Shown piece by piece: positions 1 to 64,000 of a DNA stretch of 64,000 bases. Every line of letters begins with the position of its first letter. Position 1 is the stretch's first letter. The translations under genes and the position numbers were made by a program. This DNA comes from Burkholderia puraquae. GTDB lineage: Bacteria; Pseudomonadota; Gammaproteobacteria; Burkholderiales; Burkholderiaceae. The stretch lies in contig NZ_NBYX01000026.1 in NCBI RefSeq assembly GCF_002099195.1, positions 1-64,000 of the forward strand, given 5' to 3'. A model generated the notes under the pieces. It searched no databases. It saw only the letters and a list, made by a program, of their open reading frames with translations, and had not been told where the DNA came from.

Positions 1-197
1 ACAACATGAAGAAGCCGGTCGTCGGCTTCATCGCGGGCGTCACGGCGCCTCCGGGCAAGCGCATGGGCCACGCCGGCGCGCTGATCTCGGGCGGTGCGGA
101 TACGGCCGAAGCGAAGCTGGAAATCATGGAAGCGTGCGGCATCACCGTCACGCGCAACCCGTCGGAAATGGGTCGCCTGCTGAAGAAGGCGCTGTAA
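1..197 (+). CDS. sucD: Succinyl-CoA ligase alpha subunit, C-terminal part (cut by window edge)
   Basis: This is the C-terminal ~65 residues of the ADP/GDP-forming succinyl-CoA synthetase alpha subunit, which with SucB/C converts succinyl-CoA to succinate and makes ATP or GTP in the TCA cycle. The fragment contains KRMGHAGAL; in this family that His is the one transiently phosphorylated. The frame is open to the left edge, so the start lies outside the window. The reading frame ends normally at a TAA. Its 3' side is the border of the accessory region: no other core gene follows for about 17 kb. The identification is firm; the partner subunit is presumably just upstream. Confidence 0.93.
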
Positions 198-226
198 TAT
201 TTCCGCTGGGTTCGTCCTGCAGAAAA

Positions 227-243
227 CGCCGGCTTTGCCGGCG
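227..243. terminator. Hairpin after sucD
   Basis: A perfect 7-bp stem (CGCCGGC / GCCGGCG) with a TTT loop lies 30 bases after the sucD stop. There is no T-run on the plus side (TGAGACT follows); read on the minus strand the hairpin is followed by TTTT. It may be a weak sucD terminator or an insulator against transcription coming from the island. Confidence 0.4.
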
Positions 244-244
244 T

Positions 245-1036
245 GAGACTGCGAAAAAAAGCTGACACTTGACATCAGGGTTTGCGGCGGTCGAGTGCTG
301 CCAAACTAAATAGTGCGATCGCTAGCTTGAGAATCTCGTGGCGCGGCGCACATCCTTGACCTCATCGCTTAACGCCTTGGTGTGCTCGCATGTCACTGGG
401 GTCGCGTCGTCGCATCTTCAATTTCCTGAAACTTGACCCAGCCGAACGGCGATTGCCTCGTACAACCCGGTTGGGGTGCGGTGAATTCTGCTGCTGCCGA
501 GAGGGCGAGCAATCGTCGCTAACTGAATGCGCTGATGCCTGCTAGCGGTGGGACTTCGTCGGTCCATTCCCGCGTGTCCGGAGAGATCTTCAACCGGCTG
601 CCCTCGAGCTTGATGAGCCGGGTCAGTTTGCCGATTCCGGCCTGCCCGACGATCGTCCGGTGGCGCACGCAAGCAGCCAGGATTGAATCGATGATTCGCG
701 ACAAGCCGCACGCGTCCGTGCATGCCGAGCTTGCAGACACCGTTGTCCCGGTGCGACCGTTCGGCCGGTTCGGCTGGCCGTCTCGATGACTCGAGGCGCG
801 CGGCGCCGCGGACAATGCGAACGCCATCCATCGATGCTGCCCCGCGAAGCATCGTCATGTGATCCGAAGATGTCGCTGCCCAACAAGCAAAGCTTTTCCG
901 CGCTGTGAGCAAAGGTGGACAGTCCGTGAACGCCTATTGTTCGAGTAACGGAAATGCGCGCGACGCTCACACCAACGGCCCGCATACCGCAATAAGAGCC
1001 GATGCTTCGCCATGGGCAACTATCTAGGAGACGCAA
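245..1036. other. No gene recognised between sucD and the decayed catabolic operon
   Basis: About 790 bases follow the sucD hairpin. Several frames are open for 80-160 codons on both strands (for example minus 519-827 and 418-912), but none has a convincing start, ribosome site or recognisable motif. Codon choice is unlike the core genes. It could be a decayed regulator or transporter gene of the catabolic operon that follows. I assign no function. Confidence 0.4.
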
Positions 1037-1211
1037 GTGCCTGATACCACCGTGCAAGGCTATCCCGCTTCTGCGCTGTTCGACGAAGAGGCGGGGGCGA
1101 TCGATCCCCCGGTCAACTCCTACCAAGGTATCTACGAGCAGGAACTGGACCGCATCTTCGGGCGGTCGTGGTTTTTCATCGCTCACAAGAAACATATTCC
1201 CACGACCTACT
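1037..1211 (+). pseudogene. Rieske-type aromatic-ring dioxygenase alpha subunit, N-terminal stub
   Basis: A GTG start with AGGAGA six bases upstream opens a frame whose first ~57 residues match the start of ring-hydroxylating dioxygenase large subunits, including IYEQELDRIFGRSWFFIAH. In intact proteins this run comes just before the Rieske [2Fe-2S] domain (CxH...CxxH). That domain and the catalytic iron domain are absent: homology stops near base 1208-1211, where SDR sequence begins in another frame. The frame continues as nonsense to 1414. The stub marks a deletion that removed most of the oxygenase gene. Its original substrate cannot be deduced. Confidence 0.75.
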
Positions 1212-1944
1212 GGCGGCTCGCGCGGCCTCAGTTTGCAGTTCGCCGAGTCGCTCGGCGAACTGGGTGCGCGCGTTGTGCTCTCGGCTCGAGAAATCGGCGA
1301 ATTGCAAGAGGCACAGGCGCATTTGAATTCGCTGGGCATCGAAGCGGATTTCATCGCAGCGGACGGTGCGGTCAAGATAGATATTCATCGCTTGGCCAAC
1401 GAGACGCTCGCTAGATTGGGACACGTCGATATCCTCGTAAGCAATGCGGGTGCAGTGTGGAGTGCGCCGGCGGAGGATCATCCCTTCGACGCATCGGACA
1501 AGGTGATGGATCTCAGCATCCGGGGCCTCTTTCTACTTACCCAGCAAATCGGTAAGTGATTGATGATCCCGCGCGGGTATGGCCGAATTGTCGACATCGC
1601 ATCGATCGCTGGGCTCAGAGGTAATTCGCCCGACCCCATGAGCACGATTGCCTACAACGCGAGCAAGGGGGGGCGTCGTGAATTTCACTCGGGCGCTGGC
1701 GGGCGAGTGGGAACGGCGCGGGATTACTGTCAATGCGATCGCCCCGGGCTTTCTCCCTTCGAACATGACGCGCGGGTTGCTCAATAAGTTGAGCGCCGAT
1801 AGCGTCGCCGCGGAAGTGTCGTTGCGCCGTATCGGCGACAGCGAAGATCTGAAGGGGGCGGTCGCATTGTTCGCATCGGATGCCGGCAAGCACATCACGG
1901 GGCAAATCCTTGCAGTAGATGGCGGCGCGACTGCCGTGCTCTAG
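1206..1944 (+). pseudogene. Short-chain dehydrogenase/reductase, three lesions
   Basis: Homology to classical SDRs begins exactly at the cofactor motif (TGGSRGLS, from base 1209) and runs to the usual C-terminal ITGQILAVDGGAT. Three defects are visible. The first ~15 residues are missing because the gene is joined to the Rieske stub. There is an in-frame TGA at 1557-1559 (after ...LTQQIGK). A +1 frameshift falls in the run of seven G at about 1668-1674, moving the frame from ...YNASKGG to VVNFTRALAGEW. The catalytic Ser (IASIAG) and YNASK survive in the sequence but cannot be made as one chain. The original product was probably a dehydrogenase of the same pathway as the intact genes that follow. 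Confidence 0.85.
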
Positions 1945-1967
1945 TTTGACGAGAGGAGATACAGATA

Positions 1968-2945
1968 ATGAAGGCAATACAAATCGCACGTACCGGTGGA
2001 CCGGAGGTGCTCACGCTGGTCGACATCGAGGCGCCCAAGCCTCGTGTTGGAGAACTACTGGTCAAGGTGGACGCCGCCGGCGTTAATTTTGCCGATACAG
2101 TCCGTCGCCGAGGTGCATTTTATCCCGCCCCAACACCCCTTCCGATCGTACTGGGAAGCGAGATATGTGGAACCGTCGTGTCCGTTGGCGATGGAGTGAC
2201 CGGCTGGCAGCCGGGTTCGAGGCTTATCGGCCTGTTCGATCACGGCGGCTATGCCGAGTACGTCATTGTCGAAGCGCGTAGTGCGATTCCGATTCCGGAA
2301 GATGCCGACTCATCCATTGCGGCGGCCATTTTCGTGCAAGGCATGACCGCGCTGCTGGTGCTTGACGACGTCGGCGGTCCCGTGACGGGCCGTAACGTGC
2401 TCGTCGAAGGCGCGGCCGGCGGCGTAGGTGGATTGGCGGTGCAAATTGCGCGATTGCTCGGTGCCCGTCATGTCATCGGCGCGGTGAGTTCCCCGGACAA
2501 GGGCGAACTCGCCCGTGAGCTAGGCGCGACTGGCACGGTCAACTATACGGAGCCGGGCTGGGAAGAGGCGGCGCGTGCCCTCACGAACAACGAAGGCTTC
2601 GATCTCATCCTCCATGTCCAGGGCGGCGAGGCACTCGCTCGCGAGCTGGCTCTTCTCAGGCCTTCCGGGCGCATCGTCGCGTACGGCGCGGCTTCCAACG
2701 AGCCGATGCTCGTGGATGCGGCCCACCTGCTTGGGGGCAACCTCGGTGTCTGCGGCTTCTATCTTGGGGTGCACCTCGCTGACGCCGAGCGAATGAAACG
2801 ACAGTTCTCCCGCCTGATGGGATGGGTCGAGTCCGGGCAGATCACGGTGCCGATCGGCGGGTGTTTCCCTCTTTCCGAGGCGGCTCACGCACATGCGTTA
2901 CTTGAATCTCGCCGATCAACGGGCAAGCTGATCTTGAAACCGTGA
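1968..2945 (+). CDS. Zinc-free quinone oxidoreductase, MDR superfamily (NADPH:quinone reductase type)
   Basis: A 325-residue protein with the medium-chain dehydrogenase/reductase layout: N-terminal GroES-like domain (GVNFADTVRRRG, about residues 38-49) and a Rossmann domain with GAAGGVG at residues 148-154. It lacks the Cys/His ligands of zinc alcohol dehydrogenases, placing it with quinone oxidoreductase-type enzymes that reduce quinones or enoyl/unsaturated carbonyl substrates with NADPH. The ATG has AGGAG ten bases upstream. It starts 23 bases after the SDR pseudogene and is followed by the GFA, acyl-CoA dehydrogenase and SDR genes, so it is the first intact member of the decayed operon. 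Its real substrate is unknown. Confidence 0.85.
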   Translation: MKAIQIARTGGPEVLTLVDIEAPKPRVGELLVKVDAAGVNFADTVRRRGAFYPAPTPLPIVLGSEICGTVVSVGDGVTGWQPGSRLIGLFDHGGYAEYVIVEARSAIPIPEDADSSIAAAIFVQGMTALLVLDDVGGPVTGRNVLVEGAAGGVGGLAVQIARLLGARHVIGAVSSPDKGELARELGATGTVNYTEPGWEEAARALTNNEGFDLILHVQGGEALARELALLRPSGRIVAYGAASNEPMLVDAAHLLGGNLGVCGFYLGVHLADAERMKRQFSRLMGWVESGQITVPIGGCFPLSEAAHAHALLESRRSTGKLILKP

Positions 2946-3065
2946 TGCCCGGTGTGGCAGCAAACTTGAGCTAAGTCGAGCAAACGCCCACGCACATTGC
3001 GCTGAACAAACTGCATCGGAGGTTCGTGAAGCGTCCTCCGCTCAACAACCGAAGAGGAGATGTAC

Positions 3066-3485
3066 ATGAGTCATTCATACAGTGGAGGGTGCGCCTGCAA
3101 GGCGATTCGCTACGAGTGCTCGGCCGAGCCGATTTTCTCATTGAACTGCCATTGCCGTGACTGTCAACGTGCAACCGGCAGTGCTTACGCCTCGGTGCGG
3201 ATCGTGCCGGCTCCCGCGTTTCGGATCGTATCGGGCGAGCCACGATATCACGGGGTGAAGAGTGATCTCGGCCACGACGTGGAGCGTGGCTTTTGCCCCG
3301 ATTGCGGATCGCCCATCCTTGGAAAGATCGCGGAGAAGCCCGAGATTGTGCTGATTTTCTGCGGCAGTCTCGATGATCCTAGCCAGTACTCGCCCTCGAT
3401 GGACTTCTACACCACCAGTGCTCAGCCGTGGGACTTCATGGATCCGGCGCTGGCGAAATATGCCAAAGGCCTGCCCAACGCATAA
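3066..3485 (+). CDS. GFA-family (glutathione-dependent formaldehyde-activating enzyme-like) zinc protein
   Basis: A 139-residue protein of the GFA/CENP-V fold. The zinc Cys set is visible: CAC (C9, C11), NCHCRDC (C28, C30, C33) and FCPDCG. Family members bind zinc and glutathione-like thiols, but most have no proven reaction. An ATG at 3060 lies in the same frame, but AGAGGAG ends only two bases before it; spacing favours 3066. It sits 120 bases after the quinone oxidoreductase and 29 bases before the acyl-CoA dehydrogenase on the same strand, so it is probably cotranscribed. Confidence 0.85.
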   Translation: MSHSYSGGCACKAIRYECSAEPIFSLNCHCRDCQRATGSAYASVRIVPAPAFRIVSGEPRYHGVKSDLGHDVERGFCPDCGSPILGKIAEKPEIVLIFCGSLDDPSQYSPSMDFYTTSAQPWDFMDPALAKYAKGLPNA

Positions 3486-3514
3486 CGCGTTGCTTAAACC
3501 CAAAGGAGACGAAC

Positions 3515-4798
3515 GTGCTGCGACTGAAAACTGAACTGAACTTGCCGGACGTTTGCCTGACCGGTTTCGAAACGCCGCTGTCCGAGGAGGAGCGCGCCGT
3601 TCAGGAAACGCTTCATCGGTTTGCTAAGGAAGTCCTCCGCCCAACGGGCACGGAGCTGGACAAGATGACCGCGGAGCAGGCCATTGCGCCAGGATCGCCC
3701 TTTTACTCGGTCTTTACAGAGTTCGCGAAGCTCGGCGTAGATCCCGCGCTGTTCGCTTCGCTGCCCGCCGAGACGGCGTTGCGCATGGAATCGATGATCG
3801 CCGAGGAGCTCGGATGGGGCGACAGCGGGCTTGCCCTGTCGCTGGGGATCGCCAACTTCCCCATGCAACTGGCTGTTACGGCCGGCAAGCAGGAACTGGT
3901 CGAGCTGTGTGCCGGCCGCATCGGGTGCTGGATTGGAACGCAGCCCGACCGGGGCAGTGACTTCCAGGTGTTCGACATCGAACGCGATTGGCCGCAAGGC
4001 ACGCCGGGTAATCAAGGCAACCTGTGGGCGAAGGTGGGCGACGACGAGATCGTGATCAACGGACAAAGCTCGGCCTGGGTATCCAACGGCGCCGTTGCGC
4101 AAGTGGCGATCGCCTATATGGGCGCGGACTATGGCGATGGACGGCTTGACAAGAACGGCCTGCCGTACGGTGTCGGGGTGATCATCCCTCTCGACCTTCC
4201 CGGGGTCTCGCGCGGCAAGCCGCTTGAAAAAATCGGCCTGCGCGCGCTTCCTCAAGGGGAAATTTATTTTGACAACGTTCGTGTTCCGAAACGTTTCGCC
4301 GTCGCGTTGAAAGACGAGTACTACGGCAATTTTGCTTCCGTGTGGTCTTACGCTGGAGCACACACGTCGCCGATATTCGTGGGCGTCGCCCGCGCGGCGT
4401 TCGAATTGGCGCTGCAGTACTGCCATGAACGTAAGCAGGGCGGAAGGCTGCTGATCGATCATCAACTGACCCGTTATCGTCTCGGCGACATGCTGCGCCG
4501 GATTGAACTGGCTCGCGCGACGGCTCGGCGCTCACTCGCGTTTGCACGCCTTTCGGAGCGGGTCCACCCCTATGTCACCGCAGCGAACAAGGTGACGGTA
4601 ACCGAAGAGGCGATGAAAGTGGTCCACGAGGCGCTTCAGCTTTTCGGCGCGGTGGGCACGACACGCGAATATCCCATCGAGAAGCTGTTCCGCGACACCC
4701 GTCCCTCCCTTATCGGGGATGGCGAGAGCTACACGGTGACCATGCGCCTTGGGCTTCTTTGTCAGCAGCTCTATGCAGAGGGTTGGAGCAATCCCTGA
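3515..4798 (+). CDS. Acyl-CoA dehydrogenase family protein
   Basis: The protein has 427 residues from a GTG with AAGGAG at good spacing; the frame is open further upstream but without a ribosome site. It shows the FAD acyl-CoA dehydrogenase plan: an N-terminal helical part, a middle beta domain (CWIGTQPDRGSDFQ, ISSAWVSNG-like WVSNGAVAQ) and a C-terminal helical domain ending ...KLFRDTRPSLIGDGESYTV. In medium-chain enzymes the matching stretch is IYEGTxQI, with Glu as catalytic base. Here the aligned residue appears to be Asp (IGDGES), so the reaction may be altered. It probably acts on a CoA thioester in the same pathway as the neighbouring SDR and MDR enzymes. Confidence 0.85.
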   Translation: MLRLKTELNLPDVCLTGFETPLSEEERAVQETLHRFAKEVLRPTGTELDKMTAEQAIAPGSPFYSVFTEFAKLGVDPALFASLPAETALRMESMIAEELGWGDSGLALSLGIANFPMQLAVTAGKQELVELCAGRIGCWIGTQPDRGSDFQVFDIERDWPQGTPGNQGNLWAKVGDDEIVINGQSSAWVSNGAVAQVAIAYMGADYGDGRLDKNGLPYGVGVIIPLDLPGVSRGKPLEKIGLRALPQGEIYFDNVRVPKRFAVALKDEYYGNFASVWSYAGAHTSPIFVGVARAAFELALQYCHERKQGGRLLIDHQLTRYRLGDMLRRIELARATARRSLAFARLSERVHPYVTAANKVTVTEEAMKVVHEALQLFGAVGTTREYPIEKLFRDTRPSLIGDGESYTVTMRLGLLCQQLYAEGWSNP

Positions 4799-4986
4799 TC
4801 CGTCGAAATGCCGCGTACAACTTCGCGAATTCCCCGATTCGCGGGGATGAAAACGAACGCGCCTATTTCTTACTGCGCGCTTTCCTGCCCCGCCGCGACG
4901 CGAAAGCCGCCCGAAGGCCAGGTAGGCGACGGGCGTGGCGGACAGGTGCGCCAGGGCAATCTACCCGAACCGTTGGAGTGAGTGTG

Positions 4987-5778
4987 ATGGATCAGCCGAT
5001 TCTTGATTTAAATGGCAAGGTGGCGTTGGTAACTGGTTCCGCACAAGGTCTTGGTGCGGAGATCGCGACTACTCTGGCGCGCCAAGGCGCAAGAATAATC
5101 GTGTCGGATGTCCTGGAGGACTTGGGCCGAACGACTGCACGAGCTATTCAAGGGGCGCAATTCGTCAAACATGATGTAGTGAGCGAGCCTGACTGGCAGA
5201 GAGTTGTCCAATTCGCCGTTGAGACGCACGGTCGTCTGGACCTCGTAGTGAACAATGCCGGGATAGAAGCTTTTTCGCTTCTCGAGAATCTCACCGTTGA
5301 GCAATTCCAGCGCGTTCAGAGGGTGAATCTGGAAGGAACGTTCCTCGGCACAAAGTGGGCGATTCGAGTGATGAAACCAGGCGGTAGTAGCGGGCACGGC
5401 GGCAGCATCATTAATATCTCGTCACTGGCCGGTATCGTCGGTACGTTTGGTTTGAGTGCGTATTGTGCCGCTAAGGGCGGCGTTCGCCTCTTGACCAAAG
5501 CCGCCGCCATTGAATGTGCGCACCTTGGTTATGGTATTCGAGTTAATTCGATTCACCCGGCTGTCGTCGAAGGGGGGATGGGAAAATCCGTTGTCAAAAG
5601 CCTTGTGGACTCGGGATTGGCTCCGGACGAGCACGTAGCGGAAACCCTCCTGGCAAGCACTCATCCTATGGGATTCGGAAAGCCAAAGGATGTCGCGGAT
5701 GCAGTTTGTTTCGTGGCTTCAAGCCACTGGATGAATGGGGCCGAGTTGGTTTTGGATGGCGGAGCCAGCGCTCAGTAA
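4987..5778 (+). CDS. Short-chain dehydrogenase/reductase (classical, NAD-type)
   Basis: A 263-residue classical SDR with all key motifs: TGSAQGLG cofactor loop (residues 16-23), NNAG (89-92), catalytic Ser145/146, Tyr159 and Lys163 (YCAAK), and the C-terminal GAELVLDGGAS. Asp41 after the second strand suggests NAD. The sequence resembles cyclopentanol or hydroxysteroid dehydrogenases, though the substrate cannot be fixed. ATG at 4987 is chosen; GTG at 4984 is an equal alternative. It follows the acyl-CoA dehydrogenase after 188 bases that hold no gene. It is the last intact gene of the decayed catabolic operon. Confidence 0.88.
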   Translation: MDQPILDLNGKVALVTGSAQGLGAEIATTLARQGARIIVSDVLEDLGRTTARAIQGAQFVKHDVVSEPDWQRVVQFAVETHGRLDLVVNNAGIEAFSLLENLTVEQFQRVQRVNLEGTFLGTKWAIRVMKPGGSSGHGGSIINISSLAGIVGTFGLSAYCAAKGGVRLLTKAAAIECAHLGYGIRVNSIHPAVVEGGMGKSVVKSLVDSGLAPDEHVAETLLASTHPMGFGKPKDVADAVCFVASSHWMNGAELVLDGGASAQ

Positions 5779-6113
5779 AGGGCCGCGCAGGTGGCCGAGC
5801 ATGGTGGTTCGGCCGCTGCGGAAGAGCTTGCCTTGCTAGTTCAATGTGACGCGCATAGGTACCCCTTCGAGTACATCACTCGCAAGTTAGTGGACTCGCC
5901 GGAACTGAGCAGTTTCAAGCACCGACGAGCTTCTTGACATGAAACATTACCGTAAGCGGCTCGGCGCGGCCGGTCCCCGATTCACGCGCGCGTGGAGCAT
6001 GATGTGAGGGGTTGGGGAAGTGTGGATCACGTTAGATCGTGCCCACGATCTATCCAGATTTACCTGGCAATCGGATGTAAAAGGCTGGTCTAGGCCAAAC
6101 AGACGGCGTCAGA
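5779..6113. other. Gene-free spacer
   Basis: 335 bases between the SDR gene and the next ORF. I see no start with a ribosome site, no strong hairpin plus T-run and no recognisable fragment. Confidence 0.4.
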
Positions 6114-6215
6114 TTGTCTGACTCAGTTCGGCCAATTTCAGACGTTAGACGCGACCACTTAATTGGTCGACAATTGGATCCACCTCCTACTTGCGCAACA
6201 TGCTCGGGTACCGAC

Positions 6216-6755
6216 ATGAAATCGCTGTCCCCTTCCGATTGTTCGACGTGGCTGAAAAACGAAGAATGTATTGAAGCGCCGTACGGGAAGGCCGGACTAG
6301 GCCACACATCGTATTTGCAATTCGCAGTGCCGGAAAACGATGGGGCAGCTTCCGTGATTGTCGACGGCATTCGCAGCTATCTTGAACCGCCGAGAACCTG
6401 TTTGCTCCAGGTCACGGATTGGTCGAGGTATGGGGAGCTTGAGAATTCACTATTAGAGGAAATGGAATCGACATGCTCCGGCAAGCTAAACCCGTGGGAC
6501 GGCTTTGGCCAACTCTTCGAGGCCAGCGAAGCAGATGACGTGCTTGGGTGTTGCGCCACAGTGCTTCGTTGCGGCATGAGCGCATACATCTACATACCGC
6601 TAAGAGCCACATTTCTTCTTTGGGAGGGGGATCGTGTCGATCTTTGGGCTAGCGCATCTGTGGCACGGAATCAGTTTCTGCAGCGCTTAAGAAGCGAAGG
6701 GGTACGCATTACAAGCAGCCAAATGGTGACTTCACAGATGTTTAGAAGCGAATGA
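6216..6755 (+). CDS. Hypothetical protein, unknown function
   Basis: A 179-residue reading frame from ATG at 6216; the frame extends to a TTG at 6114 (213 residues) but no ribosome site supports either start clearly. There is no signal peptide or membrane segment. The sequence is mixed alpha/beta in character (SYLQFAVPEN, AYIYIPLRATFLLWEGDR) with several Cys. Base composition is AT-richer than the core, consistent with transferred DNA. The next gene is an IS66 remnant on the other strand. I do not recognise the family; the clean length and normal amino-acid composition suggest a real protein. Confidence 0.5.
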   Translation: MKSLSPSDCSTWLKNEECIEAPYGKAGLGHTSYLQFAVPENDGAASVIVDGIRSYLEPPRTCLLQVTDWSRYGELENSLLEEMESTCSGKLNPWDGFGQLFEASEADDVLGCCATVLRCGMSAYIYIPLRATFLLWEGDRVDLWASASVARNQFLQRLRSEGVRITSSQMVTSQMFRSE

Positions 6756-6877
6756 ACGACGGCTATCGGTCGATACCACTGACCGCTGCGGGTCGATCAC
6801 GGTCCTTGATGAAGTGACGACGAAGCAATCTCAGACTTAATCTGACGCTGACTGAGAGATCAGGTCTTGACTACGCG

Positions 6878-8190
6878 TCAGATAGTCTCCTTGGGCGGAG
6901 TGGGTGGCTTCAGTTTGTCAGCCAGGTTCCAGGGCAACAGTTCGTCGATGCGAGTGGCGACGTGATCAGTAATGTAGGTCAGGACGTATTCCAGATAGGC
7001 GCGCGGGTTGATACCGTTGAGCTTGCACGTCCCAAGCAGACTGTACATTGCGGCGGCCCGCTGGCCTCCGCTGTCGGAGCCGGCGAACAGGAAGTTTTTC
7101 CTCCCAAGGCTCACGCAGCGCAGAGCGTTCTCAGCCAGCGCGTTGCTGATCTCGGCTTGCCCGTCCTCGCAGAACAACGTCAGAGCGTTCCAGTGATTCA
7201 GCGAATACTGGATCGCGCCGGCCAGCTCCGACTTGCGCGACAGCGTTGCGAGCTTGCCCCGGATCCTCGCTTCGAAGGCCTCCAGCAGCGGCTTGCTTTT
7301 CTCATGCCGCACGCGCTGTCGTTCATCGGGCGGCTTGCCACGGATGTCGGCTTCGATGCTGTAAGCTCGCCGATCATTTCGAGCAGCCTCTTGGTCTCGT
7401 CTGTCGGCGTGCTAGCGTGGACCTCGTAGTATTTTCTCCGCGCGTGGTCCCAACACGCAGCCTCGCGGATTTTGCCGTTCACGTACAGTTCGTCGAAGCC
7501 GCCGTATGCATCGGCCTGCAGGATGCCTTTGAATCCGGCGAGATGGGTCTGGGGATGGATGCCTTTGCGATCGGGCGAGTACGCGAACCACACCGCGGCC
7601 AGCTCCGTCGAGCCCGAACGGCTGTCGTCGCGCACGTACACCCAGAGCCGTCCGGTCTTTGTTTTCTTGTTGCCCGGCGCAAGCACGGGGATCGGCGTGT
7701 CGTCCGCGTGCAGCTTCGTGCCCGCCATCGTGTACCGGCGTAGTGCGTCGGTCAGCGGGCGGCAGAGCGCCTCGCATTGCCCGACCCAGCGGCCCATGCT
7801 GGCGCGATCCAGCGTCACACCGTCGCGCGCGGCGATCTCCGATTGGCGGTACAGCGGCGCATGATCCGCGTACTTCGATACCAGGATGTCGGCAAGTAGA
7901 CTCGGATGGGCGATGCTACGCTCGATCGGCAACCCCGGCATTGACGGCTGCTCGATGTGGCCACCGCTGGGACAGACCATCTTGTGCCGGATTGTGCGAA
8001 TCACCTTGAACATCGCCGCGACGCGGGCGAGCTGTTCGGAGACGTCCTCGCCGAGGTTCTGCATGGCGCCGTCGCACTTGGGGCAGATCGAATCCGGTTT
8101 GAGCACGCGCTTTTCACGCAGCAGGTGTGGCGGCAGCGGCTCCCGGGCCGCCGACTCGCCACCTGTCGCTGGATTTTCTCGGCGGACCTT
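6878..8190 (-). pseudogene. tnpC: IS66-family transposase TnpC, frameshifted and 5'-truncated
   Basis: Two overlapping frames together give a typical IS66 TnpC: zinc-finger part (CPKCDGAMQNLGEDVSEQL), DDE core (KLHADDTPIPVL; QADAYGGF) and the C-terminal SNALAENALR...GRKNFLF and NGINPRAYLEYVLT. The frame changes near 7360-7366, just after MIGEL, by loss of one base in what should read GELYSIEAD. Homology begins only at the zinc finger (AREPLPPHL, about base 8150), so ~100 N-terminal residues are missing. No tnpA/tnpB or clear IS66 ends are seen. It is a dead insertion-sequence remnant. Confidence 0.88.
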
Positions 8191-8193
8191 CGC

Positions 8194-8307
8194 ATGCTGC
8201 GCGTCGGCGACGCCGTACACGTCAACAACAACGGGAGGACCAAATATGTGCAAACGGTCGCCGATGGGCGTTGGACGGACAACTTGCTTGCGCTTCCTGA
8301 CCGGTAA
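8194..8307 (+). CDS. Small ORF or C-terminal fragment, next to the IS66 remnant
   Basis: A frame encoding 37 residues from ATG 8194 (RVGDAVHVNNNGRTKYVQ...DNLLALP) ends 29 bases before the DUF2188 gene. It reads like the C-terminal beta-rich part of a small protein whose upstream portion may have been cut by the IS66 insertion; no ribosome site is obvious before the ATG. Function unknown. Confidence 0.35.
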   Translation: MLRVGDAVHVNNNGRTKYVQTVADGRWTDNLLALPDR

Positions 8308-8336
8308 GCAACTTCAATCAGCTACGGAGTAGACCA

Positions 8337-8543
8337 ATGACCAACAAGATCTTTGTTGAGCGTCGCCTCGATGAAGGCGATTACGCAGTTCGTCGTCCGC
8401 ATTCGCAACGGGCAAGTGCAACTGCCACGACGCAACGCGAAGCGATTGAACGTGCACGCGAACTCAACCCGAGCGGCCCCGTGCTGGTGGAGCGGGTGCG
8501 TATTACGAGTGCCGGGAAGCCGGACAAGTGGCGGAAGCCCTGA
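8337..8543 (+). CDS. DUF2188-like small protein
   Basis: A 68-residue protein with CGGAG upstream at proper spacing. The pattern (aromatic/basic strand, then TTQREAIERARELN, then VRI) matches the small DUF2188 family, which has no known biochemical role. Its last ~40 bases are the left edge of the 335-bp direct repeat, so the far copy at 16886 carries only the tail of this gene. That suggests this locus was originally next to the core sequence now at 17221. Confidence 0.65.
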   Translation: MTNKIFVERRLDEGDYAVRRPHSQRASATATTQREAIERARELNPSGPVLVERVRITSAGKPDKWRKP

Positions 8544-8836
8544 CGCATTTGATGATGGCTCCCGTCAATGCTAGTCCCGCCGAGTAGAGTGGTGAGCGGA
8601 GGTGGCGTGGGAGGCCACTTCCGCTATAGTGCTCGGCCAATCTTGACGAAAATCGATCGATAGACCGCCACATCTTGGGAAGAACCAAGCCTATTAGCGA
8701 GTGCTCGTATTTCTTGTCAATTCAGCGGCTTTTGCTCAACTTGTATGGCAAAAATGAAGCGAGCAATCATGGCGGAATGATTTGCACGCCGTTGATTTTA
8801 TTCATGTATGCCGCTCAACTTAACTGAAAAACGATA
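8502..8836 (+). repeat. 335-bp direct repeat, left copy
   Basis: This segment recurs at 16886-17220 in the same orientation (constant offset 8384) with only a handful of mismatches. It starts inside the end of the DUF2188 gene and ends at ...AACGATA. It contains no complete gene; a GGAGGTGGCGTGGGAGGCCAC stretch can form a short hairpin. The two copies bracket an 8.05-kb segment with the gltP fragment, TetR, DUF1348 and cyn genes. Confidence 0.95.
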
Positions 8837-8888
8837 GCCGGTGTCGTTGGTCGTTAAAACCGAGCGGATTGACATCTAAGACGAGCGA

Positions 8889-8906
8889 GGGGGCCCCTGC
8901 GCGGTA
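8889..8906 (+). repeat. 18-bp direct repeat, left copy (GGGGGCCCCTGCGCGGTA)
   Basis: An exact 18-base match to 16625-16642, same orientation. Here it directly abuts the broken 5' edge of the gltP fragment. At the other site it abuts the broken 3' edge of a cynR fragment. Both copies therefore lie at gene-truncation joints, as expected for the border of an inserted or rearranged segment. Confidence 0.85.
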
Positions 8907-8910
8907 GTGG

Positions 8911-9250
8911 TTGATGTACTGCACATTTGCCACGCTGTTCATTGCGCAGGCGTATGGCGTTCATCTGTCGTTCGTGCAGCAGTTGTCGATGCTTGCCCTC
9001 CTGATGCTGACCGGCAAAGGCATGGCCGGGGTGCCGCGCGCCTCCTTGGTCGTCATCGCCGCAACACCGGGTCGGTTCAATATCCCCGAGGCCGGGCTGC
9101 TCCTCATCATCGGCGTTGATCATTTCCTGGACATGGGGCGCACGGCGACCAATGTGCTGGGTAATGCGGTCGCCTCGGCCGCGGTCGCGAAATGGGAAAA
9201 CGTGCTCGTGCCGTCGTCCGCGGATGTTTCGGTCGACGATGCCGGCGGAC
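8911..9250 (+). pseudogene. gltP: Glutamate/dicarboxylate:cation symporter, C-terminal fragment
   Basis: The frame encodes the last ~110 residues of a DAACS-family symporter: YCTFATLFIAQAYGVHLSF, the SKGxAGVPRAS-type loop (here GKGMAGVPRAS), FNIPEAGLLLIIGVDHFLDM and ATNVLGNAVASAAVAKWE, which carry part of the transport core and ion sites. All earlier transmembrane segments are missing; homology begins at the 18-bp repeat. The frame runs on to 9354 as unrelated sequence. It cannot make a transporter. Confidence 0.85.
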
Positions 9251-9567
9251 ATCACAAGGACGGGATTCGCTCGGACGAAGAAGGGCTTATCCCTGTCGCC
9301 AGAAACTGTCGAAGCGGATTCGCGACCGCTATCCGGAAGCCAGGAAATGCGTGATTAGCTCGGCCGGCCGACCAACTGCTTCATTGGTGTCCGAGCAGGC
9401 TGCGACGACGAACTGTGCACACGGGAAGCAAGTGGACAGGCGGTGGCGCGAAAGCTGGACGACGGCAGGGTGCCTCTGTGCAAGTGGAGGAACTGGTTTA
9501 CTCGGCCGAGAGGCTCTGCATCCATGAAACGCGACACCGGTGTTGATGTCCACGCGGAAAGGACCCG
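9251..9567. other. Gene-free stretch
   Basis: About 300 bases between the gltP fragment and the convergent tetR stop. No recognisable gene, repeat or terminator is seen. Confidence 0.35.
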
Positions 9568-10155
9568 TCAGGCAGCTTTGGACCTGCGCCTTGTTGACGC
9601 GCCTTCTTCGATTCTCGCCAGTACACGCTTGCCCGAATCCACCACTGTCGAATCATGTGTCACCTGATAGCGCACAATCATGCCTTCTACGCAGAGCATC
9701 GCATCTGCGGCGACGGTAGCAGGCGACTGGAGCCCGAGGCGGCCAGCAAGTTCAGAAATGTACTGCTCAAGTGCGTGCTTGTGGGATACGGCCTGCTGAA
9801 GGTGCCCCGGGTCTCCCGTCGATCCGGCTTCGGCGACCACATTGATAAAGGCGCAACCACGGAAGTCTTCCTGCGCAAACCATTCACCCAAGGCTTCCGC
9901 GATGACGGACAGCTCGGCACGCTGAGCAAAACGAGCCTCCACCTCTTCGACAAACCAGTGCATCCAGAACTCATGACGACGGTCCAGGAACGCTGCAATA
10001 AGTTCGCTCTTGGAGGCGAAGTGCCGGTAAAGCGACATTTTTGCGACGCCTGACTCGGCGATGATCTTGTCGATGCCCGTGGCACGAAACCCGTCCTGAT
10101 AGAACAGGTGCGCCGCGGTTTCCAATATCCGGTCGCGTGCGGAGGGTTGTGACAT
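9568..10155 (-). CDS. TetR/AcrR-family transcriptional repressor
   Basis: 195 residues. The N-terminal TetR helix-turn-helix is clear (RDRILETAAHLFYQDGFRATG, then GVAKMSLYRHFASKSELIAAFL, about residues 7-54). The C-terminal part is a ligand/dimer domain of the AcrR type. The upstream intergenic region (10156-10319) has three copies of the palindrome AGACAG-N2-CTGTCT, the obvious operator set. It is divergent from the small gene at 10320 and the DUF1348 gene, so it probably represses itself and them. The inducing ligand is unknown. Confidence 0.88.
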   Translation of the reverse strand: MSQPSARDRILETAAHLFYQDGFRATGIDKIIAESGVAKMSLYRHFASKSELIAAFLDRRHEFWMHWFVEEVEARFAQRAELSVIAEALGEWFAQEDFRGCAFINVVAEAGSTGDPGHLQQAVSHKHALEQYISELAGRLGLQSPATVAADAMLCVEGMIVRYQVTHDSTVVDSGKRVLARIEEGASTRRRSKAA

Positions 10156-10194
10156 TTCGGCCCCTTTTTTGCCAAATCATGCCTCCATTATGGC

Positions 10195-10284
10195 AGACAG
10201 ACCTGTCTCTGCACAGGCGCCGAGAGGCACGGAAATTTCTTGACAGACAGACCTGTCTACATCAATATTGAGACAGACCTGTCT
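10195..10284. promoter_or_regulatory. Three TetR operator copies (AGACAG-AC-CTGTCT)
   Basis: The 14-bp inverted repeat AGACAGACCTGTCT occurs at 10195-10208, 10245-10258 and 10271-10284. All three have the same AC spacer, which is surprising for independent sites. Centres are 50 and 26 bases apart. Site 2 overlaps a -35 box and site 3 lies around the expected transcription start of the rightward promoter, a classic repression layout. Binding by the adjacent TetR protein is inferred. Confidence 0.8.
10240..10268 (+). promoter_or_regulatory. Rightward promoter for the 10320 gene
   Basis: A perfect -35 TTGACA (10240-10245), 17-base spacer and -10 CAATAT (10263-10268). Operator 2 covers the -35 end and operator 3 the start region, so TetR binding should block it. 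Confidence 0.6.
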
Positions 10285-10319
10285 CAATCACTCAAGATCG
10301 GTACGTCAAGGAGGCTGTC

Positions 10320-10568
10320 ATGTGCCCCTCAGATTGCGAAGTCACTGCCCTTCATCAAGCTCTGCAGGCCGATAAGTCGAATCCGGCCACATGGCGCTGG
10401 TACAGCGACCTGGTCGAAAACCAACGACTCGCGCTTCGCCTCAAAGAGGACCAGTGGGTCGTCGCGATTGACGGCAGCGACTTTGCATCCGCCGAGGGCC
10501 TGTACGCGGCCGTGCGTTGGGCGCACATCATGACGCACTCGGGCGGTTACATCACCTTCGCGGTGTAA
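10320..10568 (+). CDS. Small hypothetical protein under TetR control
   Basis: 82 residues, ATG preceded by AGGAGG at good spacing, behind a TTGACA promoter covered by TetR operators. Soluble, no signal peptide; contains QWVVAIDGSDFASAEGLYAAVRW. I do not recognise the family. The strong ribosome site and the controlled promoter argue that it is real and is the main target of the TetR repressor. Confidence 0.7.
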   Translation: MCPSDCEVTALHQALQADKSNPATWRWYSDLVENQRLALRLKEDQWVVAIDGSDFASAEGLYAAVRWAHIMTHSGGYITFAV

Positions 10569-10694
10569 GCGGGCGTAGTCCGCCCTGCACATGGGCGAGT
10601 CGCCAGACTAAGCGATCGAGAACACGCAGCACTGCTCTTATCCACCCTTCGGCCCGGTATCGGGTCTTCATCCACCAGCCACTGAGGTAACACC

Positions 10695-11174
10695 ATGTCG
10701 ACCAACACTGAACTCCGTCCGCCGCTTCCGCCGTTCACGCTGGAAACTGCCATCGAGAAAGTCCGTCTCGCAGAAGACGGCTGGAATTCGCGCGACGCCG
10801 CCAAGGTCGCGCTCGCCTATTCGCTCGACACGAAATGGCGCAATCGCGCAGAGTTCGCGAACAATCGAGCGGAAGCGCAGGCGTTCCTCGAGCGCAAATG
10901 GAAGAAGGAGCACGAGTATCGTCTGATCAAGGAACTGTGGGCATTCGGCGGCAATCGCATTGCCGTGCGCTACGCTTACGAATGGCACGACGACTCGGGC
11001 AACTGGTTCCGCTCCTACGGCAACGAGAACTGGGAGTTCGGCGAGGATGGCCTCATGCAACGCCGCTATGCGTGCATCAACGATATGCCGATCAAGGAAT
11101 CCGAGCGCAAGTATCACTGGCCCTTGGGCCGTCGGCCGGATGATCATCCCGGCTTGTCGGATCTCGGCCTCTAA
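10695..11174 (+). CDS. DUF1348 / NTF2-like (SnoaL-fold) protein, copy 1
   Basis: 159 residues of the DUF1348 branch of the NTF2-like superfamily: small cone-shaped alpha+beta barrels; the family's reaction is unknown. Conserved pieces include [22 protein letters not shown] and [21 protein letters not shown]. After the first eight residues it is identical to copy 2 at 14557-15036 except Asp for Glu near the end. It lies 126 bases after the TetR-controlled small gene and may share its transcript. Synonymous differences from copy 2 show the duplication is not brand new or was followed by some drift. Confidence 0.85.
10718..11171 (+). repeat. ~454-bp inverted repeat, left arm (DUF1348 coding sequence)
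   Basis: This arm is near-identical to the reverse complement of 14560-15013; only scattered, mostly third-position changes are seen. The arms flank 3.4 kb that includes the intact cynR gene. Recombination between them would invert that segment. Confidence 0.9.
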
Positions 11175-11838
11175 TAGCTAGGCTGATCGTATCGCTTCAA
11201 TTGGAAACACGCGGGGAAACGAAGACAGCGGTGGGGCAGTCTCTGCGACGACGGCCTCCCGAAGCTTGGTATGACGGAGCAACCCCACCCAGCTTGGGAC
11301 TTCCAGGGTGTCTTGCTGTCCTTCTCACCTAGTCTGCCCTCTAGCGATGGCTGCCCACTCCATGTGGGCAGTAAGCCTAGCAGCCCTTGCCTCTGGAATC
11401 CATTGCGTCTCCTCGGGTGGATAACATACGGACTGAATGGCATCCTGTTTGCATTCGGAACGGAGAACCTTGGTGGGAAGGAGCTTCCGCAAACACTAGG
11501 CTTCGGCAGCGGGATGGCTTGTGATGCAGGCCGTGCGAGTGGCAAGGCACAGGATGCGGGATGCAGGCGGATGCACGCCCATAGACCCCACTCGCTCTCT
11601 CACTCGAATCCAAGGGTTGACCAAAAAGAGCGCAACGGGGCTTTTCGCACGTCTCCACAACAGCCGCTCATTGTCGCGCGCAGCTTTTGCAGACGTCGCA
11701 AAACAGCAGGATAACGAAATAACGCGGCACAGCGACATTATGGTTGGTGCGTCCAAACTCGTGCAGTACGGATCGCGCCTTGGTTGCGCGGCGCGCTCTA
11801 CTTTCGAGTCGGTAGAGTTGGTGCCGATCGACTCAATT
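11175..11838. other. No clear gene
   Basis: A plus-strand frame (11271-11714, 147 codons) is open, but its composition (Pro/Ser/Arg/His rich) and lack of a ribosome site make it doubtful. An overlapping minus frame (11171-11545) is equally open. I see no recognisable domain. Confidence 0.35.
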
Positions 11839-12318
11839 ATGTCAAACGAAAATATTGAATCACCGCTCGACCACTTCCTTGGCTGGTACTCCTCACTGCC
11901 GACGGAACAGCAAGAAATCATCGCCTTGAGTGCGCATTTCATTCCAGGTTTCAACATTGATGTCGCAGAAGCGATCGAGAAGAACAACGCTGCAGTTCTC
12001 TTTGCTGATCGTGTTGTGTCATATAGAGACCGCTCATCGAGCGAACGCTGTGCGGCAACGGTCCTTCACTTGTGCCTCGAACATATCGCGTTTGCTAACC
12101 AAGGTACCGGCAATTGGCGTGAGCGACAGGCAGCCCTTCGCGAGTATGCCGACGACTTTGGATATCCGGCGCTTCACGATGCAGCAAACGCTGCACAATT
12201 TAAGCACGCGCAGTGGGTGCAAACTCGCAAGAAGTGGAATCAGCTGAAAGCTGGCCCGTTCTCCATTGATGCCATCTCAAACTTTCGGGTCTTCGGTCCA
12301 AGTGGAGCAGCCCCCTGA
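11839..12318 (+). CDS. Hypothetical protein, unknown function
   Basis: A 159-residue helical, soluble protein from ATG 11839 (MSNENIESPLDHFLGWYSSL...). The frame is open upstream to 11521, but that part is Arg/Ser-rich like noncoding DNA, so the inner ATG is chosen; a ribosome site is weak. Contains LPTEQQEIIALSAHFIPGFN and a C-terminal AQWVQTRKKWNQLKAGPF. AT-richer than the core. No family recognised. Confidence 0.5.
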   Translation: MSNENIESPLDHFLGWYSSLPTEQQEIIALSAHFIPGFNIDVAEAIEKNNAAVLFADRVVSYRDRSSSERCAATVLHLCLEHIAFANQGTGNWRERQAALREYADDFGYPALHDAANAAQFKHAQWVQTRKKWNQLKAGPFSIDAISNFRVFGPSGAAP

Positions 12319-12678
12319 AACGCCGGACACGGTCATCAACCTACGATAACGGGCAGGCATACGACTGTGGCTTTGACCAACACTGTTGTAAGACTCGGGC
12401 AACACATCGCCCGGCGTTTCGCCGCCGAGCAAATGAACGATCGAAGATGCGCGCGACCGCACAACATCGAGCGGGAGGTCGATGGCAAGCAGAAAAGGCG
12501 GACACGATGATCGCTCGAACGAAGGTCATTAGGAAAGTCTACGAACCAAAATAATTTCCCTCGGCGCGAGCGTACTAACGGCCCGGTTCGGCGTATCCGC
12601 AACCCATCGACGACCTCCCTCACGATCGGCTTGGATGCGGGCGTTGATTCGATGGATGAAGGATGGACGCGAATTTCA
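12319..12678. other. Gene-free region upstream of cynR
   Basis: About 360 bases without a credible gene. By comparison with 16374-16500, a cynT-like gene would be expected here, divergent from cynR, but only the control element next to cynR is left. Confidence 0.4.
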
Positions 12679-12727
12679 ATAGCGTCCAAGACTGGTTTGC
12701 GATAGATTCGATAGGAATAGCCAATAG
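12679..12727. promoter_or_regulatory. cyn-type control element upstream of intact cynR
   Basis: ATAGCGTCCAAGAC followed by GGTTTG and, further on, ATAGGAA. The same elements in the same order occur at 16453-16500 between cynT and the cynR stub. This is probably a CynR binding region for autoregulation. Confidence 0.6.
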
Positions 12728-12741
12728 GTGAGGGGATTCCC

Positions 12742-13629
12742 GTGCTGCTACGTCATATCCGTTACTTCCTTGCAGTAGCAGAACAGAAGAACTTCACGCG
12801 CGCTGCCGAGGCGCTTCATGTATCGCAGCCCACCTTGTCGCAGCAGATTCGGCAGCTCGAGGACACCTTGGGAACACAGCTGTTCGACCGTTCAGGCAGA
12901 GCCGTTCAACTGACCGACGCGGGAGAGGCGTGGATGCGTTACGCCAAGCTCGCGCTACAGGACCTTGATGCAGGTGTGAGGGCGATACACGACGTGGCGG
13001 AACTGAGCCGGGGCAGCCTGCGTTTCGCAGTAACGCCGACCTATACGGCTTCCTTGGTCGGGCCGGTCGTCGATGGTTTTCACCAGCTGCATCCTGGCAT
13101 CAGGATCGATATCCGCGAACTCACACAGGATCAGATGGAGGCGCAGCTTGCGGACGACAGGCTTGATATCGGTGTCGCATTCCATCCGGCCTTTTCGGTC
13201 GACATCGAAAGCCAACCCCTCTTCGCGGAAACGCTGAGCCTGGTGGTAGGCCGCAACCACCCGCGTGCCGCACGCCGCAAGGCACTCGCGGGGCCTGACT
13301 TTGGCAAGGAGCCGTTGGTCTTGCTGAACGACACATTCGCGACGCGCCGGTTCATCGATGAGCATTTTGCGCGTCACGCTATTCGACCGCTTGTCGCAAT
13401 CGAAGTGGATACGATCGGTGCAATCGTTGAGATCGTGCGTCGCGGGCAGCTGGCGACGGTTCTCCCTGATCACATCGCACGCGTGCAAGAGGGCCTACAT
13501 CCCGTGCCGCTCGATCCCCCTCTGCCAACGCGTACGGCTGCCGTCTTGGAGCGCAAGGGTGCGTATCGCACTGCGGCAAGCAGGGCGTTCTTACAACTGC
13601 TGACTGAGCGGTTTGGAGAGCCGACGTGA
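12742..13629 (+). CDS. cynR: LysR-type regulator of the cyanate operon
   Basis: 295 residues from a GTG with GAGGGGA upstream. N-terminal winged helix (FTRAAEALHVSQPTLSQQIRQLE, about residues 17-39) and a LysR substrate domain with RGSLRFAVTPTYTASLVGP. Length and sequence match CynR, which senses cyanate and activates cynTS. Normally cynR is divergent from cynT; here the intact gene is 2-4 kb away from cynTS, and a stub of another cynR sits in the usual place. It presumably acts in trans on the cynT promoter at 16374-16500. Confidence 0.85.
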   Translation: MLLRHIRYFLAVAEQKNFTRAAEALHVSQPTLSQQIRQLEDTLGTQLFDRSGRAVQLTDAGEAWMRYAKLALQDLDAGVRAIHDVAELSRGSLRFAVTPTYTASLVGPVVDGFHQLHPGIRIDIRELTQDQMEAQLADDRLDIGVAFHPAFSVDIESQPLFAETLSLVVGRNHPRAARRKALAGPDFGKEPLVLLNDTFATRRFIDEHFARHAIRPLVAIEVDTIGAIVEIVRRGQLATVLPDHIARVQEGLHPVPLDPPLPTRTAAVLERKGAYRTAASRAFLQLLTERFGEPT

Positions 13630-13960
13630 CCACCACCGACATCGACGGCGTTGCGTAGTTGAGTGACTTGCTTCGAAGCTGATGCAGCGCGAGCGGATTG
13701 GCCCGCAACAGCGCGTTTTGCCGAGATCGTCGACGGGAACCCCGCATTTGCTGACTCGTCTCCGCCTCGGTAACGATCCGACATTTGGGTGGCGACCGGC
13801 CTTGGCGCAGCCGCGTTAGCAGGCGCGCCGACCCCGACACCTTCCACTGCTGGGCGCTTAGTCAAACCGTTAACCGAGTGTTTGCTGGCCGTAGATTCGG
13901 CGGCATCGGCAAAGCCGATGTGGGCTGCGATCGAGGAAGTGTTCACGATCGAATTCGGCG
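13620..13960 (-). pseudogene. Degenerate SDR fragment
   Basis: On the minus strand a frame reads NSIVNTSSIAAHIGFADAAE, then STASKHSVNGLTK and later VATQMSDRYRGGDES, the catalytic core and C-terminal region of an SDR. The catalytic Tyr of YxxxK has become Ser (STASK), the N-terminal cofactor domain is missing, and the C-terminal end is scrambled before running into the convergent cynR 3' end. It is an inactive relic unrelated to the SDR genes at 1.2 and 5.0 kb. Confidence 0.7.
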
Positions 13961-14078
13961 TGATTGTTGCCGCGTTGGATGCTGCAACTGGCGATTCGCC
14001 GGACATAAACACATCGAGGCGACTCCCCCTTTGTGAGACGGCGTACGACTCGCTTCGTCGCAGCCGCTTGGTCTGGCG

Positions 14079-14336
14079 TCACGAGCCGTGGAAAACCGTA
14101 TCGTTCAGGCGTTGCAGCGTACCGTCCTGCTCGGCCTGGATCAGCTCGTTGATCACGTCGCGACGGGTCAGTGCGCGCTGGGCTTCCGGAGCCGCATTCC
14201 GCTGAATCAACGGCGCAGCGGAGTGGTAACCCTGTGAGGCCGCTTCTGCGGAAGAGGCAGCAAACGCGGTCGTGGTGGAAGCCGCCAGCGTGAGTGCCGA
14301 CAGGACGTAAGAAATGTGGCGGATGCTCTTGTTCAT
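14079..14336 (-). CDS. DUF4148 secreted protein
   Basis: 85 residues with a Sec signal peptide (basic start MNKSIRH, hydrophobic core, AFA-ASS cleavage region near residue 26). The mature part carries the DUF4148 signature LTRRDVINELIQAEQDGTL. DUF4148 proteins are small periplasmic/secreted proteins of Burkholderiales with no established function. The upstream side (14337-14400) is AT-rich and probably holds its promoter. Two more paralogues lie at 39403 and 39825. Confidence 0.8.
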   Translation of the reverse strand: MNKSIRHISYVLSALTLAASTTTAFAASSAEAASQGYHSAAPLIQRNAAPEAQRALTRRDVINELIQAEQDGTLQRLNDTVFHGS

Positions 14337-14556
14337 GATGTTTCCCTTTCCTTGTTTCGATATAAATTAAGTAATGCTAAAAGTAATGATGTTGCGGTTC
14401 ATAGTTTCTGCTAGCCGAATCACCGGACGAGATTCGCGCACCACCCGACAAAACTAGCAGTACCAGTGAACTTCAATACACGCCCAACAATCCGTCGTTC
14501 TTCGCAACAGGATCGTCGGGCGCTAATCGCTCACCGCGGCTGTAGCGATCCGGGCT

Positions 14557-15036
14557 TCAAAGCCCCAACTCGCTCAGCCCCGGATGATCATCCGGCCGAC
14601 GGCCCAAGGGCCAGTGATACTTGCGCTCGGATTCCTTGATCGGCATATCGTTGATGCACGCATAGCGGCGCTGCATGAGGCCATCCTCGCCGAACTCCCA
14701 GTTCTCGTTGCCGTAGGAGCGGAACCAGTTGCCCGAGTCGTCGTGCCATTCGTAGGCGTAGCGCACGGCAATGCGATTGCCGCCGAATGCCCACAGTTCC
14801 TTGATCAGACGATACTCGTGCTCCTTCTTCCATTTGCGCTCGAGGAACGCCTGCGCTTCCGCTCGATTGTTCGCGAACTCTGCGCGATTGCGCCATTTCG
14901 TGTCGAGCGAATAGGCGAGCGCGACCTTGGCCGCGTCGCGCGAATTCCAGCCGTCTTCCGCGAGACGGACTTTCTCGATGGCCGTCTCCAGCGTGAACGG
15001 CGGAAGCGGCGGGCGAACTGCTGCGGGTGAAGTCAT
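14557..15036 (-). CDS. DUF1348 / NTF2-like protein, copy 2, third gene of the cyn operon
   Basis: 159 residues, near-identical to copy 1. The ATG at 15036 has AAGGAG at ideal spacing, which decides this start. The frame is nevertheless open upstream to 15177, adding a lipoprotein-like leader ([12 protein letters not shown]...LALSGC), so a longer 206-residue form is conceivable; see the separate entry. It follows cynS on the same strand and is probably cotranscribed with cynTS. Its role in cyanate use is unknown. Confidence 0.85.
14560..15013 (-). repeat. ~454-bp inverted repeat, right arm
   Basis: Reverse-complement partner of 10718-11171; see that entry. Confidence 0.9.
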
Positions 15037-15177
15037 TTCGGATCTCCTTGTGGGGGACAGCGCATTGTTGGTGCTCGACGTGGAGCGCGGCCCCGTCATC
15101 GTGCAACCCGAGAGGGCAAGGCCGCCCGAAGCAAGCGCGGCACCGGTGCTCAGTAAGAATTTTCGTCTTTGCATCAT
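15037..15177 (-). pseudogene. Signal-peptide stub in frame with DUF1348
   Basis: Starting four bases after the cynS stop, a 47-codon frame begins [18 protein letters not shown] and contains a twin-Arg-like RRKF motif plus a lipobox (LSGC). It is the N-terminus of an exported or lipid-anchored protein, after which the frame passes without a stop into the DUF1348 gene. The strong internal ribosome site of DUF1348 suggests a deletion joined the stub to it. A genuine exported DUF1348 fusion cannot be excluded. Confidence 0.55.
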
Positions 15178-15181
15178 GGGT

Positions 15182-15652
15182 TCAGAACGGCTTGGTCGGC
15201 AGATACTTGCCGTTGAGCGTGATGACGGCACGCTCGCCACCTTCCGGGTCCGGAACCTTCTGGATATCGAGTTTGAAGTTGATCGCGCTGATGATGCCGT
15301 CGCCGAATTTCTCGTGAACCAGCGCCTTCAACGTCGAGCCGTACACCTGCACCATTTCGTAGAAGCGGTAGACGGTCGGATCGGTCGGCACGCCACCCGG
15401 AATGCTGCCCCGCACGGGAATGGTTTGCAGCAGGCGCACGGCGTCGTCGTCGAGCCCGAGGCGTTCGGCGACGAGCTTCGCCGCATTCTCCGGCAGCGCA
15501 TGCTGACCGAGCAGCGCGGCTGTCGTGTATGCGAGGCTCAGGCCAGTGCCTTCGTTGATGGCTTCGAACGTGAGGTTTTTGCGCACCTTCGCGTCGACGA
15601 TCTTTTCCGTCAGAGCTTCGCGTGCGTTCGGTGTGACTTGCGATTGGGTCAT
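15182..15652 (-). CDS. cynS: Cyanate hydratase (cyanase)
   Basis: 156 residues, exactly the family's usual length. Cyanase converts cyanate plus bicarbonate to carbamate and CO2, carbamate then decaying to ammonia. The three catalytic residues of the family are in place: Arg96, Glu99 and Ser122 (VYRFYEM; ISAIN). ATG at 15652 is preceded by AAGGAGCAA on the minus strand. It lies 61 bases downstream of cynT in the same operon. It acts as a cytosolic decamer in known enzymes. The identification is secure. Confidence 0.97.
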
Positions 15653-15713
15653 GATGTTGCTCCTTGAGTAAATCAACCTGGTGAGATCGGCAGTCGGTGT
15701 GACGAGCCGGGAA

Positions 15714-16373
15714 TCAGAGCGCAGCCACGCACTCGGCGGGCGTCGCGGTGACATCGGGATGCGCGGCGAGCGGCACGAACTGGCGAGTCGCGGCGTCGAG
15801 CGCGTCGATCGAGCCGGATTCGATGTCGTAGACCCATCCGTGCAAATTGAGGCGGCCTTGCGCAAGTCCCAGTGCAACGGAGGGATGGGTCTTGAGATTG
15901 TCGAGCTGTGCGATGACGTTCTCGCGCACCATCGAGTCGACGCGCTCGCGCTCGCCTGCATGTTCACGCGCCTCGTTGACGAGCTTCGCCGAGTCGGCGT
16001 AGCGCAGCCAGTTCGCGACGGCGGGCATATGGTCGAGGCACTTGCACGTTGCGACGGCCGTCATCGCGCCGCAGTCCGAGTGGCCGCAGATCACCACATC
16101 CGTCACGCCGAGCGCGGCCACTGCATATTCGACGGTAGCCGACACACCGCCCGGCTCGGGACCGAACGAAGGCACGATGTTGCCGGCGTTGCGGATCACG
16201 AACAGATCGCCCGGTTCGCGCTGCGTGACCAGTTCGGGAACCATGCGGCTATCGGAACAGGAAATGAACAGGGTGCGCGGCGTCTGGCTGGTGGCCAGCT
16301 TGCGGAACAACTCCCTGCGTGCGGGCATGATGTCCCGTTGAAACTTCAGAAAACCGTCGATGATCTCTTGCAT
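15714..16373 (-). CDS. cynT: Beta-class carbonic anhydrase of the cyanate operon
   Basis: 219 residues, the same length as Escherichia coli CynT. Zinc ligands and catalytic dyad are visible: Cys39 (SCSDSR with Asp41 and Arg43), His98 and Cys101 (CGHSDCG). The enzyme hydrates the CO2 released by cyanase so bicarbonate is not lost. ATG at 16373 is chosen because GGAG lies six bases upstream; an ATG four codons earlier lacks this. First gene of cynT-cynS-DUF1348, reading away from the cyn control element. Confidence 0.95.
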
Positions 16374-16452
16374 GGTCAGCTCCATTCAGTCTGGCGTTCG
16401 TCGCCGCGTCGGTCAGTGCGATGCGTTGAATGGAGAATGGACCTGTTCCGTC

Positions 16453-16500
16453 ATAGCGTCCAAGACGGGTTTGTGATGGTAACCATAGGAAATACCAATT
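16453..16500. promoter_or_regulatory. cyn control element upstream of cynT
   Basis: ATAGCGTCCAAGAC, GGTTTG and ATAGGAAATACCAA in the order seen before intact cynR. It lies between cynT and the cynR stub, where CynR is known to bind in other bacteria. A direct repeat TTATCGCGGACG follows at 16502-16526. Confidence 0.6.
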
Positions 16501-16540
16501 GTTATCGCGGACGGTTATCGCGGACGAGGAAATTCGCCGT

Positions 16541-16624
16541 GCTGTTGTGTGATGTCCGTTACTTCCTGGCCGTCCCGGAACACCGCAATTTCACGTGCGC
16601 CGCCGAGGCACTGCACGTTTCGCA
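16541..16624 (+). pseudogene. cynR: cynR N-terminal stub
   Basis: A GTG-started frame gives ~28 residues of a CynR-like helix-turn-helix (RYFLAVPEHRNFTCAAEALH) and is then cut at the 18-bp repeat at 16625. It differs at several positions from the intact CynR, so it is the remnant of a separate cynR that was divergent from this cynT. Confidence 0.8.
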
Positions 16625-16642
16625 GGGGGCCCCTGCGCGGTA
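16625..16642 (+). repeat. 18-bp direct repeat, right copy
   Basis: Exact match to 8889-8906. It cuts off the cynR stub. Confidence 0.85.
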
Positions 16643-16885
16643 CGGAGTGGCGTGCCCTGACGTTCAGTAAGCCCGCGGCGCATACGCACAAGACCCCCCC
16701 TAGATTTCCGGTGACGTGGCGAAATGGTCACGGAGTCAACAAGGCGAACCTATGTGATCGAATAGGGGAAGGCTCCGTGTTCTCGCGGGGGCGTTTCGGA
16801 GAGCTGTACCGGGCGGCCTTTAGGTCGGCCCCAGGGGGGAACTGGAGACCTCCCAAAACACATACCTGGATCATGAGATGAATCC
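16643..16885. other. Unassigned stretch between the two repeats
   Basis: 243 bases with C- and G-runs (ACCCCCCC, CCCCAGGGGGG). No gene is recognised. It could be the end of a mobile element, but no inverted repeat or target duplication is clear. Confidence 0.35.
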
Positions 16886-17220
16886 ATTACGAGTGCCGGG
16901 AAGCCGGACAAGCGGCGGAAGCCCTGATGCATTTGATGATGGCTCCCGTCAATGCTAGTCCCGCCGAGTAGAGTGGTGAGCGGAGGTGGCGTGGGAGGCC
17001 ACTTCCGCTATAGTGCTCGGCCAATCTTGACGAAAATCGATCGATAGACCGCCACATCTTGGGAAGAACCAAGCCTATTAGCGAGGGCTCGTATTTCTTG
17101 TCAATTCAGCGGCTTTTGCTCAACTTGTATGGCAAAAATGAAGCGAGCAATCATGGCGGAATGATTTGCACGCCGTTGATTTTATTCATGTATTGCGCTC
17201 AACTTAATTGACAAACGATA
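16886..17220 (+). repeat. 335-bp direct repeat, right copy
   Basis: Second copy of 8502-8836. It begins with the last ~40 bases of a DUF2188 gene and ends at the junction with conserved chromosomal sequence. Confidence 0.95.
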
Positions 17221-17231
17221 CCAGGCGGTCG

Positions 17232-17450
17232 TCACGCGTTCGTGTCGACCCAGAGGCGGCCCCAGCGCGACGCATAGGCAAGCGCGTGCTCTTCCTCGAA
17301 GAAGAAATCGATCGCGTCGAACGACACGGAGCGCGGCGACGGCCCGCCGCTCGCCCGTTCGATCGTCAGGTTGGCGGCGAACAGCCCGTTCGGCAACCGG
17401 GCGGCGGCGGGGGCGACTTCATAGCCCTTGTAGCGGATCGTACGGTTCAT
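17232..17450 (-). CDS. Small conserved protein, function unknown
   Basis: 72 residues from ATG 17450 (MNRTIRYKGYEVAPAAARLP...), with a C-terminal FFFEEEHALAYASRWGRLWVD. The frame extends to 17528 but the internal ATG gives the natural small-protein start; neither has a good ribosome site. The basic N-terminal strand and the acidic/aromatic C-terminal helix resemble small Burkholderia proteins of unknown role. It is the first conserved-looking gene to the right of the accessory region and is GC-rich like the core. Confidence 0.65.
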   Translation of the reverse strand: MNRTIRYKGYEVAPAAARLPNGLFAANLTIERASGGPSPRSVSFDAIDFFFEEEHALAYASRWGRLWVDTNA

Positions 17451-17685
17451 AGGGAGTACGGAGAAAGTTCGGACTTTCAGCGTACGAAAACCTGCCGGCC
17501 ACGTGAACCAATCTTTCGGCCAATGCAAATCACGCGGCGGGCCGAATCGTTATCGGCACGGGGGCGGGGAATGGGCAACCGGGGACAAGGATCGGCGTGC
17601 ACGGCGCGTGGCCGCTCATCCGAAGGTGAGCCGCCCGCGCCGGCGAACAGGGTCGGCCGGGCGTGGGCGGCGGAATGCGGGGAGA

Positions 17686-18336
17686 TTACTGGTTGGCGAT
17701 CTTCAGCACCGGCGCGAGCGCGTCGACCGATGCCGCATGCGAGGCCGCGCGATGCGATGCGAACGCGAGCGCGAACTCGGCCGCTTGCGTGCCGACCGTC
17801 TCGAGCTGGGCGACGACCTTCGGATCCGAGCAACTGTCGGCGCTGTCGAAGCGCGTTTCGAGCGTGTTCACGGTCGCACCGAACGGTGTCGGCCAGCCGC
17901 GCAGCGCATGCACGATCGAACGCAGCGACGTCAGCACGGTGCCGGCCGCCTGCCAGCCGTAGGCGGTGACGATCAGGCCGACCGCGCGCCCGTCGAGATA
18001 CGGGCGATCGTCCGCGCGCAACTCCTCCAGCGTGTCGAGCGCGTTCTTCACGAGACCGGAGACGCCGCCGTGATAGCCGGGCGTCGCGATGATGATCGCG
18101 TCGGCCTGGCGCACGGCGTCGATCAGTTCGCGCTGCGCGTCGGTCAGCGTCTTGTGTTCGGGGGCGTAGTGCGGCAGCGTATGCAGGAACGGGCCGTCGA
18201 ACAGCCGCGTGCGTGCGCCGGCCGCCTGCGCGCCGCGCAACGCGAACGACAGCGCGCGTTCGGTCGACGACGCTGCCCGGGTGGTACCGCCAATGCCGAC
18301 GACGAACGGGCGGCGGTGTTGATCGAATGCAGTCAA
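17686..18336 (-). CDS. NAD(P)H-dependent FMN reductase, flavodoxin-like fold
   Basis: 216 residues. N-terminal VVGIGGTTRAASSTERAL is the phosphate loop that binds FMN, and IIATPGYHGGVSGLVKNALD is the second conserved loop of NADPH-dependent FMN reductases (SsuE/MsuE/chromate-reductase superfamily). Such enzymes supply reduced flavin to monooxygenases or reduce quinones. No monooxygenase lies next to it, so the partner is unknown. Single-gene unit on the minus strand. Confidence 0.88.
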   Translation of the reverse strand: MTAFDQHRRPFVVGIGGTTRAASSTERALSFALRGAQAAGARTRLFDGPFLHTLPHYAPEHKTLTDAQRELIDAVRQADAIIIATPGYHGGVSGLVKNALDTLEELRADDRPYLDGRAVGLIVTAYGWQAAGTVLTSLRSIVHALRGWPTPFGATVNTLETRFDSADSCSDPKVVAQLETVGTQAAEFALAFASHRAASHAASVDALAPVLKIANQ

Positions 18337-18498
18337 GGGGCGCTCCTTGGGGATGGCTTGCCCGGCTAAGCACAGGCTTAAAACCAGATGGTAACGACCC
18401 CGCCGCCACTCTGAAAACGACTTTTCGTTCTATCGATATGCCGCAAGGCAGGGGCAATCGTGTGCGCGGCCGCCCAGATCGATAGCAGAAATGCTTGG

Positions 18499-18527
18499 TT
18501 GGGACGGCGGGCCGTGGTCGATAAGAT
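18499..18527 (+). promoter_or_regulatory. Promoter candidate for a small RNA
   Basis: TTGGGA (18499-18504), 17-base spacer, TAAGAT (18522-18527). The -35 is moderate, the -10 matches 4 of 6. It points toward the orphan terminator 40 bases downstream. Confidence 0.4.
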
Positions 18528-18533
18528 GGGCCC

Positions 18534-18601
18534 GTCTCCTCCATGATGTCTCTACTGACATGGGTTGGCCCCGCCGCGCGGATGCAGGCGGGGCTTTTTT
18601 T
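18534..18601 (+). ncRNA. Candidate small RNA, ~68 nt
   Basis: Predicted to start about seven bases after the -10 and to end in the T-run at 18595-18601. It would fold into a small hairpin (ATGTC / GACAT, 18546-18561), a single-stranded TGGGTTG segment, and the terminator stem. No ORF is present on this strand and both flanking genes are on the minus strand, so the plus-strand terminator has no other gene to serve. No known family is assigned. Confidence 0.5.
18568..18601 (+). terminator. Strong intrinsic terminator (plus strand)
   Basis: Eight-bp stem GCCCCGCC / GGCGGGGC (18568-18575, 18587-18594) followed by seven T. It works only on the plus strand; read in reverse the stem is not followed by T. 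Confidence 0.85.
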
Positions 18602-18646
18602 CGTCCCGGTCAAAAAAAGGGGCGCGATACGCCGGGTGCTTGCCCG

Positions 18647-18952
18647 TTACTCGAACACCGGGCGGAAGAAGCTGCGCTCGTAGCTGACGATGCAGCGGGT
18701 TTCCTCGGCGTAGCGGAACGCGGCCTGGCAGGCTGGATCGTCCTTCGAGCGTTCGCGGTAGCGCTCGTATTCGGCGAGGCTCGGGAACGAGAACATCGCG
18801 AGCGCAATGTTGTTCGCCCCTTCGGACGGCAGGAAGTAGCCGTGATGCGTGCCGCCGAATTTCTCGACGAGCGGAATCCACAGCTTGCCGTAGGTTTCGA
18901 ACTGGTCGAGCTTGTACGGATCGATGACGTAGCGAAGGAAGCAGGTGACCAT
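18647..18952 (-). CDS. NIPSNAP-family protein
   Basis: 101 residues with the dimeric alpha/beta-barrel NIPSNAP pattern: TCFLRYVIDPYKLDQFETYG at the N-terminus, HHGYFLPSEGANNIALAMFSF in the middle and FRPVFE at the end. The family is common in bacteria, often near metabolic genes, but has no generally accepted activity. Single gene. Its upstream side faces the acetyltransferase gene on the other strand. Confidence 0.85.
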   Translation of the reverse strand: MVTCFLRYVIDPYKLDQFETYGKLWIPLVEKFGGTHHGYFLPSEGANNIALAMFSFPSLAEYERYRERSKDDPACQAAFRYAEETRCIVSYERSFFRPVFE

Positions 18953-19231
18953 GAGTGCGCTCGAGCGGGGAGAATCCGGCGAGTCTGGAGGGTGCTGCTG
19001 CTTGTGTCAACGGCGCGCGTGCCGGCATTCGATGCCGTCGTGAATGGCGCTGCTTGCGCGCACAACGATCGGCCAGGTTTCACGCATCGGTAACGACGCA
19101 AACGGAGCAGCCGCACACGTCGATTTCGCCGTCTCTCCACACGCATTTCCCTAAACTTTTACGACATTTTTTCTTGCGACGGCGGCCGGCGCGCTCATAG
19201 ACTTCGGGCATCCCAACCACGGAGCATGGCA

Positions 19232-20029
19232 ATGTCGATACCCTGGAACGCGATCGCCGAACACACACCTGCTGCGCCGCCTTCCGTGTGCGCCGATCGG
19301 GTGATCGTGCGGCGATTCGATCCGGCCTTCGACAGCTACGCGCAACTCACGCCGCTGCTGCATCGCGCGTTCGCGCGGCTCGGCGCGATGGGGCTCAACT
19401 GCACGTGCGTCGACCAGAGCGAGGACGTCACGCGCCGCCGAGCGGAAGCGGGCGAGTGCTACGTCGCCGTATGTGGCGGGCGGGTGATCGGCACGGCCAC
19501 GCTGTATGCGACCGATCCGTCGTCGGCGTGCTCGCTGTACCGGCGCGAAGGTGTCGCGAGTGTGCGGCAGGTGGCGGTGGACCCTGCTTGCCAGAGCCGC
19601 GGGATCGGCGCGTTGCTGCTGTCGTTCGCCGAACAGTGGGCCGCGCTGCGCGGCTATACGCTGCTCGCACTCGATACGCCGCATCCCGCTGCGCACCTGC
19701 TCGCGTTCTACGGCGCGCAGGGTTTCGACGTCGTCGACGTGATGCGTTTCGACGGCAAGCGCTACGACAGCGCGATCCTGTGCAAGCGGCCCGTCGCGCA
19801 GGTCGCGCGCCGCGTGTCGCCCGCGTCGCGCATGGCCGCACGCGTGGCGGCCGTGCGGCGTCTTGCGTATGCGTTGCCGGCGCGCGTGGCCAGGGTGGCC
19901 GCGATGGCCCGGCGCGACCTGCGCGTGCGACGTGGCGCAGGCTGGGCGGCACGACGCGCGGCCGGTGCCGCGAGTTGCCGCTCGTCGCCGTGGCGCCCGC
20001 GTCAGCACGGGCGCTACACGTTCGGCTGA
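19232..20029 (+). CDS. GNAT-family N-acetyltransferase with Arg-rich C-terminal tail
   Basis: 265 residues. The GNAT core spans about residues 25-190, with the acetyl-CoA loop VRQVAVDPACQSRGIGALLL and the late motif LLAFYGAQGFDVVDVMRFDG. After about residue 195 the chain becomes a ~70-residue Arg/Ala-rich tail with no recognisable domain, which could bind nucleic acid or be poorly conserved extension. GGAG at 19221-19224 sits best for ATG 19232 rather than 19226. The substrate is unknown. Confidence 0.8.
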   Translation: MSIPWNAIAEHTPAAPPSVCADRVIVRRFDPAFDSYAQLTPLLHRAFARLGAMGLNCTCVDQSEDVTRRRAEAGECYVAVCGGRVIGTATLYATDPSSACSLYRREGVASVRQVAVDPACQSRGIGALLLSFAEQWAALRGYTLLALDTPHPAAHLLAFYGAQGFDVVDVMRFDGKRYDSAILCKRPVAQVARRVSPASRMAARVAAVRRLAYALPARVARVAAMARRDLRVRRGAGWAARRAAGAASCRSSPWRPRQHGRYTFG

Positions 20030-20541
20030 ACGCTGCGCCCCGGTTCGTTTTCCTGCTTTGCCGCGTAAACGTCGGATGAGCGGAGTGTGGCGCTCCCGCT
20101 CGTGTACGGCCCTCGAGACACCCCCGCCGCGCCGCGGCGAAACGGACGTTTACGCGCTTTTTATACCCCGACGCGATCCTTTGCCGCGATCTTCACGCGA
20201 ACCTTCATAAGATGGTTGCGTGGAAACGGAAGCCGCACGCGAGCAGGCTACCGGCTCGTCTCACCAATGCTGCCCTGCGCCGCCGGCGTGTCGTCGGCAT
20301 GCGCGGGCAGGGCGATCGACAGCGGCAGCATGATCGGGAAGAGCAGCAGAAGCCGCTTCAGCCGCAGGGCCGGCGCACGCGCGTGCGTGGCAGCGGCCGG
20401 TCATGCGATGGATAGGTTTCCTGCACGTCGTCGCATCGTGGTTCCGATGCGACGACTGTACGCAGTGATGTATTGGGAACGTCGAAGGAAACAGGTTCAC
20501 CCGATACATGGCGTGTAGAGACGGGCGACGAGCGCCCCGCG
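20030..20541. other. Gene-free region
   Basis: Some 510 bases between the acetyltransferase and the convergent DUF3999 gene. Long open frames on both strands look like GC-driven artefacts. One minus-strand run (LKRLLLLFPIMLPLSIALP, about 20250-20360) resembles a signal peptide but has no usable start codon. Confidence 0.4.
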
Positions 20542-21909
20542 TCACCCGTCGCGGCGCGTATCGACACCGCCTTTCGCGAGGCGCCACGCAATCGTGCCGA
20601 GCACGCCGACCGCGACGACCAGCGCGCTCCACAGCACGTAGCGGCGTGGCGCATCCGTGTCGGCGGCTGACGCCGGCGCGACCGCCGATACCGGCAATGC
20701 CGCGCCGACGCGCGCGGGCCGCACTTCGGGCGCCATCCCGACCAGCAATGCGTCGCGATTCACGGCCGACGACACGAGCGACGCGTCGCCGACGCCGAGC
20801 GTAAACGGCGGCGTGCCGCGCGCGACGAACGTCAGCGCGGCAGGATGCCAGCCGATTGCGACGGCCGGCTGGCCGCCGCCGAATCCGCCGTTGCGCATGT
20901 CGACGACGATCCGCCACGCGCGATCCGTATTCGCCGCGAATTCGAGCGGCGGATTGCGCTGCTCGCCGGCCTTGCCCTGCAGCCGGAACAGCACGGCGCC
21001 CGCGACGTCGCGCCACGGCGCCTGTGCGTCGGCGCGGCTTTGCAGCGTCGCGCGCGCGACGGTATTCGGCTGCGGCAGGTCGATGCGCACGCGGTCGACC
21101 GGATATGCACCATCGGTGTCGAACAGGTACTCGCCGGGCGTGCCGCCGGCCCGCACGTGCACGGCGTCGCGCCATTGGCGCGGCACGGACGCGGTGTCGG
21201 TCCCGCGTGCGCCGCGCGGGTGCGTCTCGACGTCGATCGACGCGATCGCGGGTGCGCCGTCGAGCCAGTCGAGCCGCAGGTAGCGCGGCGCCGCGCCTTC
21301 GAGCGCGATGCGTTCCTGCACCAGCATGTCGTCGCCGTGGCCCACCTTCAGCAGCTGCGTGCTGCCGAGCGGCCGCCAGCTGCGCAGGTCGTCGCTGGCT
21401 TCGACGGCGACACGCCCCTGGTAGCTGTCGTCGCCCACGTGTACGAGCAGCGCGTCGATCTCGCCGTCCGCGTGCGACAGGTCGACGAGATCCGCGCCGT
21501 GCTTCGCGTGCGCCGGTGCGGCGACGCCCGCGCGCAGCGCGCCGTCCGGGCCGACCGTCACGCCGAGCGGTGCGCTGCCGTTATCGGCGCGGGCGGGCGG
21601 CAGCGCAAACCAGTGCACCGGCGTGCGCTTCGGCGGTACGGCGGGCGCGGTCGCGGTCGCGGTCGCGGCCGGCGCGTCGAGCGAATACGGCACCGGCTCG
21701 CCTGCGCCGTTGAAGATGCGCACGTCGCCGAGATCGTCGCGCCGGCTTGCCGCATAGACGGGCTGCGGCACGGTGAGCTGGTAATACGCGGCGGCGCCGT
21801 CGAGGTCGAGCGAGAACCGTTGCGCGACGTGCCCGGCACCCGGCGCGCCGTCGGCCATCGCGAATGACGCGAGCAGGCTCAGTCCGAGCAGGGCGGCGAT
21901 TCGTTTCAT
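20542..21909 (-). CDS. DUF3999 exported membrane-anchored protein
   Basis: 455 residues: a signal peptide (MKRIAALLGLSLLASFAMA), a large beta-rich periplasmic part with repeated galactose-binding-like segments (LRLDWLDGAPAIASIDVE), and one C-terminal transmembrane helix (RYVLWSALVVAVGVLGTIAW) with a short basic tail. Its ATG overlaps the stop of the DUF2339 gene by four bases (ATGA), so the two are translationally coupled. DUF3999/DUF2339 pairs are conserved; an envelope role is likely but unproven. Confidence 0.85.
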   Translation of the reverse strand: MKRIAALLGLSLLASFAMADGAPGAGHVAQRFSLDLDGAAAYYQLTVPQPVYAASRRDDLGDVRIFNGAGEPVPYSLDAPAATATATAPAVPPKRTPVHWFALPPARADNGSAPLGVTVGPDGALRAGVAAPAHAKHGADLVDLSHADGEIDALLVHVGDDSYQGRVAVEASDDLRSWRPLGSTQLLKVGHGDDMLVQERIALEGAAPRYLRLDWLDGAPAIASIDVETHPRGARGTDTASVPRQWRDAVHVRAGGTPGEYLFDTDGAYPVDRVRIDLPQPNTVARATLQSRADAQAPWRDVAGAVLFRLQGKAGEQRNPPLEFAANTDRAWRIVVDMRNGGFGGGQPAVAIGWHPAALTFVARGTPPFTLGVGDASLVSSAVNRDALLVGMAPEVRPARVGAALPVSAVAPASAADTDAPRRYVLWSALVVAVGVLGTIAWRLAKGGVDTRRDG

Positions 21910-24900
21910 GGCTGGTCGCCCTGTTGCGCGGCGGCCTTCGGCGGCAGCGGCGAGAAATAGCCGATCAACAGCAGCAGCACGCCGATGCCGATGAACGACA
22001 CGATGCGCTCGATGCCAGTCACGTGCGACAGGTCGAACAGGAACAGCTTGACGACCGTGAGCGCGAGCAGCGCGGCGCCGACGAACCACAGCGGACGCAG
22101 CCCGCGGCGCGTGGCCCAGATCGTGATCGCGAGCGCGCAGAGCGTCCAGTACACGGACACCGACGCCTGCACGAGCGTCGATTCCGCCATCGCGCCGAGT
22201 TCGTACGGCACGCCGGCCCAGTGATGCAGCGTGCGCAGCAGGATCGCGTTCAGCCACAGGAACGCGGTCGCACCGGCCGCACTCAGCAGTTCGACGCGAT
22301 AGGTACCGAACGACCAGCCGAGCTTGCGTGCGCGGACGAACCACGACGCGGCGAGCGCATAGACGACCGTGAGCACGAGGTCGAGCGGGTTGAAAAGCGG
22401 CACGCGCGCCCAGCTTCCGCCGTCCTGCGTGAAGTTCGCGTAGAAGGTCCACACCCACATCACGACGACGAGCGGCAGCGACGCGAACGCGCACACGCGG
22501 GCGATGCCGTCGCGGCGCGTCAGCCACATCCCGGCGAACGCGAACAGGCTCCAGCCGACCATGAACACCTGCTGGATGCCGAACGACGACAGCACGGTGT
22601 CGATGTCGTAGGCCATGTGGAAGCGGTGATGCAGCGTGCGCAGCATCAGCGCGTTGAACCACAGGAACACGGTCGCGATGGCCACGTAGTCGGCAACGCG
22701 TGGATGCCACGCAATGCCGAGCGCTCGCAGGCGGCGCAGCCACACGGCGAACGCGACGAACACCAGGAACTGTGCGACGTCGAGCGGGTTGAGCAGCGGC
22801 AGCCAGAAGAGTGGCGCCGCGTTGCCGTCGCTGATCACGCTGGCGATGCTCCACAGCCACAGCAGCGCGGCGAGCGGTGCCGCGCCCCACACCTGGTACG
22901 CGTGCGGGAACGCCGCGACGGGCCAGCGCAGCCGCGAGCCGGGGCCCGACACCAGCAGGAGCAGCGCACCGAAGCCGTAGGCCCATGCGCTCCAGCTCCA
23001 TGCGCCTTCGGGAACGAATACGCGCAGGCGCCAGAAGCCTTCGAGCGACAGCAGCCCGCACAGGGTCCAGAACATCAGCGTATGCAGCGGCGCGATGATG
23101 CCTGCGGCGCTGGATTGCATGAGGCCGCGTGCCGTGCCTTGCGCGGGATCGACGCTCGCCGTGCCGCGCGACTGGCGCCACAGCAGCGCAAGGCCCGCGC
23201 CGACGGCGACGGGCCACGCAAACGCGCCCATCCCCGACAGCGGTGCTTCGTGCGCATCGAACGCCCGCAGCGCGAGCAGCGCCAGCACCGGCGTCAGTGC
23301 GAGCGCGGGCCATTCGGCGAGCGGCCACGCAAGCCGGCGGCGCGCGACGTGCGCGAGCCACGCGGTGCCGGCCGCGAATAGCGCGGTCGTATCGATGACG
23401 AAGCGGTCGGCATGCAGGTCGACGTGACGGCTCGCATAGACGAGGATCTCGTGCAGCCCGCCGCTTACCCACCACAGCAGCCCCCACGCCGCGGCGGCGG
23501 CGCCGATGTCGGGCATCCACGCATGCCAGGCGCGCGCTTCGCTGCGCCCGTGCAGCCACCAGCCGGTGAACAGGCCGGCGAGCGCGATCAGCAGCATCGC
23601 GATGGTCGGGCCGTTGAGCACGGGCAGCGCGGTGGCGTCGGCCGGCCCGAGCAGGCTCGTGAAGAACGCACCGGCCGCGGCAACCTGCATCAGCAGCCCG
23701 AAGCCGAACCGCAGCATGCGCTTCTCGCGCACGCCGAGCCAGACGACAGCCGCGCCTTCGATCGCCCATGCGGCGCTGGTCGTCGGGCCCGAGAACGCGA
23801 GCGGCACGGCCAGCGTCGCGAAGATTACCGCGAGCGCGAGCATGGATTCGAACAGCAGCGCGAGGCGGTCGCGGCGCCGCGCGAGCCACGCGGTGACCAC
23901 GACGTAGAACGCCGACAGCGCGACGGCGCTCCACGCGAGCCCGAACGGCATGTCCTTCACGAGCGACGCCTGCAGCGCGGTCGCGACGATCGGCGTGCCG
24001 AACACGAGCGTACCGTCCACGTAGTGCCGTAGCGCGAGCTCGCGTTTCACCGCATACAGCAGCGCGATGCCGACATACATCAGGAAGAACAGGACGAGGA
24101 ACGGCTCGGTGCTCGCGAACAGCGCGGGGCGGTAGGCCGTCACGCCCCACGCCGAGCCGATCGTGAACGTGAACACGAAGCCGAGCAGGTTCAGCGGACG
24201 CCAGGCCTTGAACCATGCGATCGCGAAGATGCCCGCGTTCAGCAGTGCGTAGTAGCTGAACAGCGCAACGTGGTTGCCCTGGCCGGTCGACAGCAGCACC
24301 GGTGCGAGAAAGCCGCCCGCGCTGCCCATGAACGCGAGCGGCAGCGCGTTCTGCCGCACGGCGAGGAACGCGCTCAGCGCGCACACCGCAACCATCAGCG
24401 GGAACGCTGCGCCGACGGGCAGCAGCGCGTAAAGCTTGGTCGCGGCGAAGATCGTCAGGTACAGGATGCCGACGCCGCCGCCCTGCAGCACGAGCCCGTA
24501 TGCTGCGCGGCGCGCACGCACGCGCCAGCCGATCGCGAGCAGCGCGGCCGCGGCGAGCGCCGTGCCCGCGAGGCGGAATTCGATCGGCAGCATGCTGTTG
24601 TCGGCCGCATACTTGAGCAGGAACGCGATGCCGAAGAACAGTACGATGATCCCGACGCGCACGACCGTGTTGCCGCCGAGCAGCCAGTCGCGCGCGGCGC
24701 GGAATGCACGCTCGGCGATGCCGGGTTCGCGCGGTTGGGGCGGTGCGGGGGAAACCGACGGTGCGGGAGCCGGCGTGGCGGGCATTTCGCTCGTACGGGG
24801 CGTCGCAGCCGGTGCCGGTACCGCCGCGGCGGCGCGAACCGTCGCGGGGGCCGGTGCCGATGCCGGGGCCGGTGCGGGAGCCGGGGCAGATGCGGACGCC

Positions 24901-25334
24901 GGCGCGTCCGCGCGTGCGGCGGCCGGCTGGGCAGGCACGCGCGGCGGCAGGGCGGCCGAAGGCGGGACGGGGGCGGATGGGGTTGCAGATGCGGTGCCGG
25001 TGGGCGTGTGCACCGTCGCGTCGGTCGTGGCCGAGCCGGTTTGTGCGCCGGCCAGCTGGCCGCGCAGCGACGCGATTTCACGCGTCAGCGTCTCGACGGT
25101 CGCTTCGAGGCGCGCGACGCGATCGGCGAGCGGGAATGACGCGGGCGGTGACGCGGACGTCGCGAACGCGTCCGGTGCCGCGTGATCCCTCTTGCGCTTG
25201 TGTTGCTGCAGCGCGTGGCCGATACAGAACCCGACGGCGGCGCCGAGCAGCGAACCGTTCGCGGCCGAGAAATCCCCGATCAATGCGGCGATGCCGCCCA
25301 CGATGAAGCCGATTACGGCAAATGCCCAGTTCAA
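21906..25334 (-). CDS. DUF2339 giant polytopic membrane protein
   Basis: About 1142 residues. It opens with a glycine-rich hydrophobic hairpin (FAVIGFIVGGIAALIGDF), a coiled-coil (about residues 70-95), a long Pro/Ala-rich low-complexity linker, and then more than twenty predicted transmembrane helices. A TTG at 25334 is the best start because GAGGGAGC lies upstream; the ORF is open further but without a ribosome site. DUF2339 proteins are inner-membrane proteins of unknown function, often paired with DUF3999 as here. Confidence 0.85.
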   Translation of the reverse strand: MNWAFAVIGFIVGGIAALIGDFSAANGSLLGAAVGFCIGHALQQHKRKRDHAAPDAFATSASPPASFPLADRVARLEATVETLTREIASLRGQLAGAQTGSATTDATVHTPTGTASATPSAPVPPSAALPPRVPAQPAAARADAPASASAPAPAPAPASAPAPATVRAAAAVPAPAATPRTSEMPATPAPAPSVSPAPPQPREPGIAERAFRAARDWLLGGNTVVRVGIIVLFFGIAFLLKYAADNSMLPIEFRLAGTALAAAALLAIGWRVRARRAAYGLVLQGGGVGILYLTIFAATKLYALLPVGAAFPLMVAVCALSAFLAVRQNALPLAFMGSAGGFLAPVLLSTGQGNHVALFSYYALLNAGIFAIAWFKAWRPLNLLGFVFTFTIGSAWGVTAYRPALFASTEPFLVLFFLMYVGIALLYAVKRELALRHYVDGTLVFGTPIVATALQASLVKDMPFGLAWSAVALSAFYVVVTAWLARRRDRLALLFESMLALAVIFATLAVPLAFSGPTTSAAWAIEGAAVVWLGVREKRMLRFGFGLLMQVAAAGAFFTSLLGPADATALPVLNGPTIAMLLIALAGLFTGWWLHGRSEARAWHAWMPDIGAAAAAWGLLWWVSGGLHEILVYASRHVDLHADRFVIDTTALFAAGTAWLAHVARRRLAWPLAEWPALALTPVLALLALRAFDAHEAPLSGMGAFAWPVAVGAGLALLWRQSRGTASVDPAQGTARGLMQSSAAGIIAPLHTLMFWTLCGLLSLEGFWRLRVFVPEGAWSWSAWAYGFGALLLLVSGPGSRLRWPVAAFPHAYQVWGAAPLAALLWLWSIASVISDGNAAPLFWLPLLNPLDVAQFLVFVAFAVWLRRLRALGIAWHPRVADYVAIATVFLWFNALMLRTLHHRFHMAYDIDTVLSSFGIQQVFMVGWSLFAFAGMWLTRRDGIARVCAFASLPLVVVMWVWTFYANFTQDGGSWARVPLFNPLDLVLTVVYALAASWFVRARKLGWSFGTYRVELLSAAGATAFLWLNAILLRTLHHWAGVPYELGAMAESTLVQASVSVYWTLCALAITIWATRRGLRPLWFVGAALLALTVVKLFLFDLSHVTGIERIVSFIGIGVLLLLIGYFSPLPPKAAAQQGDQP

Positions 25335-25949
25335 CGCCTTGCTCCCTCTCTGTATCGTTATCGTCCATCGATCGCGGTTGGCACCGGATCGAGGCGGTTT
25401 CAGCACGGCCGGCAGGCGAACCGGCAGGCGCGCGTCGAGCGGGTGACTTTCGTGCGAAGGCCCCGTGGCGACGTCGCGATCAGCGTGTTTGCGGGGAATG
25501 TATCACAGCGGCCATCGCGGATTTTCCGGGTTGGCGTGGTATCGCGGCGTGCGCCGCCCGGTGTCGTTGCGCGGCTTTTTGCACGGTCATGCTTTTTACT
25601 GGTGGATGCCGTGCGCGTTTTCGTCTGAACAGATCGGCGCATGATCGGACGTGAAATTGTCGTAAAGCGACGCGGGCCCGATGCGAATTGGCGCAACACG
25701 CGACGCGATATGCGCTGCGCTGCTGCGCACAAGTCCGACGCGCGATGCCCGCCGTTGCTGGCCGTGCGCGTATTGCGCCGCCGCAATCGGGTGCCGCCGC
25801 GCGGCGCGGCCCGCCCGGCGGGGCTGGAGGCCGTGTCGTATTTGCGCAAGCGTTTGTCGTAATTCGTCGGCAGGTCGGGGTTTTTTCTGGCAACTATGTA
25901 GGCACGCTAAGACAAGCGCGAGTCCCCGCTACACGAGGAGAAGGTTTCG
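25335..25949. other. Intergenic region before the choline transporter operon
   Basis: 615 bases with divergent genes on each side. No gene is seen. Promoters for the DUF2339 operon and for choV must lie here. Confidence 0.4.
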
Positions 25950-27119
25950 ATGGATGCCCCTAAGGTCGTGGTCGAAGGTCTGTGCAAGGTGTTTGGAAGT
26001 AACCCGCAGCAGGCGCTCGACATGCTCGCCGCCGGCGCGACGAAGGACGATGTGCTCAAGCGCACCGGTCAGGTCGTCGGCGTGCACAACGTCTCCTTCG
26101 ATGTGCAGGAAGGCGAAATTTTCGTGCTGATGGGCCTGTCCGGCTCCGGCAAGTCCACGCTGATCCGCCTCGTGAACCGGCTGGTCGATCCGAGCGCCGG
26201 CAAGGTGATGATCGACGGGCTCGACGTCGCGTCGGCTCGCCGCTCGGCGCTGACCGCGCTGCGTCGCAAGGACATGAGCATGGTGTTCCAGTCGTTCGCG
26301 CTGATGCCGCATCGCACCGTGGTATCGAATGCCGCATTCGGCCTGGAAGTCGGCGGCATGGGCAAGAAGGAGCGCGAGCGCCGTGCGATGGAAGTGCTCG
26401 AGCAGGTCGGCCTCGCACCGTTCTCGCACAAGCTGCCGTCCGAGCTGTCGGGCGGCATGCAGCAGCGTGTCGGCCTCGCCCGTGCGCTGGCCGTGAACCC
26501 GTCGCTGATGATCATGGACGAGGCGTTCTCCGCGCTCGATCCGCTCAAGCGCCGGGAAATGCAGGATGTGCTGCTGCAACTGCAGAAGGAGCAGCGCCGC
26601 ACGATCATGTTCGTGTCGCACGATCTGGAGGAAGCGCTGCGCATCGGCAACCGCATCGCGATCATGGAAGGCGGCCGGCTCGTGCAGGTCGGCACGCCAC
26701 AGGACATCATCGCGAACCCGGCCGACGACTACGTGCGCGCGTTCTTCGACGGTATCGACACCAGCCGCTACCTCACGGCCGGCGACCTGATGCAGACGGG
26801 CGCCGTGCCGATCGTGTCGAAGTGCGATGCCGAGAACGTCGCGGCGACGCTGAACGGCAGTGCCGAATACGCGTTCGTGCTCGACGCCCAACGCAAGATC
26901 CGCGGCTTCGTCACGCGCGATGCGCTCGGTCAGGCCACGCCGTCCGTGCGGCCGATCGAAAGCATCCGGCGCGATGCGTCGCTCGAACATGTCGTCGCGC
27001 GCGTGGTCGCGAGCCCGAATGCACTGCCTGTCGTCGACGACGACGGCTGCTACTGCGGCTCGGTCGATCGTGCGCTCATCCTGAAGGCCATCACGCGTTC
27101 GCGAGGCTCCCATGTCTGA
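25950..27119 (+). CDS. choV: Choline/betaine ABC transporter ATP-binding subunit
   Basis: 389 residues of the ProV/OpuA type: Walker A GLSGSGKST (residues 62-70), signature LSGGMQQ (166-172), Walker B LMIMD (186-190) followed by EAFSALDP, and the family's N-terminal extension (NPQQALDMLAAGATKDDVL). The C-terminal ~100 residues form a CBS-like regulatory region. GAGGAG precedes the ATG. It overlaps the permease gene by eight bases. With choW and choX it imports choline or related quaternary amines at the inner membrane. The proV symbol would be equally acceptable. Confidence 0.9.
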   Translation: MDAPKVVVEGLCKVFGSNPQQALDMLAAGATKDDVLKRTGQVVGVHNVSFDVQEGEIFVLMGLSGSGKSTLIRLVNRLVDPSAGKVMIDGLDVASARRSALTALRRKDMSMVFQSFALMPHRTVVSNAAFGLEVGGMGKKERERRAMEVLEQVGLAPFSHKLPSELSGGMQQRVGLARALAVNPSLMIMDEAFSALDPLKRREMQDVLLQLQKEQRRTIMFVSHDLEEALRIGNRIAIMEGGRLVQVGTPQDIIANPADDYVRAFFDGIDTSRYLTAGDLMQTGAVPIVSKCDAENVAATLNGSAEYAFVLDAQRKIRGFVTRDALGQATPSVRPIESIRRDASLEHVVARVVASPNALPVVDDDGCYCGSVDRALILKAITRSRGSHV

Positions 27120-28008
27120 AATGATTCCGCTCGGTACCTGGGTCGACCAGTCCGTTCACTACCTGCTCGACCACGACGCCAAGACATTCGACGCGATCGG
27201 TCAAGCGATCGAGGGGCTCGCGGCATTCGTCGAGCACGGCCTGCAGGCGATCCCGATGTGGCTGATGATGGCGATCTTCATCGGCATCGGGCTGTGGCGG
27301 GTGGGCTGGCGCTTTGCGCTGTTCACCACCGCGTCGCTGCTGCTGATCTTCGCGACGGGCTTCTGGGACCAGACGGTCATCACGCTCGGCCTCACGCTGT
27401 CGTCGACGATCATCAGCCTCGTGCTCGGTATCCCGCTCGGCATCTGGGCCGCGAAGAGCAAGTGGGTCGCCGCGATCGTGCGCCCGATTCTCGACCTGAT
27501 GCAGACGATGCCCGCGTTCGTCTACCTGATTCCGGCCGCGATGTTGTTCGGTCTCGGCCGCGTGCCGGGGATCCTGTCGACGGTGATCTTCGCGATGCCG
27601 CCTGCGGTGCGCCTGACGAGCCTCGGTATCCGCCACGTGAACCGCGAGATCGTCGAAGCCGGCCAGGCCTTCGGCTGCACGCCGTGGCAACTGCTGTACA
27701 AGGTGCAGTTCCCGAACGCGCTGCCGTCGATCATGCAGGGCGTGAACCAGACGATCATGATGGCGCTGTCGATGGTGATCATCGCGTCGATGGTCGGCGC
27801 GGGCGGCCTCGGCAACGACGTGCTCGCCAGTATCCAGCGCCTCGACATCGGCCTCGGTTTCGAAAGCGGCCTGTCGGTCGTGCTGCTCGCGATCATTCTC
27901 GACCGCATCACCGAAAGCTTCGGCCGTGCACCGGGCACCGTGAAGGCGCCGCTGTTCTCGGGCCTCAAGCAGCTCTTTCGTGTGAAGGCTGCACCCGCGC
28001 AAGCCTGA
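27112..28008 (+). CDS. choW: Choline/betaine ABC transporter permease subunit
   Basis: 298 residues, about six transmembrane helices, with the ABC permease EAA-like loop (EAGQAFGCTPWQLLYKVQFP). The C-terminal region ends after a VLLAIILDRITESFG helix. The gene overlaps choV by eight bases and is followed by the regulator gene and choX, which together make the complete importer. Confidence 0.9.
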   Translation: MSEMIPLGTWVDQSVHYLLDHDAKTFDAIGQAIEGLAAFVEHGLQAIPMWLMMAIFIGIGLWRVGWRFALFTTASLLLIFATGFWDQTVITLGLTLSSTIISLVLGIPLGIWAAKSKWVAAIVRPILDLMQTMPAFVYLIPAAMLFGLGRVPGILSTVIFAMPPAVRLTSLGIRHVNREIVEAGQAFGCTPWQLLYKVQFPNALPSIMQGVNQTIMMALSMVIIASMVGAGGLGNDVLASIQRLDIGLGFESGLSVVLLAIILDRITESFGRAPGTVKAPLFSGLKQLFRVKAAPAQA

Positions 28009-28114
28009 CCCCGGCGGCCGGCACCCCCGGCCGCTCACCCTGAATACGGATATCGGCCTCCGCGGCTTGCGCTGCGGGGCTGGCCCCCTGCAACCTCCTC
28101 GCCAGGAGACCGAT

Positions 28115-29113
28115 GTGACGTCCGCCGTCGCTGTCGCGCCCGCCGCCTGCGTTTCACCGGTTTCGTCTCTCGCCCACTTCGGCTTCCTGACGCTGCCGAA
28201 CTTCTCGATGATCGCGTTCTCGAGCGCCGTCGAAGTGCTTCGGATGGCGAACTACGTCGGGCGTGCCGATCACTATCAGTGGTCGATCTATTCGCTCGAT
28301 GGCAGTCCGGCGCACGCCAGCAACGGCATCGCGGTGCGGCCCACGCAGGCGCTCGACTACACGAATCTGCCCGACGTGATGATCGTATGCGGCGGCATCC
28401 ACATTCGCGACGTGGTCGACGAGGGCGCGCGCGATACGCTCGCGGCGCTGGCCGAACGCGGGCTGCCGCTCGGCGGCATCTGCACGGGCGCGTATGCGCT
28501 GATGTCGAGCGGGCTGCTCGACGGCTATCGCTGCACCGTGCACTGGGAGAACCTGTCCGCGCTGCATTCCGAGTTTCCGCTGGTCGGTTTCGCCGACGAA
28601 CTGTTCGTCGTCGACCGCGACCGGCTGACCTGCACCGGCGGCACCGCGCCGCTCGACCTGATGCTGAACCTCGTCGGCATGCGGTTCGGTCAGCAACTGG
28701 CCGCGCAGGTATCCGAGCAGTTCATCCTGGAGCGCATCCGCAGCTCGACCGACACGCAGCCGATTCCGGTCGACGCGCGCGTCGGCTTCTCGCGCGCGGA
28801 GCTGATCGAGGTTGTGCGGCTGATGGAGGCGAACATCGAGGAGCCGCTGTCGCTCGAGGAACTCGCACGGCTCGTGCGGCTGTCGCAGCGGCACCTGCAG
28901 CGCATGTTCAAGGTGTACCTGAACGTGTCGCCCACCCACTATTACCTGACGCTGCGCCTGAAGCGCGCGCGTGACCTGCTGCGCACGACCGATGCGTCGA
29001 TCGCGCGCGTGACGACGGTCTGCGGATTTCATTCGCCCTGCCATTTCAGCAAGGCCTACCGTGCGCAGTTCGGCCACGCACCGAGCTACGAGCGCCGGTT
29101 GCCGGGGCGCTGA
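28115..29113 (+). CDS. GlxA-family regulator (PfpI-like domain plus AraC HTH)
   Basis: 332 residues from a GTG with CAGGAG six bases upstream. The N-terminal half is the DJ-1/PfpI-like sensor domain (GGICTGAYALMSSGLLDGYR, where the Cys of the nucleophile elbow is kept). The C-terminal half is an AraC helix-turn-helix pair (LSLEELARLVRLSQRHLQRM; CGFHSPCHFSKAYRAQFG). Regulators of this type (GbdR, CdhR) control choline, betaine and carnitine genes. Its place between the permease and the binding-protein genes points to local control of choline uptake. Confidence 0.88.
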   Translation: MTSAVAVAPAACVSPVSSLAHFGFLTLPNFSMIAFSSAVEVLRMANYVGRADHYQWSIYSLDGSPAHASNGIAVRPTQALDYTNLPDVMIVCGGIHIRDVVDEGARDTLAALAERGLPLGGICTGAYALMSSGLLDGYRCTVHWENLSALHSEFPLVGFADELFVVDRDRLTCTGGTAPLDLMLNLVGMRFGQQLAAQVSEQFILERIRSSTDTQPIPVDARVGFSRAELIEVVRLMEANIEEPLSLEELARLVRLSQRHLQRMFKVYLNVSPTHYYLTLRLKRARDLLRTTDASIARVTTVCGFHSPCHFSKAYRAQFGHAPSYERRLPGR

Positions 29114-29211
29114 CCGACCCCATGGTCCGCGACGCCGCCGGGATCGCGGCGCGCGGCTTCAATAAGCGATCCCGTATTCAATCAAACGACATCACTTTGA
29201 GGAGAAGCAAG

Positions 29212-30159
29212 ATGAAGCGCCTATTGATCGCAGCGGTGTGCGGGATCGGGATAACCGCGCCGATGTCGGCCGTTTATGCGGCCGATCCGCCCGTGTGCAA
29301 GAACGTGCGCTTCGCGGATGTCGGCTGGTCCGACATCGCGGCGACCACGGGCCTCGCGTCGACGATGCTGCAGGGGCTCGGCTACAGCCCGACGAAGACG
29401 ATCGCATCGGTGCCGATCACGTTTGCCGGCATCAAGAGCAAGCAGATCGACGTGTTCCTCGGCTACTGGTCGCCGACGATGGACCCGATCATCCAGCCGT
29501 TCACGAAGGCCGGCACGATCAAGGTGCTCTCGACGCCGAACCTGACCGGCGCGAAATACACGCTCGCGGTGCCCGACTACGTGTACCAGGGCGGCCTGAA
29601 GTCGTTCGCGGACATCCAGAAGTACGCCGACAAGCTCAACGGCAAGATCTACGGGATCGAACCGGGCAACGACGGCAACCTGCTGATCAAGAAGATGATC
29701 GACGGCAACCAGTTCGGCCTCGGCAAGTTCAAGATGGTCGAGTCGAGCGAGGCCGGGATGCTGGTCGAGGTGAATCGCGCGATTCGCGACAAGCAGTGGA
29801 TCGTGTTCCTGGGATGGGAACCGCATCCGATGAACGTGCAGATGAAGATCGACTACCTGACCGGTGGTGACGACGTGTTCGGCCCGAACTACGGCGAAGC
29901 AAAGGTGCTGACGGCGACGCCGCCCGACTACGCGCAGCGCTGCCCGAACGTCGCGAAGTTCGTGTCGAACCTGCAGTTCACGACGACGATCGAGAACCAC
30001 GTGATGATGCCGATCATGAACAAGGAAGATCCGAACAAGGCGGCGGCGGCGTGGCTGAAGGCGAACCCGCAGGCGCTCGACAAGTGGCTCGCGGGCGTGA
30101 CGACGCTCGACGGCAAGCCGGGCCTGCCGGCGGTGAAGGCGTATCTCGGCGTGCATTGA
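29212..30159 (+). CDS. choX: Choline-binding periplasmic protein of the ABC transporter
   Basis: 315 residues with a Sec signal peptide (MKRLLIAAVCGIGITAPMSA, cleavage near AYA-A). The mature part matches ChoX/ProX type II binding proteins: VGWSDIAATTGLASTMLQGL, DVFLGYWSPTMD and WIVFLGWEPHPMN, the last two giving aromatic residues for a quaternary-ammonium cage. ATG 29212 follows GAGGAGAAGC; upstream in-frame codons lack a signal sequence. Choline rather than glycine betaine is inferred from these motifs. Confidence 0.9.
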   Translation: MKRLLIAAVCGIGITAPMSAVYAADPPVCKNVRFADVGWSDIAATTGLASTMLQGLGYSPTKTIASVPITFAGIKSKQIDVFLGYWSPTMDPIIQPFTKAGTIKVLSTPNLTGAKYTLAVPDYVYQGGLKSFADIQKYADKLNGKIYGIEPGNDGNLLIKKMIDGNQFGLGKFKMVESSEAGMLVEVNRAIRDKQWIVFLGWEPHPMNVQMKIDYLTGGDDVFGPNYGEAKVLTATPPDYAQRCPNVAKFVSNLQFTTTIENHVMMPIMNKEDPNKAAAAWLKANPQALDKWLAGVTTLDGKPGLPAVKAYLGVH

Positions 30160-30208
30160 GCGACGTGCTCGGGCTTTCGCCGGTTCCGCAAGCGGCTTGA
30201 CGGACGTG

Positions 30209-30246
30209 CGCCCCCCGTCCCGGGAAGATCCCGGGAACCGGGGGCG
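30209..30246. terminator. Nested GC-rich hairpin between convergent genes
   Basis: Outer stem CGCCCCC / GGGGGCG enclosing an inner TCCCGGG / CCCGGGA stem. No T-run follows. It probably separates choX transcription from the convergent glycosyltransferase gene and marks the left edge of the second island. Confidence 0.5.
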
Positions 30247-30287
30247 TCGGCATGTTTGTCCGGCCTGTTCAGGCGGGATGGTTCGAA

Positions 30288-31712
30288 TCAGGCATCAGGC
30301 GACGGCGTGAGGAGCCACGCGTGGATACCTCGAATCACGTCGCTCCAGTCACCTTCGCGGGTCTGCCGCAACGCGGTTGCATGCCTGATCCACGGGCTCG
30401 CGGGACCCTCGACGCCCCAACGCCAATCGCCACAGATGTGGGTCGGCACACAAGTCCGCCTACCCATCATGGCCGCCAGATTGGCGACGCCCGAATCGAC
30501 CGCGATCACGGCGTCCAGTTGAGCCATGCATGCCGCCGTGTCGCCAAAATCTCGAATCACCGGCTGGTAGTGACTGACATTGCGGGCCGGCGTGCCTGCC
30601 AGCGCCGCGGCAGCGGGATGATGCAGATTCACGAAATGCATGCATTCCGCCGTGGCCGGGTGTTCCACGATCTCGTTGACCGCATCGAGCGGCAGGCTGC
30701 GACGGCTGGCCCAGCACCTGACGATGGCGCCCTTTTCAGGCCAGTGTCGTTGCACGCAATCCCAAAACAGTCCGATCAGTTTCTTGCCCGGATGCTTCTC
30801 GCGCACTTGCGCCGCCCATTCGGCAGCGATCCGCTGCTTTTGCGGCGGCACCTGGATATAGGGCACGAACCATTGCTCAGCCACGCGCGTGTGCCGGGCT
30901 TTCAGCATGGGCAAATGGAGCAGCGTTGCATGCAGGTCCGGCGCAAATCCATCCACACGTGATTGCAGTTCGCCCGGCAACGGAGCCTGAAACTGCATCG
31001 GATTGGGGGCGGCGACGGCCTCGCAATGCGGCAGCGACGCCTGCATGAGCGCGTGGCTCTGCGGATGGCAGGTGAGCATGACGTGCGCGCCTTCATCGAG
31101 CCAATCGGACACGCAGGCTGCCAGGAGAAAGTTGTCGCCGAATCCGTGTTCATGCGTGATCAGGACACGCTTGCCGCGCACCTCCGATTCACCATCCCAT
31201 GTCGGGATGCCGATCGGGCGGTAATTGGCGGACAGGCTGGGAACGTCGTCGCGCATTCGCCAATAGGCGAAGCCGCGCGGATCGCCTGCCTTGAGCATCG
31301 CCTCGCCCATCGCGAATCCGATCGATGCCGTCATCTCGGCATGACCGGATGCGGCCATCCGAAAGGCTTCATCGAGCAGCGGAATGGCCTGTGCGAGATC
31401 GCCGGCCATCATCAGGCTCATGCCCAGTCGCAAGCGGTAGAGTTCAGGGCGGCTGTGCCGCGACGGATCACGTTTCCATGTCTCGGCGGCTTCGACATAG
31501 CGGCCCAGCAGGTAGAGTGCATCGGCACGCCGTGTAATGGCAACGGCGTCGTGCGGATCGAGCGCCAGCGCGCGATCGGCCCAGGGGAGCATCTCCTCTT
31601 CTCGCCTGAGGGCAGTCAGCAATTCACAGATGCGGTGCAGAAGCGCGGGATCATGCGCATCGCCTGCGTATTGCGTCTGCGCGATATGCAGTTGCTGTTC
31701 GAGGTCGACCAT
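30288..31712 (-). CDS. TPR protein with GT9-like glycosyltransferase domain
   Basis: 474 residues. The N-terminal ~150 residues are tetratricopeptide-like helices (LLHRICELLTALRREEEMLP; RADALYLLGRYVEAAETWKR; GMSLMMAGDLAQAIPLLDEA). The C-terminal ~300 residues match the heptosyltransferase/GT9-like fold, ending with IRDFGDTAACMAQLDAVIAV followed by DSGVANLAAMMG, where nucleotide-sugar binding occurs. Such TPR-GT proteins glycosylate proteins or surface sugars. It is the last gene of a minus-strand set that starts with the 42-residue peptide, 137 bases after the M29-like gene. The acceptor is unknown. Confidence 0.8.
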   Translation of the reverse strand: MVDLEQQLHIAQTQYAGDAHDPALLHRICELLTALRREEEMLPWADRALALDPHDAVAITRRADALYLLGRYVEAAETWKRDPSRHSRPELYRLRLGMSLMMAGDLAQAIPLLDEAFRMAASGHAEMTASIGFAMGEAMLKAGDPRGFAYWRMRDDVPSLSANYRPIGIPTWDGESEVRGKRVLITHEHGFGDNFLLAACVSDWLDEGAHVMLTCHPQSHALMQASLPHCEAVAAPNPMQFQAPLPGELQSRVDGFAPDLHATLLHLPMLKARHTRVAEQWFVPYIQVPPQKQRIAAEWAAQVREKHPGKKLIGLFWDCVQRHWPEKGAIVRCWASRRSLPLDAVNEIVEHPATAECMHFVNLHHPAAAALAGTPARNVSHYQPVIRDFGDTAACMAQLDAVIAVDSGVANLAAMMGRRTCVPTHICGDWRWGVEGPASPWIRHATALRQTREGDWSDVIRGIHAWLLTPSPDA

Positions 31713-31849
31713 GACGATTCGGTTCTGGCGTGCGCGGTCACCGTGCAGGACGCGCGTAACGTGAACCTGCGCGAGCAGGATGCCGAAGGTGGAAATCGCG
31801 AGGCTGGCACCTTGTCGGCGCGTCGATGCCGGCCGTGTCGTCGAAGGTG

Positions 31850-32806
31850 CTACACACGGAACGAGCCGTCGAAGATGACGGTGTCGTCGAACAGTATTTT
31901 TCCGGACGAAAACACGAGATCCAGATGATGGCTGCCGCGTTCACCGCCGCCGAGGCCAAGGTGCAGCCCGGGATGGCGTTCTTCGAAACTGGCATTTCGT
32001 CCATGCAGCCTGACGTTCAGGTTCGTACCGATCCCGAACTCTTCGACGATCCTGTTTCCCGCACATTTATCCAGATATAACTTGAAATCGTCCTCGAGCT
32101 GTCGATTGGACGATTCGACGCTGATCACCTGGCTTCGCTCGATCCGGATGTTCAATATCGGGTCGATGACGCCGTACTTGATGGCAAAGGGCACCGTGCT
32201 CAAAAAGGTGCCGCCGAATACGACGTTTCCGGTCAAGTCGAGTACCCGGGTCGCCACTTCGCCAGGCATCAAATCATAGTGGTTGCGGCCATCCAGGCTT
32301 TTCCATGTCTGATCCAGCGTTCCGTGCAGCGAGCCGCCAAAACCGTCGTGAAATTGCACGTGTCGAGCGCGTTGTGCGGCCGCGATGATTCGTTCGTTGC
32401 GTGCGGCAATGTCGTCGATGCTCTCGGAAAAGGCCTCTTTGAAGAATTCGCCGTACTCGCGGAGCAATACCGACTTCTTCCAGTGCTCGGCCATTTTCGG
32501 CTTGAGCGGCGAGATGAATGATGGCCCGTGCGGGTTGATGTCGGAACGTACGGAGGAGTCGTACATGAAGATGAACATGTCACATCGATCGATTTCCTCG
32601 ATGACCTGTTCGTGATTTTCCGTGTCGAGCTCGACGTAGGTGAACGAGTATTCCAGATTTTTCGGACAATGCCGAATGATCGATTGCGCGGTATTTCTCT
32701 GGCTTGTGTCCGAGCCAACCAGGATGTGGGCGCCGGGCGCGTTTTTCTGCATCATGGCTGGATGTCCGCGGACGCACGAAAAGAAATTTTCGACACTTTT
32801 TTCCAT
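31850..32806 (-). CDS. M29 aminopeptidase / NicX-like metalloenzyme homologue
   Basis: 318 residues from ATG 32806, chosen because CCGGAG precedes it; the frame extends to 32854 but that ATG lies inside a terminator hairpin. The C-terminal half has the metal-site pattern of the M29 aminopeptidase and 2,5-dihydroxypyridine dioxygenase family: VEEFGIGTN, EERHPGLHLGLGGG and HHLDLVF. The N-terminal half is divergent (ILVGSDTSQRNTAQSIIRHC). The metal ligands survive, so it is probably an enzyme, but the reaction cannot be told. Its position right after the peptide gene suggests it acts on that peptide. Confidence 0.65.
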   Translation of the reverse strand: MEKSVENFFSCVRGHPAMMQKNAPGAHILVGSDTSQRNTAQSIIRHCPKNLEYSFTYVELDTENHEQVIEEIDRCDMFIFMYDSSVRSDINPHGPSFISPLKPKMAEHWKKSVLLREYGEFFKEAFSESIDDIAARNERIIAAAQRARHVQFHDGFGGSLHGTLDQTWKSLDGRNHYDLMPGEVATRVLDLTGNVVFGGTFLSTVPFAIKYGVIDPILNIRIERSQVISVESSNRQLEDDFKLYLDKCAGNRIVEEFGIGTNLNVRLHGRNASFEERHPGLHLGLGGGERGSHHLDLVFSSGKILFDDTVIFDGSFRV

Positions 32807-32837
32807 AACGATCTCCGGGATATCCAGGTTCTGGATC

Positions 32838-32867
32838 AAAAAATGGCGGATCATTGCGATCCGCCAT
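32838..32867 (-). terminator. Intrinsic terminator/attenuator after the 42-residue peptide gene
   Basis: A perfect 10-bp stem (ATGGCGGATC / GATCCGCCAT, loop of five) followed on the minus strand by a run of T at 32843-32838. It lies 17 bases after the peptide stop and just before the M29-like gene, so the peptide should be made in excess and the enzymes by read-through. Confidence 0.85.
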
Positions 32868-32884
32868 CATCCGACGCTGCTTGC

Positions 32885-33013
32885 TTATGCCCACAGAGCA
32901 GTTGCGAATGGAATGACTGCGCTGTCTTTCATCATCTCGACCCAGTCTTCATGCTGATCTTCCTGCATCCATTCGATCAGCGGAAGATCCTGCTTTTCTT
33001 GATTTTCGTTCAT
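32885..33013 (-). CDS. 42-residue peptide, candidate modified-peptide precursor
   Basis: ATG 33013 has AAGGA seven bases upstream. The peptide has a strongly acidic, Gln/Glu/Asp-rich N-terminal ~30 residues (DLPLIEWMQEDQHEDW) like a leader, and a hydrophobic tail of 12 residues SAVIPFATALWA. No Cys, no signal peptide. It is followed at once by an intrinsic terminator and then by an M29-like metalloenzyme and a glycosyltransferase gene. That is the architecture of a ribosomally synthesised, post-translationally modified peptide locus. No known precursor family is recognised. A regulatory or toxin-type small protein is the alternative. Confidence 0.6.
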   Translation of the reverse strand: MNENQEKQDLPLIEWMQEDQHEDWVEMMKDSAVIPFATALWA

Positions 33014-33284
33014 GATGATTTCCTTGTTGAGGAATTGAACTGCGAACATCGCAAATCGTCCTCTAAAATTCGAGGGCAGATTTAGCGATTGAGTGGGCGC
33101 ATGTGGTTGCGCTGATTGTATGGGGTAAAAATCAATGATTATTTTCTGTTAATCGTCAGCCTACATTAGCAGTTGAATTTGCAGGGTGACAATGTAACGT
33201 AAACCCTATGGTTGTTTTGATTTTGTCAACATTGGTGCTGGTATTGTTTGGATATCGAACAAATAAAACGGGGCGTGTTTGAAA
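33014..33284. other. AT-rich regulatory region between divergent small genes
   Basis: About 270 bases, clearly AT-richer than surroundings (GATTATTTTCTGTTAATCG). It contains TTGACA on the minus strand at 33229-33224, a possible -35 for the peptide operon, but no well-spaced -10. Such AT-rich islands are often silenced by H-NS-like proteins; this is inference. Confidence 0.45.
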
Positions 33285-33563
33285 ATGGGAATAAACGCGC
33301 CGATTGATGTCGATATCGAATACTCGATCGCGGCGTTGTTGCATGAATCGGTCGTAGTGACGAGGCAAGGGCCTATGGTGATGATTTCAGGCAATGCGAA
33401 CGGATTGCGGACGTGCGAGGCCTGCCATGCGGTTCAGCACGCCCACCCGGATGGCAACCTCGGCTGCCTGCGATGCGGTGCGTCGTGCCCACCGGCGGTT
33501 ACGATGGTGCGCCGAATAGGTAAATCGGCGCACCATCGAAGCATGGCTCAGGTCACTTCTTGA
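33285..33563 (+). CDS. Small protein with zinc-ribbon-like Cys pattern (uncertain)
   Basis: A 92-residue frame from ATG 33285. The C-terminal half has CEAC at 33415-33426 and CLRCGASC about 13 residues later, like a small zinc ribbon; the N-terminal half reads IDVDIEYSIAALLHES. No clear ribosome site precedes the start and the frame overlaps the lectin gene end by 11 bases, so it may not be a true gene. Confidence 0.35.
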   Translation: MGINAPIDVDIEYSIAALLHESVVVTRQGPMVMISGNANGLRTCEACHAVQHAHPDGNLGCLRCGASCPPAVTMVRRIGKSAHHRSMAQVTS

Positions 33564-33993
33564 AAGAATCCTGGGGGACCGGAGCCGGGCTCCAGATCTC
33601 CGCATCCGATGCGTTTGCCGCGAATGTCCAGATGGGCGTGCCGTTCGCGACCTTTCTCCATTGGAGGTCGAAGACAAATTGCGAATTGGCCACGTTTTCG
33701 ATGTAGCCCGATTGCGTGTCGTCCGATTGCGGGTCGAATTGCCATTGCTGAGTGGCCGACGCCTGGTTTTTCACGTAGGTGTTCAGGAAAAGGTATTGCT
33801 CGCTGGATATCGTTCCGCAGTCGATGGCGAGCTTGGGGTCGCTGTGCAGCGTGATTCCGCCATCCGGTTGGAAGTCCCACTCGGTATACAGGTGGTCCGT
33901 AGTGGCGGGAACGAGCACCACCCTGTTGCCTTTGACGCGATCGGTGACGCCGATGAGCCAGCTGGTATTGGCCGTGTAATAAATTCTTGCCAT
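33553..33993 (-). CDS. Ricin-type (beta-trefoil) lectin-like protein
   Basis: 146 residues with AGAGGA before the ATG. Three repeats with the lectin's aromatic strand are visible (TEWDFQPDGGITLHS; QQWQFDPQSD; IWTFAANASDAEIWSP). There is no signal peptide, so it is cytosolic or exported by another route. Ricin-type domains bind sugars. It lies upstream of the peptide operon on the same strand, 540 bases away, in the same AT-rich island. A functional link with the glycosyltransferase is possible but unproven. Confidence 0.7.
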   Translation of the reverse strand: MARIYYTANTSWLIGVTDRVKGNRVVLVPATTDHLYTEWDFQPDGGITLHSDPKLAIDCGTISSEQYLFLNTYVKNQASATQQWQFDPQSDDTQSGYIENVANSQFVFDLQWRKVANGTPIWTFAANASDAEIWSPAPVPQDSFKK

Positions 33994-34210
33994 TTTTTCC
34001 TCTGAGGGGTAATTGGATGAGTCGATAAATGAATGCTTCCTTCCCGACAGCAGCCTCACACGGAAATCATACTTTCCACAAGATCCTTGATGTATCTGCA
34101 TATAATCGACGAAAAATCGTCGGCGCTTTATTGGCAAGGTTTGAGGATGGGCTTCTGCCTGGGATAAACATTAGGCCCGTCACATCGCTGAATCAATTAC
34201 ATGCGATTAC

Positions 34211-34705
34211 ACGACAGGATGGCGTTGTCGCATAAATCGGGCGAGCAAGCGGCCGGCTGACGTTGACGCACAACAGCCGGTCCGGCAGCCTTTTTAACAA
34301 TTCGGGTTCCTGCGTAGATTCTCGATTTCTGGCTTCGAGAAGATGCGCCGGGACAAGGGCAAGACGAGCGGACCGATGGCTCGCTACCGTGTCAGGAACG
34401 GGGGCGACCTGCAACGCTGGCCTGATCAACCGAGGTAACGTCACGATGTGGATCGATGAAGCCGCCCTTGCGGCCATGCCGCGATCGTCGCGCGCGGTGC
34501 AACGCCAGCGATCCCGCCGCGCGAAGGCGCTGCTCATTGGCCCGCGAACACGTCGGGCGCGACATGGCGCAACGACGCGGTCGATGCGATTGCTCGACTC
34601 GGCCGCCGCGAATGGAAGAGGGCAGCGGCTACCATCGGCGCTCGCTCGCGGAGATAACATTGCTCCCCGGCTGCCCCGACAACTGTCGCGTCAACGAGTA
34701 ATGCG
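34211..34705 (+). mobile_element. IS5-family element relic with internal deletion
   Basis: GGCGTTGTCGCATAAATC at 34218-34235 resembles the terminal inverted repeat of IS903-group IS5 elements (GGCTTTGTTGAATAAATC). Downstream, a frame gives GLINRGNVTMWIDEAALA, the N-terminal motif of their transposase, and soon after EWKR and GSGYHRRSLAE, the C-terminal DDE region, separated by a frameshift. Over 200 middle residues are missing. It is a dead relic marking the right side of the second island. Confidence 0.7.
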
Positions 34706-34757
34706 CGTCGCGGCGCCGTGCGGGGGCCGCGTCCGGCGTCATGCAATAGCGTTCGGC

Positions 34758-35183
34758 TCACGATCCCTTCGTCGCCGCCGGCACGTCGAACACGCGATCG
34801 AACGCCCACTGGAATACGAACGCGTAACAGAAGAAGAACGCGAACAGCCCGATATCGACGACGAACGCGTCGAGCCACGAGATATCGAGCCACCACGACA
34901 CGACGGGCACCAGGATGAAGATCAGCCCGCCTTCGAATCCGGTGGCGTGCAGGATCCGCCGCCCGAGCGTGCGTGCCGGCTGGCGGCGCGACGCTTCCCA
35001 GCGCTCGAACAGCGCGTTGAAGATCAGGTTCCACAGCATTGCGATCGCCGACATCGTCGCCGACAGCGCGCCCGAATAGACGAGGTCGTGCTTGAAGATC
35101 GCCGCGATCACGGGCGAGATGCAGGAAATCGCGATCGCTTCGTAGAGCATCGCCTGCGTGATCCTGCGCGGTAGGCCTTGCAC
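34758..35183 (-). CDS. PACE-family multidrug/biocide efflux transporter
   Basis: 141 residues, four transmembrane helices in two tandem bacterial transmembrane pair domains. The first has the conserved Glu (MLYEAIAIS) needed for proton coupling in AceI; the second has HATGFEGGLIFILVPVVSWW. PACE pumps export chlorhexidine, acriflavine and short diamines. GTG 35183 with CCGGAG upstream is chosen over the longer frame because it gives the family length (AceI is ~144). A LysR gene is divergent from it, and regulation by that protein is likely, as with AceR-AceI. Confidence 0.85.
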   Translation of the reverse strand: MQGLPRRITQAMLYEAIAISCISPVIAAIFKHDLVYSGALSATMSAIAMLWNLIFNALFERWEASRRQPARTLGRRILHATGFEGGLIFILVPVVSWWLDISWLDAFVVDIGLFAFFFCYAFVFQWAFDRVFDVPAATKGS

Positions 35184-35330
35184 GTTGTTTCTCCGGTTCG
35201 ACGCCAGTCGCCGCGGCACCGTGCCGCGACGTCCCGCAAGGCTATCCGCGTTGCACGCCTGCTTCAATTCACCTAATCTCACCCCGATTCAATCGAATTC
35301 AACCCGGCCCGATCCGGCCTGCGAGGCCCC

Positions 35331-36260
35331 GTGTTCTCGAAAATTCCCCTGACCGCATTGCGCGTATTCGAGTCGTCGGCGCGGCTCGGTGCATTCAAGG
35401 CCGCCGCAGACGAACTGTCCGTGACGCCGGCCGCCGTGTCGCACCAGATCAAGTCGCTCGAAAGCCGGCTCGGCGTGCTGCTGTTCGAGCGCGGTGCGAG
35501 CGGCGTGCGGCTCACGGACGAAGGCGAGCGCCTGTTTCGCGCGAGTCACGATGCGCTGCTCGCGCTGAGCCGCGGGCTCGATGCGGTGCGGCCCGAAGCG
35601 ACCGGCGAGCGCGCGCTCGTGCTGACCACCACGCCCGCGTTTGCCGCGATGTGGCTGATTCCGCGTCTCGGCCGGTTTCGTCGCGTCGATCCGCACCTGC
35701 ACATCAAGGTCGAGACCGGCAACACGCTCGCCGATCTCGAGCGCGATGCGCGGATCGATCTCGCGATTCGCGCGACGTCGCGCACGTTTCCGGCGCTGCA
35801 CGAGATTGCGCTGATCGACGAGTATTTCGGCGCGTATGCGGCCGCCGGGTTCGTCGTGCATCGCGCGAACGAGCCGCTCGACCTGATCGAGACCGTGTGG
35901 GATATGCCGCTGCCGGTGGCGGTCGACTGGGCGTCGTGGTGTCGCGCGGCCGGCCGCGACGCGTGGCTCGAGCGTGCGGTATTTCGCCACTACGACGACG
36001 AGCATTACGCGTTGCAGGCCGTGCTGCACGGGCAGGGCATCGCGCTCCTCAGCTCCGTGCTGGCCGCCGAGCATGTCGCCCAGGGGGCGTTGACGCCGAT
36101 CGAGCCGTCGGTGCGGATTGACGGCGCGCGCTTCGTCGCGCTGTGCCGGCCGGGGCGGGAGCGGGAGCCGCAGGTCAGGTCGTTTCTCGACTGGCTCGAG
36201 GCGGAGATTGCGCAGACGCGGGAGGCGGTAGCGCGGATGGGGCCGGGCGTTGAGCGGTAA
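35331..36260 (+). CDS. LysR-type regulator divergent from the PACE pump
   Basis: 309 residues from a GTG. N-terminal HTH FKAAADELSVTPAAVSHQIK (about residues 22-41) and a GcvA-like effector domain (LVLTTTPAFAAMWLIPRLGR; DLAIRATSR). It starts 147 bases from the PACE start on the opposite strand, the usual arrangement for a regulator and its target. Confidence 0.9.
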   Translation: MFSKIPLTALRVFESSARLGAFKAAADELSVTPAAVSHQIKSLESRLGVLLFERGASGVRLTDEGERLFRASHDALLALSRGLDAVRPEATGERALVLTTTPAFAAMWLIPRLGRFRRVDPHLHIKVETGNTLADLERDARIDLAIRATSRTFPALHEIALIDEYFGAYAAAGFVVHRANEPLDLIETVWDMPLPVAVDWASWCRAAGRDAWLERAVFRHYDDEHYALQAVLHGQGIALLSSVLAAEHVAQGALTPIEPSVRIDGARFVALCRPGREREPQVRSFLDWLEAEIAQTREAVARMGPGVER

Positions 36261-36306
36261 AGCGGGCCGTGAACGCGGTGCGCGAACCGGCCCCGCTTGC
36301 ACATCA

Positions 36307-37440
36307 TCACCCGAACCGCACACAGTAAACCGGCGGCAAATGCGCCGACACCAGCCGCCAGTTCTCCCCACCGTCGTCGGACGTCCATAACGCGCCGGTC
36401 GTCGACGCCATCGCGAGGCGCGTGCCCGAATCGTCCACCGCGAGCCCGTGCCGATACACGAGGTCGTACGCCGGCGCGGGCGGCAACCCGTTCGTGAATT
36501 GCTCGAAACTGCGCCCGCCGTCGCGCGTGCGCGTGACCACGAAACGGCCGTTCACCGGAATCCGGCATGCGTCTTTCACGGCCGGCACGAACCACGCGGT
36601 ATCCGGCTCACGCGGATGCACGGCCACTGCGAAGCCGAAGCTCGAAGGCTGAGCCTCGATCCGACGCCAGTGTTCGGCGCCGTCGGTCGAGCGGAAGATC
36701 GCGCAGTGATGCTGGGTCCACAGCACGTCCGGATTGGCTGCGCACTGCACGACGCGGTGCGGGTCCTGCATGTTCGGTTCACCGCGCCGCTCGGGCGGCA
36801 TGTAGTCGGCTTCCATGCCGTCGGCGGTCACACGCCACGTCGCGCCGCCGTCGGCCGTCTGCCAGACGCCGCCGCACGAGATGCCGATCGTCACGTGCCG
36901 GCTGTCGCGCGGATCGACCATCACCGAATGGATGCCCGGCGCGTCGTATCCGCCGCCGCCCCATTCGGCGCGCTCCGGGCGATCCCACAATGCCCGGTTG
37001 AACACCCAGGAACGGCCGCCATCGTCGGAACGGAACAGCCCGCCGGGAATCGTGCCGGCCCACAGCACGCCCGGCTCGTCGGTGCCGCCGGCTTCGAGCG
37101 ACCAGATCTGCTGAAGCGTCCACGGCGGCTGCGGCGGGCCGGGAGGCGCGTCGTCCGCGTCGCCGGTGCCGGCATTCGCGCGGGCGCCGGCGGGTTGCGG
37201 CGGATAGACGGGCACCGCGCATTCTTCCCAGTCGGCGGCGCCGGCCTGCCTGCGGTGCAGCTTGACGCCGAAATGGCCGAGGTTCAGCGCGGCATACAGC
37301 GTGCCGTCGCGCGGGTCGGCGAGCGCCATGCTGACCGGTTCGCCGGCGAAGTGCGGCTCACCGAGCGTCCAGCCGCCGTTGCGGTCGGGCTGCAGGACGA
37401 ACAGGCCCTTGCGGGTGGCGACGAGCAGTCGATCGTTCAT
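36307..37440 (-). CDS. BNR-repeat / YVTN-like beta-propeller protein (sialidase-like)
   Basis: 377 residues with several Asp-box motifs (SDDGGRSW, TADGGATW, STDGAEHW, TRDGGRSF, TSDDGGENW), giving a six- or seven-bladed propeller. No signal peptide and none of the sialidase catalytic triads is obvious, so it is probably not a sialidase. A MoaD/ThiS-like gene lies just upstream on the same strand (67 bases between them), a pairing seen in other proteobacteria. Role unknown. Confidence 0.8.
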   Translation of the reverse strand: MNDRLLVATRKGLFVLQPDRNGGWTLGEPHFAGEPVSMALADPRDGTLYAALNLGHFGVKLHRRQAGAADWEECAVPVYPPQPAGARANAGTGDADDAPPGPPQPPWTLQQIWSLEAGGTDEPGVLWAGTIPGGLFRSDDGGRSWVFNRALWDRPERAEWGGGGYDAPGIHSVMVDPRDSRHVTIGISCGGVWQTADGGATWRVTADGMEADYMPPERRGEPNMQDPHRVVQCAANPDVLWTQHHCAIFRSTDGAEHWRRIEAQPSSFGFAVAVHPREPDTAWFVPAVKDACRIPVNGRFVVTRTRDGGRSFEQFTNGLPPAPAYDLVYRHGLAVDDSGTRLAMASTTGALWTSDDGGENWRLVSAHLPPVYCVRFG

Positions 37441-37507
37441 GTGCGATGTCTCCTGATGGCCCGACCTCGCGTTCCGGCACCGGATCGGGGCTGATACATG
37501 TGTCCCC

Positions 37508-37777
37508 TTATCCGCCTGTCAGCGCCTGTACGACATAAACCCGGCTCGCGTCGCCGAGCACATCGGACAGGCGTTGCCGGTCGCGTATCGGCTGGCCGTC
37601 GATGAATACCGACAGGTGTTTGCGCAGCGCGCCCTGGTCGTCGAGGATGTAGCCGAGCAGCCGCGGCTGCTCGCCGAAAACGGTGTCGAATGCTTCGCCG
37701 AGCGTGTGCGCGTCGATTTCGCGCTCGGGCGTTTCGATATGCCGCTGGATCGAAGCGGCGAAGAAGAGGTGCGCCAT
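37508..37777 (-). CDS. MoaD/ThiS-like ubiquitin-fold protein
   Basis: 89 residues, beta-grasp type, ending in Gly-Gly (VYVVQALTGG), the tail that is adenylated and thiocarboxylated in sulfur carriers. ATG 37777 gives the natural family length; the frame extends upstream without support. Paired with the BNR propeller gene downstream rather than with moaE or thiG, so it is probably a specialised carrier or a protein tag. Confidence 0.8.
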   Translation of the reverse strand: MAHLFFAASIQRHIETPEREIDAHTLGEAFDTVFGEQPRLLGYILDDQGALRKHLSVFIDGQPIRDRQRLSDVLGDASRVYVVQALTGG

Positions 37778-38013
37778 GGCAGTGGCTGGCAAGAGCCGCG
37801 CGGAGGGGACGGTCTGTAGTTTAGGTGATCCGTCAGGGGCGGAACGCCGGCATCGCGTAGTCGCGGTGCGCCGGCGTGCCCGATCCGTCCCGGTCGACAC
37901 GTCCTGGCGGATCGGCAACAATCCTGCCCGAACCGTCATCGCATGCCGGATTCGGCTGCAAAGCCGATCGACGGTCGCACGCTCTCCACTTGCCGATGAA
38001 GGAAGTACTTGCC

Positions 38014-38379
38014 ATGCCGCGATTCGCGCTGTCGATCGTCAAGCCCGCCGTCGACGCTATCGTCGCGGGCCGCAAGCGGGTCGAAATCCGGTCGTGGGCG
38101 CCGCGGGTCCTGCCGTTGCGCGATCTCGTGCTGGTGCAGAACACGATCTTCCTGCGACAGGACGGGCAGGAGGATCCCGACGGTATCGCGCTCGCGCGGG
38201 TCGACGTCGTGGGGGGACGCGACTGGACACCGGATGAAGCCCGCTCGCAAGGCAAGCAATGGTGCGCCGGATACGTGTGCTGGGAATTGGCGAATGTGCG
38301 GGCGATCGACCCGCCTTTCCCGTGTGTCGCCAGGCGGGGCATTGATGCGTTGACGGATGGTTCCGCCAAGGTCTCCTGA
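38014..38379 (+). CDS. ASCH-domain protein
   Basis: 121 residues with the ASCH/PUA-like pattern: FALSIVKPAVDAIVAGRKRVEIRSW at the N-terminus and GIALARVDVVGG in the middle. ASCH proteins bind RNA or nucleosides and some cleave modified nucleosides; here the role is unknown. AAGGAAG precedes ATG 38014; another ATG at 37996 is in frame but lacks a site. Confidence 0.75.
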   Translation: MPRFALSIVKPAVDAIVAGRKRVEIRSWAPRVLPLRDLVLVQNTIFLRQDGQEDPDGIALARVDVVGGRDWTPDEARSQGKQWCAGYVCWELANVRAIDPPFPCVARRGIDALTDGSAKVS

Positions 38380-38475
38380 TGATTTCTTCTGCGTCCTGGG
38401 CGGGCCGAGTTCCCTTTCGACACACGAGAGGGCGGTTGAAGCGATCGGTCGCCCGGCGCGCGCCGGCCACGTGCG

Positions 38476-39165
38476 CTAAACCGGAATCGATCGCCCGCGC
38501 ATCCTGATCCCGAGCCGCACGATGCCGATCACCGCATTCGACAGCCACGTGAGCAGGCGCGGCATCCCGCGCCGGCGGATATCGAGCAGCAGCACGATCC
38601 GCACGGCGTCGCTGTCGTTCCACACCTCGTGCATGAACGTGTCGTCCCACAGCAGGAAGCGTCCTTCGTCGAGCCGGTATTCGTGGCCGTCGATCTTCAG
38701 CACGGCGGCCGGCGTGCCGTCGGCGCGCTTCGGCATCGACAGCACGAGATAGCCGCGCAGGATGCCGCGAAACGGCCCGCGATGCGGGGGAATGTGCTTG
38801 CCGGGCGCGAGGAACGACAGCGATGCGGACAGCACGTCCGGCGACGCCGCGACGATCGACGCGACGGTCGGACAGCGCGACAGGTTGCGCGGGAACGGCT
38901 GGCCGTACGCCTGCATGATGAACATCCGCCAGTCGCGTGCGTCGTTGGCCGAGATGTCGTACTGCTCGCGCATGATCTCGTGAAAGCGCGGGATGCGCGG
39001 CATGTCGCGCGCCACGGCGAATGCCTCTGCCTGGATGTCGGCCCACGCACGGACGAAACGCTCGGCATCGGGAAACGCGGCCGGGTCGAGCACAGCGCCG
39101 CCGTCGATATGACGGTCGTACAGCGTGCGCAGCAGGCCGGCAACGTAGTCGTAAGCGACGGACAT
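38476..39165 (-). CDS. Aspartyl/asparaginyl beta-hydroxylase-family oxygenase
   Basis: 229 residues of the Fe(II)/2-oxoglutarate family: SFLAPGKHIPPHRGPFRGIL (first metal His), LRGYLVLSMP, and the late WDDTFMHEVWNDS (second His). LpxO, which hydroxylates lipid A acyl chains, belongs to this family, but assignment to LpxO is uncertain. A hydrophobic stretch near the C-terminus (LLTWLSNAVIGIVRLGI) may anchor it to the membrane. Confidence 0.82.
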   Translation of the reverse strand: MSVAYDYVAGLLRTLYDRHIDGGAVLDPAAFPDAERFVRAWADIQAEAFAVARDMPRIPRFHEIMREQYDISANDARDWRMFIMQAYGQPFPRNLSRCPTVASIVAASPDVLSASLSFLAPGKHIPPHRGPFRGILRGYLVLSMPKRADGTPAAVLKIDGHEYRLDEGRFLLWDDTFMHEVWNDSDAVRIVLLLDIRRRGMPRLLTWLSNAVIGIVRLGIRMRGRSIPV

Positions 39166-39402
39166 GATCGAAGGGCGATCCGTTAGGAGTGGCGTCAGTC
39201 TGCCCGAAGCGCGGCGGGCGCTGCGTTACGTCAGGTTACGCCGGCTGACGAAAGAATGACAGTTTCATGACCGTCCGTCCCGAGCGCGCCCGGTGCAGGA
39301 GAAGCCGCGTGATTCGTGCCGCGCTGCGCGGGAATAAACGCACACGCTCCGTCGTCATACGGGTGTAGCACGTCGTCTCGTTGACTTCTCAAGGAGTGGA
39401 AC

Positions 39403-39747
39403 ATGAACACGCATTGGCTGGTGGCCGCCGCGGTGGCGGCGATTTCTCTCGCGGGTATCGCGCCGCAAGCGTCGGCACAGGGGCTGACGCGCGCGCAGGT
39501 CAGGCAGGAACTGATCGACGCCGAAAACAACGGGCTGCGCTTCGTGACCGATACGTCGTATCCGGACGTGAGCCCGCTGTTCCAGCGGCAGGCCGAACAG
39601 ATGCCGCGGCATCAGGCCAGCACGGCGGTTGGCAGCGATCCGGCCGCGTCATCGGAAGCGGGCAGGCCGGCGACGATGTCGCCGCGCCAGGGTCCTGCCG
39701 CATGCGTCGGCCCCGCGAGCTTCTGCACGACCTATTTCGGAAGCTGA
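39403..39747 (+). CDS. DUF4148 secreted protein
   Basis: 114 residues with a Sec signal peptide (MNTHWLVAAAVAAISLAGIA, cleavage near SAQ-G) followed by GLTRAQVRQELIDAENNG, the DUF4148 hallmark. The start codon has AAGGAG at good spacing. A second DUF4148 gene follows after 77 bases. Function unknown. Confidence 0.85.
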   Translation: MNTHWLVAAAVAAISLAGIAPQASAQGLTRAQVRQELIDAENNGLRFVTDTSYPDVSPLFQRQAEQMPRHQASTAVGSDPAASSEAGRPATMSPRQGPAACVGPASFCTTYFGS

Positions 39748-39824
39748 CGCAGCCGCCTGCATTCGCAGGTCGGGTATTCAAGGCATTCAACAAGGTTGAT
39801 CGATACGGAGCATTGAAGGAGTTC

Positions 39825-40103
39825 ATGATGAAAGCATATATCGCAGTACTGACGATGATCGGAGCGATCGTCGGTCAGTCGGCCTTCGCGCAATCCGCCG
39901 CGCCGCTGACGCGTGCACAGGTTCGCGACGAATTGATCCGCCTGGAAGCAGCCGGGTATGACCCGGCGAAGGGAGACGACGGCGAGTATCCGGCGGACAT
40001 CCAGGCGGCGGAAGCGAAGCTTGCCGAGCAGGACCGGGCCCGGATGGCGGCTGCCGCTGCGCATGCGCCGGCCCCCGATACGCCGGCGCAGACCAGCAAC
40101 TAG
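39825..40103 (+). CDS. DUF4148 secreted protein, second of a tandem pair
   Basis: 92 residues (91 from the next ATG at 39828) with a signal peptide (MKAYIAVLTMIGAIVGQSAF, AFA-QS) and the DUF4148 core LTRAQVRDELIRLEAAGYDP, then an Ala-rich tail. GAAGGA lies upstream. It is cotranscribed with the preceding paralogue by spacing. Confidence 0.85.
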   Translation: MMKAYIAVLTMIGAIVGQSAFAQSAAPLTRAQVRDELIRLEAAGYDPAKGDDGEYPADIQAAEAKLAEQDRARMAAAAAHAPAPDTPAQTSN

Positions 40104-40369
40104 GTGTCGATATGGTCTTGTGCGACTTCAGGCCGCCGTGTTCGCGGCACGGCAGTACGTCAGCCCTTCGCGCCGCTCGACGCGGCAGAAGGGCGCCGGC
40201 TGCGCTGCCTGTCATCGCGCGCCGCTTCGCGCGGCGCCGCGATCATCTCATCGGCCGCGTGCGATGAGCGGCCGGTCGGTCGTGCGATGAACCGGAACGC
40301 AGACGGTATCGGTATCGGCGGCCACCCGATTCATGCGCGCGATGGCATGCGGTGCCGCCAACGTGTCGA
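40104..40369. other. Gene-free spacer between convergent genes
   Basis: 266 bases with no ribosome site plus ORF and no clear terminator. Confidence 0.35.
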
Positions 40370-40897
40370 TCACCAGGGCATCATGCGCTGCGTGACCTGA
40401 TCGCGCAGCACGAAGCGGTGCGCCAGCGCGGCTGCCACGTGCAGGCAGATACCGGCGAACAGCGCCCATGCGAGGATGCCGTGCACGTCGCCCATCGCAT
40501 GGCCGAAGCTGGAGCCGGCCGCCGACAGCGCGGGCAACGGCACGATCCCGAACAGCGTCACGCCCCATGCGCGCGACGACGCGTTGATCCAGCCGAGCAG
40601 CGGCACCGCGATCAGCAGCGCGTAGAGCGCGAAATGCGTGATGCCCGACAGTGCGCGCATCGCGGGCGGCAGGTCACTCGCAGGCGGCCGATGCGTCACG
40701 CGCCACAACACGCGGCAAGCCATCGCGGCGAGCAGTGCGGTTCCCACGAGGAGGTGCGCGGCGATCAGGCCGATGGGCTGGGTGTCGCGATGCACGTCGG
40801 GCATCGTCCAGCCGATCGCATATTGCGCGACGATCAGCGCAACGATCAACCAGTGAAGCAAGCGCGCAACGGTGTCATAGCGGGCGGGCGTGGGCAT
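40370..40897 (-). CDS. Cytochrome b561
   Basis: 175 residues, four transmembrane helices, with the heme His residues of bacterial cytochrome b561 (RLLHWLIVALIVAQYAIGW; AAHLLVGTALLA; THFALYALLIAVPLLGW; VHGILAWALFAGICLHVAAAL AHR split over the last helix). It passes electrons between quinol and superoxide or other partners in the inner membrane. It follows a two-component system on the same strand after 70 bases, with a CTTAACG hairpin between. Confidence 0.9.
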   Translation of the reverse strand: MPTPARYDTVARLLHWLIVALIVAQYAIGWTMPDVHRDTQPIGLIAAHLLVGTALLAAMACRVLWRVTHRPPASDLPPAMRALSGITHFALYALLIAVPLLGWINASSRAWGVTLFGIVPLPALSAAGSSFGHAMGDVHGILAWALFAGICLHVAAALAHRFVLRDQVTQRMMPW

Positions 40898-40955
40898 GGA
40901 GACTCCTGGCGTACGGCGGGGAAGGTATCGGTCGGGTGGATTCTACGGCTGCTTC

Positions 40956-40972
40956 CTTAACGAAACGTTAAG
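40956..40972. promoter_or_regulatory. CTTAACG / CGTTAAG palindrome upstream of cytochrome b561
   Basis: A perfect 7-bp inverted repeat with AAA loop overlaps the kinase stop codon. CTTAA half-sites are those bound by PmrA/QseB-type regulators, and a similar site lies before the regulator gene, so this may control the b561 gene. No T-run, so not a terminator. Confidence 0.4.
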
Positions 40973-42422
40973 CACGTGGAATTGCACGCGACGACCGGTC
41001 GTCGGGTTCGCCGGCTGGCGTCGGTTCACACGCGCCCGCCGACGGCAGCGTAATCGCGACGCCGAGGCCCTGCCCGCCGATGCCGGCCTCGAACTGTACG
41101 GTGCCGCCGAAATAGTGTGCGATGCGTGTGACGATCGACAGTCCGAGCCCGCTGCCGGGCGACTGCGCGCCGCTGCCGCGATAGAAGCGGTCGCCGAGCC
41201 GCTCGTGCTCGCCGGGCGCGACACCCGGCCCGTCATCGCGCACGACGATGCGTTGTCGCGCACCGTCGTCGTCTACACCGATCTCGATGCGGCCGCCCTG
41301 GCGGCCGTACTTGACGGCGTTGTCGACGAGGTTGTCGAGCAGGATGCCGATCAGGATCGGATCGGCTTCGATCGACCGTCCGGATATCGTGCCGGCTACG
41401 AGGGCGATGGCCTTGTCCGACGCCTTCGCGAGATGGCGATCGATGGCGGCGTCGACGAGTTCGCGAACGGCGACGGCGCGCGTCGGAATGCGTTCGTATT
41501 CGTCGAGCCGCGCGAGCAGCAGCAACTGGTCGGCGAGTCGCGCGCTGCGGTCGACGCCTTGAACGACCCGCTGCATCGCCAGTTGCTTGCGCGCCGGATC
41601 GTCGGTCGCGATCGCCACCTGCGCCTGAACCTTGATCGCGGCGAGCGGCGTCTTGAGTTCGTGCGCGGCGTCGGACGTGAACGCACGTTCGCGCACAATC
41701 GATTGCCGCAACCTGGCCAGCAGGCGGTCGATTGCGTCGACCAGCGTGCGCACTTCGTCCGGCACGGTGGCGATGTCGAGCGGTTCGAGCGATCGTGCGT
41801 CGCGTGCGCCGATCAGCGCCGATAGCGTCTTCAACGGCGCGAGACCGCGCCCGATCAGATACCAGAGGAGCAGCGCCAGCACCGGGAGTGCGACGATCAG
41901 CGGCAGCACGATGCCGCGCGCGATACCGGTCGCCAGGTCGCTGCGCGTATTGGCGATCTCCATCACGCGTATCCGGCGCCCCGACGCGTCATCGCGCAAC
42001 GTGTGCGTGCGCCACGATGCATCGTGAATGACGATCGTTTCAGGGGGGCCGCGCGGGTTGCGCGTGTCGGGCAACCCGGCTGCTTCGGCCGGAAGGCTCG
42101 ACGCGACGACATGGCCCTGCGCGTCGCGTACCTCGAACAGCACGTCGCGCTGCAGGCGATCGCCGTCGGTTTCAGGGACGGATCTCGCATTGCCGCGATC
42201 CAGTTCGACGCGTGCATCTGGCGGAAAACGGGCGAGGCGTTCGAGGTCGGCGGGGGAAAGATCGACCAGCAGCGACGCGTATTCGACGAGGCGGGCGTCT
42301 TCCCATTCGCCAATCTCGCGTGTCGCATAACGGAAGCTGCCGAATACGGCGACGAGCCACACGACGATCACGCAGCCGAGCGCCATCGACGAAACGCGGC
42401 GTCGTATCGAGCGGGAGATCAT
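40968..42422 (-). CDS. Two-component sensor histidine kinase, QseC-like
   Basis: 484 residues: one N-terminal transmembrane helix (MALGCVIVVWLVAVFGSF), a periplasmic part of ~150 residues, a second helix (GIVLPLIVALPVLALLLWYL), HAMP-like linker, H-box FTSDAAHELKTPLAAIK, N-box DNLVDNAVKYG and G-boxes DDGPGV and GSGLGLSIV. Its ATG overlaps the regulator stop by four bases (ATGA). It should phosphorylate that regulator. The signal is unknown. Confidence 0.9.
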   Translation of the reverse strand: MISRSIRRRVSSMALGCVIVVWLVAVFGSFRYATREIGEWEDARLVEYASLLVDLSPADLERLARFPPDARVELDRGNARSVPETDGDRLQRDVLFEVRDAQGHVVASSLPAEAAGLPDTRNPRGPPETIVIHDASWRTHTLRDDASGRRIRVMEIANTRSDLATGIARGIVLPLIVALPVLALLLWYLIGRGLAPLKTLSALIGARDARSLEPLDIATVPDEVRTLVDAIDRLLARLRQSIVRERAFTSDAAHELKTPLAAIKVQAQVAIATDDPARKQLAMQRVVQGVDRSARLADQLLLLARLDEYERIPTRAVAVRELVDAAIDRHLAKASDKAIALVAGTISGRSIEADPILIGILLDNLVDNAVKYGRQGGRIEIGVDDDGARQRIVVRDDGPGVAPGEHERLGDRFYRGSGAQSPGSGLGLSIVTRIAHYFGGTVQFEAGIGGQGLGVAITLPSAGACEPTPAGEPDDRSSRAIPRA

Positions 42423-43078
42423 GCGAGGTCGACAACGTAGCCGATACCGCGAACGGTGCGGATCAGTTCCGCACCGAGCTTCTTGCGCAGGTTCGAGACA
42501 TGGACCTCGATCGCATTGCTTTCGATGCCTTCCTGCCAGCCGTACAGGGTGTCTTCGAGGCGCGCGCGCGACTGCGGCGCGCCCGGGTGGCTGACGAGCT
42601 GAACCAGGATGGCCCACTCGCGCGAGGTCAGTGCGATGCGCGACGCATCGCGCGTCACCGTGTGGGCGGTCAGGTCGATCGTGATGTCGCGCCACACGAT
42701 CTCGTCGCCGGCACGGCCCTGCGAGCGGCGCACGAGTGCACGACAACGGGCCAGCACCTCGGTCAGCTCGAACGGCTTCGCGAGATAGTCGTCCGCGCCG
42801 TCGTCGAGGCCGCGGACCCGGTCGGCCACGGTGCCGCGCGCGGTCAGCACCAGCACGGGGACGGTGTCGCCGGCATCGCGCAATGCTCGCAGCAGCTCCG
42901 TGCCCGATTTCCCCGGCAGGCCGAGATCGAGCACGACGAGCGCGAAGCGCGTCGTCGCGAGCGCCGCGGCGGCCGCGTGACCGTCGCGCAACCAGTCGAC
43001 GTGATAGCCGGCCTGACTCAGGCTGATCTCGAGACCGCTGCCGATCAGGTCGTCGTCTTCAACAAGGAGGAGTCGCAT
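42419..43078 (-). CDS. Two-component response regulator, OmpR/QseB-like
   Basis: 219 residues. Receiver domain with acidic pocket (LLVEDDDLIG), phospho-acceptor Asp51 (LVVLDLGLPG) and Lys of AKPF; C-terminal OmpR winged helix (LTSREWAILVQLVSHPGAPQ; IEVHVSNLRKKLG). It is first in the operon with the kinase. A CTTAA-N5-CTTCA box upstream suggests autoregulation. Confidence 0.92.
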   Translation of the reverse strand: MRLLLVEDDDLIGSGLEISLSQAGYHVDWLRDGHAAAAALATTRFALVVLDLGLPGKSGTELLRALRDAGDTVPVLVLTARGTVADRVRGLDDGADDYLAKPFELTEVLARCRALVRRSQGRAGDEIVWRDITIDLTAHTVTRDASRIALTSREWAILVQLVSHPGAPQSRARLEDTLYGWQEGIESNAIEVHVSNLRKKLGAELIRTVRGIGYVVDLA

Positions 43079-43174
43079 GGTCTATTCGGGTGCAGATGCC
43101 TGCGATTGTACGAGTGCAACCGTGCATCCCGTGCAACGGATTGTAATTGTGCTGCGTCAAGCTTCCGCCAATTC

Positions 43175-43189
43175 TGAAGAACGCTTAAG
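43175..43189 (-). promoter_or_regulatory. PmrA/QseB-type box upstream of the response regulator
   Basis: On the minus strand CTTAA-GCGTT-CTTCA: two half-sites one turn apart, matching the CTTAA-N5-CTTAA consensus of PmrA/QseB boxes except one base. It lies about 100 bases before the regulator start. Confidence 0.5.
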
Positions 43190-43372
43190 GTTTGCCGCCG
43201 GCAATCCCGCTACCATCGGCCACAACATTTCTCGGGCAGTGCTCCGCTTCCCTGGATCCCGAACCGGGTCACGCATGTCCGGCACTTGCCGCGCAAGCTT
43301 GCCCGTCAATCCGCAACCCGTCCGATCGATCTCCGATCGATGCGAGTCGTCCGTACGGGAGGTTCGTTCCTC

Positions 43373-43723
43373 ATGGCATCTTCCACGATCGGGCGATGGC
43401 GCGCCCACCTGCTGATCGCCGCGATGGCCGGCATGTTCATTCAGTGTTTCGTGCTGGTGTCGTTGCTTGCATGGCGCGTACCCGAAGCATTTTTCACCAC
43501 GATGACGTTTCGCATCTGGGCCGTCATCGCGGTTGCCACCGCGATCCTTTCGGCCCGCAAGCTTGCCGATACGGCGTTCAAGGCCGCCGTTGAATGCGGC
43601 TGCGTGCGTGTGACAGGAATCGATCGCCGCACGGTAGTTGTGTCATCTGATTGCGCGTACCGTCGGCTGGTCGTCCTTCACATCCGGCTCCACGGGAATC
43701 GATACGGCGGCGCACACGGTTGA
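43373..43723 (+). CDS. Hypothetical membrane protein
   Basis: 116 residues with two likely hydrophobic segments (LLIAAMAGMFIQCFVLVSLL; FRIWAVIAVATAILSA) and a basic C-terminal part. GGGAGG lies ten bases before ATG 43373. It lies 62 bases upstream of hpnI on the same strand. No family recognised; the C-terminal ~35 residues may be poorly conserved. Confidence 0.5.
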   Translation: MASSTIGRWRAHLLIAAMAGMFIQCFVLVSLLAWRVPEAFFTTMTFRIWAVIAVATAILSARKLADTAFKAAVECGCVRVTGIDRRTVVVSSDCAYRRLVVLHIRLHGNRYGGAHG

Positions 43724-43785
43724 ACACGCGTGCGCGCGGCGGGTTCCGGGCGTCGTAGTTGCACGGTTCACCACTGGGGAGAAGC

Positions 43786-44955
43786 ATGGTTTTGCTGCAT
43801 GTGCTGCGCGCGCTGGCCGGGGCAATGTCGATCGTCTGCGGGCTGGGCGTGTTGCTGGGCATTGCATACACGATCACGGCCAGCGTGCTGGTCGGCCGGT
43901 TCTTTTCCCGGGCGGCGGCCCAGCCGCGCGACTATCCGGGCGTCACCGTCGCGAAGCCGCTGCACGGCGACGAGTGGCAACTCGTACAGCATCTCGAAAG
44001 CTTCTTCGTGCAGAATTATCCGGGCCCGGTTCAGCACCTGTTCGGCGTGCACGATGCGAACGACAAGGCCCTCGCGGCCGTCGAGACGCTGCGTGCGCGC
44101 TACCCTGACGCGAACATCAAGGTCGTCGCCGATGCGCGGCTGTACGGGCCGAACCGCAAGATCGCGAATCTCGTGAACATGCTCGAACACGCGGAGTATT
44201 CGGTGCTCTGTCTCGCCGACAGCGACGTGCTGGTCGAGCGCGATTATCTGCACGCGGTCGTCGGCGCGCTACAGCAGCCCGATGTCGGCATCGTGACGAG
44301 CGTCTATCGCGGCATCGCATCGCCGGGCTTCTGGCCCGGTGTCGCCGTCGCGATGACGAACTACCATTTCCTGCCGGGCGTGATCACCGGGCTCTTCATC
44401 GGGCGCGCACGGCCCTGCTTTGGCCAGACGATTGCGATTACGCGCGCGACGCTCGAACGCATCGGCGGGCTCACGCGTTTCGCGCACCACCTGGCCGAGG
44501 ATCACGCGCTGGGCGAAGCGGTGCGGCAGGTGGGCGCGCAGGTCGTCATTCCGCCGTTCGTCGTCGGGCATGCGTGCGTCGAGGAGACGTTCGCGAAGCT
44601 GTACGCACACGAATTGCGCTGGAGCTGCACGATCCGCGCGGCGGACCGGCTCGGTCATGCGGGCTCGGTGCTGATGCACCCGGTGCCGCTCGCGCTGCTG
44701 GCGCTGCTGTTCTCCGGCGGCACGGCCGCCGCGTGCGGGCTGGCGGCCGCGGCGCTCGCCGCGCGGGTGCTACTGATGCTGAAGACGAGCCGGGCGACCG
44801 GAGCGGGCCTGCGCGGCGCGATCTGGCTGCCGTTCGTCGATCTCCTGCAGTTCTTCGTGTTCGTGTCGAGCTTCTTCTCGTCGCATGTCGTGTGGCGCGG
44901 CACGCGCTTTCGCGTCGACCGGGAAGGCCTGCTGTCGCCGGCGAGCGAATCATGA
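43786..44955 (+). CDS. hpnI: Hopanoid biosynthesis glycosyltransferase HpnI
   Basis: 389 residues of the ceramide-glucosyltransferase-like GT21 family. An N-terminal membrane helix is followed by the GT-A domain: VTVAKPLHGDEWQLVQHLES, FVQNYPGPVQHLFGVHDAND, the DxD-type CLADSDVLVERDY, and EDHALGEAVRQVG near the end, then several C-terminal helices. HpnI adds N-acetylglucosamine to bacteriohopanetetrol. Its stop overlaps the hpnL start by four bases (ATGA), supporting the assignment. Confidence 0.88.
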   Translation: MVLLHVLRALAGAMSIVCGLGVLLGIAYTITASVLVGRFFSRAAAQPRDYPGVTVAKPLHGDEWQLVQHLESFFVQNYPGPVQHLFGVHDANDKALAAVETLRARYPDANIKVVADARLYGPNRKIANLVNMLEHAEYSVLCLADSDVLVERDYLHAVVGALQQPDVGIVTSVYRGIASPGFWPGVAVAMTNYHFLPGVITGLFIGRARPCFGQTIAITRATLERIGGLTRFAHHLAEDHALGEAVRQVGAQVVIPPFVVGHACVEETFAKLYAHELRWSCTIRAADRLGHAGSVLMHPVPLALLALLFSGGTAAACGLAAAALAARVLLMLKTSRATGAGLRGAIWLPFVDLLQFFVFVSSFFSSHVVWRGTRFRVDREGLLSPASES

Positions 44956-46040
44956 CGACGCAGACGAACCCCGGCACCGATGCCGCGGAACGGAATGCCG
45001 CGCGGGGCGACGCGCGGCTGCGCCATGCGGGGCAGGTGGCGGCGCTGGGCGGGCTCGCACTCGCCGTGTGGCTGATCTGGCGCGAACATCCGCTGGAAAT
45101 CCTGCATCGCCTGCAGATCGCCGGTGCGGGGCTGTTGCTCGCGGCGCTGGCGCACCTCCTGCCGATGCTCGCGAACGCGTGGGACTGGCGGATGCTGATC
45201 CGCGGCCCGCGCCGCCCGTCGTTCGCGACGATGCTGAAGCTCGTGTGGATCCGCGAATCGATCAACGGGTTGTTGCCGGTCGCGCGGATCGGCGGCGAGA
45301 TCGTGTCGTTCGGCCTGCTGCGGCGGGCGGGCGTGCGGCCGGCGACCGTCGCGGCCAGCCTCGTCGCCGACATGCAGCTGACGCTGATCAGCCAGCTCGT
45401 GTTCGCGCTGGTCGCGATCGGCTACGTGCTCGAGCACGTGTCCTCCGATGCCGCGCGCGTGGCCGGCAACCTCGCGATCGGCATGGCGGCGCTGGTGCCG
45501 GTGCTGCTGCTGTTCGCGCTGGTGCAGCATGCGCGGCCGTTCGAACGCGCGATGCGCGTGCTCAACCGCATCACGAGCGGCAAGGTGGTGGCGCTGGTCG
45601 GCGAATCGGCGCGTACCGATCAGTCGATCCGGATGATCTGGAGAAAGACCGGCATCGTCGTGCGTTATCTCCTGATCTGGCAGACGCTGCAGTTCGTCGG
45701 CTACGCGCTGGAAATCTGGCTGGCGCTGTATTTTCTCGGCGCGGAGCCGACCTTCGCGCAGGCGCTCGCGATCGAGGCGCTGATCCAGCTCGTGAGCAGC
45801 ATCGCGTTCCTGATGCCGGGTGGCCTCGGGGTGCAGGAAGGCGGGTTCGTGCTGATCGGCGGGCTGCTCGGGTTCGACCCGCCGACCTGTCTCGCACTGG
45901 CCGGCGCCCGCCGCGTGCGCGACCTGCTGTTCTATCTGCCGGGCCTGCTTGCGTGGCAGTGGGCGGCCGGTGCGGCGAACCGGCCGGGCGGAACGAAGCG
46001 CGCGTCGTTGCCGATTGGGGAATCCGCCCGGCCGCATTGA
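44952..46040 (+). CDS. hpnL: Hopanoid-associated membrane protein HpnL (LPG synthase TM-like)
   Basis: 362 residues, about eight transmembrane helices, of the lysylphosphatidylglycerol-synthetase transmembrane family; FLMPGGLGVQEGGFVLIGGL is its most conserved stretch. HpnL is needed for hopanoid-dependent membrane function or transport in Burkholderia relatives. Coupled to hpnI by a 4-base overlap. The rest of the hopanoid cluster (shc, hpnCDE and so on) is not in this window. Confidence 0.85.
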   Translation: MTTQTNPGTDAAERNAARGDARLRHAGQVAALGGLALAVWLIWREHPLEILHRLQIAGAGLLLAALAHLLPMLANAWDWRMLIRGPRRPSFATMLKLVWIRESINGLLPVARIGGEIVSFGLLRRAGVRPATVAASLVADMQLTLISQLVFALVAIGYVLEHVSSDAARVAGNLAIGMAALVPVLLLFALVQHARPFERAMRVLNRITSGKVVALVGESARTDQSIRMIWRKTGIVVRYLLIWQTLQFVGYALEIWLALYFLGAEPTFAQALAIEALIQLVSSIAFLMPGGLGVQEGGFVLIGGLLGFDPPTCLALAGARRVRDLLFYLPGLLAWQWAAGAANRPGGTKRASLPIGESARPH

Positions 46041-46083
46041 CGCGGCCGGGGAGCTCGTGCCCGCACGCCGGGCGGCACGGGAA

Positions 46084-47055
46084 TCAGCGCCGTTCGTCGG
46101 CGAGATGGCTGCGGATCACGTCCGCGAACGACGTGTCGCCCTTCAGCCCGAGCGCTTCCGCGCGCGATGTGTCCCAACGCCCCGGCCAGCTGCCGACGAT
46201 CTTCTCGACGCGCTCGTCCGGCACATGGCGGATCAGCTTCACGACTTCGTCGCCCGCGACTTCCCGCAGCGCCGCGATCATTTCGTCGACCGACACCGAC
46301 AGGCCGGGCAGATTGATCACCCGTTTGTTGCCGAGCTTCGCGCCGTCGATCTCGCAGCCCGCGACGAGCGCTTCGATCGCGCCGCGCGGCGACAGCAGCC
46401 ACAGCCGCGTCGAACCCGGCACCGGGCACACGCTTTCCTCGCCGTTCAGCGGCTCGCGGATGATGCCGCTCGCGAACGACGACGCGGCCGCGTTCGGGCG
46501 GCCGGGCCGCACGCTGATCGTCGGCAGCCGCAGCACGCGGCCGTCGACGAAGCCGCGCCGCGCGTAGTCGCACAGCAGCAGCTCGGCGATCGCTTTCTCG
46601 GCGCCGTACGACGATTGCGGATTCAGTGCGGTGTCGTCCTGCACGACGTCGGGCAGCGTGCCGCCATAGACCGCCACGGAGCTCGTGAACACGACGCGCG
46701 GCCGATGGCCGCGCGCGCGGCACACTTCGAGCAGCGTGCGCGACGCGTCGAGGTTGATCCGCATGCCGAGATCGAAATCGGCTTCGGCCTGCCCGCTGAC
46801 GATCGCTGCGAGGTGGAAGATCGCGGCCGTCTGCGTGTCGATCGCGCTTTCGAGCACCGCGCGATCGGCAATGTCGCCGACGATCGACGTCACGCGTGCG
46901 TCACCGAAATCGCTGCCTGCGACGACGTCGAGCAGCACCAGCTCGTCGATCTTCTCGCCGCGGCCGTCGGGGCCGGTGAGTTCGCCGCGCTCGAGCAGCT
47001 TGCGCGCGAGACGCTGGCCGAGAAAGCCGGCGCCGCCGGTGATCAGTACTTTCAT
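46084..47055 (-). CDS. denD: D-erythronate dehydrogenase
   Basis: 323 residues of the extended SDR family: NAD loop LITGGAGFLGQRLA near the N-terminus and catalytic YGAEK (with Ser in FTSSVAVYGG). ATG 47055 is chosen over a GTG three codons earlier because of AAGGGTG spacing. DenD oxidises D-erythronate to 2-oxo-tetronate. It is the last gene of the gntR-ltnD-otnK-otnC-MFS-otnI-denD set, which is the complete known tetronate pathway. Confidence 0.92.
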   Translation of the reverse strand: MKVLITGGAGFLGQRLARKLLERGELTGPDGRGEKIDELVLLDVVAGSDFGDARVTSIVGDIADRAVLESAIDTQTAAIFHLAAIVSGQAEADFDLGMRINLDASRTLLEVCRARGHRPRVVFTSSVAVYGGTLPDVVQDDTALNPQSSYGAEKAIAELLLCDYARRGFVDGRVLRLPTISVRPGRPNAAASSFASGIIREPLNGEESVCPVPGSTRLWLLSPRGAIEALVAGCEIDGAKLGNKRVINLPGLSVSVDEMIAALREVAGDEVVKLIRHVPDERVEKIVGSWPGRWDTSRAEALGLKGDTSFADVIRSHLADERR

Positions 47056-47083
47056 GTTCTTCACCCTTAAAGGAATACTGGAA

Positions 47084-47860
47084 TTACAGGTACGGCCTGA
47101 GCCAGCCGAGCCCTTCCGACGTGCCGGCCTTCGGGCGGTACTCGCAGCCGATCCAGCCGTCGTAGCCGAGCGCGTCGATCAGCGCGAACAGATACGGGTA
47201 GTTGAGTTCGCCGAGGTCCGGCTCGTGGCGCTCGGGCACGCCCGCGATCTGGATATGGCCGATGCCCGCGAAATCGCGCTTGAGCTTCATCGCGAGATCG
47301 CCTTCGACGATCTGGCAGTGGTAGCAGTCGAACTGCACCTTCAGGTTCGGCGCGCCGACTTCCGCGCAGATCGCCTGCGCGTCGTCCTGGCGGCTCAGGA
47401 AATAGCCGGGCATGTCGCGCTGGTTGATCGGTTCGATCAGGATCGTGATGCCATGCGCGGCGGCGGCCTGCGTCGCATGACGCAGGTTTGACAGGTAGGT
47501 GTCGCGATGGCGTGCCCGGTCGGCGCCCGGCGGCACCATGCCGGCCATCACGTGCAGCTTCTTGTTGCCGAGCACGCGCGCATAGTCGAGCGCCTGGTCG
47601 ATGCCGCGCCGGAACTCGTCCTCGCGGCCCGGCAGCGATGCGGTGCCGCGTTCGCCTGCTGCCCAGTCGCCGGGCGGCGCGTTGAACAGCGCCTGTTCGA
47701 GGTGGTGCGCGTCGAGGCGCGCGCGGATGTCTTCGGCGGCGAAGTCGTACGGGAACAGGTACTCGACGGCCTTGAAGCCGTCGTAGGCGGCAGCGGCGAA
47801 GCGCTCGAGGAACGCGTGCTCGGTGTACATCATCGAGAGGTTGGCGGCGAAGCGTGGCAT
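47084..47860 (-). CDS. otnI: 2-oxo-tetronate isomerase (hydroxypyruvate isomerase family)
   Basis: 258 residues, TIM-barrel fold of the Hyi/OtnI family: [38 protein letters not shown] with the metal Glu, [14 protein letters not shown] and [11 protein letters not shown] at the end. It converts 2-oxo- to 3-oxo-tetronate, linking DenD/LtnD to OtnK. Located between the transporter and denD in the same operon. Confidence 0.92.
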
Positions 47861-47948
47861 GGCAGCGGATCCTGTGAATGAATGGGGCGGGGCGCACGGC
47901 GCCCCGCGTCGAATGGCGGCTGGCTCGGCGGTTTAACGGTTCAATGGA

Positions 47949-49274
47949 TCAGCGGTTCACGAGTTTCGCGGGCGTGAGCCACACGGCGATCGCGCCGATC
48001 ACGAGCATCGCAGCGAGCACGTACATGCCGGACGCCGTGCTGTGCGTGGCGTCCTTCAGGTAGCCGATCACGTATGGGCTCGCGAAACCGGCGAGGTTGC
48101 CGACCGAATTGATGATCGCGATCCCGGCCGCGGCTGCGGAGCCCGCGAGGAATGCGGTCGGCAGCGACCAGAACAGCGGTGCGCAAGTCAGCACGCCGCC
48201 TGCCGCGAGCGACAGGAACACGATCGACACCGCCGTATTGTGCGAGTACGACGCGGCGACCGCAAACCCGACCGCGCCCATCAGCGCCGGCACGATCAGG
48301 TGCCAGCGGCGTTCGCGGCGCTTGTCCGCGCTGTGGCCGAACAGGTTCATCACGACGATCGCGACGACGAACGGAATCGCGGACAGCAAGCCGATCTGCA
48401 GCGTATCGGTGATGCCGGTCGATTTCACGAGCGTCGGCATCCAGAACGTGAGGCCGTACTGGCCCGTGACGAACGCGAAGTAGATCAGCGACATCCACCA
48501 CATGCGCGGGTCGGAGAACACGGCTTTCAGCGAATGGCCGTGCTGCTGCTGTTCCTGCGGCTGCGCGGCGATCTCGTCCTCCAGCAGTTGCTTCTCGCGC
48601 TCGTCGAGCCATTTCGCGCTGCGGATACTGTTGTCGAGATACAGGATCGTCGCGATACCGACGAGCACGGCCGGCACGGCTTCGATCATGAACATCCATT
48701 GCCAGCCGTGGAAGCCCGAGCCGCCGTGGAAGCGCTCCATGATCCAGCCCGACAGCGGGTTGCCGAAGATGCCCGACACCGGAATTGCGGACATGAACAC
48801 CGCGATGATCTTCGCGCGGCGATGCGACGGGAACCAGTACGTGAGATAAAGGATCACGCCGGGATAGAAGCCGGCTTCCGCGAGGCCGAGCAGGAAGCGC
48901 AGCACGTAGAACTGCGTCGGCGTCTGCACGAACGCGAACAGCGCGGACAGCAGGCCCCACGTGATCATGATCCGCGCGATCCAGATGCGCGCGCCGAGGC
49001 GGTGCATCAGCAGGTTGCTCGGCAGTTCGAACAGGAAATAGCCGAGGAAGAAGATGCCCGCGCCGAGCCCGAACACGGTTTCGCTGAACGCGAGGTCCTG
49101 CGACATCTGCAGCTTGGCGAAGCCGACGTTCACGCGGTCGAGGTAGGCGACCACGTAGCAGAGCATCAGGAACGGAACGATGCGCCAGAACACTTTCTTG
49201 TAGGTGCGGTCGAGTTCGGCCGCACGGGCGGGCGCGGCGGGCGTGCGGCTTGCGGCCGCGTCGAGAGCAGTCAT
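47949..49274 (-). CDS. MFS transporter of the anion:cation symporter (ACS) family
   Basis: 441 residues with twelve predicted transmembrane helices; YVVAYLDRVNVGFAKLQM is the ACS-family start, and GGVLTCAPLFWSLPTAFL and VIGYLKDATHSTASGMYV occur in the second half. ATG 49274 with GGAG upstream is preferred to the longer frame. Its place inside the tetronate operon makes D-erythronate/L-threonate the probable substrates. Confidence 0.88.
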   Translation of the reverse strand: MTALDAAASRTPAAPARAAELDRTYKKVFWRIVPFLMLCYVVAYLDRVNVGFAKLQMSQDLAFSETVFGLGAGIFFLGYFLFELPSNLLMHRLGARIWIARIMITWGLLSALFAFVQTPTQFYVLRFLLGLAEAGFYPGVILYLTYWFPSHRRAKIIAVFMSAIPVSGIFGNPLSGWIMERFHGGSGFHGWQWMFMIEAVPAVLVGIATILYLDNSIRSAKWLDEREKQLLEDEIAAQPQEQQQHGHSLKAVFSDPRMWWMSLIYFAFVTGQYGLTFWMPTLVKSTGITDTLQIGLLSAIPFVVAIVVMNLFGHSADKRRERRWHLIVPALMGAVGFAVAASYSHNTAVSIVFLSLAAGGVLTCAPLFWSLPTAFLAGSAAAAGIAIINSVGNLAGFASPYVIGYLKDATHSTASGMYVLAAMLVIGAIAVWLTPAKLVNR

Positions 49275-49424
49275 CGTCGTCTCCAATGATGTTATGTGCC
49301 GGCGGCGCGTACGCCGCCGGATCGTGTGTGTGCTGACGGAAGGGCCCGCGCACACGGCGGGCAGGGAAACCAATTTGCAGTCCTGCATGAAGCATGCCGC
49401 ACGATTCGTGCGATGTGCATGGCG

Positions 49425-50066
49425 CTACCAGCGCGCGCCGAAGGTCCGGCGCAGTTCGTCGAGCGCGGCGTCGGGCAGCGGCTCGGGCTTCGGCTGCGTC
49501 ATCAGCCACAGCCGCGCCGTTTCCTCGAGCTCTTCGAGCGCATACGACGCCTGCGATACCGAGGGCCCCCACATCACGGGGCCGAGGCGGTCGAGCAGCA
49601 CGCCGCGCACCTGGTCGGCCAGCGCCGCGACTTCGGCCGCGACGGCCGGGTCGCCGGGGCGGCGGTAACGGATCAGCGGAATGTGGCCGACCTTCATCAC
49701 GTAGTACGGCGTGATCGGCGGCAGCACGTCGGTGTCGCGCCACACGCCCGCGAGCGTCAGCGCGACGAGGTGCGTCGAATGCGTGTGGACGATGCCATTC
49801 GCTTCGGCATTGCGTGCGTAGATGCCGCGATGCAGCGCGAGTGTCTTCGACGGCTTGCCGCCCGATACGGGCTGGCCGTCCGCGCCGACCTTCGCGATGT
49901 CGTTCGGGTCGAGGCGGCCGAGGCAGGCGTCGGTCGGCGTGATCAGCCAGCCGTCGGGCAGGCGCGCGCTGATGTTGCCGGCGCTGCCGACCGCGTGGCC
50001 GCGCGCATACAGGCTCGCGCCGACCACGCAGATCTCTTCGCGCCGTTTCGCTTCGTCGCTCATCAT
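49425..50066 (-). CDS. otnC: 3-oxo-tetronate 4-phosphate decarboxylase
   Basis: 213 residues, class II aldolase/adducin fold: zinc-site THSTHLVALTLAG, AVGSAGNISARLPDGWLITP and a C-terminal WGPSVSQASYALEELEETAR. It decarboxylates the OtnK product to dihydroxyacetone phosphate. Its ATG overlaps the otnK stop by four bases. Confidence 0.92.
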   Translation of the reverse strand: MMSDEAKRREEICVVGASLYARGHAVGSAGNISARLPDGWLITPTDACLGRLDPNDIAKVGADGQPVSGGKPSKTLALHRGIYARNAEANGIVHTHSTHLVALTLAGVWRDTDVLPPITPYYVMKVGHIPLIRYRRPGDPAVAAEVAALADQVRGVLLDRLGPVMWGPSVSQASYALEELEETARLWLMTQPKPEPLPDAALDELRRTFGARW

Positions 50067-51361
50067 GCGGCTCCGTCCAGCGCGCGCAGCGCCTTGTCGA
50101 AAAAGTCCGTGGTGCCGAAGTTGCCGGACTTCAGCGCGAGGCCGAGCGGCTGCGCGTCGATGGTGGCCGTTGCCGGCACGCCCGGATCGATCTGCGCGCC
50201 GATCTGCAGCGACTTCACGTCGAGCGCCTGCACGACCGCGCCGGACGTTTCGCCGCCGGCGACGACGAACTTGCGCACGCCGAGATCACGCAGACCTTTC
50301 GCGATCGCCGCGAGCGTGGCTTCGACGAGATGGCCGGCCGCGTCGACGCCGAGCGCCTGCTGCACGGCCTTCACTTCGTCGGGCGTCGCGGTCGCGTAGA
50401 TCAGCACGGGCTGCGGCAGGTACGAGCGCGCGAATGCGAGCGCCTGGTCGACGACGGGCTCGCCGCGCGCCGCCGCGAGTGGATCGATGCGGAAGCTCGG
50501 CCGCGTGGCGCGCCATGCGGCGACCTGTGCATTGGTGGCCTTCGACGCGCTGCCGGCGAGCACGGCCGACAGGCCGTCGATGCGCGGCAGCGACGCCGCG
50601 TTGTCGCGCTCGGGCAGTTGCTCCGCGCGGCGGAAATTCGCGGGCAGGCCGAGCGCGATGCCCGAGCCGCCGGTGACGAGCGGCAGGCCCGCGCACGCTT
50701 CGCCGAGCACGTAGAGGTCGCGATCCGACAGCGCGTCGGCGATCGCGAAGCGCGCGCCTTCCGCACGCAACTGGTCGATCCGCGTGCGCACGGCAGCCGC
50801 GCCCAGCACGATCGTGTCGTAGCGGATCAGGCCGACGGGCGACTTCGTCTGTTGCTGCAGCACGCGCACGAGGTTCGCGTCCTTCATCGGCGTGAGCGGA
50901 TGGTTCTCCATCCCCGATTCGTTCAGCAGCACGTCGCCGACGAACAGGTGGCCGCGATAGATCGTGCGGCCGTTCTCGGGGAACGCCGGGCATGCGATCG
51001 TGAAGCCGCCGCCGGCCGCGTCGAGCAGCGCATCGGCAACGGGCCCGATGTTGCCCGCGTCGGTCGAATCGAACGTCGAGCAGTACTTGAAGAAGAACTG
51101 GCGGCAGCCTTGCGCGCGCAGCCACGCGTATGCGGCGAGCGATTGCGCGACGGCGTCGGCTGCGGGAATCGTGCGCGACTTCAGCGCAACGACGATCGCG
51201 TCGGCGTCGAGCGTGGTGTCGGCTGCGGCGCCGTCGGCGGGCACGCCGATCGTCTGCACGGTACGCATGCCGCTCTTGACGAGCATGTTCGCGAGATCGG
51301 TCGCGCCGGTGAAATCGTCGGCGATGCAGCCGAGCAGGGGACGGGAAGCGGAAGCGGTCAT
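50063..51361 (-). CDS. otnK: 3-oxo-tetronate kinase (DUF1537 family)
   Basis: 432 residues with the two-part kinase plan: N-terminal GCIADDFTGATDLANMLV, middle FFKYCSTFDSTDAGNIGPV, and C-terminal nucleotide site FVVAGGETSGAVVQAL. OtnK phosphorylates 3-oxo-tetronate at C4. Coupled to otnC downstream by ATGA overlap. Confidence 0.93.
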   Translation of the reverse strand: MTASASRPLLGCIADDFTGATDLANMLVKSGMRTVQTIGVPADGAAADTTLDADAIVVALKSRTIPAADAVAQSLAAYAWLRAQGCRQFFFKYCSTFDSTDAGNIGPVADALLDAAGGGFTIACPAFPENGRTIYRGHLFVGDVLLNESGMENHPLTPMKDANLVRVLQQQTKSPVGLIRYDTIVLGAAAVRTRIDQLRAEGARFAIADALSDRDLYVLGEACAGLPLVTGGSGIALGLPANFRRAEQLPERDNAASLPRIDGLSAVLAGSASKATNAQVAAWRATRPSFRIDPLAAARGEPVVDQALAFARSYLPQPVLIYATATPDEVKAVQQALGVDAAGHLVEATLAAIAKGLRDLGVRKFVVAGGETSGAVVQALDVKSLQIGAQIDPGVPATATIDAQPLGLALKSGNFGTTDFFDKALRALDGAA

Positions 51362-51380
51362 GGCAGGTACGTCGTACGAA

Positions 51381-52271
51381 TCAGCGGGCGGGCGGCAGCG
51401 TGATGCCGGGGAAAGTCTTGATCACGGCGGAATCGTCCTCGCCGCCGTGGCCGGCGCTCGACGCGCTCATGAACATCTGGTGCGCGGTGGCCGACAGCGG
51501 CAGCGGGAACTTGCTGCGGCGCGCGGTATCGAGCACGAGGCCGAGATCCTTCACGAAGATGTCGACGGCCGACAGCGGCGTGTAGTCGCCGTTCAGGATG
51601 TGCGGCACGCGGTTCTCGAACATCCACGAATTGCCGGCGCTGTGGGTGATCACGTCGTACAGCGCATCGGCATCGACACCTTCGCGCAGGCCGAGCGCCA
51701 TCGCCTCGGCGGCGGCCGCGATGTGCACGCCGGCCAGCAACTGGTTGATGATCTTCACCTTCGAGCCGATGCCGTGCGCATCGCCGAGGCGATAGACCTT
51801 GCCGGCGATCGCCGCGAGCACGTCCTCGCAGCCCGCATACGCGGCGGCCGGGCCCGACGTCATCATCGTCATCTCGCCGGAGGCTGCGCGCGCGGCGCCG
51901 CCCGACACGGGCGCGTCGAGCATCTGCAGTCCGGCAGCCTCGATGCGCGCGCCGAGTGCGACCGCGAAGTCGGGCGCGACGGTCGCGCTTGCAATCACGA
52001 CGCCGCCCGGCTGCATCGCGGCAACCGCGCCGTGCTCGCCGAACAGCACCGTTTCGGTCTGCGCCGCATTGACGACGAGCGTGACGACGACGTCGCACTG
52101 CGCGCCGAGTTCGGCCGGTGTCGCGCAGGCGATGCCGCCTTCGGCGGCGAACGCCTGCAGTACGGTGTCGCGCACGTCGCATGCGTGCACGCGCAGGCCG
52201 GCGCGCAGCAGCGAGCGGGCGACGCCGAGGCCCATCGCGCCGAGGCCGATGACTCCAACATTTCGTGACAT
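51381..52271 (-). CDS. ltnD: L-threonate dehydrogenase
   Basis: 296 residues of the beta-hydroxyacid dehydrogenase family: GVIGLGAMGLGVARSLL (NAD loop), DAPVSGGAARAASG (substrate loop) and GSKVKIINQLLAG with the catalytic Lys. ATG 52271 has AAGG upstream; the frame extends two codons to a TTG. LtnD oxidises L-threonate to 2-oxo-tetronate and so feeds the same pathway as DenD. Confidence 0.92.
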   Translation of the reverse strand: MSRNVGVIGLGAMGLGVARSLLRAGLRVHACDVRDTVLQAFAAEGGIACATPAELGAQCDVVVTLVVNAAQTETVLFGEHGAVAAMQPGGVVIASATVAPDFAVALGARIEAAGLQMLDAPVSGGAARAASGEMTMMTSGPAAAYAGCEDVLAAIAGKVYRLGDAHGIGSKVKIINQLLAGVHIAAAAEAMALGLREGVDADALYDVITHSAGNSWMFENRVPHILNGDYTPLSAVDIFVKDLGLVLDTARRSKFPLPLSATAHQMFMSASSAGHGGEDDSAVIKTFPGITLPPAR

Positions 52272-52341
52272 GGTCAACCTTGATCGATTCGGGTGAGGTT
52301 CGTGATAGCGGCGGCGCCAGAAGAGGCTGCGGCCGCGGGCT

Positions 52342-53046
52342 TCAGCAGATGCCGGCTTCCGCGAGACGGCGGGCAGCGTTGTACATGTGCGTGCGAGCCG
52401 CGTTGCGCGCGGCCATCGGGTCGCGTGCGCGGATCGCGTCGGAGATCGCCGCGTGTTCCTCGCGTACCTGGCGCGAGAAGTCCTCGCGCGTCGCTTCGTT
52501 GCGCCGCGTGACCTTCACGCCGGCTTCGAGGTACTGGTTCAGGAACTGCAGCGTCTTCAGGAAATACGGGTTGCCGGTGACGGCCGCGATCGTGCGGTGG
52601 AACGCGACGTCTTCCGCGACGCCGTCGCGCCCAACGGCTACCGCGTCGTCAATCTTGCGCAGCGCATCGTCGATGTCGGCCATGTCTTCATCGGTGTGAT
52701 GCAGGGCCGCTTCGGCGGCGACCTCGGCCTCGATCGCGCGGCGCACCGCGAGCAGGTGCGGCAGCGAGGTGGCCTCGACCGCTTCCGCGTAGTCGATCCG
52801 CAGCGGCCGGATCGCGCCGTGCTGGTTCACGTACACGCCGCTGCCCTGGCGCGGCTCGACCACGCCTTCGTTCTTCAGCCGCGAGATCGCTTCGCGGATC
52901 ACGGTGCGGCTCACGCCGAATTCCTGCGCGAGCACGGCCTCCGTCGGCAGCTTGCCGGTGGCCGAGAAGCTGCCGACTTCGATCTGCTTGAGCAGTTGCT
53001 GTGCGACATGGTCGCTCATCGCACGGGCGGGAATTTTCTCGAACAT
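52342..53046 (-). CDS. GntR/FadR-family regulator of the tetronate operon
   Basis: 234 residues. N-terminal winged helix (LPTEAVLAQEFGVSRTVIRE) and C-terminal FCD effector domain with the metal-ligand pattern (EDVAFHRTIAAVTGNPYF). It is first in the minus-strand operon, 70 bases before ltnD, so it controls its own operon and probably senses an erythronate or threonate pathway intermediate. Confidence 0.9.
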   Translation of the reverse strand: MFEKIPARAMSDHVAQQLLKQIEVGSFSATGKLPTEAVLAQEFGVSRTVIREAISRLKNEGVVEPRQGSGVYVNQHGAIRPLRIDYAEAVEATSLPHLLAVRRAIEAEVAAEAALHHTDEDMADIDDALRKIDDAVAVGRDGVAEDVAFHRTIAAVTGNPYFLKTLQFLNQYLEAGVKVTRRNEATREDFSRQVREEHAAISDAIRARDPMAARNAARTHMYNAARRLAEAGIC

Positions 53047-53068
53047 GATGCTCTGGTTTGTCAGGTTA

Positions 53069-53085
53069 TGTGGTCATCATACAAA
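53069..53085. promoter_or_regulatory. Candidate GntR operator
   Basis: TGTGGTCATCATACAAA (TTTGTATGATGACCACA on the other strand) resembles the TNGTNNNACNA half-symmetry of FadR-type sites. It lies 22 bases before the regulator's start. Confidence 0.4.
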
Positions 53086-53150
53086 TTTGGATGCGCGTCA
53101 GCATCCGTGATAACCCTCAGTTAACGGTGGGCAACTTCGGCTAAATTGAC

Positions 53151-53164
53151 TGGAACCGGTTCCA
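53151..53164. promoter_or_regulatory. Perfect 14-bp palindrome, LacI-type operator
   Basis: TGGAACCGGTTCCA has the central CG and length typical of LacI/GalR-family operators. No LacI-type gene is in the window. Confidence 0.5.
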
Positions 53165-53235
53165 ATTGAGTCGAAGCCGATATGTCCGGGAGGCGTTTCG
53201 CGATCGGTCGGAAAGGGGGCGGGCGCCCGTAGCCG

Positions 53236-54303
53236 TCAGTCGGCGATGTCCTCGACGGCGTCCGCCGCGATTGCCGCACCGGCTTCCGCCGCTTCCCCGC
53301 CGCGCTCGCGATACGCCGCCGGCGGCACGCCGAACTGCTTGCGGAACTCACGGCCGAGGTGCGACGCATCGGCGAACCCGCAGCTCGACGCGATATCGGC
53401 CACCGTGCGGTCGGAGCTGGTCAGCAGCCACGCGGCGGTGCGCAGCCGCACCTGCTTCGCGAACGCCTGCGGGCTCCTGCCCGTCTCGGCCTTGAACAGC
53501 CGCTCGAGCTGGCGCGTCGACATGTCGAGCTTGCATGCGAGTTCCTCGAGCGGCAGCGAGCGCCCGACATGCTGTTCCATCAGAAGAATCGCGCGCTTGA
53601 CCTTCGGGTGCGTGGCCGGCTCGAGGCCCGGCGGATGCGGCTGCGGCGCATTGCCTTTCTGCATCTCGCCGACGAGCAGGATGCGCAGCGCCTTCTGCAC
53701 GGTCGCATGGTCGAAATGGCGCAGCAGGATCGCGGCGGCGACGTCGATCGACGCGCGGCCGCCCGAGCAGGTAATGCGGCGCTGGTCGATCACGAACAGG
53801 CGGTCGGCGATCAGCAGGTCGGGATCGGCGCTCGGGAAGCGCTCGATGAAATCCCAGTAGTGGAACCAGCTCACGCAGGTGCGATAGCCGTCGAGCACCT
53901 TCGCGCGCATCAGCGTAAACACGCCCGTGCAGATCCCGACGACCGTCGCGCCGGCCGCCGCCGAGCGGCGGATGAACTCGAGCGTTTCGGGGCCGGCTTG
54001 CGGCCCCGAGTGCAGCAGCCCGCCGACCACGACCACGTAGTCGAATGGTTCGGCCCCATCAAAGGTTTCCCACGGCGTGATCTGGATCCCGCAGCTCGCG
54101 CGCACCGGCGCGAGCGTCTCGCCGATCACGCTCCACGCGCAGCGCACGGGCTTGCTGTAGTCGCCGTCGTCGGCCGACAGCCGCAGCATGTCGACGAAGC
54201 CCGAGAAGGCCGTCAGCGTGAAGTTCGGCAGCAGCACGATGCCGAAGCGGATGCGCTGCGGCGCCGGCTCGGCGAGGGGGGAAGCGGGTACGTCGGGTGT
54301 CAT
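53236..54303 (-). CDS. GlxA-family regulator (GbdR/SouR-like) of betaine/sarcosine genes
   Basis: 355 residues. PfpI-like N-terminal domain (FGIVLLPNFTLTAFSGFVDM; ATVVGICTGVFTLMRAKVLDGY, Cys kept) and C-terminal AraC HTH pair (LPLEELACKLDMSTRQLERLF; CGFADASHLGREFRKQFGVP). In Pseudomonas, GbdR and SouR regulators of this layout activate sarcosine oxidase and sdaB/sdaA genes. It is divergent from sdaA, with 262 bases between, so it most likely drives the sda-sox operon. Confidence 0.87.
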   Translation of the reverse strand: MTPDVPASPLAEPAPQRIRFGIVLLPNFTLTAFSGFVDMLRLSADDGDYSKPVRCAWSVIGETLAPVRASCGIQITPWETFDGAEPFDYVVVVGGLLHSGPQAGPETLEFIRRSAAAGATVVGICTGVFTLMRAKVLDGYRTCVSWFHYWDFIERFPSADPDLLIADRLFVIDQRRITCSGGRASIDVAAAILLRHFDHATVQKALRILLVGEMQKGNAPQPHPPGLEPATHPKVKRAILLMEQHVGRSLPLEELACKLDMSTRQLERLFKAETGRSPQAFAKQVRLRTAAWLLTSSDRTVADIASSCGFADASHLGREFRKQFGVPPAAYRERGGEAAEAGAAIAADAVEDIAD

Positions 54304-54565
54304 CGCGGTCAATCTCGTCACGCCGGGAAGGCAGGTCTCACTCGTTTCACTCGGTTTGCGGGTACGTCTGCCGGGCGGGGCGCACGCCGGTCGACTTGTG
54401 CTTTTGCGTCGCGAACCATCGCCAAAACGCACTTTCGGGCACGCCGAAGTGGCGCTTGGCGGCGGTATCCCACGCCGATGCCGTTTTTGTTCTATCGGCC
54501 AATTTTACGCTTTGATGTACTGACGCCAACGTTATTTCACGTGTGTCCCACCCAGAGGAAGCCAG

Positions 54566-55951
<1,386 letters not shown>

Positions 55952-55966
55952 CGAAGGATCACTGAC

Positions 55967-57211
55967 ATGAGCCGCTACTCGATATTCAGCCTGTTTCGCA
56001 ACGGCCTCTCGTATCACGAGAACTGGGAAAAGCAGTGGAAGAGCCCGGAGCCGAAGAAGGAATACGACGTCGTGATCGTCGGCGGCGGCGGCCACGGCCT
56101 CGCGACCGCGTATTACCTCGCGAAAGAGCACGGGATCACGAACGTCGCGATCCTCGAGAAGGGCTGGATCGGCGGCGGCAACACCGCGCGCAACACGACG
56201 ATCGTGCGCTCGAACTATCTGTGGGACGAATCGGCCGCGCTGTACGAGAAGGCGATGAAGCTGTGGGAAGGGCTGTCGCAGGACCTGAACTACAACGTGA
56301 TGTTCAGCCAGCGCGGCGTGATGAACCTGGCCCACACGCTGCAGGACGTGCGCGACACCGAGCGCCGCGTGAACGCGAACCGGCTGAACGGTGTCGACGC
56401 CGAATTCCTGACGCCCGCGCAGATCAAGGAAATCGAGCCGACGATCAACCTGAACAGCCGCTATCCGGTGCTCGGCGCGTCGATCCAGCGCCGTGCAGGC
56501 GTCGCGCGCCACGACGCGGTGGCCTGGGGCTTCGCGCGCGGCGCGGACCGCGCGGGTGTCGACATCATCCAGAACTGCCAGGTGACGGGCATTCGCCGCG
56601 AAGGCGGCGCGGTGGTCGGCGTCGATACGGTGAAGGGCTTCATCAAGGCGAAGAAGGTCGCGGTGGTCGCCGCCGGCAACACGACGACGCTCGCCGACAT
56701 GGCCGGCGTGCGCCTGCCGATCGAGAGCCACCCGCTGCAGGCGCTGGTGTCCGAGCCGATCAAGCCGGTGGTCAACTCGGTGATCATGTCGAACGCGGTG
56801 CACGCGTACATCAGCCAGTCCGACAAGGGCGACCTCGTGATCGGCGCGGGCATCGACCAGTACACGGGCTTCGGCCAGCGCGGCAGCTTCCACATCATCG
56901 AAAGCACGCTGCAGGCGATCGTCGAGATGTTCCCGGTGTTCTCGCGCGTGCGGATGAACCGCCAGTGGGGCGGCATCGTCGACGTGTCGCCGGACGCGTG
57001 CCCGATCATCACCAAGACCGACGTGAAGGGCCTCTATTTCAACTGCGGCTGGGGTACCGGCGGCTTCAAGGCGACGCCGGGCTCGGGCTGGGTGTTCGCG
57101 CACACGATCGCCCGCGACGAACCGCATCCGCTGAACGCGCCGTTCGCGCTCGACCGTTTCTACACGGGCCACCTGATCGACGAGCACGGCGCCGCCGCCG
57201 TCGCGCACTAA
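55967..57211 (+). CDS. soxB: Sarcosine oxidase beta subunit
   Basis: 414 residues, usual length for heterotetrameric sarcosine oxidase beta. FAD-binding [18 protein letters not shown] near residue 35-52, and His182 in [11 protein letters not shown], the expected covalent FMN attachment site. The subunit demethylates sarcosine to glycine; the C1 unit goes to tetrahydrofolate on the alpha subunit. RBS AAGGA precedes the ATG. Confidence 0.96.
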
Positions 57212-57236
57212 ACCCCGCACTGAAGGAGAAAGAAAC

Positions 57237-57533
57237 ATGTTGCTGATCGAATGTCCGTGGTGCGGGCCGCGCGCCGAATCCGAGTTCACGTGCGGCGGTG
57301 AAGCCGACATCGTGCGCCCCGTGAACAACGAGAACATGACCGACCGTGAATGGGGTGAATACGTGTTCATGCGCGAGAACAAGCGCGGGCTGCACAAGGA
57401 GCAATGGCTGCATGCGCAGGGTTGCCGCCGCTGGTTCAAGGCCACGCGCGACACGGTGACCTACGATATCAAGGGCTACGAAAAGTTCGGCGAGGCTGCC
57501 GGCAACGCACACGAAGAGGGCACGAGCAAATGA
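57237..57533 (+). CDS. soxD: Sarcosine oxidase delta subunit
   Basis: 98 residues. Zinc-binding CPWCG at the N-terminus and WLHAQGCRRWF near the C-terminus give the family's Cys and His ligands. Its stop overlaps the soxA start by four bases (ATGA). Confidence 0.96.
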   Translation: MLLIECPWCGPRAESEFTCGGEADIVRPVNNENMTDREWGEYVFMRENKRGLHKEQWLHAQGCRRWFKATRDTVTYDIKGYEKFGEAAGNAHEEGTSK

Positions 57534-60500
57534 GCCAGAAAGACCGCCTCGGCACCGGGGGCCGCATCAATCGCGCGATTCCGTTGACGTTCACGTTCAA
57601 CGGCCGCACGTATCAAGGCTTCCAGGGCGACACGCTCGCGTCCGCGCTGCTCGCGAACGGCGTGCACTTCGTCGCACGCAGCTTCAAGTACCACCGTCCG
57701 CGCGGGATCGTGACGGCGGACGTCGCGGAACCGAATGCTGTCGTGCAGCTTGAATCCGGCCCGTACACGGTGCCGAACGCGCGCGCGACCGAGATCGAGC
57801 TGTACCAGGGGCTCGTCGCCTCCAGCGTGAACGCGGAGCCGACGCTCGAGAACGACAAGTACGCGATCAACCAGAAGCTGTCGCGCTTCCTGCCGGCCGG
57901 CTTCTACTACAAGACCTTCATGTGGCCGCGCAACATGTGGCCGAAGTACGAAGAGAAGATCCGCGAAGCAGCCGGCCTCGGCAAGGCGCCGGAAGCGCTC
58001 GACGCCGATCGCTACGACAAGTGCTACGCGCACTGCGACGTGCTCGTCGTCGGCGGCGGCCCGTCGGGCCTCGCGGCCGCGCATGCGGCGGCCACGGCCG
58101 GCGCGCGCGTGATCCTCGTCGACGACCAGCGCGAACTCGGCGGCAGCCTGCTGTCGTGCCGCGCGGAGATCGACGCGAAGCCTGCGCTGCAGTGGGTCGA
58201 GAAGATCGAGGCCGAGCTGCGCAAGCTGCCCGACGTGACGATCCTGTCGCGCAGCACTGCGTTCGGCTACCAGGACCACAACCTCGTGACGGTCACGCAA
58301 CGCCTGACCGACCACCTGCCGGTGTCGATGCGCAAGGGCACGCGCGAGCTGCTGTGGAAGGTCCGCGCGAAGCGCGTGATCCTCGCGACCGGCGCGCACG
58401 AGCGGCCGATCGTGTTCGGCAACAACGACCTGCCGGGTGTGATGCTGGCGGGCGCGGTGTCCACCTACGTGCATCGCTTCGGCGTGTTGCCGGGCCGCAA
58501 CGCGGTCGTGTTCACGAATAACGATCGCGCATACCAGACCGCGCTCGACCTGAAGGCATGCGGCGCGAAGGTGACGGTCGTGGATTCGCGCGCATCGTCG
58601 AACGGCGCGCTGCCGGCCGCTGCAAAGCGGCAGGGCGTGACGGTGATGAGCGGCGCGGTCGTCACGGCCGCATCGGGCAAGTGGCGCGTATCGTCGGTCG
58701 ACGTCGCGTCCCTCGCGAACGGCCAGGTGGGCGGCAAGCTGCAGACGCTGCCGTGCGACCTCGTCGCGATGTCGGGCGGCTTCAGCCCGGTGCTGCACCT
58801 GTTCGCGCAGTCGGGCGGCAAGGCCTGCTGGAACGACGAGAAGGCGTGCTTCCTGCCGGGCAAGCCCGTGCAGGCGGAAGCGAGCATCGGTGCGGCGGCC
58901 GGCGAATTCGGCCTGGCGCGCGCGCTGCGGCTCGCGGTCGATGCGGGCGTGGAAGCGGCAAAGGCGGCGGGCTTCGCGGCTGCGCAGCGTCTGGCCGCAC
59001 CGCAAGTGGCCGAAGCCGTCGAAGGCGCACTGCAGCCGCTGTGGCTCGTCGGCAGCCGCGAGGCTGCGGCGCGCGGGCCGAAGCAGTTCGTCGACTTCCA
59101 GAACGACGTGTCTGCCGCGGACATCCTGCTTGCCGCACGCGAAGGCTTCGAGTCGGTCGAGCACGTGAAGCGCTACACGGCGATGGGCTTCGGCACCGAC
59201 CAGGGCAAGCTCGGCAACATCAACGGGATGGCGATCCTCGCGGGGGCGCTCGGCAAGACGATTCCGGAAACGGGCACGACGACGTTCCGCCCGAACTACA
59301 CGCCCGTGTCGTTCGGCACGTTCGCGGGCCGCGAGCTCGGCGATTTCCTCGACCCGATCCGCAAGACCTGCGTGCACGAGTGGCACGTCGAGCACGGCGC
59401 GCTGTTCGAGGACGTCGGCAACTGGAAGCGGCCGTGGTACTTCCCGAAGAACGGCGAGGATCTCCATGCGGCCGTGAAGCGCGAATGCCTGGCGGTGCGC
59501 AACAGCGTCGGCATCCTCGACGCATCGACGCTCGGCAAGATCGACATCCAGGGGCCGGATGCAGTGAAGCTGCTGAACTGGATGTACACGAACCCGTGGA
59601 ACAAGCTCGAGGTCGGCAAGTGCCGCTACGGGCTGATGCTCGACGAGAACGGGATGGTGTTCGACGACGGCGTGACGGTACGCCTCGCCGACCAGCATTT
59701 CATGATGACGACCACGACGGGCGGCGCGGTGCGCGTGCTGACGTGGCTCGAACGCTGGCTGCAGACCGAATGGCCCGACATGAAGGTGCGGCTGTCGTCC
59801 GTCACCGATCACTGGGCGACGTTTGCGGTGGTCGGCCCGAAGAGCCGCAAGGTCGTGCAGAAGGTGTGCCAGGACATCGACTTCGGCAACGAAGCGTTCC
59901 CGTTCATGAGCTACCGGAACGGCACCGTCGCGGGTGCGAAGGCGCGCGTGATGCGGATCAGCTTCTCGGGCGAGCTGGCCTATGAAGTGAACGTGCCGGC
60001 GAATGCGGGCCGCGCGGTGTGGGAAGCGCTGATGGCCGCGGGCGCCGAGTTCGACATCACGCCGTACGGCACCGAGACGATGCACGTGCTGCGCGCGGAG
60101 AAGGGCTACATCATCGTCGGCCAGGACACCGACGGCTCGGTCACGCCGTACGACCTCGGGATGGGCGGCGTCGTCGCGAAGTCGAAGGACTTCCTCGGCA
60201 AGCGTTCGCTCGCGCGCTCGGACACCGCGAAGGAAGGCCGCAAGCAGTTCGTCGGCCTGCTGACCGAAGACGAGCAGTTCGTGCTGCCGGAAGGCGCGCA
60301 GATCATCGCGAAGGACACGCAGGTGTCGGCGGTCGATCCGACGCCGATGATCGGCCACGTGACGTCGAGCTACTACAGCCCGATCCTGAAGCGCTCGATC
60401 GCGCTCGCGGTGGTGAAGGGCGGCCTGAACAAGATGGGCGAGAGCGTCGTGATTCCGCTGGCCAACGGCCGCCGCATCACCGCGAAGATCTCGAGCCCGG

Positions 60501-60541
60501 TTTTCTACGATACCGAAGGGGTGCGCCAGCATGTGGAATGA
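57530..60541 (+). CDS. soxA: Sarcosine oxidase alpha subunit
   Basis: 1003 residues, the normal length. N-terminal 2Fe-2S-like ubiquitin domain (TFTFNGRTYQGFQGDTLASA), then an NAD-binding dinucleotide domain (VLVVGGGPSGLAAAHAA) and a C-terminal GcvT-like folate domain (GYIIVGQDTDGSVTPYDLGM). It passes electrons and transfers the methylene group to tetrahydrofolate. soxG starts inside its last codons (11-base overlap). Confidence 0.96.
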   Translation: MSQKDRLGTGGRINRAIPLTFTFNGRTYQGFQGDTLASALLANGVHFVARSFKYHRPRGIVTADVAEPNAVVQLESGPYTVPNARATEIELYQGLVASSVNAEPTLENDKYAINQKLSRFLPAGFYYKTFMWPRNMWPKYEEKIREAAGLGKAPEALDADRYDKCYAHCDVLVVGGGPSGLAAAHAAATAGARVILVDDQRELGGSLLSCRAEIDAKPALQWVEKIEAELRKLPDVTILSRSTAFGYQDHNLVTVTQRLTDHLPVSMRKGTRELLWKVRAKRVILATGAHERPIVFGNNDLPGVMLAGAVSTYVHRFGVLPGRNAVVFTNNDRAYQTALDLKACGAKVTVVDSRASSNGALPAAAKRQGVTVMSGAVVTAASGKWRVSSVDVASLANGQVGGKLQTLPCDLVAMSGGFSPVLHLFAQSGGKACWNDEKACFLPGKPVQAEASIGAAAGEFGLARALRLAVDAGVEAAKAAGFAAAQRLAAPQVAEAVEGALQPLWLVGSREAAARGPKQFVDFQNDVSAADILLAAREGFESVEHVKRYTAMGFGTDQGKLGNINGMAILAGALGKTIPETGTTTFRPNYTPVSFGTFAGRELGDFLDPIRKTCVHEWHVEHGALFEDVGNWKRPWYFPKNGEDLHAAVKRECLAVRNSVGILDASTLGKIDIQGPDAVKLLNWMYTNPWNKLEVGKCRYGLMLDENGMVFDDGVTVRLADQHFMMTTTTGGAVRVLTWLERWLQTEWPDMKVRLSSVTDHWATFAVVGPKSRKVVQKVCQDIDFGNEAFPFMSYRNGTVAGAKARVMRISFSGELAYEVNVPANAGRAVWEALMAAGAEFDITPYGTETMHVLRAEKGYIIVGQDTDGSVTPYDLGMGGVVAKSKDFLGKRSLARSDTAKEGRKQFVGLLTEDEQFVLPEGAQIIAKDTQVSAVDPTPMIGHVTSSYYSPILKRSIALAVVKGGLNKMGESVVIPLANGRRITAKISSPVFYDTEGVRQHVE

Positions 60542-61163
60542 AACCAGAAACCAGACGCAGGTGGCGGGCGCAGGCGGCGCGACGCTTGAATCGCCGTTCG
60601 TCGGCGCGGCCGACGTGCTGAAGCCGCACCAGGCGCGTGCATCGAAGAAGTTCACGCTGCGCGAGCGGCCGTTCCTCGATCTCGTCAACGTGCGTGGCGA
60701 GTTGAGCGATCCGGCATTCGTGAGCGCGTTCGAGCGCGTGGTCGGCTGCCGGCCGCCCGCGGAGCCGAACACGATTGCGCGCGGCGCCGAGTACGACGTG
60801 CTGTGGCTCGGCCCCGACGAGTGGCTCGTGCGTTCGAACGGGCCCGTGCAGGCCGGCGTGCTCGAAGCGAAGCTCGCGGAAGCCGTGCAGGGTTCGTATG
60901 CGGCGGCCGTCGATGTCGGCAGTGGCTATACGGTCGTCGAGATCAGCGGCGAACGCGTGCGCGACGTGCTGTCACGCGGCTGCCCGCTCGACCTCCACCC
61001 GCGTGCGTTCAAGCCGGGCCAGTGCGCGCAGTCGCACTACTTCAAGTCGTCGATCGTGCTGATCCCGACCGGCGACGATGCATTCGAGATCGTCCTGCGC
61101 CGCAGCTTCGCCGACTACTTCGTGCGCATCATGCTCGACGCAGCTGCGCCGCTTGCATCATGA
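60531..61163 (+). CDS. soxG: Sarcosine oxidase gamma subunit
   Basis: 210 residues, matching gamma-subunit length: LREPFLDLVNVRG-like LRERPFLDLVNVRG, LWLGPDEWLVRS and AAVDVGSGYTVVEISGER. It overlaps soxA by 11 bases and the folB-like gene by four (ATGA), so all are translated together. Confidence 0.94.
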   Translation: MWNETRNQTQVAGAGGATLESPFVGAADVLKPHQARASKKFTLRERPFLDLVNVRGELSDPAFVSAFERVVGCRPPAEPNTIARGAEYDVLWLGPDEWLVRSNGPVQAGVLEAKLAEAVQGSYAAAVDVGSGYTVVEISGERVRDVLSRGCPLDLHPRAFKPGQCAQSHYFKSSIVLIPTGDDAFEIVLRRSFADYFVRIMLDAAAPLAS

Positions 61164-61600
61164 AGCCGTTCGACGAACCGTTCGTGGCGATCGACGCGCC
61201 GCGCCTGCGCGGGCGCGGCTGGAGCGTGTTCGTCGACGAACTGAAGGTGCCCGCGCGGATCGGCATTCATGCGCACGAGCATGAAGCGCCGCAGCCGATC
61301 GTGATCGATGCAAGGCTCGGCTATCGCTGCGAGCCGAGCGAGCAGGGGGAGTGGATCGATTACGACGGCTATTGCGCGCGCATTGCCGCGTTCCTGTCGC
61401 ACAAGCCGCATACGCGGCTGCTCGAGACGCTCGTCGCCGATATCGCGGTGCTGTCGTTCCGTGAGTGGCCGGCGCTGGAGTCGCTGACGCTGTCGGTGTA
61501 CAAGCCGAAGATCCGGCCCGGCACGAAGCGCGTCGGCGTGTCGCTCGACTGGACGCGCGGGGATTACTTGCGATGGACGGGAGCGGCGGGGCAGTTTTGA
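61160..61600 (+). CDS. folB: FolB-like dihydroneopterin aldolase
   Basis: 146 residues with the FolB pattern: VFVDELKVPARIGIHAHEHE (substrate Tyr/His region), then IDYDGYCARIAAFLSHKPHT and LLETLVADIAV with the catalytic Glu-like position, and LSVYKPKI. FolB makes a pterin precursor of folate. Fused to the sox transcript by overlap, it probably helps meet the tetrahydrofolate need of sarcosine oxidation; the cell's housekeeping folB should lie elsewhere. Confidence 0.85.
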   Translation: MKPFDEPFVAIDAPRLRGRGWSVFVDELKVPARIGIHAHEHEAPQPIVIDARLGYRCEPSEQGEWIDYDGYCARIAAFLSHKPHTRLLETLVADIAVLSFREWPALESLTLSVYKPKIRPGTKRVGVSLDWTRGDYLRWTGAAGQF

Positions 61601-61879
61601 TGCGGGAGAGGCGGTCGATGAGCGCGTCGAAATGATACCGGTCGGCCGCCAGCGTGGCATTTGTTGGTCTATATAGTTCCTGAAATATAAGAACAATTCG
61701 CCAACGTGGATGGATAGGCAATATTTCGGAGTGCGTGTGTGATCAGGCCGACCGTGTGCTGCGTATTGCGCCGATGGTGTCCAAGGTGAACATCGATCTG
61801 CATTGAAATGAAGTGTTCACCGGGCGATCGCCGCAACATGCGTTCCGGCGTGTCTTTGCGATCGCCCCGAGCCGCTGCG
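61601..61879. other. Spacer between convergent operons
   Basis: 279 bases, AT-rich in the middle (GGTCTATATAGTTCCTG). No gene or clear terminator stem plus T-run is seen. Confidence 0.35.
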
Positions 61880-62953
61880 TCAAGCCGCAGCGGCCCCATC
61901 CAGCGCCGGATAGTCGACATATCCGCGCGCATCGCCGCCGAAGAAGGTTTCGCGCCGCGCGTCGTTCATCGGCGCGCCGGTCTTCAGCCGCGTCACGAAA
62001 TCCGGATTCGCCAGCACCATCTGCCCGTACGCTTCGAGATCGGCCAGCCCCGACGTCACGTCCGTGCCGATCGCGTCGCGCGTGCGGCCCGGGCGGTTCA
62101 GGATCAGCGTGCCGCTCCAGCGCGCGCGCAGGTCGGCCAGCAGCGCTTCGTCGCCGTGATGCATCACGTGCAGGTAGGCGAGACCGAGCCGGTCGAGTTC
62201 CGTCGCGAGATGGCGATACAGGTCCGGCCCTTGCGCGCCTTCGTCGAGGCCGCCCAGCGTGTTGCCGGGCGACAGGCGGATGGCCGTGCGATCCGCGCCG
62301 ATCTCGTCGGCGATCGCCGTGGCAACCTCGATCGCGAAGCGCGCGCGGTTTTCGATCGAGCCGCCGTACGCGTCGGTGCGCGTGTTGGCATTCGGCGCGA
62401 AGAACTGCTGGATCAGATAGCCGTTCGCACCGTGGATCTCGACGCCATCGGCGCCCGCCTCGATCGCGCGGCGCGCGGCGATGCGGAAATCGTTCACGGT
62501 CTCGTGCACTTCGTCGAGCGTCAGTGCGCGCGGCGCGGGAATGTCCAGCATCCCCTTCATCGTGAACATCGGCGCGTTCGGCGCGATCGCCGACGGCGCG
62601 ACGGCCTGCCGGTGATGCGGCGTATTGTCGGGATGCGACATGCGCCCGACGTGCATCAGCTGGATGAACAGCCGGCCGCCGCGCGCGTGCACGCGGTCGC
62701 TGATCGCCTTCCAGCCGGCGACGTGCGCATCGGTATAGATGCCGGGCGTCGTCAGGTAGCCTTGCCCGTCGTCCGACGGCTGCGTGCCCTCGCTGACGAT
62801 CAGGCCGAGACTTGATCGCTGCGCGTAATACTCGGCGGCCCATTCGCCGGGCGTCCCGTCGAAGGCGGCGCGGCTGCGGGTCATCGGTGCCATGACCAGG
62901 CGGTTTTCCAGCGTATATCGGCCCACGCGGACCGGGGTGAACAGTTGGCTCAT
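61880..62953 (-). CDS. nemA: Alkene reductase, old yellow enzyme family
   Basis: 357 residues, FMN TIM barrel: MAPMTRSRA at the N-terminus, FIQLMHVGRMSH, GVEIHGANGYLIQQFFAP with the catalytic His, NRARFAIEVATAIADE and a C-terminal FGGDARGYVDYPAL. Such enzymes reduce alpha/beta-unsaturated carbonyls, maleimides or nitrate esters with NADPH. The symbol is by similarity. A LysR regulator is divergent from it. Confidence 0.9.
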   Translation of the reverse strand: MSQLFTPVRVGRYTLENRLVMAPMTRSRAAFDGTPGEWAAEYYAQRSSLGLIVSEGTQPSDDGQGYLTTPGIYTDAHVAGWKAISDRVHARGGRLFIQLMHVGRMSHPDNTPHHRQAVAPSAIAPNAPMFTMKGMLDIPAPRALTLDEVHETVNDFRIAARRAIEAGADGVEIHGANGYLIQQFFAPNANTRTDAYGGSIENRARFAIEVATAIADEIGADRTAIRLSPGNTLGGLDEGAQGPDLYRHLATELDRLGLAYLHVMHHGDEALLADLRARWSGTLILNRPGRTRDAIGTDVTSGLADLEAYGQMVLANPDFVTRLKTGAPMNDARRETFFGGDARGYVDYPALDGAAAA

Positions 62954-63125
62954 GATGCGTCGGCTCCTTGAGATTCGGGACGGCGGCGCCGCTACGATGC
63001 CGCCTCGGGCGCCGGCCGCGCACGGGTGTGCCGACCTCGCCTCCACGTATCCATCATCCATTGCTTCCTTTTCGGGATAAACCGGGTAATCTGGATAACA
63101 TTGATCCATTGATGGAGCAGTGAGC

Positions 63126-64000
63126 ATGGAACTGCTGAACGACATGGCGCTGTTCGTCGAAGTCGTGAAGGCGAAGGGCTTTCGCAGTGCGGCCGAGGCG
63201 CTGGGGATGCCGAACTCGACGCTGTCGCGGCGCATCGGCGCGCTGGAGAAGGCGATCGGGCTGCGGCTGCTGCATCGCACGACGCGCCGGATCGAGCTGA
63301 CGGAGGCCGGCCGGCTCTACTTCGAGCGCTGCAAGCGCATCGTCGACGAGGCGCGGCTCGCGCACGAACAGCTCGGCGGGCTGCTGGCGGAGCCGACCGG
63401 TGTGCTGCGCGCGTCGTTTCCGGTCGATTTCGCGGTGGTCATTCTGGCGCCGCTGGTGGTCGAATTCTCGAACCGCTATCCGAAGCTCACCTTCGATTTC
63501 GAGCTGACTTCGCGGCGTGTCGATCTGGTGGGCGAGCCGTTCGACGTGGCGATCCGGATGGGGCCATCCGAGGATTCGCAACTGGTCGCGCGGCGGCTCG
63601 CGACGCTCCGCAACTACCTGTATGCGTCGCCCGGGTATCTTGCGCGCGCCGGCGAGCCGCGCAATCCGGAAGACCTCGTGCGGCACGCGTGCCTGGGCCT
63701 GCAGCGGAGCGGGTCATGGACGCTGCATGACGGCGCGCGTTCCGTAGTGGTGCCGGTGAGCAGCCGCTTCGGGGCGAACAGCGTCGGCATGCTGCGGCGC
63801 CTGGCCACGCTCGACGCGGGCATCATCGTGCTGTCGGAAGCGATCGTCGCGGATGACCTGGCCGCCGGCCGGCTGCGCCGCGTGATGCCCGAATGGGAAG
63901 GCGAGCCGGTACCCGTCTATGCAATGACGGAAACGCGGCTGCTGCCCGCGAAGACGCAGCATTTCATCGAGTTTCTGCGGGAGCGTTTCGCGCAGGCGTG
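63126..64000 (+). CDS. LysR-type regulator (cut by window edge)
   Basis: About 291 residues visible, of the AaeR/CrgA-like group: HTH FRSAAEALGMPNSTLSRRIG (about residues 19-38) and effector domain (GVLRASFPVDFAVVILAPLV; DVAIRMG). No stop is reached before the edge, though the family's end should be near. It is divergent from the alkene reductase gene with 172 bases between and probably regulates it. Confidence 0.88.
   Translation, partial: MELLNDMALFVEVVKAKGFRSAAEALGMPNSTLSRRIGALEKAIGLRLLHRTTRRIELTEAGRLYFERCKRIVDEARLAHEQLGGLLAEPTGVLRASFPVDFAVVILAPLVVEFSNRYPKLTFDFELTSRRVDLVGEPFDVAIRMGPSEDSQLVARRLATLRNYLYASPGYLARAGEPRNPEDLVRHACLGLQRSGSWTLHDGARSVVVPVSSRFGANSVGMLRRLATLDAGIIVLSEAIVADDLAAGRLRRVMPEWEGEPVPVYAMTETRLLPAKTQHFIEFLRERFAQA

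Follow-up and report, generated by a model that had tools for sequence, protein, structure and literature searches.

The closest described systems are the CgnB and CgnE proteins of crocagin biosynthesis in Chondromyces crocatus (PDB 6zsv, 6zsu), which bind or act on a precursor peptide (PMC10070186). Neither protein alone alters the peptide, and neither showed aminopeptidase activity (PMC10070186). Crocagin formation needs CgnC, and the step at a CgnB-type metal centre is still only proposed. The same study provides the dinuclear metal ligands of CgnB used here for comparison, reports about 100 genomes that encode a CgnB-like protein, Beta- and Gammaproteobacteria among them, and refers to RiPPER-predicted precursors in its supplements (PMC10070186). 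Further relatives by fold are NicX, a 2,5-dihydroxypyridine dioxygenase (PDB 7cn3, 7cup), and the M29 aminopeptidases AmpS, AmpT and PepS.

The window analysed here is a stretch of 64,000 nucleotides from Burkholderia puraquae. Its relevant features are as follows.

33020..33025, minus strand: AAGGAA, ribosome-binding site of the peptide gene, read from the sequence
32885..33013, minus strand: open reading frame for an acidic, precursor-like peptide of 42 residues, MNENQEKQDLPLIEWMQEDQHEDWVEMMKDSAVIPFATALWA
32838..32867, minus strand: intercistronic hairpin, a perfect 10-bp stem (32867-32858 with 32852-32843) with loop GCAAT and T's at 32843-32838
32813..32816, minus strand: GGAG, ribosome-binding site of the metalloprotein gene, read from the sequence
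31850..32806, minus strand: 318-residue CgnB-like metalloprotein of the NicX/M29 fold, assigned by predicted fold, profile and ligand alignment
30288..31712, minus strand: 474-residue protein with a TPR region (about 1-153) and a GT9/TibC-like glycosyltransferase region (about 175-473), assigned by domain matches, structure model and locus comparison

The initial annotation had recognised the short peptide gene and the enzyme gene, each with its own ribosome-binding site, and both were found as it described. The RiPP-operon-like layout it proposed is supported, and the likeness to the crocagin locus lies in a short precursor gene adjoining a CgnB-like gene. Its statement that the locus fits no common class needs correcting, as the window enzyme shares the fold and metal site of CgnB and the fold of CgnE, so that the locus is not apart from every known class. 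There are clear differences from crocagin. Each locus here carries one CgnB-type copy with the metal site intact, and the CgnC dioxygenase, CgnD hydrolase and CgnL methyltransferase are not seen adjacent to it. The precursor is acidic, 38-56 residues long, with an almost invariant core ending in TA(L/M)W plus one or two residues, whereas CgnA is basic, has 21 residues and ends in Ile-Tyr-Trp. No peptide read has a core ending in Tyr-Trp and, with no CgnC partner among the neighbours scanned either, the locus is not assigned as a crocagin pathway.

The peptide consists of a leader (approximately residues 1-31) and a conserved tail, SAVIPFATALWA; a longer in-frame start is possible at 33049. Net charge was -8 to -10 in the eight examples computed and no export signal is evident by eye. 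The C-terminal core, (V/I)-P-F-x-T-(A/S)-(L/M)-W, is nearly invariant, and every peptide read ends in T(A/S)(L/M)W followed by one or two residues that differ (A, P, PV, PL, AV, PI, PF). In a 12-row alignment W15, H21, M27, M28, P35, F36, T38, L40 and W41 are invariant. The peptides of the divergent genome G1059 (tail VPVGTAMWPI) and of g307, a genus that we take from its gene order to be pseudomonad-like (tail VPFGTAMWP[FL]), relax H21, M27, F36 and L40; Trp15, Met28, Pro35, Thr38 and Trp41 are kept in all.

The peptide gene is under strong purifying selection. Values of pN/pS were 0.058 in type I (last 28 codons, nine sequences, pS 0.71), 0.126 in type II (28 distinct sequences) and 0.024 in g307 (36 codons, 27 sequences), with 0.174 for the type II enzyme. 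Between lineages the codons change and the peptide sequence is kept. Over their final 12 codons, type II peptides show a pS of 0.079 against 0.232 overall, which suggests that some constraint at the nucleotide or RNA level may add to that on the protein. The initial annotation had regarded the peptide as a real gene and had taken unconserved residues, or a random ratio of synonymous to nonsynonymous change, as the signs that it was mistaken; its residues are instead conserved, pN/pS lies at 0.06-0.13, and the gene is tied to a protein of the M29/NicX fold.

The pairing of peptide and enzyme is far beyond chance; the Fisher tests of co-occurrence leave shared ancestry uncorrected. Of the 55 enzyme matches within Burkholderia, the window's genus, 54 are preceded on the same strand, at a distance of 55-86 nt, by the peptide, and the remaining one is a fragment in an 82% complete genome. 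The figure for g307 is 65/66, at 79-111 nt, in a count that leaves out eight secondary rows; the unpaired match is a 20-bit fragment. The initial annotation had foreseen such co-occurrence in relatives and had counted enzyme genes found mostly without a peptide gene as evidence against its idea, and these two ratios come down for co-occurrence. By genome, the enzyme is present in 51/65 and the peptide in 50/65 of the window's genus, and in 66/179 and 65/179 of g307. The peptide lies directly upstream of the enzyme in all 60 locus records examined (drawn from two collections, with some loci present twice and the window itself included) and in all 30 g307 loci read.

Wider scans with the enzyme found 54 matching genomes among 398 of the family, 48 of the window's genus and six others. 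Among these six the peptide is present in G277, G322 and G308 and absent from G178, G274 and G162 (weak matches, 40-47 bits). In the class, 4/369 matched: the window genome, G725 with a peptide, G452 at 24 bits, and a remnant in G432. The scan of the order to which the Klebsiella record belongs matched 3/394: that genome, G1059 with a peptide, and G950, whose contig ends at the enzyme and yielded no peptide. A phylum scan with the peptide matched 4/299 genomes, the window genome and three of g307. Divergent second enzyme copies without a peptide occur in g307, for example in G1545 (133 bits) and G1475 (108 bits). A plasmid collection gave three records, all Burkholderia replicons of 3.2-3.5 Mb; at 46-47% identity these are type II-like. 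Viral contigs, searched with the second-copy enzyme described below, and phages, searched with the window enzyme, held no relatives, and there is thus no sign of phage carriage.

The predicted structure of the enzyme has the fold of NicX, the M29 aminopeptidases and CgnB/CgnE, which bears out the M29/NicX fold suggested by the initial annotation, and the CgnB fold spans the whole protein. Its putative metal ligands are E183, E256, E276, H282, H294 and D296. All six ligands of this CgnB-type dinuclear set (E, E, E, H, H, D) are invariant in 87/87 non-identical sequences. A search of solved structures with a 14-row profile gave CgnB as a weak best match (E 0.071) and CgnE at E 0.66, aligned on the metal motif; a two-row profile returned only noise. 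The CgnB match is not significant by sequence alone, and by fold NicX is nearer than CgnB. NicX uses a mononuclear Fe(II) site. The enzyme described here is 13% identical to NicX but keeps all six dinuclear-site ligands, has no ring-cleavage context and has a dedicated peptide gene. The enzyme lies below every Pfam and NCBIfam cut-off, and neither peptide nor enzyme could be usefully named from Pfam, NCBIfam, PHROGs or PADLOC.

A second peptide-enzyme pair lies on another contig of the same genome. Its peptide is 53% identical over residues 4-41, its enzyme (317 residues) is 49% identical to that of the window, and an intergenic hairpin is present. The TPR-glycosyltransferase is absent, which indicates that the peptide-enzyme pair is the core unit. 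The distribution of the third gene leads to the same conclusion, since it is limited to the window's clade: it occurs in 22/22 window-type locus records and 0/79 others (several records being the same locus and many flanks only 1.5 kb), and tblastn found none in g307 loci, many again with flanks of only 1.5 kb. The three-gene locus of the initial annotation stands in the window, with the TPR/GT9-like gene on the same strand, and as a fixed arrangement in the window's clade only. This gene differs from GT9 heptosyltransferases and the TibC heptosyltransferase in its N-terminal TPR domain and its clade restriction; its Pfam GT9 score is under the cut-off and its structure model has a pLDDT of only 69. 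Residue 31 of the peptide is Ser in every window-type peptide read and Asp in types lacking the TPR-glycosyltransferase (Lys in G1059). L090 has a Ser one position further on.

In a quick tree the window-type clade comprises Burkholderia, two Burkholderiaceae symbionts, Klebsiella sp. BIGb0407 and Enterobacterales CwR94. Other branches are a type II Burkholderia clade with G308, the g307 clade, and the long-branched G725 and G1059, whose placement is unsure. The enterobacterial members are about 70% identical and nested within the window-type clade, which suggests horizontal transfer of the three-gene cassette.

The TPR-glycosyltransferase of the window type apart, no adjacent gene is common to the lineages. 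Pfam scans of 17 neighbours found no CgnC-type dioxygenase, protease or methyltransferase, an Asp/Asn hydroxylase apart, and no CgnC-type Fe/2-oxoglutarate dioxygenase among the neighbours scanned is adjacent in the window or common to lineages. The Asp/Asn beta-hydroxylase gene is at 38476-39165, 5.5 kb from the peptide. In G162 a distant homologue of the enzyme (L093:7313-8356) is flanked by a radical SAM gene on one side and a flavoprotein gene on the other. The best NCBIfam matches of the former are RiPP maturases, at 150.8 bits where the cut-off is 525; the latter has two NCBIfam matches, CoaBC and the weaker CypD RiPP decarboxylase, both below cut-off. Another member of the fold may therefore sit in a RiPP-like locus.

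The hairpin between the two genes begins 17 bases past the peptide stop, and the perfect 10-bp stem and T-run reported by the initial annotation are confirmed in the window. A perfect stem of at least seven pairs (G-U allowed) starting no more than 45 bases from the stop was found in 68/73 distinct downstream sequences, a count made with no shuffle control and including many close relatives; by type these are 7/9 window-type, 33/33 type II or other and 28/31 g307. Most start 15-17 bases past the stop, and the stem pairs vary in both arms (GGCGGATC/GATCCGCC to GGCGGGTC/GACCCGCC). A clear T-run after the stem is confined to L096, L099 and part of the window-type Burkholderia loci (L001, L011, L034, L074), and is missing in type II and g307. 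The term terminator fits the T-run loci and hairpin the rest. Rfam gave no match at gathering score in the region 30000-34200. In G1059 the order is reversed: the enzyme comes first, the peptide gene follows it and has a hairpin of its own, and upstream there is a remnant resembling the peptide. The peptide is therefore not a leader obliged to precede the enzyme.

We read the locus, with somewhat better than even confidence, as a minimal RiPP-like system: a single CgnB-type metalloprotein would bind the acidic leader and modify the C-terminal Thr-Ala-Leu/Met-Trp. The data show that peptide and enzyme are paired and under selection, and that the enzyme has this predicted fold and keeps a dinuclear-type ligand set; what follows on binding, chemistry and product is inference. 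The CgnB-like protein would bind the leader, which keeps Trp15 and Met28. The core would be placed at the metal centre and altered around its invariant Thr and Trp, for which metal-assisted oxidation, elimination or cyclisation onto the Trp is the likeliest chemistry. A small Trp-derived product would then be freed by host proteases. As several lineages share almost the same core, that product is probably a single conserved compound, a signal, metal ligand or something like a cofactor, rather than an antibiotic that evolves fast. The TPR-glycosyltransferase of the window's clade probably attaches a sugar, for which Ser31 is a candidate site, and the hairpin probably keeps peptide mRNA in excess over enzyme mRNA.

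The main doubt is that crocagin needs CgnC, whereas no dioxygenase appears to adjoin here. The metal centre may oxidise or cyclise alone (NicX being the nearest fold), a distant enzyme may help, or the peptide may be a partner and not a substrate. Several further points count against a RiPP-like reading: the enzyme homologues without a peptide (G178, G274, G162; G1545, G1475), the lack of a Tyr-Trp end, a CgnB match not significant by sequence alone, the absence of an adjacent gene common to the lineages outside the window type, the inability of CgnB or CgnE singly to alter the crocagin precursor, the low synonymous rate at the end of type II peptides, and a core more constant than is usual for RiPP antibiotics. 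With the peptide as a partner, the pair would be a two-component complex with no maturation, in which the peptide is a subunit, ligand or inhibitor that completes the fold or plugs the active site of a NicX-like small-molecule oxygenase or hydrolase. We consider this unlikely, though it is the alternative that survives best. The nearest proteins by sequence, albeit weakly, are CgnB and CgnE, which act on or bind the crocagin precursor (PMC10070186); the Trp-containing tail with its one or two variable residues resembles a core, and a hairpin that would favour surplus peptide argues against 1:1 subunits.

The M29 fold and the six CgnB-kind dinuclear-site ligands would also suit a conventional aminopeptidase of the M29 type, with the peptide as a substrate to be trimmed or degraded. 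This is improbable, and the plain-protease reading was rejected: Pfam M29 (PF02073) has no match in the six family members scanned, CgnB and CgnE showed no aminopeptidase activity (PMC10070186), and a general peptidase has no need of a dedicated, conserved peptide gene. The enzyme is also shorter than AmpS, AmpT and PepS (about 318 against about 400 residues) and tied to a peptide gene. A distant homologue, L091, does match PF02073.

A short, hydrophobic-tailed peptide adjoining a single gene and patchy across genomes (50/65 and 65/179) recalls a bacteriocin-immunity or toxin-antitoxin-like pair, the protein neutralising a toxic peptide. Such a pair is quite improbable here, given an acidic peptide with no export signal evident by eye, a core constant across orders and only weak PADLOC matches (the second-copy enzyme gives the best, to Cas2 at E 0.0019, and the peptide reaches 0.012); the metal site kept in 87/87 suggests catalysis. 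An attenuator, also raised in the initial annotation, in which translation of the frame would serve solely to govern read-through from the hairpin into the enzyme gene, is very improbable: the hairpin with T-run 17 bases past the stop, the similar hairpins of most relatives and the low synonymous rate in the last type II codons would suit it, but peptide sequence is kept while codons change between lineages, type II lacks the T-run, Rfam is silent and G1059 breaks the required peptide-first order, and on these grounds it was rejected.

The protein family is already known from the crocagin work and the peptide is apparently unnamed. Among the papers listed in an open-licence library for crocagin, CgnB and M29 RiPPs and for the tail motifs, none names it at abstract level; the pairs may already be in the supplementary precursor lists of that report. 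The small protein Os1348 of Pseudomonas Os17, with 85 residues and different gene partners, is not this peptide (PMC7726476).

It is possible, though we advance this only tentatively, that the minimal system just proposed represents a new class of ribosomal-peptide-derived small molecule, conserved in the manner of a signal, metal ligand or cofactor. A lone CgnB-type metalloprotein would make it from an almost invariant tail, Pro-Phe-x-Thr-Ala-(Leu/Met)-Trp, with no oxygenase as partner, and it would occur in some three quarters of the sampled Burkholderia species and about one third of those sampled from the pseudomonad-like genus. If so, it would be a very common, apparently unnamed peptide system in two large bacterial groups, for which two genes would suffice for reconstitution. 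It would allow a direct test of a lone CgnB-type metal centre on a Trp-containing peptide and could reveal a conserved small molecule common to distantly related bacteria.

Four features flank the pair formed by the gene for the 42-residue acidic peptide and that for its CgnB-like metalloprotein (the enzyme) in the window:

25950-30159, glycine betaine-type ABC transporter and AraC-family regulator
33553-33993, minus strand, ricin-B-like lectin (Pfam match under cut-off)
34758-35282, chlorhexidine-efflux (BTP) family protein
38476-39165, minus strand, aspartyl/asparaginyl beta-hydroxylase (PF05118)

The transporter and regulator, like the BTP family protein, are ordinary neighbours. The lectin gene lies close upstream of the peptide gene and has no homologue among the called genes of the 16 other loci compared. 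The beta-hydroxylase, a member of the 2-oxoglutarate oxygenase family, is encoded 5.5 kb from the peptide gene.

The relatives' loci contain these features:

L003:8169-8678, strand opposite to the pair, GNAT acetyltransferase
L039:4584-5087 (Enterobacterales bacterium CwR94), strand opposite to the pair, GNAT acetyltransferase
L105:8587-9141, strand opposite to the pair, GNAT acetyltransferase
L105:6918-8445 (genome G1059), enzyme-peptide region with reversed order
L090:6254-6943 (genome G308), 229-residue protein, immediately 3' of the enzyme gene
L093:5711-8992 (genome G162, contig C32), radical SAM gene, distant M29/CgnB-like gene and flavoprotein gene in a row
G1545:C1:2027536-2028480, divergent second enzyme homologue (133 bits)
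G1475:C39:24496-25086, divergent second enzyme homologue (108 bits)

GNAT genes adjoin the pair in three lineages. Their recurrence is perhaps due to chance, since the L039 gene fell outside the cluster of the GNAT gene from type II, the second Burkholderia clade of the pair. In G1059 the enzyme gene precedes the peptide gene and has a decayed peptide-like remnant upstream, an arrangement that looks like duplication followed by loss. The G308 protein, beside a divergent pair, had no match in Pfam or NCBIfam; its MHHD residues could suggest a haem-oxygenase-like diiron protein, as an impression only.

The peptide is not beside either second homologue in G1545 and G1475, both from one pseudomonad-like genus. 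The G162 row, which also lacks the peptide, is a candidate RiPP locus distinct from the pair; the top NCBIfam matches of its radical SAM gene are RiPP maturases and those of its flavoprotein are CoaBC/CypD-like, all under cut-off.

Within type II peptide genes, synonymous variation is unusually low over the last 12 codons (pS 0.079 versus 0.232 for the whole gene), which hints at an RNA-level signal.
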